DNA of 39,750 bases from the IMG/VR virus record IMGVR_UViG_3300010372_000003, positions 1-39,750 of that record. One strand, given 5' to 3'. The DNA comes from a virus. The position numbers and the translations under genes are program-made. Positions 1 through 39,750 of this stretch are shown one piece after another; the first letter of the stretch is position 1, and every line of letters begins with the position of its first letter. A model generated the notes under the pieces. That model searched no databases, was not told where the DNA came from, and saw only the letters and a program-made list of their open reading frames with translations.

Positions 1-123
1 CCATTGTTCACCCCAGTCGATACCATCAGAGTCAGGTGACGACGCAGCGTCGGGTCAGGTAACACCGCTTCGATGTTGTAGATGTCGGAGCCGTGAACCA
101 CTCGCATCTTTGTGGTGATACCG
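1..123. repeat. Terminal direct repeat, left copy
   Basis: These 123 bases are identical to 39628-39750. The repeat lies inside a coding gene and not in a packaging or att region, so it most likely reflects assembly of a circular or circularly permuted molecule and not a biological terminal repeat. Confidence 0.95.
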
Positions 124-332
124 ACCACATAGCGGATGGTCATGCGTGCATTGACGCCAGCCTGCGCAGCCTGCGATGCGATGAACTCGCGCCCGGACAG
201 CGGGACAATCTCAGCCGGCACGGCAGAATGCAGCACAGACCATGCCTTCTCAACCCCGCCCCACTCGTCTCGGGTTTCCGTGACTTGCTCGATGGTCACG
301 CGATGGCGAAGGCGTTGGGCCATCGGGTTCAT
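1..332 (-). CDS. Phage head-closure / head-tail adaptor protein (5' part, crosses contig join)
   Basis: Starts at ATG 332 with an ATGA overlap onto the upstream connector gene and begins MNPMAQRLRHRVTIEQVTET, which is typical of SPP1 gp16/HK97 gp7-type head-closure (stopper) proteins that cap the connector after DNA packaging. The frame is open to base 1 and, using the terminal repeat, continues for four bases (39627-39624) to TGA, giving 111 residues. Size and place, after the gp6-like connector, fit the family. Its 3' part is listed again at 39624-39750. Confidence 0.85.
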   Translation of the reverse strand, partial: MNPMAQRLRHRVTIEQVTETRDEWGGVEKAWSVLHSAVPAEIVPLSGREFIASQAAQAGVNARMTIRYVVGITTKMRVVHGSDIYNIEAVLPDPTLRRHLTLMVSTGVNN

Positions 333-604
333 TTGATCCCCAGCGAGCGGTACGAGTAAATCAACTGCTCGGCAGCGCGCCGGTACGCTGGACGCTTCTC
401 TGGATCGCCGTCATAGTCAGCTTGAACCAGCAGCACAATGGCCTGGTCAGCGACAGCCGGCAGTGCGTCCACCGTCATGGCGGAATCGTCAAGCATTCGC
501 ATGGCCTCATTCGTGGCCGATGCCTGCAATCTAGTCAGCAGCGCATCATCTTCAGAATGCGTTACGCGCAGCGATGCTTTCACGTCTGCAAGCGTCAGGC
601 TCAT
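329..604 (-). CDS. gp6-like head-tail connector protein
   Basis: A 91-residue protein beginning MSLTLADVKASLRVTHSEDD, the hallmark of the HK97 gp6-like connector family: a short helical protein that forms a ring below the portal. The central segment with LLVQADYDGDPEKR and the C-terminal YSYR also fit the family (the DIE.LI..A..YYDDPE type layout). It overlaps the previous gene by four bases and the head-closure gene by four bases, so these head-completion proteins are probably translated by coupling. Typical length is 90-110 residues. Confidence 0.85.
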   Translation of the reverse strand: MSLTLADVKASLRVTHSEDDALLTRLQASATNEAMRMLDDSAMTVDALPAVADQAIVLLVQADYDGDPEKRPAYRRAAEQLIYSYRSLGIK

Positions 605-810
605 TTGCTCACCTTTGCACGCCGCGAAGGCTTGGTGTCTTGTTGCGCGGATTGTTCGGCTTGAGGCTGATTCACGTAATCTGCGACCTTCGCCTCGTCA
701 ACCAGATGGCGCGCAAAATCAGCATTGACGCGCGCAACGTCGCCAGACGAAAACCCGCCAAGGAGCGAGTTCGCGCCTTGCGTTTTGAATCGGACTTGAA
801 CCATGTTCAC
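601..810 (-). CDS. Small head-region protein of unknown function
   Basis: A 69-residue protein (MNMVQVRFKTQGANSLLGGF...) between capsid and connector. The first half has beta-strand character and carries ARHLVDEAKVADYV, resembling the short proteins often found just after the capsid gene in HK97-type phages, whose C-terminal half contains a 'xLVxxGxAxYV' stretch. The tail is charged and low in complexity (QSAQQDTKPSRRAKVSK). The next gene overlaps its last four bases. The assignment to this group is by place and general likeness only. Confidence 0.65.
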   Translation of the reverse strand: MNMVQVRFKTQGANSLLGGFSSGDVARVNADFARHLVDEAKVADYVNQPQAEQSAQQDTKPSRRAKVSK

Positions 811-818
811 TCCTGATC

Positions 819-850
819 ATGCGGCCCCAGCAGTTACGCCAGGGCCGCAT
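819..850 (-). other. Perfect 9-bp hairpin just downstream of the capsid gene
   Basis: On the minus strand ATGCGGCCC pairs with GGGCCGCAT around a 14-base loop, seven bases after the capsid stop codon. No U-tract follows, so it is not a standard intrinsic terminator. Its place suggests protection of the capsid mRNA 3' end or damping of read-through into the connector genes (inference). Confidence 0.6.
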
Positions 851-857
851 TCACTCA

Positions 858-2018
858 TCAAGACGCCGGTGGGGTCAGGTCGCCGCCACGGATGGCAGCA
901 GGCACCTCAATCGCCAGAGCCAGGCGACGTTCAGCTCGGATGGTGATCAGGTTCTTCGTGAAGTTGTCGCTGTCGGACTCGGACATCTCGACCACCACGC
1001 CTTCACGGTTGTGAACGGTGCCGGCCACGCCGAAAGCACCCACCGCGAAGGTGTCAGCAGTCACACCGACCGACTGAACCACCGGCAGACCGAACAGGCG
1101 GGGGGTGCCTGCGGTGTCGTACTGGAACGGCACCTTGCCTGCGGCAGTGGTCAGCAGCTCGGTCTCCATCGTGGCCCAATCCACCGGGTTCAGAACGATG
1201 GCGTCAGCCGGATAGCCTGCGTTGTACAGATCGCCAATGACCTTTCGGATCAGGACGAACTTCGACAGGGTGGCACCCAGAGCGCCCGACAGGTAGCCGT
1301 GGGCGGTGTAGTTGCCAGCAGTCAGGAAGCCCGACAGGTTGGGAGCAACACCGTTGCCAACAGCCAGTTGAGTCTCAACGCGACGGTTCACACCGTAAGC
1401 CATGCGAGTCTCGACATAAGCGGCCAGGGCTGCGTTGTCCATAGCCAGCTGACGGCTGATCTTGATCCAGTGGGCCACAGTGCTGATGGGCATGTTGACC
1501 AGGGACCAAGTGAGCGCCGATTCAGGCTTAGCGCCACCTTCGGCAGTTTCGGCAGCCGAGTTCGTGAAGGATGCTTCCTTGGTGAACTCGATGGCATTGC
1601 TCGAAGTGGGCAGAGCGTTGAACAGGCTCTCCAGGGTCAGCATCTGGAAGGCGCCAGGCACGATACCAGGCTTGCGATCGGGTGCCACATTGGTGTCAGA
1701 GCCGGTCAGGGTGTTCTTGACTTCGAATCGGGCCTTCTGGGCGCGGCCTTCAGAGAAAGCCTTGTAGGCGTCCGACTTGACGAACTGCTGGCCCATGCCT
1801 TCGGTCTTGGCAGGCTCAGGCTGCAAAGCGCCGCGCTGCTTCAGTTGCAGGATTTCGTCAGCCAGCTCGCGCTGCTTTGTGCCAAGGTTCTCGATGGCGG
1901 TGGCGGTGTCGTGCGCAACCTTGCCGACAGCTTCGGTTTCGGCCTTGGCCTTGGAGGCGAATTCGGCAATCTTGGCTTCGATGGAATCGAGGCCCTTTTG
2001 GATCAGGTCCATAGACAT
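858..2018 (-). CDS. HK97-family major capsid protein
   Basis: A 386-residue protein starting MSMDLIQKGLDSIEAKIAEF at ATG 2018, preceded by a good AAGGAAAA ribosome site; longer upstream starts would run through the terminator hairpin and are unlikely. Residues 1-75 are a charged helical delta domain of scaffold type, expected to be cut off by the prohead protease. The rest is the HK97 fold: an AEGGAKPESALTW segment (E-loop side), the QLAVGNG turn, ADAIVLNPVDW, and a C-terminal P-domain strand ending in RAERRLALAIEVPAAI. It follows the protease gene, as is usual, but a terminator separates the two. Confidence 0.95.
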   Translation of the reverse strand: MSMDLIQKGLDSIEAKIAEFASKAKAETEAVGKVAHDTATAIENLGTKQRELADEILQLKQRGALQPEPAKTEGMGQQFVKSDAYKAFSEGRAQKARFEVKNTLTGSDTNVAPDRKPGIVPGAFQMLTLESLFNALPTSSNAIEFTKEASFTNSAAETAEGGAKPESALTWSLVNMPISTVAHWIKISRQLAMDNAALAAYVETRMAYGVNRRVETQLAVGNGVAPNLSGFLTAGNYTAHGYLSGALGATLSKFVLIRKVIGDLYNAGYPADAIVLNPVDWATMETELLTTAAGKVPFQYDTAGTPRLFGLPVVQSVGVTADTFAVGAFGVAGTVHNREGVVVEMSESDSDNFTKNLITIRAERRLALAIEVPAAIRGGDLTPPAS

Positions 2019-2040
2019 GGTGTTTTCCTTTTCAGAAATG

Positions 2041-2063
2041 AAAAAGCCCGCACGATGCGGGCT
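2041..2063 (-). terminator. Intrinsic terminator-like hairpin between protease and capsid
   Basis: On the minus strand AGCCCGCA-TCG-TGCGGGCT is followed by a short T-run, a classic rho-independent shape. It lies 22 bases upstream of the capsid start, inside an operon that must be read through. Either the antiterminated polymerase ignores it or it serves to process or stabilise the capsid mRNA. Confidence 0.8.
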
Positions 2064-2088
2064 GGATGCTGGGGTGATGACGTTCAGG

Positions 2089-2772
2089 TCAGAACTTGAT
2101 GGAGCGCATACGCAGGGCGAGCGCGGCCAGTTGTTCAGCTTCCTGTTTTGCCTCGGCCTCTTCGTCTGCATCACGCAGGGCAAATAGGTCTTTGGCGCGG
2201 CTCACAAGCGTCTTTGCCGCTTCTCTTGAAAATCCCCCAGCATCACGCAGGAGGCGTTCAAAGTCTTGGATGGTTTCGAGGTCCGCAATCGCGCTCTTGA
2301 CGCTGGACAGGTCAACGCGTGCAGCAGAGTCCGCGGGGAATGCCACCACGCTGATCTCGATCAAGCGAGACCACTTCTTGATGATGCGGCCACCGTCTGC
2401 CGAGTTTTCAAAGTCGCCGGCCTTGAGGTATCCGCCAATCGACAGACCGTCCAGGGTCCCATGCTTGAGCGCGGCCTTCACGTCAGACGCAAGCGACACA
2501 CCAGGCGTCAACTCGCCTTCGACCAGCAGGCCCTTGTCGTCTTCCTTCGCCGTCAGCCACTTCCCAATGGGGATGCCAGAGAACGCGTCATGGCCATAGA
2601 ACATCTTTGGCTTACCATCCCGGCGCAGCGTCGTCTCGAAGGCCCCCTTGAGGATGGTGTCGCCGTAGGAGTCCACGCCACCGAACACGCTGGCATACCC
2701 GGAGAATCGGCCGCTGTCGCCGTCCATCTTAATATCGCAGTCTGTCAGACTCAGCGATTTACGCAGCAGCAT
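2089..2772 (-). CDS. HK97-family prohead protease
   Basis: Serine protease that cleaves the capsid delta domain during head maturation. Starting at ATG 2772 (MLLRKSLSLTDCDIKMDGD) gives 227 residues and a 14-base overlap with the portal gene. The candidate catalytic residues are visible: His61 in FYGHD, Ser111 in GLSIGG, and Glu139 in LIEISVVAFPAD, the most recognisable signature of the family. The C-terminal 60 residues are helical and charged (DADEEAEAKQEAEQLAAL), as in scaffold-like tails of this group. An upstream ATG at 2817 is possible but lies deep in the portal gene. Confidence 0.93.
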   Translation of the reverse strand: MLLRKSLSLTDCDIKMDGDSGRFSGYASVFGGVDSYGDTILKGAFETTLRRDGKPKMFYGHDAFSGIPIGKWLTAKEDDKGLLVEGELTPGVSLASDVKAALKHGTLDGLSIGGYLKAGDFENSADGGRIIKKWSRLIEISVVAFPADSAARVDLSSVKSAIADLETIQDFERLLRDAGGFSREAAKTLVSRAKDLFALRDADEEAEAKQEAEQLAALALRMRSIKF

Positions 2773-3979
2773 TGCCGCCTCCTGTCGAAATTGCGCCCAA
2801 CTGTGAAAGCGGGGCAAGGTTTGTCTGTGCGGTCAGTTCGTCGCCGCCCGGCACTGGCGGGTCGTTCTCAAGCTGGCGGCACTCGTTGCGCGTCTTCAGC
2901 CCGTTCTGAACCAGCTTGCTGTAAATCTCTGCCCGGTCCTTCAGGCTGGAGCGCAGCAGACCATCCAGCGAGAACTCGACCGACAGAGAGGCACGCTGCG
3001 CAGGCGTCAGAACTCGCTTTGTCAGGGCCTGTTCAATGCTGACCAGCAATGGTCGGATCGTCAGCTTGTAGAAGCCCTCGATCAGCGAATCAATTCCAGA
3101 ACCCCATGCGGTCACGTTGCTCTGGTTAATCAGCACGGACGGAACGCCGAACCAGCGGGCGATTTCTTCAACTGTGAACTGACGAGACTCCAACAACTGC
3201 TGATCCTCGGGTGACAGACTCAGTTGCTCGTATTTCATGTTCGCCTCAAGGACGAACAGGCGGCCAGTCGTACCGGCCTGCATCTCTGCGAAGTTCGACT
3301 GAATCGCCGCACGCTGAGAAGCCGTCAGCACGTTGTCAACCATCAGCACGCCAGAAGGCTTGCCACCGGCACTGAACAGCTTGCTTGCCTGCGTCTGAGC
3401 GTTTGCAGCCTCGGTCGTCGTGGAGCGCATGTAATCCATGCGCGCCAGTCCAATGACGCCGTTGCCCATCTCCTTGATGTGCAGCACGTTGGACTCAGCC
3501 AGTACGGCGAGATCGTTGCCGACCTTGTACAGATAGACGGCAGAACCATCATCCAGAATCTGCAACTCCACTTGATCCGCAGCCATCGGCCACAGCGCGT
3601 ACACCTCGCCGGATGCGCCGCGCTCAATCCGCGCATACGCATTGCCGCGCAGAACCAGGTTCATGATCATGGCCGTCCAGAATTCGGATGGCGTCATGCG
3701 GGCATTGGGCGAATCATGCAGAACAGCCCACAAGCTCGACTCACGGTCCAACTCTCGCTTGCCAGATCGGTTGCGATAGACAAACAGCGGCAGAGTGGCG
3801 ACGGTCTTGGCGATGCGCTCCACGCACGCCCACACCGCAGCGATCTGCAAGCCGCCGTCAGGCGTCAGAGCCTTGGTGTCAGAAACCAGGGCGAGTGCCG
3901 GCCCGGACTTCTGCGCGCCACGCCTGTCGCTGAGGGCGAAGCCGCTGAACAGACCGGAAAACCAGCTTAGGAGATTCAT
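2759..3979 (-). CDS. HK97-family portal protein
   Basis: A 406-residue portal, the dodecameric ring through which DNA enters and leaves the head. Family features: the N-terminal AVWACVERIAKTVATLPLFVY helix, the MVLRGNAYARIER-type strand (here NLVLRGNAYARIER), and the EEIARWFGVPSVLINQ segment with the WGSGID loop. It overlaps the large terminase stop by four bases and the protease start by 14 bases. The C-terminal tail is rich in Gly/Ala and probably disordered. Confidence 0.94.
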   Translation of the reverse strand: MNLLSWFSGLFSGFALSDRRGAQKSGPALALVSDTKALTPDGGLQIAAVWACVERIAKTVATLPLFVYRNRSGKRELDRESSLWAVLHDSPNARMTPSEFWTAMIMNLVLRGNAYARIERGASGEVYALWPMAADQVELQILDDGSAVYLYKVGNDLAVLAESNVLHIKEMGNGVIGLARMDYMRSTTTEAANAQTQASKLFSAGGKPSGVLMVDNVLTASQRAAIQSNFAEMQAGTTGRLFVLEANMKYEQLSLSPEDQQLLESRQFTVEEIARWFGVPSVLINQSNVTAWGSGIDSLIEGFYKLTIRPLLVSIEQALTKRVLTPAQRASLSVEFSLDGLLRSSLKDRAEIYSKLVQNGLKTRNECRQLENDPPVPGGDELTAQTNLAPLSQLGAISTGGGNAAA

Positions 3980-5646
3980 AGGATCAGGGGGTTTGACAGG
4001 AAGTCTTGAATGTTCCCGCGTGATTCAGGGTTGAGCGATAGAAGCGAAACAGCGTTGAAAAGGGCCATCAGCGGGTCGATCTTGGCGAACCCGCTGGCCT
4101 GCTTGGTGATCAAAATCGAGTTGCCGCGCGGCTCCACTTTCGCGTTGCCAACACACCATGACATCAGCGCCGATCCGTCATGCACAAGCCCGCCTTCTGC
4201 CAACTTGCGCTCGGTGGTCTTGATTGCGCCACCAAGGCGCCAGCCTTGCGAGACGCCAACGACCTTCTCAGCAGGTATTCCGGCCTGCACAAGCGCATCC
4301 AAGATGCCGCCGACGCCTGCCGGGTCAATGCCCACCTTGTCCAGCTTTCCAGATTCCTCGATGCTTGACACGATGCGCGCCAGGTCATCAAGGTCATCGC
4401 CAACGCGATTTACCAAAATCAGATCGCCATCTCTTGCGAAGTCTTGAAACCGTGCCGCCTCAGACTTACGCCTCTCCAACACAGACGGATGCGCATAGGC
4501 TCGATGCCAGCACTTCCATTCACGCGTATCAGCATCACGGCCAGCCACAGCAAGGCCCAACAAGTCATCCAGGCCGCCGCCGTCAATACCCACGTCAATC
4601 ACATCGCAGCGGGCGATGATCTCGTCCAGCGTTACGCCTCGCGCTTGGTCGTGCCAATAGTCGGCACCAGGCCAGCGATCCGTGCGTAGGTTCATGCCAA
4701 CTTCGACGTTGGCGTGCTTGGCCATGAAGCCGCGCAGCGATTCAGGGCCGGCCTGCTCTGCCTTCTTGTACTCACGCTCCAGAAACACACGGTCAACAGA
4801 GAATCCCATGTTGGGATTCACCATGTCCATGTTCTCCAGCTTCATGGCCTCGCCTGACTCGACCATCTCGGGCGGATGCTCGTAGATGATCGGGACAAAG
4901 CTCTTGTCGATGATCTTGCCGTCACGCACAGCACGGGCATAGTCGAGCTTTTGCTTGAAGACTCCAGCTGGTGGCTCATCCGACTGCGTTGTCAGCCAGA
5001 TCACGAATCCCTCGGGCCGCGATGCCAAACCACCCAGCGCCTCGCGGAACATGTTCTCCGCGCTGGCCATCTTGCCGAATAGGTGCAACTCGTCTACCAG
5101 GGTGCCGACTGACTTCTTCCCGCCGACCGTGTTCTGGTCAGCTGCCAGCACCTTCAAGGCCGCTCCGCTTTCGCGGTGCGTGATCGTCTTGATGTGGGTC
5201 TGAACGTGCATGAGCACATCCAACTCATCATCGCGCTGCACCATGTCGCGGGCCGGAGCAAACGCGTTGTTTGCCACCTCGACCGTGGGAGCCAGCACAG
5301 AGAACTCGGCAGACTGACGCCAGTTCAGCACCAGGGCCGTCATCATGATGGCCGCCGCAATGCTGCTCTTGCTGTTCTTCTTGGGCACGCACACAAACCA
5401 CTCGGTGATCAGCCGGCGCCCAGACTCCGGGTCATAGGCCCCGAACACCGACGCCGCCAACTCAAACACCCAAGGCGCGCAGCACTCGCCAATTGTGGGC
5501 GAACCCGGCACATCCACCAGCTTCAACTCACGCAGCACAGCCAGGCCGCGCTCGGCTTCCTCCGGGAACAGTGGCGCCGGGATGATCGAGCGACCCGACC
5601 TGATCCGGTCTGCCCAATCAGGACAGGCCGTTGACCATTCAGGCAT
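3976..5646 (-). CDS. terL: Terminase large subunit
   Basis: Motor ATPase and nuclease that packages DNA. Start ATG 5646 (MPEWSTACPDW) overlaps the small-subunit stop as TGATG, giving 556 residues, normal for HK97-type TerL. The ATPase domain has a Walker A-like VPKKNSKSS (about residues 88-96), Walker B LVDELH (184-188 region) and the coupling motif TTQSDE (219-224). The nuclease domain shows acidic clusters GIDGGGLDD (about 353-361) and a later GIDPAGVGG. The longer upstream frame is an overlap with the small subunit and is not likely translated. Confidence 0.95.
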   Translation of the reverse strand: MPEWSTACPDWADRIRSGRSIIPAPLFPEEAERGLAVLRELKLVDVPGSPTIGECCAPWVFELAASVFGAYDPESGRRLITEWFVCVPKKNSKSSIAAAIMMTALVLNWRQSAEFSVLAPTVEVANNAFAPARDMVQRDDELDVLMHVQTHIKTITHRESGAALKVLAADQNTVGGKKSVGTLVDELHLFGKMASAENMFREALGGLASRPEGFVIWLTTQSDEPPAGVFKQKLDYARAVRDGKIIDKSFVPIIYEHPPEMVESGEAMKLENMDMVNPNMGFSVDRVFLEREYKKAEQAGPESLRGFMAKHANVEVGMNLRTDRWPGADYWHDQARGVTLDEIIARCDVIDVGIDGGGLDDLLGLAVAGRDADTREWKCWHRAYAHPSVLERRKSEAARFQDFARDGDLILVNRVGDDLDDLARIVSSIEESGKLDKVGIDPAGVGGILDALVQAGIPAEKVVGVSQGWRLGGAIKTTERKLAEGGLVHDGSALMSWCVGNAKVEPRGNSILITKQASGFAKIDPLMALFNAVSLLSLNPESRGNIQDFLSNPLIL

Positions 5647-5975
5647 CAGACCTTCTTGCCTCCTGCGGCAACCAGCTTGGGAGGCGCAGCCGGAGCAAAC
5701 TTGCTGGCGACCTTGCGCGCAGCCTCTGCTTGCTGCTCCTTCTTGCCGCCGTCGCCCTTTTTCATGTGCGTGTACTGCACCGCCGCGATAGCCGCCCGCA
5801 CTTGCGTGGCCGTCGCCTCCACCCGCCCAAGTGCGATGTCCTGCAACAGAGTCAGCATGTCGCACTCTGGGATCAGCACAGGCTCCGGCGCAGGCTTCGG
5901 TTTGCGTCCAGCACCAGGCCTAGCGCCGCCAGTGTTAGGGCGCGCCCCGCCACTCCTGCCTTTGACGCCAGCCAT
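5646..5975 (-). CDS. terS: Terminase small subunit
   Basis: A 109-residue protein beginning MAGVKGRSGGARPNTGGARP, the basic Gly-rich leader seen in many small terminases of HK97-like phages, followed by a helical region (DMLTLLQDIALGRVEATATQVRAAIAAVQYTHMK) that probably forms the oligomer core, and a Lys/Ala-rich C-terminus that would contact the large subunit. It recognises the packaging site and loads the large subunit. Translationally coupled to the large subunit through a TGATG overlap. Confidence 0.87.
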   Translation of the reverse strand: MAGVKGRSGGARPNTGGARPGAGRKPKPAPEPVLIPECDMLTLLQDIALGRVEATATQVRAAIAAVQYTHMKKGDGGKKEQQAEAARKVASKFAPAAPPKLVAAGGKKV

Positions 5976-6056
5976 TTGGTGATTCCTTTGGAAAGGGGAT
6001 TTTTTTCCGCAAATGCGAGGGAGCGGGGTTTACAGGCCCCAACCCTTTTTGACTTT

Positions 6057-6365
6057 TCACCCACCCCCGGCCCTTACTTTCGCCTCGCGCTCTGTCTTCT
6101 CTGCGTGATGCGTCTTGCACAGCCATTGCAGGTTGCTGATGTGGTTGGTACCGCCCAAGTGCAGCGGGGTGATGTGATCCAACTCAGCACCGAAGCTGGC
6201 AGAGCCCTGCCTTACGCACTCAGCACACACACGCGGGTTGTCGCGCTCGAAGCGCTTCATCAGCGCATACAGGCTGTTGCCTGTCACACGCTCCACTGGC
6301 TGCGCTGGTGCCAGCCTGGTCGCCTTGTGCACTGACAGGCGAGGCTTGAGCATCTGCAACTTCAT
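6057..6365 (-). CDS. HNH endonuclease upstream of the terminase genes
   Basis: 102 residues from ATG 6365 (MKLQMLKPRLSVHKATRLAP). The HNH fold is plain: a CAEC pair, then AELDHITPLHLGGTNHISNLQWLCKTHHAEKT with the DH-IP-L-GG...N-LQWLC..HH signature and the second Cys pair half in WLC. HNH proteins next to TerS/TerL in HK97-like phages work with terminase in cos cleavage, which points to cos packaging here. It is the first gene after the candidate late promoter. The ATG at 6476 lies in the terminator region and was not chosen. Confidence 0.9.
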   Translation of the reverse strand: MKLQMLKPRLSVHKATRLAPAQPVERVTGNSLYALMKRFERDNPRVCAECVRQGSASFGAELDHITPLHLGGTNHISNLQWLCKTHHAEKTEREAKVRAGGG

Positions 6366-6439
6366 GGGGTAGGTGTGGGTGTGGGCGCCGCTGCTTTTGG
6401 AACGGAGTCCGACAAGGATGTTCAGCAGGCCCACGAAAC

Positions 6440-6474
6440 AGAAAAGCCCCGGCACATTGCTGCACAGGGGCTTC
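6440..6474 (-). terminator. Candidate tR'-like intrinsic terminator
   Basis: On the minus strand AAGCCCC and GGGGCTT form a 7-bp stem around a 16-base loop and are followed by TTCTGTTT. It sits about 35-65 bases after the expected start of the late promoter at 6515-6543 and before the first late gene, the same relation as lambda tR' to pR'. Confidence 0.7.
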
Positions 6475-6514
6475 ATGTGGCTACCGTTTGGGCACGGCTA
6501 CGCCAACAGGGAGA

Positions 6515-6543
6515 AATCTACATAAGGAATCTTCTGTTGTCAA
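6515..6543 (-). promoter_or_regulatory. Candidate late promoter (pR'-like)
   Basis: Minus strand: perfect -35 TTGACA (6538-6543), 17-bp spacer, -10 TAGATT (6515-6520). It begins 12 bases after the last gene of the early operon and points at the HNH and terminase genes. A start near 6508 would give a short leader that meets the 6440-6474 terminator, so late expression would need antitermination. Confidence 0.75.
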
Positions 6544-6555
6544 TAGCTTTCTTAC

Positions 6556-6948
6556 TCATAGCAAACCCTCAGCTATCAGCCTTCTAGCCAGTAGGTCACG
6601 CGCATCGCTCACGATCCTTGCGCGCTCGATCTGGTTGGCTGGCAGGCGGGGCGATACCCACACGCTAACGCCTGATGCGAGGTTGCGAGCGTTCATGTGC
6701 AGGGCGGTGCGGTGAGGGTCCGCGATCTTGTCCACCTGGTGCCCGACGGCCTGGGCCAGTGTGCGGTCAACGTCGCCATCAATCGCGCCGTTCAGGTCAT
6801 CATACTGACGGCTCACCCGATACTGGTGCGATGCAGGGGCGCGGGATGGGTAGCCCCAGCCGATCCCCTCCTGGCTGGCGAACGTATGCCACATGATGAG
6901 CAGGGCGTCTAGGCTGGCTTCGATGGTCTGTGTGCGTTCGTCAATCAT
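6556..6948 (-). CDS. Putative late-gene regulator (Q position)
   Basis: A 130-residue protein with no motif I can name with certainty. It holds W-H-x(8)-GWGYPSRAPASHQYRVSRQYDD in the first half and a helical, Arg/Ala-rich second half (ALHMNARNLASGVSVW, then ARDLLARRLIAEGLL) that could be a sigma region 4-like helix-turn-helix. It is the last gene of the minus-strand early operon, overlaps ninG by four bases, and is followed at once by a strong promoter and a terminator. This is the position of antiterminator Q in lambda. The function is inferred from that context alone. Confidence 0.5.
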   Translation of the reverse strand: MIDERTQTIEASLDALLIMWHTFASQEGIGWGYPSRAPASHQYRVSRQYDDLNGAIDGDVDRTLAQAVGHQVDKIADPHRTALHMNARNLASGVSVWVSPRLPANQIERARIVSDARDLLARRLIAEGLL

Positions 6949-7526
6949 CCATCAATCTCCTTGGCTTTGGCTCGGTACAGGTTGCGAATCTCAATCAGGT
7001 CTTCGATGCTGTGCTTTCTGGGCTTCTGGTCTGCTTCCAGATCCTCGACTGCCTCGCGCCCAATGCGGGCGATCAGTCCTATCCGGTAGTCCACTGCCCT
7101 GCCTGCGCCGTATCGGTTGCATTGCTTGGTCTGGCCGTGGACGTTGCGCTCGTCGAATCGAAGATGGGGGGCGGACCCGACGCTGCGATAGTGGCCGGCA
7201 TCGAATCCCCCGCCGATAGCGCCGCCTTCCAGGGGACGACCGCAGCAGATGCATGGCTTCCCTGCGTCACGCAGGCGGATGTACCGATTGAAGGCGACCT
7301 GCGCCTCCTTCAGCCAGTCGCCTCGGGTCTTGAGCTTGTCGCGCTTTTCCTTGTCGGCTCGGCGCTGTGCTCTGGCCTTCTGCGCCTCGTCTTGCTCACG
7401 CTTGGACCTGGCGATGGTCAGGGCGCAGGTTGGGCTGCACGCAGACTGGCCCATGCGGGCAGGCGTGAAGGCGGCGCCGCAGCCCTTGGCCTTGCACTTC
7501 TTTGGCTTGGGTGGCTTTGGGGTCAC
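6945..7526 (-). CDS. ninG: NinG (Rap-type recombination protein)
   Basis: 193 residues from GTG 7526, which overlaps the ninB stop as GTGA; the longer ATG frame runs back through ninB in another frame and is not credible. NinG/Rap is a structure-selective nuclease that acts in phage recombination. Visible features: an N-terminal zinc knuckle (KKCKAKGCGAAF...CSPTC, about residues 8-35), a Lys/Arg-rich helix, a second Cys pair (KPCICCGRPL), and an HNH-like core (DAGHYRSVGSAPHLRFDERN followed by HGQTKQCNRYGAGRAVDYR). Confidence 0.9.
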   Translation of the reverse strand: MTPKPPKPKKCKAKGCGAAFTPARMGQSACSPTCALTIARSKREQDEAQKARAQRRADKEKRDKLKTRGDWLKEAQVAFNRYIRLRDAGKPCICCGRPLEGGAIGGGFDAGHYRSVGSAPHLRFDERNVHGQTKQCNRYGAGRAVDYRIGLIARIGREAVEDLEADQKPRKHSIEDLIEIRNLYRAKAKEIDG

Positions 7527-7936
7527 GCGTAGACCTCCTGAGCCGTGAAGCGCACACCACGCTGAGCGCCGAATGCCTCCATCAGCTCCTGCATCTCGCA
7601 CATCTCGGCAATGGTCATCTTGCTGGTGGACTGGCCGCACACGACGAAACCGCCATCCAGACCTGGCACGACCTTGGTTCGCTTCATGGCGGCGCTGAAA
7701 ACGTCCTTCCACTCGTCCTTGGTTAGCTTCTGTCCGTACCAATCGAATTGGCGGGCGATGTCTTCCAGCATTGCCCACAGGCGGGCGTTCTGCTCAAGGC
7801 TGCGGGTTTCGGACCTCACGTCAACCACGACACGCTTTCCGGCCATGGTCAGTGCCTTGATGAGGGGCCACGCCTCAGATATCAGCACCTTGTGAGCCTG
7901 GGCAGGCTCGAAGCATCGGTAGATGGCTCGGCTCAT
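7523..7936 (-). CDS. ninB: NinB recombination protein
   Basis: 137 residues from ATG 7936 (MSRAIYRCFEPAQAH), chosen for its ATGA overlap with the upstream gene. NinB (Orf of lambda) binds single-stranded DNA and helps load recombinases, standing in for RecFOR. Family features: KRVVVDVRSETRSLEQNARLWAMLEDIARQFDWYGQKLTKDEWKDVFSAA (about residues 34-84), then the VVPGLDGGFVVCGQSTSKM strand and a helical C-terminus. It precedes ninG as in the lambda nin region. Confidence 0.92.
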   Translation of the reverse strand: MSRAIYRCFEPAQAHKVLISEAWPLIKALTMAGKRVVVDVRSETRSLEQNARLWAMLEDIARQFDWYGQKLTKDEWKDVFSAAMKRTKVVPGLDGGFVVCGQSTSKMTIAEMCEMQELMEAFGAQRGVRFTAQEVYA

Positions 7937-8181
7937 GCTCGCCCCTTCTTGGCCCATGCCTGAACCGCTGGGAGGTGAGCCTTCCAGTCATCACCGAATG
8001 CCCCCTGCATGACTCGCTTCATGGCTTTGGTGACGGACCCCAGCTTCCTTGCCTCAGCGGCTTGGGGAGATTGGGCGATGGCGCGCGCCTTGCAGCCTGG
8101 GCAGTTGGCGACGTACAGCCCTGATTGCGGGTTTTCTTTGGCCATGGTGCAGCCATCGCAGGTTATGCACTCGACTGTCAT
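7933..8181 (-). CDS. Small Cys-rich (zinc-binding) protein
   Basis: 82 residues. The first 35 hold two cysteine clusters, C-x2-C-x2-C (ITCDGCTMA) and C-x2-C (NCPGCK), likely binding zinc; the rest is a basic helix (EARKLGSVTKAMKRVMQGAF) and an Ala-rich end. It overlaps both neighbours by four bases within the nin-like block. A DNA-binding or nuclease-accessory role is possible but not shown by any motif. Confidence 0.7.
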   Translation of the reverse strand: MTVECITCDGCTMAKENPQSGLYVANCPGCKARAIAQSPQAAEARKLGSVTKAMKRVMQGAFGDDWKAHLPAVQAWAKKGRA

Positions 8182-8867
8182 GCAGCCTCCTGCATGGCGC
8201 GGGCAGCTTGACGGGTTGCGCCAGCCACGCTGATGAGTTGTGCGAACGGGTTGCCCGCCATGACGCTGTTCTTGTTGCGTGATGCGCTGCGCACAGACTC
8301 GCGAGCCTTGTTCTTCTCATGCCATTGCCTCAGGTACAGCTTGCGGCTCATCGTCTTCGGCTGCGGCTCATCTGGATTAGGACCGGGGCCATAGGAGGGC
8401 ACCCAGCCGCCTCCCTTGCCGGGCTGGTACACCCACTCGGCAACTCGGATGATCTTTGATGAGCGGCCGCCGTCTCTGGTGTAGGTCAAGCATGAGTTGA
8501 CATTGGCCCGCGTCGATCCGGTGAATTCCGCAATCTCCTTTGCCGTCATCGGGTGCGTCTTGATGGCATCAACAATGATCTGGAGGCGACGATTCAGGCG
8601 CCCGTGCTTTTTCAGGCCAACCTTCTGGGGCTTGTCGTGCTTGACGTGCACGGAGTAGATCGGCGCGTGCCCGCCCTGTGGCTTGGGTTCGTTTCCGCTG
8701 CGGAACACCAAGCCACGCTGGGCCAAGTCGCGCACCAGGTCGTTCACCGATGCGCGGGACTGTTTTGTCATGCCGCTGATCTGTCGGGTGGTCATGGGAT
8801 TGGACGACAGCGCCCAAAGGATCAGGCGCATGCCGTGCGTCAAATCGCTCGTCTTCTTCTCGGTCAT
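8178..8867 (-). CDS. Protein with two winged-helix domains
   Basis: 229 residues from ATG 8867 (MTEKKTSDLTHGMRLIL) with GGGGGA placed well upstream; an ATG 45 bases earlier lacks this. Two helix-turn-helix units are visible: residues about 8-55 (ILWALSSNPMTTRQISGMTKQSRASVNDLVRDLAQRGLV) and about 90-125 (IVDAIKTHPMTAKEIAEFTGSTRANVNSCL). The C-terminal third is basic (YLRQWHEKNKARESVRSASR). Lying just after the helicase gene, it may regulate or assist replication; no family name is claimed. Confidence 0.7.
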   Translation of the reverse strand: MTEKKTSDLTHGMRLILWALSSNPMTTRQISGMTKQSRASVNDLVRDLAQRGLVFRSGNEPKPQGGHAPIYSVHVKHDKPQKVGLKKHGRLNRRLQIIVDAIKTHPMTAKEIAEFTGSTRANVNSCLTYTRDGGRSSKIIRVAEWVYQPGKGGGWVPSYGPGPNPDEPQPKTMSRKLYLRQWHEKNKARESVRSASRNKNSVMAGNPFAQLISVAGATRQAARAMQEAA

Positions 8868-8880
8868 TCCATGTCCCCCA

Positions 8881-9849
8881 TCAGGACCACGAAACGTGCG
8901 GCCAGGTGTCAAAGTTCACCGGGCGGTCGTTCTGGTTCTTCATGAATTGGTTTGTCTTCGGATCGAGCCACAGTTGAATGCGGCCCTCCCATTCGCCGTT
9001 GCGCTGCTTGGCGCAGATGAGCATGGCGTCTGGGTCGGCGGGGTTGTAGGACGAATCGCCTGTCTGAAGCGCGATCTCCTTGGGCTTGTTGCGCCAGTGG
9101 ATGAGCATGTTGTCCACCTGGTCGGTGATCGACCCTGACCCCTTCGCGTCGAACTTGCCAGGCACCATCCCCTCGTTCATCAGCTTCTTGATGTGGTGAA
9201 TGAGGTGGATGTGGATGTCGTGATCCTTGGCGATGGCACACAACTCATCAACCAGGTACTTCTGGCCGTTGTAGTCGTCCTCGCCCTTCACGCACTTCAT
9301 CAGCGAGTCGATGAAGATGTGTTGAATGCCCAACTCCTTGGCGCAGTACCGCGTCACCGAGACGATGGTTTCCGGCGTGACCGTGCCCTGCTGGTCGTAC
9401 AGCCACAGCTTGTCATCCGTCCACTCTGCGAACTGGCGAACCACGTCCTTGTACCCGGCGATGATGTCCGGGTGGTCGCCAATGCGCGCAGGCTCATCGC
9501 CAGAGAACTGTCGGGACATGCGCTGCAATGTCTTGCGCGGCTTCATCTCGAACGAAGCTATGCACACCTTCTGCCCCTGACCCATCAGGCTCAGTGCAAC
9601 TTGGCCGGTAATCAGGCTCTTTCCGTGGCCATTGATGCCAGCCCACAACGTGACCTCACCCTGACGGAATGCGAACTGATCGCGGCACTTGTCCCACGGC
9701 AGATGAGCCAGTTGCTCGATGTTGGGTGTGTACATCCAGTCAAGCAGTTCTTCCACGAACACGCTGGCCGGCTTGACCTTCTGCTTGGCTTCGGTTTCCT
9801 CCAGGTATGCGCTGAAGTCGATGTCGTCCATGTCGATCACTTGGGCCAT
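8881..9849 (-). CDS. DnaB/Twinkle-like replicative helicase
   Basis: 322 residues from ATG 9849 (MAQVIDMDDIDFSAYLEETE). A superfamily 4 helicase without primase domain: Walker A GINGHGKS (71-78), the FEMKP motif (100-104), Walker B IFIDSL, HLIHHIKK, and KGSGSITDQVDNMLIHWRNK, a signature shared with T7 gp4 and Twinkle. It would unwind DNA at the phage fork. It lies two genes after the O-like initiator, where lambda has its helicase loader P; a phage-borne helicase would remove the need for a loader. Overlaps the upstream gene by 13 bases. Confidence 0.92.
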   Translation of the reverse strand: MAQVIDMDDIDFSAYLEETEAKQKVKPASVFVEELLDWMYTPNIEQLAHLPWDKCRDQFAFRQGEVTLWAGINGHGKSLITGQVALSLMGQGQKVCIASFEMKPRKTLQRMSRQFSGDEPARIGDHPDIIAGYKDVVRQFAEWTDDKLWLYDQQGTVTPETIVSVTRYCAKELGIQHIFIDSLMKCVKGEDDYNGQKYLVDELCAIAKDHDIHIHLIHHIKKLMNEGMVPGKFDAKGSGSITDQVDNMLIHWRNKPKEIALQTGDSSYNPADPDAMLICAKQRNGEWEGRIQLWLDPKTNQFMKNQNDRPVNFDTWPHVSWS

Positions 9850-10214
9850 ACGACCTTCTCCCCTTCTGCGGAAATGCGCAGGCCCTTGGACACGTCGATC
9901 CGATATGGGTTGCTGGTGTTGACCCAAAACGCCTCGACCACCTTTGCGCCGGCTCGGAAGCATGCGCGGGCCACTCGGTCAGTGGTTTCGTTCTCCGGGC
10001 CATTGACGAGGACATGCTCAATTCCAGAGAGGCACCGAAGGTCTGCCAGCTCGATGGATGCCGCGTCGCGGGCGCCCATGTGGATGTCAACGAATCGGCC
10101 GGCCTTGTCTGTCAACTGGCGTACCCATTGCTGCATAGGCAGCATCTCGACTCGGACGACAGATGGCTTGCGGCCGGCCTTGCGCATGCGGATGATGTTT
10201 TCAACGCCTCGCAT
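9837..10214 (-). CDS. Replication-region protein of unknown function
   Basis: 125 residues from ATG 10214, which overlaps the O-like stop as TGATG. Begins MRGVENIIRMRKAGRKPSVV; contains RFVDIHMGARDAASIELADLRCLSGIEHVLVNGPENETTDRVARAC, an alternating strand/helix pattern like a small alpha/beta domain, and a C-terminal strand pair ending EGEKVVWPK. No motif I recognise. Always read with the initiator and helicase, so a role in replication is likely but unproven. Confidence 0.65.
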   Translation of the reverse strand: MRGVENIIRMRKAGRKPSVVRVEMLPMQQWVRQLTDKAGRFVDIHMGARDAASIELADLRCLSGIEHVLVNGPENETTDRVARACFRAGAKVVEAFWVNTSNPYRIDVSKGLRISAEGEKVVWPK

Positions 10215-10927
10215 CAGATGGCCCCCGCAAAGATGTTGCTTGTCTTGACTGGCCGCTGGTCGATCACCGGCTTCGCGTTGCGGCACCAGTTGCGCCATGT
10301 CGCCAGCCAATCGACTTTGGCAGCCTCTCGCCCAGCCTTGGCACACCAGAAGTCTCGAAACTTATCTGCCTCAACTCGGACGACATCTGGAGTCCACGTC
10401 TTGAATTCCTCAAGCGCCCACTCTCCCCAAGGTTTTGGAAGAACCCAATCATTCGGAAGGCGATAGCCGCGTGTTGGTGCTGCGCCTTGCGCGGCATCTA
10501 ATACTTCCTTTCCCTTCCCTTCCCTTCCTACCTGTGCGTCACTGTCGCGTGGTTCACGCGTGCCTGACGCGTCAACGACGCGTGGCTTTCGCGTTGCCTG
10601 TGCGTCACTTTCCGGTGGTTCTGGGATTTGACTTGCTGATTCACGCGGGTTGATGTGCTGGTGTGCGTGAAATGCCGGGATGTATGCGTACCCATCGCCG
10701 TACAGCTTCACCAGCCCAGCCTCAATGATTTCTGAGCACAGTGCATCTATCGCCACGTCATCAGCAGGCAGGTAGCGCATCTTGAATGTGCGGGGCTTCC
10801 ACGCCATGCGGCCTTCCTTGTCAGCCTCGCACCAGAGCGCGATGTACAGCAGGCGCGCATAAGGGCTGAGAGACACGATGTCTTCAGACGTGAAAAACTC
10901 AGGCTTGATCGTGCGGATACGCGCCAT
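10214..10927 (-). CDS. O-like replication initiator
   Basis: 237 residues beginning MARIRTIKPEFFTSEDIVSL, the common start of phage replication-organiser proteins. Residues 1-90 form a winged-helix DNA-binding domain (LSPYARLLYIALWCEADKEGR...). Residues about 100-135 are a linker made of three 11-residue repeats encoded by 33-bp DNA iterons, and the C-terminal part (DWVLPKPWGEWALEEFKTW...KFRDFWCAKAG) resembles the helicase-contacting domain of O/DnaT-like proteins. As in lambda O, the origin seems to lie within the gene. Confidence 0.82.
   Translation of the reverse strand: MARIRTIKPEFFTSEDIVSLSPYARLLYIALWCEADKEGRMAWKPRTFKMRYLPADDVAIDALCSEIIEAGLVKLYGDGYAYIPAFHAHQHINPRESASQIPEPPESDAQATRKPRVVDASGTREPRDSDAQVGREGKGKEVLDAAQGAAPTRGYRLPNDWVLPKPWGEWALEEFKTWTPDVVRVEADKFRDFWCAKAGREAAKVDWLATWRNWCRNAKPVIDQRPVKTSNIFAGAI
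10504..10620. repeat. Iterons and purine tract within the initiator gene: candidate replication origin
   Basis: Three copies of a GCGTCA-N4-CGCGTGG core start at 10536, 10569 and 10602, exactly 33 bp apart; the third core reads GCGTCA-N4-CCGGTGG. Immediately beside them (10504-10530) the minus strand is an all-purine tract of GGAA/GGGAA units with several G-runs, a likely unwinding or structure-forming element. Lambda ori has the same plan: iterons inside O beside an easily melted tract. Confidence 0.65.
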
Positions 10928-11244
10928 CAGATCGCCCTCCCGCGAGACAGCTTCGCGGACTTGCCCTTGTCCTCGTCATGCGGCAGGACGGCGCGGGCGT
11001 TCTTAGGGGGCTGGTTCAGCGGCTTCTTCTTGGGCCACTGGCCGATCGTTTCCTTGACGTGCTTGTCGGCCTTCTTGGACAGGCCCAGGATGGTGCCCTC
11101 AGCTTGGCGGCGAATCTCTGGGTCATCCGACTTGCGGCGTGCCTCCAGGCTTGCGCTACGCGACTCGCTGAGCTTGCGCTCACGGGTGATGTCGCTGAGG
11201 TCGAGCTGGCTCTTGTAGTTGGGCGAGAACGGGTTGTGGCTCAT
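10927..11244 (-). CDS. Small basic protein of unknown function
   Basis: 105 residues from ATG 11244 (MSHNPFSPNYKSQLDLSDIT), overlapping the previous stop by four bases; the longer frame is an overlap with the upstream gene. Highly charged and probably helical throughout (RERKLSESRSASLEARRKSDDPEIRRQAEGTI, then KKADKHVKETIGQWPKKKPLNQPPKNARAVLP). No known motif. Place in the operon, between a wHTH-like protein and the initiator, suggests a replication accessory role. Confidence 0.6.
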   Translation of the reverse strand: MSHNPFSPNYKSQLDLSDITRERKLSESRSASLEARRKSDDPEIRRQAEGTILGLSKKADKHVKETIGQWPKKKPLNQPPKNARAVLPHDEDKGKSAKLSRGRAI

Positions 11245-11627
11245 GCTGCACCGCCAGTCTTGACGTACAGCGGCACGCGGTGCGCGTGAGTCTTTGGGCT
11301 GTGTGCCTTGCGGCTGCGGTCGGTCGGGGCCATCGGCAGACCGGCCTTGATGAGCACGCGGGGCATCGGCCCCCAGACCTTGTGCGTCGATGGGGCAGGC
11401 AGCTCGCAGGCTTCGCAGTAAGCGCGGATGTCCTCGAATGCGAACATCGCACCGACCGGCACGCTGGTCAGGTAGGTGCGCGCCAGGAATGTGAAACGCT
11501 CCACCCACTCTTTGCCGGCCTTCTCAAGCGCCAGTGCTTGACCGGTGATCTTTCGTTGTTCGCCAGATACTGCCGCTTTTGCTGCGGCGCTTTTGGCGTC
11601 AACGTGGACAAGGGTTGCTTGTGTCAT
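11241..11627 (-). CDS. Small replication-region protein, possible winged helix
   Basis: 128 residues from ATG 11627. The N-terminal 45 residues are charged and helical; residues about 47-105 (TFLARTYLTSVPVGAMFAFEDIRAYCEACELPAPSTHKVWGPMPRVLIKAGLP) look like the 'early regulatory' winged-helix proteins common upstream of phage O genes, which have the pattern VP.G..F..EDIR....; the end is Lys/His/Arg rich. Its ribosome site lies in ATCGGAGCCAA, a string that also precedes the 12100 gene. Confidence 0.6.
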   Translation of the reverse strand: MTQATLVHVDAKSAAAKAAVSGEQRKITGQALALEKAGKEWVERFTFLARTYLTSVPVGAMFAFEDIRAYCEACELPAPSTHKVWGPMPRVLIKAGLPMAPTDRSRKAHSPKTHAHRVPLYVKTGGAA

Positions 11628-11649
11628 GTAAGATTGGCTCCGATCTGAT

Positions 11650-11693
11650 AGGCCCGCCTAGGTGTTCCACCACCGATGACAGCGGGCCTTTTC
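11650..11693 (+). terminator. Possible plus-strand terminator between two early genes
   Basis: AGGCCCGC and GCGGGCCT pair over eight bases, with a small GGTG/CACC hairpin inside, and TTTCTTT follows on the plus strand. It would stop plus-strand RNA. On the minus strand, the direction of the genes here, the same hairpin lacks a U-tract and might instead be a pause or antitermination element. Confidence 0.4.
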
Positions 11694-11755
11694 TTTGCCC
11701 GCCGTTCAGGCCGCGGGCATCGCCTCAAATTGCTTACACCGCCGAATGGCGCTCA

Positions 11756-12100
11756 TCAAGCCGCCGCCTTCATGGCCTGCACTTCTTCCAGCACGGTCAG
11801 TCGGGCAGCCGATGCAATCCACTGGCTCACAGCGGTGTTGCCGGTGAAAGCCTCGAAGGCCGGAATGGCGTGGGCAGGCAGATCGCGGCGGTGCTTCTCG
11901 TCGTCGGGGTTCAGGTAGTCGGTGATGTGCGGGGCGTAAAGATCACACTCAGCAGCCAACATGGCGCGAGTGGCCTTCTTGATGCGGCGCAGTTGCCAGC
12001 ACAGCCGAACAGCTTCCCGGTAGCTCAGGCCAGCGATGAGCTGGGGCGGGACAACCGAGGGGCCGTCAAGACGACCGAGCAATGGAAGTTCGCGCTGCAT
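11756..12100 (-). CDS. CII-position helix-turn-helix regulator
   Basis: 114 residues from ATG 12100 with GGAG upstream. Residues about 25-60 (LSYREAVRLCWQLRRIKKATRAMLAAECDLYAPHITDYLNPDD) form a likely helix-turn-helix; the rest (AIPAFEAFTGNTAVSQWIASAARLTVLEEVQ) is helical and resembles oligomerisation segments of phage regulators. It is the gene after Cro, where lambda has cII. A tandem direct repeat lies upstream of it (12130-12154). Activator function is inferred from position. Confidence 0.6.
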   Translation of the reverse strand: MQRELPLLGRLDGPSVVPPQLIAGLSYREAVRLCWQLRRIKKATRAMLAAECDLYAPHITDYLNPDDEKHRRDLPAHAIPAFEAFTGNTAVSQWIASAARLTVLEEVQAMKAAA

Positions 12101-12129
12101 AGTTGGCTCCGATAGCTAAATTTCAGCGA

Positions 12130-12154
12130 CTTACCGATTGGCTTACCAGTTGGC
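12130..12154 (+). repeat. Tandem 12-bp repeat between Cro and the CII-like gene
   Basis: CTTACCGATTGG is followed directly by CTTACCAGTTGG, giving TTGGC boxes 12 bp apart. Lambda CII binds TTGC boxes 10 bp apart around the -35 of PRE, which sits in the same interval and points toward the repressor. An A/T-rich stretch (12164-12172) lies where a -10 could be. Confidence 0.35.
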
Positions 12155-12224
12155 AAGGGCGGAAAATTTTTTCCATCGACACCGGATGGAGAAGCAAATG
12201 AACCGAGGAAATGAACGACATGGC

Positions 12225-12458
12225 TCAGACCTCGGCAGGCTGCTTGCGGGTGGTGCGCTTGCTATCACGCTCTCCAGCCACCAGGGACCGGATCGAAACC
12301 TTGCGCTTCGTGTAGGCGTGGATCGGAAGGATTCGCTCACGCGGAACCATTGCGCGCCACTGGCTGACTGCGGATTCGCTCACACCAAAGTGACGGGCCA
12401 TCTCAACCGTGCGACCAGGCACCTCGTCAAGCCATTCAGAAAACGTAAGTTCTTTCAT
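12225..12458 (-). CDS. cro: Cro-like repressor
   Basis: 77 residues from ATG 12458 (MKELTFSEWLDEVPGRTVEM). The helix-turn-helix is clear: TVEMARHFGVSESAVSQWRAM (about 18-38), followed by VPRERILPIHAYTKRKVSIRSL, the layout of small YdaS/Cro-like regulators. It is transcribed divergently from the repressor. The ATG lies within a few bases of the predicted transcription start, and no Shine-Dalgarno is present, so the message may be leaderless; the alternative ATG at 12494 would lie upstream of the promoter. Confidence 0.85.
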   Translation of the reverse strand: MKELTFSEWLDEVPGRTVEMARHFGVSESAVSQWRAMVPRERILPIHAYTKRKVSIRSLVAGERDSKRTTRKQPAEV

Positions 12459-12465
12459 GGCTGCT

Positions 12466-12494
12466 ACTTTAGTTTTACCTAAACCATAAGTCAA
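12466..12494 (-). promoter_or_regulatory. Early promoter for Cro operon with built-in operator
   Basis: Minus strand: -35 TTGACT (12489-12494), 17-bp spacer, -10 TAAAGT (12466-12471). The spacer carries GTTTAG-N6-CTAAA, an inverted repeat (TTTAG/CTAAA, 12468-12483) that overlaps the -10. The same promoter and operator, in the same register, recur at 13758-13786. Confidence 0.75.
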
Positions 12495-12514
12495 GTAAAA
12501 ACTTTCGCCCTCTT

Positions 12515-12528
12515 TATAGACTCACGAC
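12515..12528 (+). promoter_or_regulatory. Possible -10 of the repressor maintenance promoter
   Basis: TATAGA at 12515-12520 lies so close to the repressor ATG (12529) that transcription would begin within a base or two of it. No good -35 is visible and no ribosome site precedes the ATG. Weak -35 and leaderless mRNA are both features of lambda PRM/cI. Confidence 0.45.
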
Positions 12529-13200
12529 ATGGACGACACCAAGCAAATCAGGGCCAAGCTGCTGGCCGATTTCATCGCCAGGCACGGCGGCGCCTCGCAT
12601 GTCTTGTCGAAGGTTTTGGACCCTGGGTCTAAAGATTTCAAGTCGAAGATGAGCTACATGACGCAGTGCTCTACCGATGGGTTCGGTGAGCGATCCGCCG
12701 CAAAGTGGGAGGATCTTCTACAGCCAGTCGGCATGGAGCCCGGATATCTGACGCGCCCGCACTCAGATGAACCCGAGGTGACTACTCGGCTTTCACCTGT
12801 ACGCACATCCAGTGTTAAAAACTACAACCTTGCCCCCGTTTTTGAATGGGCTAGGTTGGGAGAAGTCTTGTTCACAGAAAGCGAAAGCCTGCAATCGGGC
12901 GAATACAGGGAAAAACCTGACGGGGTAAGCCCCGCGTTTAAGTGGTTCATCTGCGATGCCGACATGCCGCGCTTGCGCATCAAGCGTGGGTGGCGCGTAG
13001 CCGTTGACCCGCTGACAGATGCGTCGATTTGCCAGGACGGTGAGACGTACCTTTTCAAGACGGCGGGCGGGTCGTACTTCTTGGGCGATTTTCGCAGGCT
13101 GGCGGTCGGCTATGAGGCCATCCCAGACGGTGGCCCGGTGATGGATACGGAGCGCCACGGCATCGCCGTGGTGGCAGAGTTCGCAGGCGCGATGAAATAA
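12529..13200 (+). CDS. CI-like repressor with S24-type C-terminal domain lacking catalytic residues
   Basis: 223 residues. Residues 1-70 ([38 protein letters not shown]...[14 protein letters not shown]) are the DNA-binding half. Residues about 105-223 resemble the LexA/CI (S24) fold: [24 protein letters not shown] matches the block that normally holds the DSM-type serine, and [27 protein letters not shown] the block with the lysine. Here the Ser position reads Asp (ADM) and the Lys position Gly. It would dimerise but not self-cleave, so induction must use another route. It faces cro and is followed by a membrane protein gene. Confidence 0.8.
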
Positions 13201-13211
13201 CGGAGGACATG

Positions 13212-13664
13212 ATGGCAATGACGGAATGCAGGGAGTGCAAGAAGCAGATCAGCGATCAGGCGAAAGCGTGCCCGCATTGCGGAGTCGCCAACCCTGGTCA
13301 GTCAGGAGGCACAAGCGCCTTCACAATTGCTGTCGCTCTATTCATCGTCGCAGCGATAGGCTTCAGCATGTCGTCATCCAAACCAAAGCCATCACCAAGG
13401 CCAGCCGCAAGCACGCCGGCAGAGCTGGACGACATGGCCCGCTACGGGTGCTCGGAGTTCTTTAAGAAGTCTGCGCACGATCCGGCCTCGCTTGAGTGGA
13501 TCGAGCAGCCGAAATGGGCAGTGCGCCAGTTGCCGGACGGCATGAGAGACGTTGACATGCAGATGCGCGGCAAGAACAAGTTCGGCGCGCTGATCTTGAC
13601 CAGCAAGACATGCCGAGTGCGCCAGTTCGACGGCAAGGTACAGCTCGTATCGTTCAGGGACTAG
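13212..13664 (+). CDS. Zinc-ribbon membrane protein cotranscribed with the repressor
   Basis: About 150 residues. A GGAGGA site at 13202-13207 is better spaced for ATG 13212 than for the ATG at 13209. N-terminus: zinc ribbon with CRECKKQI...CPHCG (about residues 6-24); then one membrane helix ([17 protein letters not shown]); a Pro-rich linker; and a soluble domain with two Cys (YGCSEFF, SKTCRVR). It starts 11 bases after the repressor and ends before a terminator, so it should be expressed in lysogens. Superinfection exclusion or another lysogenic trait is plausible; no family is recognised. Confidence 0.7.
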
Positions 13665-13682
13665 CTCCTACACCACCCACAA

Positions 13683-13707
13683 AGCCCGCCTTGAGCGGGT
13701 TTTTTTA
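13683..13707 (+). terminator. Intrinsic terminator of the repressor operon
   Basis: AGCCCGC and GCGGGTT pair through CCCGC/GCGGG with a CTTGA-type loop, followed by seven T residues. It closes the repressor and membrane-protein transcription unit. Confidence 0.85.
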
Positions 13708-13757
13708 CGTCTGTTCACGACGAGTTGCAAAAAAACTTTCTTCGCTTAAGTTTTCGC

Positions 13758-13786
13758 TTGACTGCGTGTTTAGTTTTCTCTAAAGT
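13758..13786 (+). promoter_or_regulatory. Second early promoter with operator (PL-like)
   Basis: -35 TTGACT (13758-13763), 17-bp spacer, -10 TAAAGT (13781-13786), with GTTTAG-N6-CTAAA in the spacer (TTTAG/CTAAA at 13769-13784). It equals the Cro promoter in both hexamers, spacing and operator register. Upstream, AAGTTTT-N2-CTTGACT is also shared. It should drive the plus-strand operon from about 13793. Confidence 0.75.
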
Positions 13787-13792
13787 TCACCC

Positions 13793-14289
13793 ATCGACGC
13801 AAACAACGTCACCGCTCTTTCAAAACTCAATCCCCGCGGATCAACCCGTAAGCAAGTCTTACAGGTTGGCAGCCCTTCAATGGGTAGTGGGCGGCTCCAT
13901 GCAGACGAGACAGGCATGGTGAGGCGGTGCCAGCCAACACAAGCAAGGCACTGGAACGTGACGCGCACAGAGGGGCGCGAACGTGAAACGGCTGCTGATA
14001 GTGATCAGCACAGGCGAAGCCAGTTCGCCAGGTTGGGAGCCTGCACAGCAGGGAGTTGCCCAACCGAGCAAGCCCCGGCGACGGGGCCAAACCCAAGCGT
14101 CACAAGTGGCGTTTGGCTTTGTTCATCACCCCGAGAAGACCGCCACCAGCGCGGCGGCGGGCCAGGGGCAAGTGGCCCGTACTCATTGCGCCGAGCTTGA
14201 CGGCGTGAGTGCTGGATCAGCGAAACGGTACTGATACCCGATCACCACCCGGCTACCAGAGGCCGGAACCCACACACAGGAGAGACGAC
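13793..14289 (+). ncRNA. Long structured leader RNA of the plus-strand early operon
   Basis: A stretch of about 500 bases between promoter and first gene with no credible ORF. From 13848 to 14266 perfect hairpins lie almost end to end, for example CCATGC/GCATGG (13897-13919), TGCTGAT/ATCAGCA (13993-14010), GGCGAA/TTCGCC (14013-14029), GGTTGGG/CCCAACC (14031-14065, with CCTGC/GCAGG inside), GCCCCG-GCGA-CGGGGC with a GNRA loop (14072-14087) and CGGGCCA/TGGCCCG (14158-14179). GTTGGC/GCCAAC (13865-13938) closes a multibranch. It could be an antitermination (put-like) RNA, a regulatory leader, or a processed phage ncRNA. Confidence 0.6.
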
Positions 14290-14913
14290 ATGCTTGATTA
14301 CGACGATCTGGCGCTGGCGGAACACGACCGCGCCGAGTGCGAGGCGGCTGAACGGGCCGCCGCGATGGACGCCTTGATCGACCGGGTGCAGGTCGAGATT
14401 GAGCGCGATGTGATGGCCTGCACCGAGTTGGGCGACCTGTCCAAGGGCTTTGTGACTGCTGGCGAAGCGATCGGCGGCGGCAAGTCCCGCGAACTCGCGC
14501 AGTCTGCTGTCGATGCCTTCCTTGAGTCGGTGATGGACAACCAGCGAAACCTTGGCCTGCTGTCCAAGCTGATCGCCTCGCCGGCTGGCAAGGAACTGCG
14601 TGAGGCATTCGCCAAGACCCACGCGGCCATCAATGCAACAGCAGTTGCGGAAGCGCGGGGGGCTCTCATGAGCGCCAAAGACACAGGCGGGCAGGCTTTC
14701 CCGTGCTTTGAGCGTGGCGGCGCCGGCGCAGGCCCCCTTGATCTCACAGACCCAGGCATGACCCTGCGCGACTACTTCGCAGCGAAGGCGCTGCTGGCAA
14801 TCATGGCCCCCAACCCCGTTACGGGCCAATTTGCGCAAGTTAGCGATTTTCCGGCATGCGCCACCTGTGCATACGAAATGGCCGACGCCATGCTGAAAGC
14901 GAGGACCGAATGA
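14290..14913 (+). CDS. Early phage protein of unknown function
   Basis: 207 residues from ATG 14290, preceded by AGGAGAG. The first 150 residues are acidic and helical (DDLALAEHDRAECEAAERAAAMDALIDRVQVEIERD...). The C-terminal part (GGQAFPCFE, then PGMTLRDYFAAKALLAIMA, then YEMADAMLKART) is a short module seen at the end of many small phage proteins. First gene after the structured leader; function unknown. Confidence 0.75.
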   Translation: MLDYDDLALAEHDRAECEAAERAAAMDALIDRVQVEIERDVMACTELGDLSKGFVTAGEAIGGGKSRELAQSAVDAFLESVMDNQRNLGLLSKLIASPAGKELREAFAKTHAAINATAVAEARGALMSAKDTGGQAFPCFERGGAGAGPLDLTDPGMTLRDYFAAKALLAIMAPNPVTGQFAQVSDFPACATCAYEMADAMLKARTE

Positions 14914-15128
14914 GCCAGATCACATTCCCGGTCGTGCGCATCGGCCCCATTGCGAACTACACGCGCAGCGGCGGTCAGCAGCAGATGGAGGTCACGTTGC
15001 ACATGAGCCATACAAACATGCGCAAGTTGCTCAGCGAAATTGCCAAGAGCGTGCCAGGCGAGACGCTGGCCGACTGGCTCTTTGAAGACCTTGACTGGCA
15101 AGTCACTGACGTGGAGGCACAGAAATGA
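14910..15128 (+). CDS. Small phage protein of unknown function
   Basis: 72 residues from ATG 14910 in an ATGA overlap with the previous stop. Mixed strand/helix composition (MSQITFPVVRIGPIANYTRSGG, then MEVTLHMSHTNMRKLLSEIAKSVPGETLADWLFEDLDW). No motif recognised; the tight overlap with its neighbours supports it as a real gene. Confidence 0.65.
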   Translation: MSQITFPVVRIGPIANYTRSGGQQQMEVTLHMSHTNMRKLLSEIAKSVPGETLADWLFEDLDWQVTDVEAQK

Positions 15129-15334
15129 GCCGCATCGACATGCTGACCTACACCTACCCACGCACATGGGCTGAGGTGGTTTCTCGCCACCCCTGCACCG
15201 GCACTGAGTCTGTGGCCATCGAGGTTCACCGCCGACCGCTGGTTGAGCGCGTGGTCGGAGTCGTGACCACAAGCATCACCGTTGGCCTTGTGCTGATGTG
15301 CGCCCTTGCCTACTTCGACGTTTTGACCAAATGA
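15125..15334 (+). CDS. Small single-pass membrane protein
   Basis: 69 residues, overlapping the previous gene by four bases. A soluble N-terminal half (YTYPRTWAEVVSRHPCTGTE) is followed by one membrane helix near the C-terminus (VVGVVTTSITVGLVLMCALAYF). It neighbours another small membrane protein in the recombination operon; in lambda the matching region holds host-takeover and exclusion genes. Function unknown. Confidence 0.65.
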   Translation: MSRIDMLTYTYPRTWAEVVSRHPCTGTESVAIEVHRRPLVERVVGVVTTSITVGLVLMCALAYFDVLTK

Positions 15335-15648
15335 ACTACCCCCGCCAAGCCATCGAAGCCTGCGAAGCCCTGTCTCACCCTCTGCCCCATCCCACCATGC
15401 CCATCGACCACAGCACCACCGACGACCGCATCACCGAATGGCTGCACCAAGCAGACGGAGGCGCCAAGGTTGACACCAAACACCCCGGCCCCATCGAAAT
15501 GCTGGATGCGCCTGAGCCCAAGTTTGCGCGCATCTGCTGGGGCTTGATCGTGCTGGCGGGCTGGGGCCTCGCTGGCCTGGTGCTGGTTGCCGTCGCTGGC
15601 CCCCTGATCGAAAACCTGCCCGCACTGATGGGCGCAACTACGAAGTGA
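15331..15648 (+). CDS. Small membrane protein of unknown function
   Basis: 105 residues from ATG 15331, which overlaps the previous stop. His/Pro-rich soluble N-terminus (HPLPHPTMPIDHSTTDDRITEWLHQADGG) and one C-terminal membrane helix (ICWGLIVLAGWGLAGLVLVAVAGPLI). The next gene's GTG overlaps its stop as GTGA. Membrane location is clear from the sequence; the role is not. Confidence 0.65.
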   Translation: MNYPRQAIEACEALSHPLPHPTMPIDHSTTDDRITEWLHQADGGAKVDTKHPGPIEMLDAPEPKFARICWGLIVLAGWGLAGLVLVAVAGPLIENLPALMGATTK

Positions 15649-16454
15649 GCAACACCATGAGCGACATCGCGCTGCAACCAACCAAGCAATTCGACCTGAG
15701 CCCGCAGACCTTTGAGCAGGCCTTGACCTTTGCGAACTACCTCGCTGACTCCGACCTGGTGCCCAAGGACTTCAAGGGCAAGCCAGGGAACTGCCTGATC
15801 GCCATGCAGTGGGGCTCCGAGCTTGGCCTCAAGCCCCTGCAGGCCCTGCAAAACCTGGCGGTGATCAACGGTCGCCCCGCTCTCTGGGGTGATGCTGTGA
15901 TCGGCATTGTCCGCGCCTCCCCGGTCTGCGAGTACGTGCTGGAGACGGACGACGGCATCACGGCCACCTGCAAGGTCAAGCGTCGCGGAGAACCGGAGCA
16001 GGTCCGCACGTTCAGCATGGACGATGCCCGAGGCGCCGGCCTGATCGGAAAGCAAGGCCCCTGGTCGCAGTACCCCAAGCGGATGCGCCAGATGCGTGCC
16101 CGAGCGTTTGCCCTGCGCGACGTGTTCCCTGATGTGCTGCGCGGCATGCCGGTGGCCGAGGAAGTCATGGACATCCCGAAGGACATGGGCGCGGCCCAAG
16201 AGGTGGCCCCCGCCCAGCAGGCGCAGCCCAAGACCTACCCGGGCGACAAGTTCGCAGCCAACCTGCCCGCCTGGGGCAAGGCCATCGAGGCCGGGAAGCT
16301 GACCGCCGACGAGGTGATCCGACGCGCCGCAACCATCGGCCCCCTGACCGAAGAGCAGGCCGCCAAGGTCCGCGAGTTCAAGGTGGCCACGGTCATCGAC
16401 AACGACACGGGCGAGATCCAAGGCGCTGAACCCAACCATGCAGACGCCGAGTAA
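15645..16454 (+). CDS. recT: RecT-family single-strand annealing protein
   Basis: 269 residues from GTG 15645 (GTGA overlap); an ATG at 15657 is the alternative. The core matches RecT-type annealing proteins: TFANYLADSDLVPKDF, NCLIAMQWGSELGLKPLQAL, NLAVINGRPALWGDAVIGIV, and WSQYPKRMRQMRARAFALRDVFPDVL (about residues 20-175). The C-terminal part with an Ala/Gln linker and a helical end (TADEVIRRAATIGPLTEEQAAKVREF) is less conserved. It would anneal strands trimmed by the exonuclease encoded next. Confidence 0.83.
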   Translation: MSNTMSDIALQPTKQFDLSPQTFEQALTFANYLADSDLVPKDFKGKPGNCLIAMQWGSELGLKPLQALQNLAVINGRPALWGDAVIGIVRASPVCEYVLETDDGITATCKVKRRGEPEQVRTFSMDDARGAGLIGKQGPWSQYPKRMRQMRARAFALRDVFPDVLRGMPVAEEVMDIPKDMGAAQEVAPAQQAQPKTYPGDKFAANLPAWGKAIEAGKLTADEVIRRAATIGPLTEEQAAKVREFKVATVIDNDTGEIQGAEPNHADAE

Positions 16455-16475
16455 CCCGCGCACAGGAAGCACACC

Positions 16476-18269
16476 ATGCAAACCCATGAACTGATCCAAG
16501 GGTCGCCGGAATGGCTGGCCTACCGAGCCCACCACTTCAATGCCTCCGACGCCCCGGCGATGATGGGAGTGAGCCCTTACAAGACCCGCACCCAGCTGCT
16601 GCACGAGATGCACACCGGCGGCCTGGTGCCCGAGGTTGATCCAGCCACGCAGCGACGCTTTGACGACGGGCACCGATTCGAGGCCCTGGCCCGCCCGCTG
16701 GCCTGCGAGATCATCGGTGAAGACCTGTACCCGGTGACAGGCAGCGAAGGAAAGCTGTCGGCCAGCTTCGACGGCCTGACCATGCTGGGCGACGTAGCGT
16801 TTGAGCACAAGACGCTCAACGATGACCTGCGCGCAGCTTTCGACCAGATCGACAGCATCGCGCCAGAGCACCGAGACGCAGCAGGTGGCGCCGAGTTGCC
16901 GCTGATCTACCGCATTCAGATGGAGCAGCAATGCGCCGTGTCTGACTGTGCGAAAGTCTTGTTCATGGCCTCCCGCTGGGCCGCTGACGGCACGCTGCTG
17001 GAAGAGCGCCACTGCTGGTACTTCCCTGACGCTGAACTGCGCGCCAAGATCCTGGCCGGCTGGGAGCAATTCGCATCAGACCTCGCCGCCTACGTGCCGC
17101 CCGCCGTCGAAGTCAAGCCGGTGGGCCGCACCCCGGACAACCTGCCGGCCCTGCGCATCGAGGTGACTGGCGCTGTGACCGCCTCCAACCTGGCCGAGTA
17201 CAAGGCCCATGCGCTGGAAGTGTTCAAGGGCATCAATCGCAGCCTCTCCACCGACCAAGACTTTGCCGATGCCGAGAAGGTGGTGAAGTGGTGCGGTGAT
17301 GTTGAATCCCGCTTGGCCGCAGCCAAGGAGCACGCCCTCAGCCAGACAGCCACCATCGACACGCTGTTCAAGGCCATTGACGACATCAGCGCCGAGGCAC
17401 GCCGCACGCGCCTGGAACTGGACAAGCTGGTCAAAGCCCGCAAGGAGCAGATCCGCGAAGACATCGTTGCCGATGGGCGCCGTGCGCTGGCTGAGCACAT
17501 GGCCGGCCTGAACGAGCGACTTGGCAAGGCTTACATGCCGAGCGTGCAGGCCGACTTCGCCGGGGCCATCAAGGGCAAGCGCACCATCGACAGCCTTCGA
17601 GATGCGGTGAGCACGACCCTGGCAAATGCCAAGATCGAAGCCAGCGCCACCGCTGACCGCATCCAGATCAACCTGGGAACCCTGCGCGATCTGGCGAAGG
17701 ATCACGCCTTCTTGTTTGCCGACACGGCCAGCATCGTGCTCAAGGCGCCGGACGATCTCACTGCACTGGTGAAGACGCGCATTGCCGACCACGCCGCAGC
17801 CGAAGCCAAGCGACTGGAAGCCGAGCGCGAGCGCATCCGCGCCGAGGAACAGGCCCGTATCGAGCGTGAGCAGCGTGAAGCCCAGCAGCGCGAAGAGCGT
17901 CTTGCAGCCGCAGCACTTGCGCAAGAGCGCCAACAGGCCGCAGCAGCCGAAACCGCCCGACTCCTGCAAGAAGCAGCCAAGCCAACGGCGCCTCCCGTCT
18001 CGCTGGTCGACGCCAACAACGCAGCCCGCGCCGAGATCAAGCAGGCCACCCAGGAAGCCGCCACCGTCAAGCTGGGAGAGATCTGCGCCATGGTCGGCCC
18101 AGGCTTTTCGATGACCGCTGCTTTCGTCTCCGACACCCTGGGCATCGAGCACTCAGCCACCGACAAGGCGGCCAAGCTCTACAAGCCCAGCGACGTCCCG
18201 CTGATCTGCGACGAACTGATCCAGCGGCTGGAAAAGATCAAGGCTGGCGAACTTCAAGCTGCCGCCTAA
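16476..18269 (+). CDS. YqaJ-type (lambda Exo-like) nuclease with long coiled-coil extension
   Basis: 597 residues. Residues 1-200 are a YqaJ/lambda exonuclease domain: GSPEW (9-13), SDAPAMMGVSPYKT (24-37), GHRFEALARP with Glu69, SASFDG with Asp99, and FEHKTL with Glu110 and Lys112, the metal-binding ExK. Residues about 215-500 are helical, with a long charged coiled coil (ERERIRAEEQARIEREQREA...) resembling DUF1351-like phage proteins; the last 70 residues form a small helical domain (KLGEICAMVGPGFSMTAAFVSDTLGI). A two-protein recombination system with RecT is likely. Its stop codon lies in a GCCTAAC string. Confidence 0.85.
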   Translation: MQTHELIQGSPEWLAYRAHHFNASDAPAMMGVSPYKTRTQLLHEMHTGGLVPEVDPATQRRFDDGHRFEALARPLACEIIGEDLYPVTGSEGKLSASFDGLTMLGDVAFEHKTLNDDLRAAFDQIDSIAPEHRDAAGGAELPLIYRIQMEQQCAVSDCAKVLFMASRWAADGTLLEERHCWYFPDAELRAKILAGWEQFASDLAAYVPPAVEVKPVGRTPDNLPALRIEVTGAVTASNLAEYKAHALEVFKGINRSLSTDQDFADAEKVVKWCGDVESRLAAAKEHALSQTATIDTLFKAIDDISAEARRTRLELDKLVKARKEQIREDIVADGRRALAEHMAGLNERLGKAYMPSVQADFAGAIKGKRTIDSLRDAVSTTLANAKIEASATADRIQINLGTLRDLAKDHAFLFADTASIVLKAPDDLTALVKTRIADHAAAEAKRLEAERERIRAEEQARIEREQREAQQREERLAAAALAQERQQAAAAETARLLQEAAKPTAPPVSLVDANNAARAEIKQATQEAATVKLGEICAMVGPGFSMTAAFVSDTLGIEHSATDKAAKLYKPSDVPLICDELIQRLEKIKAGELQAAA

Positions 18270-18460
18270 CCCCCTACGGGACACCGGACACCAGCGGAGC
18301 CGGTGGGGCTTGCACTTTGACTCTAGACGGTTACTCGTCGGTCACTGCCACGCAAACACCCGCAAGCCAACAGACCAGGGTTGCGCCTGGTTGTCCCACC
18401 CTTTCAACGGGCGCCCACCCTCGCAAGGGGCCGGGTTAGCGCCACAGGGCGCCCACCCAT
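18264..18460 (+). other. Structured non-coding gap with GCCTAAC...GGGTTAG ends
   Basis: About 200 bases without a gene. It starts with GCCTAAC overlapping a stop codon, as at the attC-like sites downstream, and ends with GGGTTAGCG (18433-18441). In between are CACCGG/CCGGTG and CCAGG/CCTGG hairpins and a 12-bp direct repeat GGGCGCCCACCC (18409 and 18447). It may be a decayed attC-like element, but its L boxes are not convincing. Confidence 0.3.
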
Positions 18461-18473
18461 ACAAGAGCAAGAC

Positions 18474-18674
18474 ATGAGCTATCAACACCGCTACGCACAG
18501 TTCGCCAGGGTGCGAGGGTTCACTGAAGGCAACGAACCCCTGATGCACGAGTTCATCACCTGGGTGAAATCCAAGTGGGCCAAGTGGCGTATCGCTACGG
18601 GGCACCAGCGGGTCTACCTCACGCGAGAAGATCACGCCGCGTTTGATGCTTGGCTTGAGAAAGAAACGACATGA
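18474..18674 (+). CDS. Small phage protein of unknown function
   Basis: 66 residues from ATG 18474 (MSYQHRYAQFARVRGFTEGN); the ATG at 18381 lies in the structured gap. Contains FITWVKSKWAKWRIATGHQRVYLTREDHAAFDAWL, a compact mixed fold with several Trp residues. No family recognised. Its ribosome site is weak (AAGAGCAAG). Confidence 0.6.
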   Translation: MSYQHRYAQFARVRGFTEGNEPLMHEFITWVKSKWAKWRIATGHQRVYLTREDHAAFDAWLEKETT

Positions 18675-18693
18675 GAGCAATCAAGGAGGCAGC

Positions 18694-19140
18694 ATGAACA
18701 TCTCCCAACGACTGCGCACATGCGCGCGCCACACCGGCTTGGATGCCGTGATCGAACTGCTCAATGAAGCGGCTGATGAGATTGACCGGCTGAGTGCTAG
18801 GCAACCTGCAGAGGTGACGGGGTTGCTTGAGGCATTTGACGACGCCGTTTCGCAAGAGCTGCCGCGCGTGTCTCACGTCGAATATGACAGCCACGAGATT
18901 TGCAAGCACTTCGCATCGAAGGTTCGCGCCATCCTCGCCTTGCGCCCTGAGCGGGTGCCGATGACGGGTGATCAGTGGACCGATGTGCTCGGATCGGCCG
19001 GCCCTGACCTGCTGGACTTGGCAAAGCAGTGGGCTGACAACAAGGTCCATGTCTACCAGGTTGTCAACGAGGCCGAGAAGATCGTGAAGGCCGCAGTGCT
19101 GCGCGGCATCAATGCCCAGGCCAAGAAGGAGACGCCATGA
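18694..19140 (+). CDS. Helical phage protein of unknown function
   Basis: 148 residues from ATG 18694, preceded by a strong AAGGAGG. The N-terminus (SQRLRTCARHTGLDAVIELLNEAADEIDRLSA) is the leading helix pair of many small phage proteins annotated only as hypothetical. The remainder is helical (LLDLAKQWADNKVHVYQVVNEAEKIVKAAVL). Its stop overlaps the next ATG as ATGA. Function unknown. Confidence 0.7.
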   Translation: MNISQRLRTCARHTGLDAVIELLNEAADEIDRLSARQPAEVTGLLEAFDDAVSQELPRVSHVEYDSHEICKHFASKVRAILALRPERVPMTGDQWTDVLGSAGPDLLDLAKQWADNKVHVYQVVNEAEKIVKAAVLRGINAQAKKETP

Positions 19141-19352
19141 ACACAAAGACATGGTGGTCGTGGTCAGGCACGCGAGAGTATGCACACGGACGGGCCACCT
19201 ACTTCTGCGGCACTGTCAACGAGGTGACGGTCAGTATGCCTAACTTTGAACAGGCCCACCACCTCGCCAACGCCATCGAGGCGCAATCGAAAGCCACCAG
19301 ATACGACGCCCGGTACGGGCTGCTGCAAGAAATTGCGAGGATTGAGCCATGA
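19137..19352 (+). CDS. Small phage protein of unknown function
   Basis: 71 residues. Begins MNTKTWWSWSGTREYAHGRA with three Trp near the N-terminus, then a strand (TYFCGTVNEVTVSMP) and helix (NFEQAHHLANAIEAQSKATRYDARY). Overlaps the preceding gene by four bases. It is the last gene before the first attC-like site, which begins 25 bases after its stop. Confidence 0.6.
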   Translation: MNTKTWWSWSGTREYAHGRATYFCGTVNEVTVSMPNFEQAHHLANAIEAQSKATRYDARYGLLQEIARIEP

Positions 19353-19377
19353 GCTTGACGCCAATGCGGCCACAGGG

Positions 19378-19431
19378 GTCTAACCAGACAGCTAAGCGGC
19401 GCTCTGCGTCCGCTTGAGCGCCCGGTTAGGC
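19378..19431 (-). repeat. attC-like recombination site 1
   Basis: Plus-strand order: GTCTAAC, 6 bp, GCTAAGCGG, 10 bp, CCGCTTGAGC, 5 bp, GTTAGGC. The outer boxes match RYYYAAC and GTTRRRY, the inner boxes pair with one unpaired extra base, and the 5/6 spacer asymmetry plus the side of the extra base put the canonical attC orientation on the minus strand. The flanking GCCACAGG/CCTGTGGC adds a further stem. Confidence 0.65.
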
Positions 19432-19527
19432 CTGTGGCGCGAAGCCGAGGACTGACCACCACCACAAGCCGACCGCACAGCGGTGGGCGCCTGATTTGAG
19501 CCTGCGAAGCGGGCGGAAAGGTATGAG

Positions 19528-19788
19528 ATGAGCAACACCGTGGACACACACCCTGTTCAGACCCATCAACACCGCAGAGGCGCATCCCGCGCACCCACTT
19601 CCGTGACGCTGGCAGCCTACGAGGTCTATTGCCATGTCTATGCACCGCAGCCCGCCATGGTGACGGGCGAATGCCGTGGTGGTTTCAGCGCCGGAGAGCT
19701 TATCGCCTTCCTCTACGCGCGCAGCTTCCCCAAGACAGAGTGGCGTGCACGGGTGGACGAGGCATTCAAGGGCGCGGAGAACCTTTGA
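19528..19788 (+). CDS. Cassette A gene, unknown function
   Basis: 86 residues, MSNTVDTHPVQTHQHRRGAS..., with GGAAAGG upstream. The conserved-looking core is AAYEVYCHVYAPQPAMVTGECRGGFSAGELIAFLYARSFPKTEWRARVDEAF (about 30-82), a small mixed fold I cannot name. The gene fills the unit between attC-like sites 1 and 2; its stop codon is one base before site 2. About 95 non-coding bases precede it. The first 14 bases of the gene are identical to those of the cassette C gene. Confidence 0.65.
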   Translation: MSNTVDTHPVQTHQHRRGASRAPTSVTLAAYEVYCHVYAPQPAMVTGECRGGFSAGELIAFLYARSFPKTEWRARVDEAFKGAENL

Positions 19789-19789
19789 G

Positions 19790-19849
19790 GCCTAACCAAA
19801 CAGCTAAGCGGCGGTGCGAAGCAACGTCCGCTTGAGCGCCCGGTTAGGC
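19790..19849 (-). repeat. attC-like recombination site 2
   Basis: Plus strand: GCCTAAC, 6 bp, GCTAAGCGG, 16 bp, CCGCTTGAGC, 5 bp, GTTAGGC. The inner boxes are identical to those of site 1 but the 16-bp tip differs in sequence and length, as expected of attC variable tips. It starts one base after the stop codon of the cassette A gene. Confidence 0.7.
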
Positions 19850-19878
19850 CATGCAGCCACAACGACGAGAGGTGAAAG

Positions 19879-20133
19879 ATGAAGACCTGGAAACGAGACG
19901 ATCAAGCCACACAAGACCTGATCAGCCTTGGTAGCGACAAGCTGGCGATGCTGAGCGTAATTGCTAAGTGGACCGATGAGCAGTGCCAGCAAGCTGAGGC
20001 CTGGGCCAGCGCCCGGCATTTCCGCGCCAGTGACAACGCGGTGCATGTGCCCGAGATGCCGCCGCACGTTGTGGCCTTGCCTGAGCGCGCATACGGTGTG
20101 TACGACGCCGATTTTCGCACCTGTGAGGCCTAA
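19879..20133 (+). CDS. Cassette B gene, unknown function
   Basis: 84 residues, MKTWKRDDQATQDLISLGSD..., start 19879 after GAGAGGTGAAAG. Mostly helical in the first 60 residues (DKLAMLSVIAKWTDEQCQQAEAWASARHFRA), then a Pro-rich stretch (HVPEMPPHVVALPERAYGV). No family recognised. It lies alone between attC-like sites 2 and 3, and its stop codon TAA is inside the first box of site 3. Confidence 0.65.
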   Translation: MKTWKRDDQATQDLISLGSDKLAMLSVIAKWTDEQCQQAEAWASARHFRASDNAVHVPEMPPHVVALPERAYGVYDADFRTCEA

Positions 20134-20188
20134 CCAATAAGTTAACCGGCGCCCAGCATGGGCGTCCGAGTTGAACTGGCGGTTAGAC
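20128..20188 (-). repeat. attC-like recombination site 3
   Basis: Plus strand: GCCTAAC, 6 bp, GTTAACCGG, 16 bp containing a CGCCC/GGGCG hairpin, CCGAGTTGAAC, 5 bp, GTTAGAC. The inner boxes differ in sequence from sites 1 and 2, yet pair with two extrahelical bases on the same arm and keep the same spacing, so structure and not sequence is conserved. Confidence 0.7.
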
Positions 20189-20211
20189 CGCTACCAACAC
20201 AGGAGATGAAG

Positions 20212-20418
20212 ATGAGCAACACCGTCAGATGGTGCGTTGAAGAAGCCGATACAGGATTGCCTGTAGCAAGTGGATGCGCACAAACACCAGATGAGGCGTA
20301 CCGAGAAATGATGCACTACGTCGCGCAATACAGCCAGGACGGAGAGGTGCGATTCTGGATGCGGCAAAACCGAAAGACCATCAAGGCGGGCACATGGCCA
20401 GCCACGGTGAGGGTCTAA
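20212..20418 (+). CDS. Cassette C gene, unknown function
   Basis: 68 residues from ATG 20212 (MSNTVRWCVEEADTGLPVAS); AGGAG at 20201 is correctly spaced for this ATG and not for the one at 20206. A strand-rich start, a helix (TPDEAYREMMHYVAQYS), then EVRFWMRQNRKTIKAGTWPATV. No family recognised. The stop codon TAA lies within a GTCTAAC box, as in cassette B. Confidence 0.6.
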   Translation: MSNTVRWCVEEADTGLPVASGCAQTPDEAYREMMHYVAQYSQDGEVRFWMRQNRKTIKAGTWPATVRV

Positions 20419-20446
20419 CCGATATTAGGCGTCACAGACTGCCTGA
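20413..20446 (-). repeat. Degenerate attC-like site 4
   Basis: GTCTAAC over the stop codon, a 6-bp spacer, and then TTAGGC-GTC pairing with GAC-T-GCCTGA with an extra base, resembling the outer and inner boxes of sites 1-3. The expected GTTRRRY box after it is absent. A GATGGCCC/GGGCCATC hairpin follows at 20450-20470. Confidence 0.35.
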
Positions 20447-20487
20447 TAACGATGGCCCGCGCTGGGCCATCCACACAGAAAGCACAC

Positions 20488-20646
20488 ATGAGCACCAAAG
20501 AACAAGCCCTTGACACGATGATCCTGCTGTCTGCAATTGAGTCGTGGGCATTCAGCGTCGGCAAGCCATTGCCCGACTACCTTCACGAGAAACTGAGCAA
20601 TGCAGTTGATGCGCTGCGAGCTGAGATTTTGGAGGATGCCAAGTGA
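20488..20646 (+). CDS. Small helical protein of unknown function
   Basis: 52 residues from ATG 20488 (MSTKEQALDTMILLSAIESW); nearly all helical (LHEKLSNAVDALRAEILEDAK). A GTGA overlap links it to the next gene. It begins a run of six overlapping small genes that leads to the excisionase-like gene. No family recognised. Confidence 0.55.
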   Translation: MSTKEQALDTMILLSAIESWAFSVGKPLPDYLHEKLSNAVDALRAEILEDAK

Positions 20647-20831
20647 GCCTGACCATCACACCAACCCGCTGCGAAATACACGGAGATGAGCTTGAGGCCG
20701 TCATCGACATGATGGACAGCCACACCTCTAGCGTGACCATCAAGGCGCTTCAGTCGCCAGAATCGTGGCGAGAGCTGGCCGAGGCCGTGCAGTGCGCACT
20801 GGAGACGATGCACCCGGAGTCAGCCAAATGA
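20643..20831 (+). CDS. Small phage protein of unknown function
   Basis: 62 residues from GTG 20643 in a GTGA overlap. Sequence MSLTITPTRCEIHGDELEAV suggests a short strand pair, then helices (SPESWRELAEAVQCALETMHPES). No recognised motif. Overlaps both neighbours by four bases, which supports translation. Confidence 0.55.
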   Translation: MSLTITPTRCEIHGDELEAVIDMMDSHTSSVTIKALQSPESWRELAEAVQCALETMHPESAK

Positions 20832-21031
20832 CCGACACAAAAGCAGCATGGAAGCGCCGCGCACTGCGGGCTGAGCACGAACTGGAAGCACTGCGCCGAA
20901 TCCGGCAGTTTGAGCACAAGCAAGAACTGCAAATGATCCGCGTCGATGCGGCCCAAGCCATCGCGCTGCGAGAGATTCAGGAAATCTTAACCAGTCTGAA
21001 AAGCGACGAACCAACAGCAGGATTGATATGA
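20828..21031 (+). CDS. Small coiled-coil protein of unknown function
   Basis: 67 residues from ATG 20828 (MTDTKAAWKRRALRAEHELE), charged and helical almost throughout (EALRRIRQFEHKQELQMIRVDAAQAIALREIQEILTSL), likely a coiled coil. ATGA overlaps on both sides. Function unknown. Confidence 0.55.
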   Translation: MTDTKAAWKRRALRAEHELEALRRIRQFEHKQELQMIRVDAAQAIALREIQEILTSLKSDEPTAGLI

Positions 21032-21330
21032 GCACACAACAACCCGAGGCGCTGCGCCTGGCTGAAATCCTTGAACTAGGCTCGCGCCAATTCAACAAGG
21101 AAGCCGCCGCAGAACTGCGCCGCCTGCACGCTATCAATGCGGAGTTGGTGGAGGCGTTGAATGATGCGCTGTCTGTCGTTCGATCTGTGCATACAGGACG
21201 CGACAGACGAGTTGTCCGTGATGGATGCGTGCTTTTCATGCAGACAGATGAGTGGTGCAAATGGCTGGAGGTTGAGCTTCAGCCGAAGTTTGCCGCCGCA
21301 CTCGCCAAAGCAGAAGGACGTGAAGCATGA
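21028..21330 (+). CDS. Phage protein of unknown function
   Basis: 100 residues. N-terminal helices (LRLAEILELGSRQFNKEAAAELRRLHAINAELVEALNDALSVV) match a layout frequent in small proteins of phage early operons; the second half (RRVVRDGCVLFMQTDEWCKWLEVELQPKFAAALAKAEG) is mixed. ATGA overlaps at both ends. Confidence 0.6.
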   Translation: MSTQQPEALRLAEILELGSRQFNKEAAAELRRLHAINAELVEALNDALSVVRSVHTGRDRRVVRDGCVLFMQTDEWCKWLEVELQPKFAAALAKAEGREA

Positions 21331-21563
21331 CAACCGATGAAGTCCTACAAGCGGTCAAAGAAGCTGGATTTGGCATCAACCATGCTGAGGCGTCTGCAAT
21401 TCTGTTCACTCGCTTCGCCGCCCTCGTTGCAGCAGCAGAGCGTGAGGCGTGCGCGAAGGTGTGCGATGAGCTTTTAAGCACAGACGCAGACTGGGACAGC
21501 CATCACTGGAATCAAGCAACGCAGCGTTGCGCGTTTGTCATCCGCGCAAGGAGCACACCATGA
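21327..21563 (+). CDS. Small phage protein of unknown function
   Basis: 78 residues, MTTDEVLQAVKEAGFGINHA.... The segment FTRFAALVAAAEREACAKVCDELL (about 28-51) with its two Cys is a repeated theme in phage hypothetical proteins ('ERFAALVAAAEREACAKVC'), followed by a variable tail ending CAFVIRARST. Function unknown. Confidence 0.65.
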   Translation: MTTDEVLQAVKEAGFGINHAEASAILFTRFAALVAAAEREACAKVCDELLSTDADWDSHHWNQATQRCAFVIRARSTP

Positions 21564-21730
21564 GCCGCCGCCTACGCCAGCGCCGCGAAGCCATCGAATC
21601 CAAGTACGTCGCCATGCACTCAGACGACACCGACGATATGGATTGGGAGGATGCGGATTACGACAGCCTTGCCGTGTACCGGGAGGCTGAGAGCACAGAA
21701 AGCGAGGTGACGCATGAGCGAAACCATTGA
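21560..21730 (+). CDS. Small acidic protein of unknown function
   Basis: 56 residues from ATG 21560 (MSRRLRQRREAIESKYVAMH). Basic head and very acidic tail (SDDTDDMDWEDADYDSLAVYREAESTESE). It overlaps the excisionase-like gene by 17 bases. No motif recognised. Confidence 0.5.
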   Translation: MSRRLRQRREAIESKYVAMHSDDTDDMDWEDADYDSLAVYREAESTESEVTHERNH

Positions 21731-21980
21731 CGCAGAAGAGTGCGCAGAATTGCTGCGCTGCACGCCAACGCAAGTGGAAGAACTGGCCCGTTCTGGCGAG
21801 ATCCCCGGCCTCAAGCTGGGCCGCAGTTGGCTGTTTGTAAAGGGCGATCTGCTGGCCTACCTGGCAGAGAAGGCGCGCAAGGAAGCCGAGGCCAGACGCG
21901 CACGACGCCAGCCTGGCGTCACGCAGTTGGTCACGAAGCGGCGCCGGAAGACGCCGCCGCCTTTGCCGGTGCCTGCGTAG
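21714..21980 (+). CDS. xis: Excisionase-like helix-turn-helix protein
   Basis: 88 residues. Residues 1-55 match the MerR-like winged helix of excisionase-family proteins: DAEECAELLRCTPTQVEELARSGEIPGLKLGRSWLFVKGDLLAYLAEKAR, where W and the F-x-K-x-DL turn are typical. The tail is basic (TKRRRKTPPPLPV). It would bend the att site to favour excision. It ends the plus-strand operon and its last 50 bases overlap the convergent integrase 3' end. Confidence 0.78.
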   Translation: MSETIDAEECAELLRCTPTQVEELARSGEIPGLKLGRSWLFVKGDLLAYLAEKARKEAEARRARRQPGVTQLVTKRRRKTPPPLPVPA

Positions 21981-23148
21981 CCCACATGCGCGCCGCCAGA
22001 TCCGCGCCCCGGAAGCTGGCATACCGCTGTGCCATGGTCGAGTTGGCAGACCAACCCATGATCCGATTGACCTCTTCCTGACGGAACATCCAGTTGCCGG
22101 TGGCGTCACGCATTTCCAGCCACCTGCATGTGGCCTCATGGCGAAGGTCATGCTCACGCAGTCCGAACACCCCCGCATACTCAAAGGCCAGCTTGAAGCG
22201 GAATGAAAGCCGCTGGCTGACGGTCTTGATGTCGATGCCGGGTTCTTCGTCCATGAACGGGAAAAGCCACGCCTGCGGCAGCATGGCCCGCGTGGACAGG
22301 TAGACGGACAGCGCCTCATGTACCTCGGGCCGCATGGGCACGTCGCGGAAGACCACCTTGCCGCGCCATTGCTTGCTGGACTGCACGCGGATCACCTTCT
22401 CATTCATGTCGATCTGGTTACGCCTGAGCGTGTACGCCTCTTTCAGGCGAAGCCCAGTCCCAACGATCAGCAGGAACATGGTCAGCAGAGCATTGCCGCC
22501 CTTGAGTTGCAATCCGCGCTCGCGGTCTTCTCGCTGACCACCCGACAGCGCCCACACGATCTTGGCCTCTTCGCCAGGGTTCAGGCGCCGGTCACGCGAG
22601 ACATCGGTCTTGGCCGTCTTGCCTGCCGCCTCGACCATGGCCCGGTCACGTTCGTTGTAGCTGCTGTACCCCTTGGGCAGCAGACGCACTGGGTTCTGCA
22701 TCACCAATCCAGGGTGGTGCCGCATCCATTCGTCAATGCACCGGCCAAGCGCCTGGATACGGTGGCGGATCGATCCTGGTGCTAGGTTCTTCTCGACCTT
22801 GAGGTGTTGCAGGTACTTGTTCAGCCACGCATAGGTGGCATCTTCCAGCCGAATCGCGCCGACCTCCATCACCAGCGATCCCAGCGCAGATTGCTGAGTG
22901 GGCGCAGCGTGCCCGCTGTTTGCCCATGCTCTCACCACCTGGGACAGCGTGGCATCCGTCAGAGCCTTGGGTTTGAGCAATTCAGCCGGAGGCTCGATGC
23001 CTGACATCTTCATGATGCGCCACTGCTCAGCGTAGGCGTTTGCCTCGGCCTCAGTGTCGAATGTGAAGTAGCGACGGCCACCCGGAAGGGATGGATGGCG
23101 AAGGCCAATCTCCCACTTGCCTGACGGCTTCTGTCGTGCTCTTGCCAT
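21931..23148 (-). CDS. int: Tyrosine recombinase integrase
   Basis: 405 residues, start ATG 23148 with GGAG at proper distance. N-terminal arm-binding part (KWEIGLRHPSLPGGRRYFTFDTEAEANAYAEQWR), core-binding helices (about 60-165), then the catalytic domain with Arg234 (GTGLRLKEAYTL), Lys259, His333-x2-Arg336 (REHDLRHEATCRW), Trp366 (MGWSAN) at the His/Trp position and the nucleophile Tyr376 (MAQRYAS). It is a phage integrase, not an IntI: it lacks any added segment near the His-x-x-Arg patch. Convergent with xis, so it is not in the PL-like operon. Confidence 0.93.
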   Translation of the reverse strand: MARARQKPSGKWEIGLRHPSLPGGRRYFTFDTEAEANAYAEQWRIMKMSGIEPPAELLKPKALTDATLSQVVRAWANSGHAAPTQQSALGSLVMEVGAIRLEDATYAWLNKYLQHLKVEKNLAPGSIRHRIQALGRCIDEWMRHHPGLVMQNPVRLLPKGYSSYNERDRAMVEAAGKTAKTDVSRDRRLNPGEEAKIVWALSGGQREDRERGLQLKGGNALLTMFLLIVGTGLRLKEAYTLRRNQIDMNEKVIRVQSSKQWRGKVVFRDVPMRPEVHEALSVYLSTRAMLPQAWLFPFMDEEPGIDIKTVSQRLSFRFKLAFEYAGVFGLREHDLRHEATCRWLEMRDATGNWMFRQEEVNRIMGWSANSTMAQRYASFRGADLAARMWATQAPAKAAASSGAAS

Positions 23149-23197
23149 GGTGCGCTCCGGTTCAATCAGACGGCTATGCTATCCGCCTTGTGGTGTC

Positions 23198-23391
23198 TCA
23201 GCCGCCACTTTCTGGCGTCTTTCACCGATTTTCACCGTATTTTCAGCAGAACGAACACGCCGACATTCTCCCAAGTTATTGATTTACAAGGGCTTTGTGC
23301 AGGTGCCAAAGCAGGCATGACGGCTACAAGATCGAATTAATCCAATTGAAATCATTGGATTACCTCGCCTGACGCCATTCAGCCGCCATTT
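23198..23391. other. Candidate attP region upstream of the integrase
   Basis: An A/T-richer stretch holding three near-identical TTTCACCG-type boxes in 10-bp phase (23220-23248), a GCTTTG-N9-CAAAGC inverted repeat (23292-23312), a perfect TAATCCAAT-N7-ATTGGATTA inverted repeat (23338-23362) and two copies of TCAGCCGCCAYTT (23198 and 23379). Such arm-type and core-type repeats next to int are usual for attP; the exact core cannot be fixed without the host sequence. Confidence 0.4.
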
Positions 23392-23405
23392 GTTGCAGCT
23401 ACAAT
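23377..23405 (+). promoter_or_regulatory. Possible promoter of the structured RNA
   Basis: TACAAT at 23400-23405 is a strong -10 and would start RNA near 23411-23412, exactly where the first predicted helix begins. The -35 is poor (TTCAGC, 23378-23383), so the promoter may need an activator. Confidence 0.4.
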
Positions 23406-23410
23406 CACCA

Positions 23411-23828
23411 CGCACGGTCAAGCGGGTTGACGCTGCGCTCACAGCGCAGAAGGTCGTCGTCGGGTTGGGGGTTCCTGACTGCCGTGCGCCATCATCTCAG
23501 CGGCGGCGTGGAGAGCGAGAAGCCGGAAACGGTGGAAGCAGCGTAGACACGCAGCACAGACAAAAAGCGCCTGTTCGATTCAGGCGGGAAGATTGGCGAT
23601 GCGGCCCTGTCGGCAGAAATGCGGGGCACGCGTGTGTGGCAGCTCTAACGAGGCTGCGCGCAGGAGTAACGCCCTGCCCGCTGAGATGATGGTGAGTGAA
23701 CTGAAGTTGCCGAGAGGCAGACGCTGAGGCGATAGCCCGATGCAGTAGGCGCACGCTGCGGTGAAATCCCGCACACCACACGCAGGTGAAAGTCCTGACA
23801 ACCGATCCGGGTGTGACGGCCCCGGAGC
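23411..23828 (+). ncRNA. Candidate large structured RNA
   Basis: No credible ORF. CGCACGG pairs with CCGTGCG (23411-23488) around CTGCGCT-CAC-AGCGCAG; next to it CCATCATCTCAGCGG (23489-23503) pairs perfectly over 15 bp with 23678-23692. Inside are GCCG-GAAA-CGGT with a G-U pair and a GNRA loop, GCCTG-TTCGATT-CAGGC with the loop form of a tRNA T arm, and GCAGC/GCTGC. After it come TGCC-GAGA-GGCA (GNRA), CAGG/CCTG and TCCGGG/CCCGGA (23806-23826). The G-U pair and GNRA loops make sense only on the plus strand. Size resembles ROOL/GOLLD-class phage RNAs; membership not shown. Confidence 0.6.
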
Positions 23829-23833
23829 CAAAT

Positions 23834-24088
23834 TCAGCGGCGACTCTTGAGGAACGCCCTCATGCAGGCCTCGAGGGGGCAGCTTCCGCGTCCGCCCATC
23901 CAGTTGGTCTGGCCGTTGATCTTCTCCGGCATCCTGACGTGCACCACGTAGACCGGCCCCCACCTCTCCATCACATCGGCCACCCTGAGAAAGAGTTGCC
24001 ACGGGTCGAACGCATCCACATCGACAGCCCCATCGGCAAGGTCTGCTGCTTGGCGCAACTGCTCGCCGGATAGGGTGTCTGGGTGCAT
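23834..24088 (-). CDS. Last late-operon gene, unknown function
   Basis: 84 residues, MHPDTLSGEQLRQAADLADGAV.... Contains DPWQLFLRVADVMERWGPVYVVHVRMPEKINGQTNWMGGRGSCPLEACMRAFLKS. No family recognised. It starts just after Rz in the same direction, so it is probably expressed late with the lysis genes; it also faces the 3' end of the plus-strand structured RNA. Confidence 0.6.
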   Translation of the reverse strand: MHPDTLSGEQLRQAADLADGAVDVDAFDPWQLFLRVADVMERWGPVYVVHVRMPEKINGQTNWMGGRGSCPLEACMRAFLKSRR

Positions 24089-24091
24089 GGG

Positions 24092-24568
24092 CTACTCCTG
24101 ATTCACCGGCCAAGCTTCGATGAGGGTTCGCGCATCGCTGGCGTGTCCATCAGCCGCTGCCGCCACCTCTGCATATCGCGCCGAGCACTCAGCGAATACG
24201 TCTCCGAGGGTGTTGGCGTACTCAAGGACGGCGGGCGCGGGAGCTTGGGCAAGTCGGCGGGCTGCTTCTGCGGCTTGTGTCCGCAAGCCTGAAGCAGCAT
24301 CACGAACGGCAACAAGATCAGCACGTAAAACACGTTCACGGTCACGCCCAGCATTGAGGGCCGCTTGGTACTTGGCATTCCAGTCTCCTTCGACTTTGCG
24401 CACCCGCTCGGCGGCAGATGCTTTCTCGGCCAGAACTTCGGCCCGGTACTGCGACGACTCAAGACGCACTTCGGCCAGTTGGGCGCCGAGGCGGGACTCT
24501 TGAAAGAACCACACCAGCAGCCCAACCACAAGGGCAGGCGCCAGCATCATGATTGCGCGGATAGGCAT
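24092..24568 (-). CDS. Rz: Rz-like inner-membrane spanin
   Basis: 158 residues from ATG 24568. One N-terminal membrane helix (MMLAPALVVGLLVWFF) followed by a long periplasmic helical region (ESRLGAQLAEVRLESSQYRAEVLAEKASAAERVRKVEGDWNAKYQ...) as in i-spanins, which fuse with Rz1 across the periplasm to break the outer membrane. It overlaps the lysozyme by 22 bases and contains Rz1 in another frame. Confidence 0.85.
   Translation of the reverse strand: MPIRAIMMLAPALVVGLLVWFFQESRLGAQLAEVRLESSQYRAEVLAEKASAAERVRKVEGDWNAKYQAALNAGRDRERVLRADLVAVRDAASGLRTQAAEAARRLAQAPAPAVLEYANTLGDVFAECSARYAEVAAAADGHASDARTLIEAWPVNQE
24103..24354 (-). CDS. Rz1: Rz1-like outer-membrane lipoprotein spanin, nested in Rz
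   Basis: 83 residues from ATG 24354, wholly within Rz in a different frame. The start MLGVTVNVFYVLILLPFVML ends in LQAC, a lipobox with the lipid-bearing Cys, and the mature protein is Pro-rich (KQPADLPKLPRPPSLSTPTP), both diagnostic of o-spanins. Fully embedded Rz/Rz1 pairs are known from lambda. Confidence 0.85.
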   Translation of the reverse strand: MLGVTVNVFYVLILLPFVMLLQACGHKPQKQPADLPKLPRPPSLSTPTPSETYSLSARRDMQRWRQRLMDTPAMREPSSKLGR

Positions 24569-25056
24569 TTCGCGTGTCTCGCTTTCTGGCGCTCCCAGAC
24601 ACCAGCGCATCGCCGGTTGCCTGGTGTTGAGCAATCGAACCCGCCAGAGAAGCGGTACTTCAGCAGCGCGTCACAGGCTTGGCGGTACTCACCGGCCAGG
24701 ATGTGGCGCCGCATCGAGGACGTTGACCATGCGCCGCTGCCGTACTGGTAAACGAAGTCCATGTAGGTGTCGAATTCACCCTGGTGCAGCGAGGCGCCGG
24801 CCAGCGACTTGCGGAAGGCCGCTTCCTCTTTGCTGACGTGCGCCTGCAAGGTGATCAGGGCGCGCACCGGGTCTGTCTTGTCGCCCATCTTCACAGGCGT
24901 GCCGTCAGCGTTGAAGGTGCTTCCGAATCCGTGCGTCGGTCGGTCGTTCTTCGTCGGGATAACCGCGCGGTCGGTGTACCCCTCGCTCACGGCCAGACCG
25001 ATCAGGGCGGACGCGCTCAGGGTCAGAGAAGCAACTAGGATGCGCGCCTTAGCCAT
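24547..25056 (-). CDS. SAR endolysin (P21-type lysozyme, GH24)
   Basis: 169 residues. The N-terminus (ILVASLTLSASALIGLAVSEGY) is a weakly hydrophobic Ala/Ser/Gly-rich segment, as in signal-anchor-release endolysins that are freed from the membrane when the holin fires. Catalytic Glu25 follows directly in SEGYTD; PTHGFGST carries the conserved Gly/Thr block and FVYQYGSGAWSTSSMRRHI the lower lobe. It cleaves peptidoglycan glycan strands. Cotranscribed with holin and spanins. Confidence 0.9.
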   Translation of the reverse strand: MAKARILVASLTLSASALIGLAVSEGYTDRAVIPTKNDRPTHGFGSTFNADGTPVKMGDKTDPVRALITLQAHVSKEEAAFRKSLAGASLHQGEFDTYMDFVYQYGSGAWSTSSMRRHILAGEYRQACDALLKYRFSGGFDCSTPGNRRCAGVWERQKARHAKCLSAQS

Positions 25057-25113
25057 AGACGATCCTCCACCACAGATAGGGCCACATCACGAAGACGTAC
25101 ATGCTCGGCTCCT

Positions 25114-25380
25114 TCAGTACATGCCCATGCGGGCACGGTGTTCCTCAAGCTCACGCGCCTCTTTCGCCTCCAGCGCCCGGATCTCGGCACGGGTGAGCTT
25201 GTGCTTGTAGTACCAATTGGTCACAAAGCCCAGCGTGGCGATCAACAGGCCAGCCAACCCCAGGAACTCGTTGCTAGTCCACCAGCCGCCAAGCGTCAGG
25301 CCGGCCCCTGTGTACATGCTCTTGCTGGCCGCGCTGGCTGCAATCGCTTCGACTGTGTGTTGTGCTGCTGTGTCCTGCAT
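25114..25380 (-). CDS. Phage holin
   Basis: 88 residues from ATG 25380 (MQDTAAQHTVEAIAASAASK); the longer frame runs through the upstream gene and is rejected. Two hydrophobic parts (YTGAGLTLGGWW and FLGLAGLLIATLGFVTNWYY) and a charged helical tail (HKLTRAEIRALEAKEARELEEHRARMGMY), the plan of class II holins that precede SAR endolysins (P21/HP1 type). It would form the membrane lesions that trigger lysis. Confidence 0.85.
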   Translation of the reverse strand: MQDTAAQHTVEAIAASAASKSMYTGAGLTLGGWWTSNEFLGLAGLLIATLGFVTNWYYKHKLTRAEIRALEAKEARELEEHRARMGMY

Positions 25381-25382
25381 GG

Positions 25383-25625
25383 TCAAATGATTTTGGTGAT
25401 GAGTGGGGCCATGAGTAGTAGCCAGCCCAGCATGGCGCATCCGCCTGCCACGGTTGCTAGCGCGTCGATGCGGTCGGGCGTGCCGTGGCCTTGCGCGTCC
25501 CAAAGCTCTTTGCCGACTGCCGCCACAACGACAGCCAGCAGTGCCGGGATAATGCCAAACGGCAGCAGGGCCGCAGCGATAGCGGCGCCCGCCAATATGT
25601 GTACTTGTTTGTCTATTGCCAGCAT
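25383..25625 (-). CDS. Small multi-pass membrane protein beside the holin
   Basis: 80 residues, MLAIDKQVHILAGAAIAAAL.... Hydrophobic stretches at about 10-37 and 58-76 flank a loop with GKELWDAQGHGTPDRIDALATVAGG. The loop resembles small membrane proteins of the YfiM type rather than classical holins. Two bases from the holin gene and two from the tail spike gene. A lysis-control (antiholin) role is possible. Confidence 0.65.
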   Translation of the reverse strand: MLAIDKQVHILAGAAIAAALLPFGIIPALLAVVVAAVGKELWDAQGHGTPDRIDALATVAGGCAMLGWLLLMAPLITKII

Positions 25626-25627
25626 GA

Positions 25628-27925
25628 TTAAATCGCCGCAATTACGAAGGCCAGTAATTCCTCGTAACGCACACCGTAGATATTGCCCGCTGCCTTCACC
25701 TCGTTTCCGTCATCATCGAATTCTGCGGGCCATTCATCAAAGCACAGGACAGCATAATCAAATGCATTCAACCCTTCTGCTTCAAATGCCGACTTCACAT
25801 CCTGAGCGATCACGCCGACGTGGATGCGCGCACCGTCACCTTTGACTGCAACCGCATCGTTGAACTTGAACGCACGGATCAAGCCCTTCAAACGAAAAGC
25901 TACAGCCTTTTCAGCTTCGGACAACTCCCGGATTTGCTGCTTCTCGCGCTCGTCCGACGTGTTTATACTTCCCGTCGTTGCATAAACCGTTGTGTATCGA
26001 GCATCAGCAGCGCCTATGGAGAATGAACCATCGAACTGCGGTTTTATGTTCCCGAAGTGGAAGATATTTCCGTGGTTGACATTGCCGAGAAAAATTGTAT
26101 TGGCTTGCGCGCCAACACCAGAGCCGATGGCAATAGCATTGGAGCCAGTTGTATATGCGTTGTCACCAATTGCAATACTATTGTTTGTTCCATTGGCTTG
26201 TGCCGCATTATGTCCTGCTCGATAACCAACGAATACGTTGTAGCCGCCGCTGATTTCAGTTGAGACAGACCCGGATTCAGCCCCAACAAAAGTATTATAG
26301 TTTCCCTTGTTTCTTGATCCGGCCTGATGACCTATAGCCGAGTTAAAAAGACCCCCGCCGTAGTAAAGCGAGTACGCACCCACTGCCGTGCAATAGGACT
26401 GGGATGTCCCGTTGCTTAGGCTCTCGACGCCGCCACGCAGCGCATACAGGCCATGCGCTGTGTTTTCGCTACCGCTGACGTTGTGATACAGGGCCTGCGT
26501 TCCGCTCGCGCTGTTGCCGTTGCCGGTGCTGTTGTATCCGTTGCTGTCGCTGCCAAAGCTGGCATTTCCTTGCCCGGTCGTGTTGCTGTTCCCAGCGTAC
26601 ACACCCACTGCGGTGTTCGTGATGCCGGTTGTATTGCTGTAGAGCGCATTTGCGCCCACTGCCGTGTTATTAAAACCGGACGTGTTTGAGCGCATCGCAG
26701 TGATGCCAACGGCTGTATTGGCATAGCCGGATGTGTTGCTGTAAAGCGCCTCGGCCCCGATGGCAACCAGTTGGTTTCCTGCGTTGTTCAGATTGCCTGT
26801 TACGTCGCGCCCGAGGAATACGCTGTTGTCCCCGACGCCGCCGATCCCACCGAAGATTTCCCCGTTCTTCGTGAAATATCCGCTTTGCGTTTCGACGCTG
26901 TGCGGGTTTGGCGAGAGTGTCAGAGCCCAAGTATCGCCTACTGCATGACCGGTGTTGGCAGCAAAGGCAGGCACAACGCCAGTCCCAGGAATGCCAACTT
27001 TTACGGATGTGCCCGTGAATCCAATGTTCGCATTCAACCCAAGCGGCAGCGCATACACCTGATCGTCAACCGGGTTATATGCGTCGTATGTGCTCACCCA
27101 AGTCACTCCACCATTCAGGCTGTACTCGTAGGTATCGCATGGGGTAGGCGCCCCAGAAATTCCAGTCTGGTTCAGCGCCTTGATGCGGATTAGCACCTGC
27201 AACGGGCGAGGCTGCACGAACGAACCCGTGAAACTGACATCATTCAGGCCAGAACCAGTGAACGTGATTGGGCCGATCCCAGAATAAATCAGATTACCTG
27301 GCCCCCAATATCGCTTTGTCAGCAGCGTTCCAGCAGGAGCCAAAACGCTTACGCCTGACGGGATGAAAATGTCATCAGCCGCCGCTTCAGCGGAAGCCAA
27401 TGCAACGGCGCTGCTTGTTGCGCCTGTTGGATCAACGCCCACGAAGTCCGTGACGCTCACAATCTCTTGCTGCTTATCTTGCGATGTGCGATCTGCTGCG
27501 CCAGTTCCGGCCTGCTGAAACCCAACCAGCGCAGAGCCACCAGGCTCACCTAAGTCCTGCCGTAATACCGCATCACCCACAACTACAAAGCTACCCGACT
27601 CCGATGCCCACAAACCCGTGGTCGTGTAAGGCAAACCAAGCGATGCAGCAGCTCGATAGAACTCGCCATCCTTCAGAAACACCTGGTTGTAGCGAGTCAC
27701 CTCAATGCCCGCACCATACACACCCAGGTCCTGGTAAGCCGAGTCAGCCAGGAACTGAGCAAACTCAACCTGCATTCCATGCCAAGTCTTGCGCTGCACG
27801 CCCAGCCGATCAGCATGACTCAGCTCGGTGGTGGAGTTGACCAACGCATCCAGGTTCTGCGCGTTGTCGTACAGATCACGCGGGTCAGTCGATCCGACAG
27901 GGTTGCCGGTGTTGTATGTCGTCAT
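25628..27925 (-). CDS. Tail spike / fibre with YadA-like repeats and S74 chaperone domain
   Basis: 765 residues from ATG 27925 with GGAGAG upstream. N-terminus (TTYNTGNPVGSTDPRDLYDNAQNLD) is the particle-binding leader of many spikes. The middle part is beta-rich, followed by many NTAVG-x-A-L-x-SNTTG-type repeats that resemble the head repeats of YadA-like trimeric adhesins. Residues 655-765 are an intramolecular chaperone of peptidase family S74: NTSDEREK holds the Ser-Asp self-cleavage site, followed by HVGVIAQDV. It folds the trimer, then releases itself. Receptor binding is the likely role. Confidence 0.9.
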   Translation of the reverse strand: MTTYNTGNPVGSTDPRDLYDNAQNLDALVNSTTELSHADRLGVQRKTWHGMQVEFAQFLADSAYQDLGVYGAGIEVTRYNQVFLKDGEFYRAAASLGLPYTTTGLWASESGSFVVVGDAVLRQDLGEPGGSALVGFQQAGTGAADRTSQDKQQEIVSVTDFVGVDPTGATSSAVALASAEAAADDIFIPSGVSVLAPAGTLLTKRYWGPGNLIYSGIGPITFTGSGLNDVSFTGSFVQPRPLQVLIRIKALNQTGISGAPTPCDTYEYSLNGGVTWVSTYDAYNPVDDQVYALPLGLNANIGFTGTSVKVGIPGTGVVPAFAANTGHAVGDTWALTLSPNPHSVETQSGYFTKNGEIFGGIGGVGDNSVFLGRDVTGNLNNAGNQLVAIGAEALYSNTSGYANTAVGITAMRSNTSGFNNTAVGANALYSNTTGITNTAVGVYAGNSNTTGQGNASFGSDSNGYNSTGNGNSASGTQALYHNVSGSENTAHGLYALRGGVESLSNGTSQSYCTAVGAYSLYYGGGLFNSAIGHQAGSRNKGNYNTFVGAESGSVSTEISGGYNVFVGYRAGHNAAQANGTNNSIAIGDNAYTTGSNAIAIGSGVGAQANTIFLGNVNHGNIFHFGNIKPQFDGSFSIGAADARYTTVYATTGSINTSDEREKQQIRELSEAEKAVAFRLKGLIRAFKFNDAVAVKGDGARIHVGVIAQDVKSAFEAEGLNAFDYAVLCFDEWPAEFDDDGNEVKAAGNIYGVRYEELLAFVIAAI

Positions 27926-27944
27926 GCGTTCTCTCCAGAAATGC

Positions 27945-27969
27945 AAAAAGCCCGCACAGTGGCGGGCTT
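27945..27969 (-). terminator. Terminator-like hairpin before the tail spike
   Basis: On the minus strand AAGCCCGC pairs with GCGGGCTT around six bases, followed by TTTGC. It lies 20 bases upstream of the tail spike start and 18 bases after the tail-tip gene. Same design as the hairpins before capsid (2041) and tail tube (35618). Confidence 0.75.
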
Positions 27970-27987
27970 GATGTGATGCGTTGAATG

Positions 27988-30900
27988 TCAGACTGGCGGC
28001 GCGCTGTCGTCGTCCATGTAGATTCGTGCGTCGTAGTTGACAGCGGTGACTTCTACGGTGTCGCCGCTTGGCGTGATCTCAGTGACCAATACCGGGTAGC
28101 TCCACGTTGTAGTGGAGCCGAAGATCACATGGGTTGGTTCAGTTGCAGATGCTTGCGTGACTGGATCGAAATCTAGCGATCCAGCAATCTCTGCTGTGAA
28201 ATCGTCAATCCGTGTTGCCGGGAATGGCCCGCAGAGTGTGCCGTCTGTGCGGCGCAGCCCGATCACATGAGATGCTGATGGATTCCATTGAAGCGGTTCT
28301 GAAACGCGCAGGAGATATCCACCCGGCACTACTGTAGCAGAATTCAGAATGGCTGACTGCCCATATCCTGGCACGTCGTCGGACAAAGCGCAGAAGCTCA
28401 GATACCGGCTGTTGAGCGCATCCCATTCCGTGCTGAAGGAGTACGTCTTGCGCCGGTACGCATCAATGCGACGCTGCCGCATACCGAATCGCCATGCTTT
28501 CGTGCGGTCGGTGATTCCGTCTGCTTCGATCTTGCGAACACGCAGCCCAGCATCGCCTGGCAGCCGGCATTCGACAATCTCTTTCACCCATGTCTGCGAG
28601 TCGATGTACTCGACATCCACGCCGTCATAGTCGTCTGGATCGTATGAAATGAACTGGCGCGACAGCGCGCTCGTCATGTTCTGCGGTGTGTACAGGTGCT
28701 CGAAGGTGATGCGCGGCTCATCACGCACCGGTCGGATGCGGCCATCGTCAATGGTCAGGTCGGCATAACCGGCCTTGAGCGCGTCGCTGATCACCTCACG
28801 CACGGTCGTCTGATCGCCAACCACAAAGTCAAAGTAGTCCTGGCGCGTATCCCAGATGGCGCCAAGTCGGGCCAGTTCGTCTGTGTCGATGTCTGCCGTT
28901 GAATAACCGATGTCAGAGCAGACATGGCGCACCCACGCCTCGATTGAGCGCGTGGCAACACCGCCTAGCTTGCGGGTGGCAACGATGTTGATCTGGTTCT
29001 CGGTGCTGGAGCCGATTGAATCAGAACCTGCGATCTTGACGGCCATCGTGGTGACGCCTGCGTATGACGATGGCGCAGAAAGCAGTGAGCGCAAGCCGTA
29101 CCACTCAAGCCGGTCCATGTTCTTCACGTCAGTCTGCTCCACCCCCACGCGACGCAAGCGAACCTCGACGTTCTCAAGTTGCGAAGGCAGCGTGATCGCG
29201 TATGTGTAGCCAAGCTGGTCACGCGAAGCGGCAGACACTGAGAACGATTGAGATGTCCATGCGCCGCCATTGCTGCGCCACTGAAGCTCCCATGTTTTCG
29301 TGCGGGCATCAATTCCGCCATCGTCATTCATGTATCCGATGCCTTGCGGCGCGAACACATCGAACTCGATGCTGTCGGTCTTCTCGTTGCGAGGCGTGGC
29401 CTTGAATGGCCCAAGCCATCCGCCCACAACCTGATACTGATCAAATTCAATCCGAACGTTTGGCGTCTCGACATCAGAGACGAACCCAGACCATGCTGGA
29501 TCATCTGAGCCGTCAGGCTTCAACCTCTGGAATGTCCACCCGATTGTGGCCGTCACAGGCAGACCACCGGCATCAAGAATCGTTCCTGTGATGATGCTGG
29601 TGATGCGGTACTCCGTAGCTGTGTAGACGCCAGAACGGTTGCGGGCTTTCTGAACTTCGACATTCGACCATACACCAGGTGGAAGCGACGCGGCCTTCTG
29701 CCACGAATACGTTGTTTCACCGGTTTCATCGACCTCTTCGGTCCACTTGTCCATGGTCAGCTCGTCGTATGACTGCGTTGCGGTTCCTGTCGCGTAGGTT
29801 GGCGCTGCGCCGAACACTGGTTCGTAGTAGCCGCCAAGGTAGATGTTTGCGCCGCTGAACGGCGACGACTCAGTGAGCTTGATGACGCCGCCTGTGTGCG
29901 AAGCCACAATTCCGCCAATCTGGGAATTGATGTCGGCAACCAATGCGTCGGCGTCAGCGTAGTCCTGATCCAGAATCACATCGAACGCACCAATCTGTAG
30001 CGTAATGGGCGATGCTAGGAAGGCAAGAGGCGACACCTTCACAGCTGTGATGCTGGATGGCGTACCGGCAACTGACACTGATGTGGTGATGGTGTTGACT
30101 CTGTATTGACCATCGCTGACGCCATAGATCAGTAGGACATCGCCAGCCGACAAACCAAGATCGCCAAACGACCCGCGCAAATAGTCTCGGTTTCTGTTGG
30201 AGTACGCCCCACCACCGTCAACGATCTCAACCGTGCGGATGCGTGCCACGATGCTGACAAGGGATCCGACCTCCCAATCTTGAGGCGCGACACCAGCGCC
30301 TGCCGGAATAGAGATTGAGTTGCCGTCCACGACATACGATGTCGCGCTGGCAAATGGCGTCCCGGATGTGCCAGCCGTCAGGCGCAGACCAGATGAGCCG
30401 CGAGTGCTTCCGACTTCCGGCGCGTTGTGCCAGTTGCGGTGCGCTGGGTTGGCAGACACGTCAGCACCAGGCTGGAAAATCTCATACTCGGCAACGTCTG
30501 TCAGGTCATTGATGCGCGTTTCACCAATGCGGATATCGCTGGCATTGATCGCGAACTCACCACGGCCAACGCACAGCAGCACTTCCAGCGCCTGCTTAGT
30601 TGGCGAAGTGAACCAGCGCCGAGGCTGAACCAGGTAGTCCGGATAAATCTTGTGCCGGCCTGCAATCTCAGGGATGACTCCGTTCAGCTTTGGCGTGTTG
30701 GCCTCGAGCGAGGCTTCTGTAAGGCTGTTTCCCTGCTGTCCTGCCGTAGATCGCGGAACCTTTGGCTTTAGCAGAACCGCAGAGACAGCGACAGCGGCAA
30801 CAACCGCAATGATTACCCATGTGAACGGGTCGAAGCCACGCGCCAATGGCCTGACCTCGATGTCCACGCCATCGCATTGCAGGTTGCACCAATCACTCGG

Positions 30901-31071
30901 ATAAATCTGCCGGCCATTAACGAACACTGCCACGGGCTGCGCCTCTGAGGCTGGGTCATACGATGGGCAGTTCTTCGCCAGCCAGTCATGCAGCGTACCG
31001 CCATCGACCACATGAGTCTCAATCGGCTCACCTGGTAGGGTTGACGGATAGACCTTAATCGTCGCTGTCAT
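27988..31071 (-). CDS. Tail tip attachment protein (lambda J / TipJ-like)
   Basis: 1027 residues. Central hub of the tail tip and host-specificity protein. N-terminal 100 residues include an MTATIKVYPSTLPGEP start and one hydrophobic segment (WVIIAVVAAVAVSAVLL); then LNGVIPEIAGRHKIYPDYLVQPRRW and LLCVGRGEFAINASDIRIGETRI, typical of TipJ, and a C-terminal half with baseplate-hub-like domains (IEAWVRHVCSDIGYSTADIDTDEL, TTVREVISDALKAGYADL). It follows the NlpC/P60 gene with a 17-base overlap. Confidence 0.92.
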   Translation of the reverse strand: MTATIKVYPSTLPGEPIETHVVDGGTLHDWLAKNCPSYDPASEAQPVAVFVNGRQIYPSDWCNLQCDGVDIEVRPLARGFDPFTWVIIAVVAAVAVSAVLLKPKVPRSTAGQQGNSLTEASLEANTPKLNGVIPEIAGRHKIYPDYLVQPRRWFTSPTKQALEVLLCVGRGEFAINASDIRIGETRINDLTDVAEYEIFQPGADVSANPAHRNWHNAPEVGSTRGSSGLRLTAGTSGTPFASATSYVVDGNSISIPAGAGVAPQDWEVGSLVSIVARIRTVEIVDGGGAYSNRNRDYLRGSFGDLGLSAGDVLLIYGVSDGQYRVNTITTSVSVAGTPSSITAVKVSPLAFLASPITLQIGAFDVILDQDYADADALVADINSQIGGIVASHTGGVIKLTESSPFSGANIYLGGYYEPVFGAAPTYATGTATQSYDELTMDKWTEEVDETGETTYSWQKAASLPPGVWSNVEVQKARNRSGVYTATEYRITSIITGTILDAGGLPVTATIGWTFQRLKPDGSDDPAWSGFVSDVETPNVRIEFDQYQVVGGWLGPFKATPRNEKTDSIEFDVFAPQGIGYMNDDGGIDARTKTWELQWRSNGGAWTSQSFSVSAASRDQLGYTYAITLPSQLENVEVRLRRVGVEQTDVKNMDRLEWYGLRSLLSAPSSYAGVTTMAVKIAGSDSIGSSTENQINIVATRKLGGVATRSIEAWVRHVCSDIGYSTADIDTDELARLGAIWDTRQDYFDFVVGDQTTVREVISDALKAGYADLTIDDGRIRPVRDEPRITFEHLYTPQNMTSALSRQFISYDPDDYDGVDVEYIDSQTWVKEIVECRLPGDAGLRVRKIEADGITDRTKAWRFGMRQRRIDAYRRKTYSFSTEWDALNSRYLSFCALSDDVPGYGQSAILNSATVVPGGYLLRVSEPLQWNPSASHVIGLRRTDGTLCGPFPATRIDDFTAEIAGSLDFDPVTQASATEPTHVIFGSTTTWSYPVLVTEITPSGDTVEVTAVNYDARIYMDDDSAPPV

Positions 31072-31441
31072 GGAATGTGACCTTGTTGTGTTGTCGTTCG
31101 TAGTCAGGAAGCCATCTCCAACTCACACCGCGGCCATCGTCTGAGTCGATGACGGCCAGCCTTCCATCCACCTCGATCACGATGGCGGCATGGATGCACA
31201 GGCGGCCACGCCAAACGAATACGATTGTTCCGGGCCGGATGTTTCGAGTCTCTATGAACCCGGTGGCAAAGAACTCATGAGCAGCGCCTGTCAGAGCGCG
31301 CTTGTCCTTCACATCGGCATAGCTTGGCAACTCATCGCCACGGATGGCCTTGCGGATGATCCTGACAAGCCCCCAGCAGTCGCAGCCCGTCACGTCCCTG
31401 CCGAATGGAACGTAAGGGATGCGCAGCCAATGGTCGATCAT
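31055..31441 (-). CDS. NlpC/P60-family tail peptidase
   Basis: 128 residues from ATG 31441 (MIDHWLRIPYVPFGRDVTGC), in an ATGA overlap. The catalytic Cys is in GCDCWGLVR and the His in LCIHAAIVIEVDG, as in lambda K-like tail proteins. It probably opens peptidoglycan during DNA entry or takes part in tip assembly. Usual place: just upstream of the tip gene. Confidence 0.88.
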   Translation of the reverse strand: MIDHWLRIPYVPFGRDVTGCDCWGLVRIIRKAIRGDELPSYADVKDKRALTGAAHEFFATGFIETRNIRPGTIVFVWRGRLCIHAAIVIEVDGRLAVIDSDDGRGVSWRWLPDYERQHNKVTFHDSDD

Positions 31442-31926
31442 CGGAAATACTTCAAGCCTGGCGCGAAGTCGGCTGTATAGAAGTTTCGCGGCCATGCGGT
31501 GTTGATGAGGTCGAAGAAGGCCGCGTTCAGTTGAACGGCAGAGCCTTGCATCGAGCCATCACGCACGACAAAGCGCAGCGGTCGGGCAGCCGGCGCGCTC
31601 TTGTCGCTTGCCAGGTAGTGCCTGAATGTCAGGCGGATCATCGCGCCAGCATCCAGTGCGGCATCAATCAAACGCTGCGCCTCGCCGGTCACGTTGTCGA
31701 TGGCGAAGGTCAGCACTTGCGTTCCGCTTGTGTCTCGCTTCGGCAGCGCCACGTCGATTCCTGCGGCAATGAACGTCAGCGTGCGGTCATCCTCTGTCAC
31801 GCATGTGTGGTTCTCGAAGCCGTTGCAGATCAGCACTGGAGCGGCCCATGCTGAGCACGTCAGCTCAAGCGTTGGGATGACGACATCATTGCCACCGCTG
31901 GCAAAGACTGACTCAAGGATGGTCAT
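31438..31926 (-). CDS. Tail tip protein (DUF1833-like)
   Basis: 162 residues from ATG 31926, chosen for its ATGA overlap. Beta-rich: IPTLELTCSAWAAPVLICNGFENHTCVTEDDRTLTFIAAGIDVALPKRDTSGTQVLTFAIDNVTGEAQRLIDAAL, matching the layout of DUF1833 proteins found between the tape measure and the tip. It likely forms part of the tail-tip hub (lambda L-like position). Confidence 0.78.
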   Translation of the reverse strand: MTILESVFASGGNDVVIPTLELTCSAWAAPVLICNGFENHTCVTEDDRTLTFIAAGIDVALPKRDTSGTQVLTFAIDNVTGEAQRLIDAALDAGAMIRLTFRHYLASDKSAPAARPLRFVVRDGSMQGSAVQLNAAFFDLINTAWPRNFYTADFAPGLKYFR

Positions 31927-32381
31927 GCGGGCCACTCCTGATTCATGGCCTTGTCGAAGATGTCAGGCATGAAGATGTAAGGCGATGCGAACTCAGACCA
32001 GCCCTGCGCAAGCGTATGACGCTCACGGATTTCAAGCTGCGCCGTGATCTGCCAATGGCCGCGACCGATCAACTCAGGGCCTGAGTACATGTCGGCAAAA
32101 CGCGCCTCGTACTCTTGCAGGCCAACAGGCGTGCTCAGTCTGACGTTGAACCACTCCGCGCCGTCCGCCGTCTGCCAGCGAAACCACGCCTCAAACAGCT
32201 GAGCCTGCTGCTCTGTGAAGATCCACGACACCGAGGCGATGGTCGGGACTGATGTGTAGATGCGCCGCTGACGTGCCCGGCCTGATTGAAGCTCAGAGCG
32301 CATCAGAGGGCTGGCATGGTTCAGCCCGTAGCCACTGCGCAGAGGCAGAGGCAAGTCCACAGGGAAATCAAGCGTCGCCAT
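31923..32381 (-). CDS. Minor tail protein at tape measure-tip boundary
   Basis: 152 residues, MATLDFPVDLPLPLRSGYGLN.... The segment MRSELQSGRARQRRIYTSVPTIASVSWIFTEQQAQLFEAWFRW is characteristic of a family of tail proteins that follow the tape measure and are placed like lambda M. The last part is beta-rich. ATG overlaps the tape-measure stop as TGATG. Confidence 0.75.
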   Translation of the reverse strand: MATLDFPVDLPLPLRSGYGLNHASPLMRSELQSGRARQRRIYTSVPTIASVSWIFTEQQAQLFEAWFRWQTADGAEWFNVRLSTPVGLQEYEARFADMYSGPELIGRGHWQITAQLEIRERHTLAQGWSEFASPYIFMPDIFDKAMNQEWPA

Positions 32382-34516
32382 CAGTAGCCCCTACGTTGCA
32401 GGCCGAAAGCCTGGCGGATTGCCTTTGAGCGCGGGCCATCGCCCATGATGTCTGCCACGAACACATCCAGCTCACGCTGTCCGTTGTTCATGCGCTCTCG
32501 TGTCTGCCCTGCTCTGCTCTTGTCTTCGATCATGTTGACTGTGACGTTTCCGCCGCCGAGCTTGTGATTTGGCACGATGGCGCCGGATGTATTGGGGACG
32601 AACAGTTCAGCGCCGCGCTCACCGACCAGATACGGCTTGCCGTCAGAGACCGGTCCGCCAGTTGCGCGTGCGGCTGCGGCAGATGCTGACAGGCCAGCAA
32701 TGGTCACGGCCATAGGCTGCGCTACAGCCTGCGCTGCAATCATGGCCTCTGGAGCCAAAGCCGGTCCGACAATTGGAATAGCAGCCGTCGCCGCAAACGC
32801 ATTGAGTCCTGCCATTGTCGCCATTGCTTGGGCCTCAAAACCAAGAGCCGTGGCTGCTGTTGCCGCAGTGGTCTTGCCGACCATCATCTGCACCAGCTGA
32901 TAGGCGATCCACTGCGCGGCCATCTGCCCCAGCGCATTGACGACAGACCGCGCCATGCCTTCGGCCAGGCCTGAGATTGACTCGCCCAGGCTCTCCGAGT
33001 CGAAAATCATTTTCTCGAACGCGTTGCCGAACTGGCTGGAGAAGTTCTTCACAACGTTGCCGGCCAACTCGTCAAAGCTGGTCATGGCTTCTTCTGCTGA
33101 CTCCAGCCACTTCTCCCAATAGCCTTCCTCGACAGGCTGCGCCATTGCCTTGTTGAATTCCTCTTGGGTGATAAGCCCCTCACCAAGAAGCTCAAAATAC
33201 TTGGCTTCCTGCTCTGCCCTTATCTCGTTGTCGCTCATCAGCGACCGGCGCAGAGATACGGCTTCTCTCTCAAGCTCAAGGTATCGCTCCATCAGATCGA
33301 CGTTTGGCATCGGCCCGACGAATGGCGCCTCCTCTTTTTCCTTGCTGGCGCGAGCAGATGATGCACGCGGCGTCTTTGCTGATGTTGTTTTGCCAGGAGG
33401 AGACCATGCACCCACGGTCGGAACATTGCCAAGCAGGCGCGGGTCAACAAAGCCGGCACCACGAACACCAGAGCCTGTGCCAATGATCTTGTTGCGCGCA
33501 TTGATGACTGCCGCTGTGTCTTTGTCAACCTGGGCGCGTGCTGCGGCAGCGTCAGCCTTCATCATTCGGCCAATCTCGGCGGCCTGCGCGAAGTCGCCGC
33601 GCATCACAGCAGCCGCTTGCGCTCCAATGCCGCCGATCTCATTGCCGATCTGCTTGAGCACATACGACACGTTCAGGCCAAGCGCCGTCACAGTCTCAAA
33701 CACTGTGGCGATGCCGGAGGCAACAGTTGACACAGCAGAACCCTGGTCTGCAACTGACTTCATCTGATTGCCGACCTCGACAAGCGACGGAATCAGCGCG
33801 GTGGCAAGCTCATTTCGGACGCCGACTGCAAGCCCCCGAAACTCGTCCATCTGTCGAGAAAGTTCCTTTGCAGCGTAGATGGTCTGATCGCTCATGATCT
33901 GCCCGGTCTGCGCGGCAGCATCACCCAGGGCCGTCATTTCCTTCCCGCCATCGCGAAGCAGCGGGATCAGAGCCGTGGTGTCAGACGCCATCGACTCAAG
34001 ATAGAAGCTCATCTGCTCTTGCGACAAGCCAGCCTTTTCGAGCGTATCGACGTAGAGCTGCAAAGCCTGCGGGCCTGACAGGTTGCGGAAGGCGTCAGCG
34101 GTGATACCGACCTTGGGCGCGACCTGCTCGAAGAAGTCCTTCATGCCGCCGCCACCGGTCTGGACGAACTCGCCCACCTTCTCGCGGAAGTCCTTGAAGA
34201 TGTCTCCCAGCTTGTCCTGCTCGATGCCGACAGTCTTGGCGCCGGCTGCGAAGCGTTGGAACTCCTGCGCGCCAGCACCGCTGATGTTGGCGAGGTTGCT
34301 GATCTCCTTGGCAGAGTTGGCCGCGCTCACGACCATTGCAGCGATGGCGCCACCGGCAGCGGTTGCGGCCATGCCGATCTTCTGGCCCATCTCCGAGAAG
34401 GCTTTGTCGATGGCCTCGGCGCGCTTCTTGGCGATGCTCTCGGCGCGCTTCGTGTCAGTCTCGAAGCTCGACGTGTTCATGAGCAACGAGACAACGATGC
34501 TTCCTGCTGTTGCCAT
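32381..34516 (-). CDS. Tail tape measure protein
   Basis: 711 residues from ATG 34516 (MATAGSIVVSLLMNTSSFET). Sets tail length and may help DNA entry. Long helical N-terminal half (KRAESIAKKRAEAIDKAFSEMGQKIG), Gly/Ala-rich hydrophobic stretches around residues 50-75 and 590-650, and the C-terminal GGPVSDGKPYLVGERGAELFVPNTSG motif typical of tape measures. By the usual 1.5 angstrom per residue, a tail near 105 nm is expected. Follows the G/GT chaperone genes. Confidence 0.94.
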   Translation of the reverse strand: MATAGSIVVSLLMNTSSFETDTKRAESIAKKRAEAIDKAFSEMGQKIGMAATAAGGAIAAMVVSAANSAKEISNLANISGAGAQEFQRFAAGAKTVGIEQDKLGDIFKDFREKVGEFVQTGGGGMKDFFEQVAPKVGITADAFRNLSGPQALQLYVDTLEKAGLSQEQMSFYLESMASDTTALIPLLRDGGKEMTALGDAAAQTGQIMSDQTIYAAKELSRQMDEFRGLAVGVRNELATALIPSLVEVGNQMKSVADQGSAVSTVASGIATVFETVTALGLNVSYVLKQIGNEIGGIGAQAAAVMRGDFAQAAEIGRMMKADAAAARAQVDKDTAAVINARNKIIGTGSGVRGAGFVDPRLLGNVPTVGAWSPPGKTTSAKTPRASSARASKEKEEAPFVGPMPNVDLMERYLELEREAVSLRRSLMSDNEIRAEQEAKYFELLGEGLITQEEFNKAMAQPVEEGYWEKWLESAEEAMTSFDELAGNVVKNFSSQFGNAFEKMIFDSESLGESISGLAEGMARSVVNALGQMAAQWIAYQLVQMMVGKTTAATAATALGFEAQAMATMAGLNAFAATAAIPIVGPALAPEAMIAAQAVAQPMAVTIAGLSASAAAARATGGPVSDGKPYLVGERGAELFVPNTSGAIVPNHKLGGGNVTVNMIEDKSRAGQTRERMNNGQRELDVFVADIMGDGPRSKAIRQAFGLQRRGY

Positions 34517-34524
34517 TTGTTTCC

Positions 34525-35129
34525 TTATTTGATGCCGAGGGCGCGCAATGTCTTGATGTCGGACTGAGAGAAGTCCTCTTGCCATGCAGGCGGATGCAGC
34601 CAGTCCAGCTTCTCTTGGATGTCGCCGCCAGCCATTGAATGGCTGATCAAAGCCGCCGGCCTGTGGAAGCGGTGGAAGTCATCGAAAGGGTGCGCTCTGT
34701 AGAACGTGATCCAGTCGCGGAACTCGCGCCGGGTCATCTTGGCCTTGAGTTCTCCGACCGTCTTGCCAAGCGCAAGGGCGAGGACATGCCAGAAATGCGC
34801 CTCGCCCTTCTCCGTTACGGCTTTCCCGACGATCCGCCGTTGACCTCCAGCACGGCAGAGAAAATCGCGTTCAGTGGCTTGGTCTTGAGGGTCAGGGCCT
34901 TGTCGTAGCTCATCGCCGCAGTGCCGTCAGGATTGACCACACACGCCGCGATCAGCTTGGCAGCAGCGCCCGCCCGCACGTCCTCATCAGCCGAAGACGT
35001 GAGCGCGTGGAAGCGGATGAAATCGACGGCCGGCAGTTCCTTGAACCAAAGCTCTACCGTCTTGCCGCCAACATCCACGTCACGCTTGTGGAGGTCCGAT
35101 CCTGCAAACAGAGACTCGTCAAGCATCAT
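34525..35129 (-). CDS. Tail assembly chaperone GT fusion (programmed -1 frameshift)
   Basis: Made when ribosomes slip back one base at GGGAAAG (34821-34827, minus strand), the same heptamer as in lambda G/GT. After the slip the frame stays open through AHFWHVLALALGKTVGEL and MTRREFRDWITFYRAHP to 34525, giving about 201 residues. The T part binds the tail tube and the G part coats the tape measure during assembly. The T frame has no good independent ribosome site. Confidence 0.85.
34815..35129 (-). CDS. Tail assembly chaperone G
   Basis: 104 residues from ATG 35129 (overlapping the tail tube stop as TGATG), ending SSGKP four codons or so after the slippery site. Contains VDVGGKTVELWFKELPAVDFIRFHAL and a helical second half, as in lambda G-like proteins. 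It binds the tape measure and keeps it soluble until the tube polymerises. Confidence 0.83.
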   Translation of the reverse strand: MMLDESLFAGSDLHKRDVDVGGKTVELWFKELPAVDFIRFHALTSSADEDVRAGAAAKLIAACVVNPDGTAAMSYDKALTLKTKPLNAIFSAVLEVNGGSSGKP

Positions 35130-35599
35130 CAGGCCTTCCACGTCGGCACAACAGCGCCAGAGCGTTGCAGGGTCAGGGTGCCACGGACAACCTCGTTCGT
35201 GGCAATGTCCAGGGCCACATCGGAGATGTAGGCAGTGAAAGCAACCGAGGTACGGCCCGTCGGGGCAGTCAGGGATCCGGACGCATAGGTGGGATCGGCC
35301 GTGCCGTCTGACAGGCAGATCATCCAGTTCATCGACACGCCCGAAGCCTTCAACTCGAACAGGCGCTTGTGGCTGGCCTCGCTTGGGTTCAGCACGAACG
35401 GCACCGACACTTGGCCAGGATTGGCGAGGCCGCGCACATAGGTGCGGTCATCGATGTTGTCCAGGCAGGTTGTGTCGATCTGGTCAGCAGCGCCGCCCAG
35501 TCCGGTGATTCCGGTGGGACAGGCCATCTTGACCATTGCCGGGGTTGTCGCGGTGCTGTCCGCAAAGAAGAGTTCAGAGCCTTGGGTCTTGACCGACAT
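35129..35599 (-). CDS. Major tail tube protein
   Basis: 156 residues, MSVKTQGSELFFADSTATTP.... Beta-rich protein of the phage tail-tube fold: DRTYVRGLANPGQVSVPFVLNPSEASHKRLFEL and RTSVAFTAYISDVALDIATNEVVRGTLTLQRSG are typical of lambda V-like tubes. It forms the hexameric rings of the non-contractile tail. It begins 19 bases after a terminator-like hairpin, and the G chaperone gene overlaps its stop. Confidence 0.92.
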   Translation of the reverse strand: MSVKTQGSELFFADSTATTPAMVKMACPTGITGLGGAADQIDTTCLDNIDDRTYVRGLANPGQVSVPFVLNPSEASHKRLFELKASGVSMNWMICLSDGTADPTYASGSLTAPTGRTSVAFTAYISDVALDIATNEVVRGTLTLQRSGAVVPTWKA

Positions 35600-35617
35600 A
35601 ACGGTTCCTTTCAGACA

Positions 35618-35643
35618 TGAAAAAAGCCGCTCGAAGGCGGCTT
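35618..35643 (-). terminator. Terminator-like hairpin before the tail tube gene
   Basis: On the minus strand AAGCCGC pairs with GCGGCTT around six bases and runs into TTTTTT-type residues. It lies between the tail terminator gene (ends 35670) and the tail tube start (35599), the third such hairpin just ahead of an abundant structural protein. Confidence 0.75.
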
Positions 35644-35669
35644 GTGTGGGATTGGCGGGTGAGCTGGTG

Positions 35670-36026
35670 TCAGCGGCTCAGGAAGTAATCAAGTTGCAGC
35701 GCGATGCGGTACAGCTTCGTTTCAGGGTCGCGCTGGTTCAGTAGCAGGTTGGTGACGTTGCACTGCGCCTCAAGAGCGGTGCGCGCAGCGGATGCCAGCG
35801 ATGTGACGCCGGCAGATGTCGGGTGCCAGCAATCGACCTGCACCGTGAAGCGGTCATGCGTGGGCGTGCCGCTGAGCTGAATCTCGGGCGGTGCGCTCAC
35901 GATGAACCATGTGATGTAAGGCGCGGTCACGTCCAGCGGCGCATCCGCGTGCGGATAGATGCGGTTGCCGACGATGGCAGACACCGCCGTTGCCGCGCTC
36001 AGAATGGAGTAGATCGGTGGGAGCAT
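35670..36026 (-). CDS. Tail terminator protein (DUF3168 / gpU-like)
   Basis: 118 residues, MLPPIYSILSAATAVSAIVG.... The sequence APYITWFIVSAPPEIQLSGTPTHDRFTVQVDCWHPTSAGVTSLASAARTAL is the DUF3168 pattern: these proteins cap the finished tail tube and join it to the head. Usual length 115-140 residues. TGATG overlap with the gp10-like gene upstream. Confidence 0.88.
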   Translation of the reverse strand: MLPPIYSILSAATAVSAIVGNRIYPHADAPLDVTAPYITWFIVSAPPEIQLSGTPTHDRFTVQVDCWHPTSAGVTSLASAARTALEAQCNVTNLLLNQRDPETKLYRIALQLDYFLSR

Positions 36027-36535
36027 CAGCGGCCCTTGTTCTGGCGTGCCAGCTTGCGCACTATCCGGTCAATGGCAGCCTTCAACTCCACCTCCATCGT
36101 GGTCGCGGCCTGCTGCCGCTTGGTGTCAAACGCGGGGCGCAACCAGGGCTCGGCGGGCTGCTTGGCAGAGCCTGCCTCCATGATGAAAGCGATGTCGTTG
36201 GTTCGGATAGCCCTGCCTTTGCCGATCTTGTTGCCATTTTGGTGCGGGGCAGTGCGAACGGTCACAACGAACCGCTCCCCCTTGATCTGCGTGAGCTTGG
36301 TGCGCTTTGAAATGATGTGCTTTGCCGTGAAACCGGTGGCGTAGTTCTTCGAAGTGGCGCCAGGCGTATTGCCGCGAGCGATCATCTGCGCCTTGGCTTC
36401 GTCACGGATGATGTTTGCAGCCTTGCGCACAGCGAAGCGCACCGGCCCGCCTCCCTTGCTCACAAGTTCAGGCGGCAGGCTCTTGAGGGTGGCAAGCACG
36501 CCTTCCAGCCCTTCCATCTTGGTCACGACTTTCAT
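36026..36535 (-). CDS. HK97 gp10-family neck/tail completion protein
   Basis: 169 residues, MKVVTKMEGLEGVLATLKSL.... Typical features: a helical start, AVRKAANIIRDEAKAQMIA, then a basic middle and the C-terminal AFIMEAGSAKQPAEPWLRPAFDTKRQQA, a block found in HK97-gp10-like proteins that act at the head-tail joint. Directly upstream of the tail terminator, as expected. Confidence 0.9.
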   Translation of the reverse strand: MKVVTKMEGLEGVLATLKSLPPELVSKGGGPVRFAVRKAANIIRDEAKAQMIARGNTPGATSKNYATGFTAKHIISKRTKLTQIKGERFVVTVRTAPHQNGNKIGKGRAIRTNDIAFIMEAGSAKQPAEPWLRPAFDTKRQQAATTMEVELKAAIDRIVRKLARQNKGR

Positions 36536-36544
36536 GGCGCGTCC

Positions 36545-36850
36545 TCAGTGATCAACCACATTGACCATCACCTCGTACTCTTTCTTGCGCCCCGCCGATG
36601 TCGTGATGCGAAGCGTCATCTTGTACTTCTTGCCAGATGTGCCGCCGATCACCCAGAACTTGACGAACCCGCCTTGATGCGTCACATCCTGCGCGCCTGT
36701 ACCAAGCGAGACTTCCCCGGATACGCCATCAGGCAGAGTCACGGCTGCGCTTGCAATCGTGTCGCCCGTGAATTCGCTCAGATACGGGTTGATGTCAATG
36801 TCGTAGTCCTGCTCGTCCCAGGGTTGCTTCTCGAAGTTGGTGACGATCAT
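36545..36850 (-). CDS. Structural protein of unknown role, beta-sandwich-like
   Basis: 101 residues from ATG 36850 in an ATGA overlap; the frame upstream of it is a Gly/His/Arg-rich shadow of the repeat gene. MIVTNFEKQPWDEQDYDIDI... then DTIASAAVTLPDGVSGEVSLG and KYKMTLRITTSAGRKKEYEVMVNVVD, an alternating strand pattern like an Ig-type domain. Such proteins recur in head-tail regions of betaproteobacterial phages; their role is unclear. Confidence 0.65.
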   Translation of the reverse strand: MIVTNFEKQPWDEQDYDIDINPYLSEFTGDTIASAAVTLPDGVSGEVSLGTGAQDVTHQGGFVKFWVIGGTSGKKYKMTLRITTSAGRKKEYEVMVNVVDH

Positions 36851-38238
36851 TGATTTCCCCTGGGCACTGCGGCGCTGAATTTCTCGGATGGAACGGCGGC
36901 TTTGAATCGCTCTGCCGGTACAGCCGCGCTGAATTTCTCTGACGGCACGGATGCCCAATAGATAGAGCGCACGAATGGCGGCGCGATGCCGGCCACGCGC
37001 ACCGCGCTCGCCTGCACCACGGCCCTTGCCGTTACCATGTGCATCTGCCCCAGCCCCGGCGCGTTGATGGTCGAACCCTGCACCGCCGCCCGCGCACTGG
37101 TGACGTGCGTCTGCCGGATGCTTGGGGCGCTGACGGTTGATCCCTGAGCAACTGGCCGCGCCGTGACAAAAGTTGCCGGCGTGCTGCCAACGTCCACCGG
37201 TGGGGCATTGACAGCGGCGCCTTGCGTGACTGCTCTGGCAGTGACCGTGTGCGTCTGAGTCAGGCCAGGACGTGTGACTGCGCCACCCTGTGAAGCTGTC
37301 CGGGCTGTGACGATGTGCGCCTGAATGGTGCTCGGCGCGTTGACCGTGCCGCCCTGAGCGACTGCGCGTGCCGTGACGACATGGGTCTGCGTGATCGCTG
37401 GGCGGGTGACTGTCGCGCCTTGCGTGACTGGTCGTGCCGTTGTGATGTGCGTCTGCGTAAGGCCGGGACGTGCGACGGTACTGCCCAGCTTGGCTGGTGC
37501 TGCTGTGACGTTGTGGATGGTAACGCCACCACCCGCCCCCATGTCGAAATAGGTTCGACGCTGCACGGGCCGGAATAGCTGCCACGGGTTGAGCGATAGA
37601 GACCTGACCTCATCGGAAGTCAGGGCGCGATTGAATACTGCAAATGCCCCAACAGTCGCGCCTGCCGCAGCGTAATCAGTTGTTAAGTTTTTGACGAATA
37701 CTTCGACCGAGTTGACGGTGATTGCTGATGTTGAGCTGAGCGATGACGAACCAACAAGAACCCCATCTATGTAGTGCTCTATGGTGTTGCGTGATGCGCT
37801 GATAACGCTGGCTAGCGCGTACTCTTTATTGAGTTGCAGCTCGCTCGCTGACGCATTGTCTCTGGCGTATGGGTTCGCATCGCATCCAAGTTTATTGAAT
37901 GGGAACACCATAGGCATCTGGCTAATGAATTCCGACGATGAACCATAAACACCGATGCCCGCTTGATACGCGGATGTAGAAATTGAGTATTTAGATACCA
38001 GCGTCCATTCTGACGAAGTTACGCTCGCAATCAACGGAATCAGATACCCTTTCCCGCCTGGAGACTTGAGCACCAACCCGCTATTATTCACCCCTGTCGG
38101 AACGACTGACAGGTTAATGCCATGAGTACCATTTATGCCATTCGACGCAGCAATAAGTCCCCGTGTGATCGGGTTTGACAAGTCAACAACGGGCCGCCCG
38201 GTTGGCTGACTAAGCGGTGTGCTGCGCGTCAGGATCAT
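36847..38238 (-). CDS. LamG-like protein with 22-residue tandem repeats
   Basis: 463 residues. Residues about 30-225 look like a concanavalin/LamG jelly roll (TLVSKYSISTSAYQAGIGVYG, NTIEHYIDGVLVG, GAFAVFNRALTSDEVRSLSLNPWQLF), as in carbohydrate-binding decoration or fibre proteins. Residues 242-420 are eight repeats of H-x-V-TAR-x-V-x-QG-x-x-V-x-x-P-x(3)-QT; the first five start exactly 22 residues apart. The end (430-455) has three 9-residue repeats of the SVPSEKFSA type. It lies between connector and gp10-like genes, so a head or neck decoration is likely. Confidence 0.7.
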   Translation of the reverse strand: MILTRSTPLSQPTGRPVVDLSNPITRGLIAASNGINGTHGINLSVVPTGVNNSGLVLKSPGGKGYLIPLIASVTSSEWTLVSKYSISTSAYQAGIGVYGSSSEFISQMPMVFPFNKLGCDANPYARDNASASELQLNKEYALASVISASRNTIEHYIDGVLVGSSSLSSTSAITVNSVEVFVKNLTTDYAAAGATVGAFAVFNRALTSDEVRSLSLNPWQLFRPVQRRTYFDMGAGGGVTIHNVTAAPAKLGSTVARPGLTQTHITTARPVTQGATVTRPAITQTHVVTARAVAQGGTVNAPSTIQAHIVTARTASQGGAVTRPGLTQTHTVTARAVTQGAAVNAPPVDVGSTPATFVTARPVAQGSTVSAPSIRQTHVTSARAAVQGSTINAPGLGQMHMVTARAVVQASAVRVAGIAPPFVRSIYWASVPSEKFSAAVPAERFKAAVPSEKFSAAVPRGNQ

Positions 38239-38639
38239 GCTGTGACTGCGCTGGTGATTTCAGACATGAAGGCTTCGCACGTCACAGCCTGCGCTGTGTT
38301 TCCGGTCACTTCGACCTCGACGTGCATCACGGCTGCGTCGATGGTGATGGACTGCTCAGTCACCACGTTGTTGCCGGTCGATGCCGCGAACGACCAAATT
38401 GTTTTCCAGGCTGCGCCCGCTGCGCCCGCCGTTGGTGTTGCGCCTGCGTCGTGAGCGACGAGGATGTTCACTCTCGCGGGAACGGTTGGGCCGGTCGCTC
38501 CATTCGTCACCTTGACAGTCAGCAGGCCACCTTGCGCCGTGCGCAGATCAGCGGTGCCGCGTGTGGATGAGCCTGCCGCATTACTGGTCGAGGCTGCAAT
38601 GAGGGTGCGCGGCGTCTTCGTCAGTGTCGTGGTGGTCAT
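38235..38639 (-). CDS. Structural-region protein of unknown function
   Basis: 134 residues from ATG 38639 (MTTTTLTKTPRTLIAASTSN), in an ATGA overlap. Thr/Ala-rich and beta in character (GGLLTVKVTNGATGPTVPARVNILVAHDAG, QSITIDAAVMHVEVEVTGNTAQAVTCEAF), probably a small jelly-roll or Ig-like virion protein. Followed directly by the LamG-repeat gene with a four-base overlap, so both may belong to one decoration. Confidence 0.65.
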   Translation of the reverse strand: MTTTTLTKTPRTLIAASTSNAAGSSTRGTADLRTAQGGLLTVKVTNGATGPTVPARVNILVAHDAGATPTAGAAGAAWKTIWSFAASTGNNVVTEQSITIDAAVMHVEVEVTGNTAQAVTCEAFMSEITSAVTA

Positions 38640-39061
38640 GCCAGATAGCTCCCATCGTCCGCCCAAATGGCGCGACGCACATCAAACTCGCTCACCGGGT
38701 CGGGGCGGCTTGCCAACGCGAAAAGCTCATCAGCTTGCGCATGCGTGATCTCGCCAGACTGCACCCACGCTCCCAGCATCAGCGAGTTGTCAGGCACCGA
38801 CAGGTCAATGCCCTCGGTCGGTGATCGCAGCACGTCCAGCAGCGCCAAGGCAATCGAGCGCAAGGGGCTGGCCGGGTTGTTGGCGTGGTCTTCGATCTTG
38901 GCGCGCACATAGTGCTTGGCTGCCCACATTGCAAACTTCTCGCGTGAGACATAGCCCAGCGAGACGCGCCCCACATTGACCGCCTCCGCGATGGCGTCAG
39001 AGTCACGCGATGCCAGCAGCCCCGGCGAGCACTTCGCTTTGATTTCGTCAAGCAGCGTCAT
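38636..39061 (-). CDS. Phage protein of unknown function in the head-tail region
   Basis: 141 residues, MTLLDEIKAKCSPGLLASRD.... Helical: RDSDAIAEAVNVGRVSLGYVSREKFAMWAA and LRSIALALLDVLRSPTEGIDLSVPDNSLMLGAWVQSGEITHAQADELFALASRPDPVSEFDVRRA. The second half is a recognisable block in proteins of this region in other phages, but I know no function for it. Confidence 0.7.
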   Translation of the reverse strand: MTLLDEIKAKCSPGLLASRDSDAIAEAVNVGRVSLGYVSREKFAMWAAKHYVRAKIEDHANNPASPLRSIALALLDVLRSPTEGIDLSVPDNSLMLGAWVQSGEITHAQADELFALASRPDPVSEFDVRRAIWADDGSYLA

Positions 39062-39073
39062 GGCGCGCCCCTA

Positions 39074-39469
39074 TCAGACGGCCAGAGTCGGCTGGGTGGC
39101 CTTGATCACCACCGACTTGAGCGTGATCGGGTTGCCAGATGTGATGGGCTGGTCAGAGCCCTCTTCGGTGACGTAGAGCACCTTGGAGTTCGTGGCATCG
39201 ACCACGGCATAGTGGTTGGACGGGCCAGCGGCAGACGCAGCAGCGACGGAGCCAGTCAGGTTGTCGGTCGAGGTCAGCACGCGGTCATTGCCGGATGCGC
39301 TCCACGTCCAGTTTGCCGTGGTGACTGCCGCCTCACTGAGTTTTGCCGCGTTGACCGTGGCGAAGCTGTCGCCAAACGTGTAGCCGCTGATCAGCAGAAT
39401 CTTGGTGGCGTTGGCCTTGACGTAGGCGGGGCCGTTTTCGAGTACGTCAGCGTGGGCGAAATAGGGCAT
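39074..39469 (-). CDS. Structural-region protein of unknown function
   Basis: 131 residues, MPYFAHADVLENGPAYVKAN.... Strand-rich with repeated Thr/Ser/Ala; contains KILLISGYTFGDSFATVNAAKLSEAAVTTANWTWSASGNDRVLTS and a C-terminal LKSVVIKATQP. It probably belongs to the virion. An AAGGAAACAC ribosome site precedes the ATG. Confidence 0.7.
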   Translation of the reverse strand: MPYFAHADVLENGPAYVKANATKILLISGYTFGDSFATVNAAKLSEAAVTTANWTWSASGNDRVLTSTDNLTGSVAAASAAGPSNHYAVVDATNSKVLYVTEEGSDQPITSGNPITLKSVVIKATQPTLAV

Positions 39470-39493
39470 TGTGTTTCCTTCGTGTGTTGCGCT

Positions 39494-39631
39494 TTACAGC
39501 ATCGCCATCTGGTCGCGGTCAGCGCCGAACTCGTCGCCACCCTCGTCCTCGTCTTCGCCGGCCAGGGCGTCAACAAGCGTCATCAGCAGGGCTTCGATTC
39601 GGTCGAGTTGAGCTTTCAGTTCGTCAGCCAT
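39494..39631 (-). CDS. Very small acidic coiled-coil protein
   Basis: 45 residues, MADELKAQLDRIEALLMTLV, then an acidic stretch (GEDEDEGGDEFGADRDQM). It overlaps the 3' end of the head-closure gene (ATGGCTGA) and is followed 25 bases on by the next gene. The heptad-like start suggests a short coiled coil. No function known; the tight overlap and clean composition support it. Confidence 0.6.
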   Translation of the reverse strand: MADELKAQLDRIEALLMTLVDALAGEDEDEGGDEFGADRDQMAML

Positions 39632-39750
39632 TGTTCACCCCAGTCGATACCATCAGAGTCAGGTGACGACGCAGCGTCGGGTCAGGTAACACCGCTTCGA
39701 TGTTGTAGATGTCGGAGCCGTGAACCACTCGCATCTTTGTGGTGATACCG
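39624..39750 (-). CDS. Head-closure protein gene (3' part, second view of the split gene)
   Basis: Frame entering from the right edge and ending at TGA 39624-39626. Bases 39628-39750 repeat bases 1-123, so this is the same 3' end as the gene at 1-332; only the last four bases (39624-39627) are new. The complete product is 111 residues. Confidence 0.85.
   Translation of the reverse strand, partial: GITTKMRVVHGSDIYNIEAVLPDPTLRRHLTLMVSTGVNNG
39628..39750. repeat. Terminal direct repeat, right copy
   Basis: Identical to bases 1-123. Joining the two copies restores one continuous head-closure gene and an uninterrupted late operon, which is direct support for circularity. Confidence 0.95.

Follow-up and report, generated by a model that had tools for sequence, protein, structure and literature searches.

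An integron-like cassette array with inverted genes in a phage early operon, probably turned over by a host integrase

Integrons are bacterial systems for stockpiling adaptive genes, and three hairpins that divide part of a phage operon into single-gene units raise the question of whether a phage carries such a system too and, if so, what moves its cassettes. The window analysed here, an entire IMG/VR record 39,750 bases long, has a 123-bp direct terminal repeat and is thus apparently a complete phage genome; it encodes portal, tape-measure and tail-fibre proteins plus a RecT/RecE pair. The hairpins lie 3' of recE, within a rightward operon of small genes (the phage early operon), in a region that gave no blastn match among phage and plasmid records. 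We conclude, with a probability of about 0.82, that positions 19378-20430 are an integron cassette array in this early operon, most likely turned over by an integron integrase (IntI) of the host acting in trans. The features of the locus are:

15645..16454, plus strand: RecT-like ssDNA annealing protein
16476..18269, plus strand: RecE-like exonuclease, same operon, upstream of the array; an attC lies 3' of recE in several relatives too
19378..19431, minus strand: predicted attC site 1 (cassette C), R' GTTAGAC, R'' GCCTAAC; 39.6 bits, E 1e-7
19384..19795, minus strand: cassette C, core to core; putative limits taken from the cores, crossover G^TT on the minus strand
19528..19788, plus strand: gene C, 86 aa, conserved phage protein family with 61 viral loci
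19790..19849, minus strand: predicted attC site 2 (cassette B); covariance model 57.9 bits, E 3e-12
19796..20133, minus strand: cassette B, core to core; putative limits
19879..20133, plus strand: gene B, 84 aa; stop TAA inside an attC core (20131-20133)
20128..20188, minus strand: predicted attC site 3 (cassette A); 37.6 bits, E 3e-7; two extra bases in L''
20134..20418, minus strand: cassette A, core to core; putative limits
20212..20418, plus strand: gene A, 68 aa; stop TAA in the attI-like core at 20413
20413..20430, minus strand: putative attI-like docking core GCCTAATATCGGTTAGAC, attI simple-site pattern
20413..20487, no strand assigned: non-coding conserved flank, shared almost unchanged with phage contig G033
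21931..23148, minus strand: tyrosine integrase of phage type (PHROG 1), not an integron integrase

An earlier note on this DNA had described the three elements as attC-like, with extra bases always on the right arm and the sites reading on the minus strand, and it located them correctly. The RYYYAAC and GTTRRRY boxes are exact at all three sites and enclose L''/L' arms with an extra base in L''; on the plus strand these extra bases fall on the right arm every time, so that the attC top strand is the minus strand of the window. A covariance model built from 33 attC sites, drawn exclusively from bacterial arrays beside integron integrases, finds exactly these three sites in the window, all on the minus strand and at 37.6 to 57.9 bits, against 15.1 bits for the best plus-strand match; the pattern that supplied its training loci was partly modelled on the window sites, but the individual sites used for training were selected for their proximity to intI. 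On bacterial genome contigs the narrow attC pattern had no match and a relaxed one picked out 86 stretches, and among bacterial genomes holding the attC pattern 24 of 30 have an above-cut-off IntI. Reading away from intI, the extra L-arm base lies on the same side in every intI-adjacent array with scanned sites, which makes the model strand-specific. As single-stranded DNA, the window sites fold better than nearly all of their dinucleotide shuffles (z -3.0 to -4.5). With R''/R' and L''/L' structure and significant scores in a purpose-built model, the three elements are, judged from their sequence, integron attC sites.

No integron integrase accompanies them in the window, as the earlier note had said: the sole tyrosine recombinase identified there scores 24.7 bits against TIGR02249, for which the cut-off is 265. 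The window thus lacks a complete integron, with intI adjoining attI, and its three sites, clustered within 811 bp of an apparently complete record, constitute the phage-borne CALIN (at least two clustered attC sites without an integron integrase) that had been proposed.

We depart from the earlier note at 20413, where it had seen a fourth, decayed attC. The element at 20413-20419 has a single core and a weak fold (z -1.5), and its sequence on the attC strand is GCCTAATATCGGTTAGAC, with the pattern CTA-N6-GTTAG. Bacterial attI sites adjoining intI, for example GTCTACTAAGTGTTAGGC or GTCTAATTGGCGTTAGGC, have the same spacing, and the pattern C[TC]A-N6-GTTAG fits nine of ten such sites as well as the window end. 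In most phage arrays such a core closes the last gene, and the DNA past it is not attC. CTA-N6-GTTAG itself occurs at 5 of 11 phage array ends and at no other of the 232 GTTAG motifs in the array loci (Fisher p 9e-8), the window and G033 being homologous so that four of the five are independent; that the motif is clear at only these five ends counts against the main reading. We set the decayed copy aside and consider the element better read as a putative attI-like docking core, on which basis the region can be read as that core plus cassettes A, B and C.

Each unit holds one small gene, and the stop codons lie at or in the outer box, much as the earlier note described: gene B ends with a TAA in a core, gene C with a TGA (19786-19788) just ahead of its core, and gene A with a TAA in the core at 20413. 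Cassette limits follow the crossover rule G|TTRRRY (PMC9892861). A search for relatives of gene B found none. Members of the gene C family mostly lack a model-detectable attC, and in the unrelated phages L277 and L301 they are attC-bounded, which suggests that phage genes may become cassettes. The gene C protein has an AlphaFold model of pLDDT 90, yet no fold match in PDB or BFVD.

Genes A, B and C all oppose their attC sites, and in this respect they are not canonical co-oriented cassettes. This inversion, remarked on earlier as unlike most cassettes, is general in the phage group to which the window belongs: in 13 phages, one of them represented by two contigs and all from a viral sample gathered by means of a single attC type, every one of the 55 unit genes found with a codon-trained caller opposes its attC. 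Because that caller failed on bacterial cassettes, a model-free longest-ORF rule was used for comparison; by this rule 22 viral units are opposite and 3 the same, against 362 bacterial units the same and 32 opposite (p 6e-19), and most of those 32 look like spurious antisense ORFs. Nearly all units of L185, a contig with a full intI, have canonical polarity, as does the published phage TJE1 by the covariance model, so that inversion belongs to this phage group and not to all phage arrays. The idea that ORFs on the minus strand are the true genes was considered and ruled out, since the proteins with relatives (methyltransferases, Acb2/Tad1-like proteins and the gene C family) are encoded in the direction opposite to attC. 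For some inverted genes the start falls within the gene's own attC, one hairpin arm encoding the N-terminus (L242:8535-8864, L249:17357-17851), and similar N-terminal stretches recur among different proteins of this kind.

Along the minus strand, the array would consist of the attI-like core followed by cassettes A, B and C, each closed by an attC hairpin. We propose that a host integron integrase, acting in trans during infection or lysogeny, would gain, lose or swap cassettes through the folded bottom strands of the attC sites, which correspond to the window's plus strand. Because of their inversion against attC, the genes in the cassettes share the reading direction of the phage operon and point towards the docking site. 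Incoming cassettes would accordingly be added at the array end farthest from the promoter, where their expression would come from the phage operon and not from an integron Pc promoter. Host IntI would be the simplest actor because the attC type and the attI spacing match those of host integrons and no full intI was found on the phage contigs with inverted arrays.

Related phages differ by whole units with breakpoints at the GTTRRRY core, the pattern that the earlier note had suggested looking for. Contigs L018 and L019 are about 99.98% identical over about 12 kb and diverge right after a GCCTAAC core, and the L019 attC past the breakpoint equals the next attC of L018 over about 65 bp, making one 384-bp cassette difference that is visible at a single junction, the L019 contig stopping about 60 bp further on; the leaders past that attC also differ. 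The window and G033 are unrelated to the left of the 20413 core, and from the core on their 75-bp non-coding flank is nearly identical, followed by a gene 51% identical at the protein level; at the other end the two share 53 identical bp of the outermost attC (site 1), past which their genes differ. This breakpoint homology is what bears on cassette integration at 20413, a search of viral contigs for the attI-like element having returned the known relative G033 alone and no empty site. Even phages with little DNA similarity elsewhere have related cassettes. Among contigs with RecE relatives, a strong attC lies 3' of recE in 4 of 80, always in the orientation opposite to recE, and one Giesbergeria-family bacterial genome has the same arrangement. 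In L241, the phage array lies just 5' of a terminase-like gene and not in a recE operon.

A competing account holds that homologous annealing by RecE/RecT between repeated hairpins and leaders shuffles the units, the attC sites being inherited passengers. The recE and recT genes lie just upstream of the array, and the pairing of leader and gene sometimes changes irrespective of attC, a point that counts against our main reading in that site-specific recombination alone is insufficient to explain it. In L318 (3879-4209), a cassette-C-type leader with half an attC is fused to a gene A relative (85% identical), at a locus where the covariance model found no attC; genes C and A of the window share their first 14 bases (ATGAGCAACACCGT; 19528-19541 and 20212-20225), a possible leader-gene recombination point; and the leaders of the first units of L238 and L239 are 94% identical over 105 bp, but each runs into a different gene from the start codon on. 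The L018/L019 difference, however, runs from core to core between attC sites whose sequences diverge immediately past the core, the window and G033 part at a core whose flank is not attC, and annealing requires neither the extra-base asymmetry of the attC sites nor an attI-like end. We consider it unlikely that annealing accounts for the array; RecE/RecT may nonetheless add leader-gene reshuffling to turnover by a host integrase.

The contents of the cassettes, and their traffic with bacteria, bear on where such arrays come from. A scan of 61 proteins, 58 of them from phage arrays, gave five hits to PHROG 67, a DNA methyltransferase family, two each to Mom-like, Lar-like and Acb2/Tad1 hairpin proteins, and one to an RNA ligase. 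The two Acb2/Tad1-like proteins (L249:14752-15033 and L250:2227-2493, an assignment based on motif and a common PHROG) are encoded by cassettes that are 77% identical. Several cassettes of related phages look like counter-defence genes, and the small genes of the window may have a similar anti-defence role. In bacteria, an integron with intI on the Giesbergeria contig L234 has three convincing inverted cassettes (506-718, 1396-1668 and 2191-2439) with phage-type genes; the product of one is related to that of the window gene 20488-20646, and the product of another is an Ead/Ea22-like phage protein with a sub-threshold Pfam score. Of the sampled Giesbergeria-family genomes, 9 of 201 have a RecE relative and 41 of 101 an above-cut-off IntI, a possible supply of the integrase.

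A single capture from a bacterial chromosomal integron, leaving an inactive piece now in decay, would fit both the missing intI and the precedent of Vibrio phages with captured chromosomal integron fragments (Qi et al., PMC9892861). We find this improbable: gene polarity is inverted, unlike about 92% of scored bacterial units, the phage cassettes show little DNA similarity to the bacterial arrays compared, the sites score 37-58 bits with intact cores, and arrays recur in many phages with recent turnover. Slightly less probable again is movement of the cassettes by the phage's own tyrosine integrase (21931-23148), whose gene lies 1.5 kb from the array, or by host XerCD; the former is of the PHROG 1 phage type and far below the IntI cut-off, and bacterial arrays of the same attC type mostly come with IntI. 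It is very improbable that the hairpins are fixed RNA elements of the operon (weak terminators, translational insulators or processing sites) and not recombination sites, for although they are intergenic, lie near stop codons (the core TAA closes an ORF of at least 150 nt at 34 of 63 sites, compared with 29 of 109 CTAAC controls) and belong to a class of site thought to act as weak terminators (PMC9892861), their number, order and neighbours vary between near-identical phages, their strand asymmetry fits bottom-strand recombination sites, and an Rfam scan of the window at gathering thresholds matched no family.

Returning to turnover by a host integrase, we lean slightly towards a broader proposal, in which this phage group would keep its own pool of inverted cassettes, rich in counter-defence genes, at attI-like sites where host IntI moves them, the inverted Giesbergeria cassettes being a footprint of exchange. 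If so, these phages, which carry no integron integrase, exploit the integron as a port into which counter-defence genes can be plugged. Polarity would then be a simple mark of phage-derived cassettes in bacterial integrons, making the question of cassette origin testable.

Phage-borne CALINs have already been published (Qi et al. 2023, PMC9892861), and in the parts of that paper drawn on here they resemble the window as integrase-less attC arrays in phage genomes and the related phages in having methyltransferase cassettes; several of their attC sites work with IntI1. The same parts describe TJE1 and PH101 as having the typical direction and P12002L as divergent, whereas the arrays considered here show systematic inversion and an attI-like end. 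The portions of the open-licence literature consulted yielded no description of inverted polarity, of an attI-like end or of phage-type inverted cassettes in a bacterial integron. The chromosomal integrons of Xanthomonadales and Burkholderiales, where the attC pattern was mostly met, share the attC type and the attI spacing with the window, but they carry intI and their genes read with attC (the 362 to 32 split given above). The 'reverse' integrons of Treponema (PMC3607928) likewise break the rule for direction of transcription relative to attI; there intI is reversed, whereas here there is no intI, and each gene runs against the attC of its own cassette. Finally, the non-classical integration sites termed attG (PMC12901181) can receive cassettes outside an integron, as the putative docking site would, and the window site differs from them in having attI L-box spacing and in being conserved between two phages.
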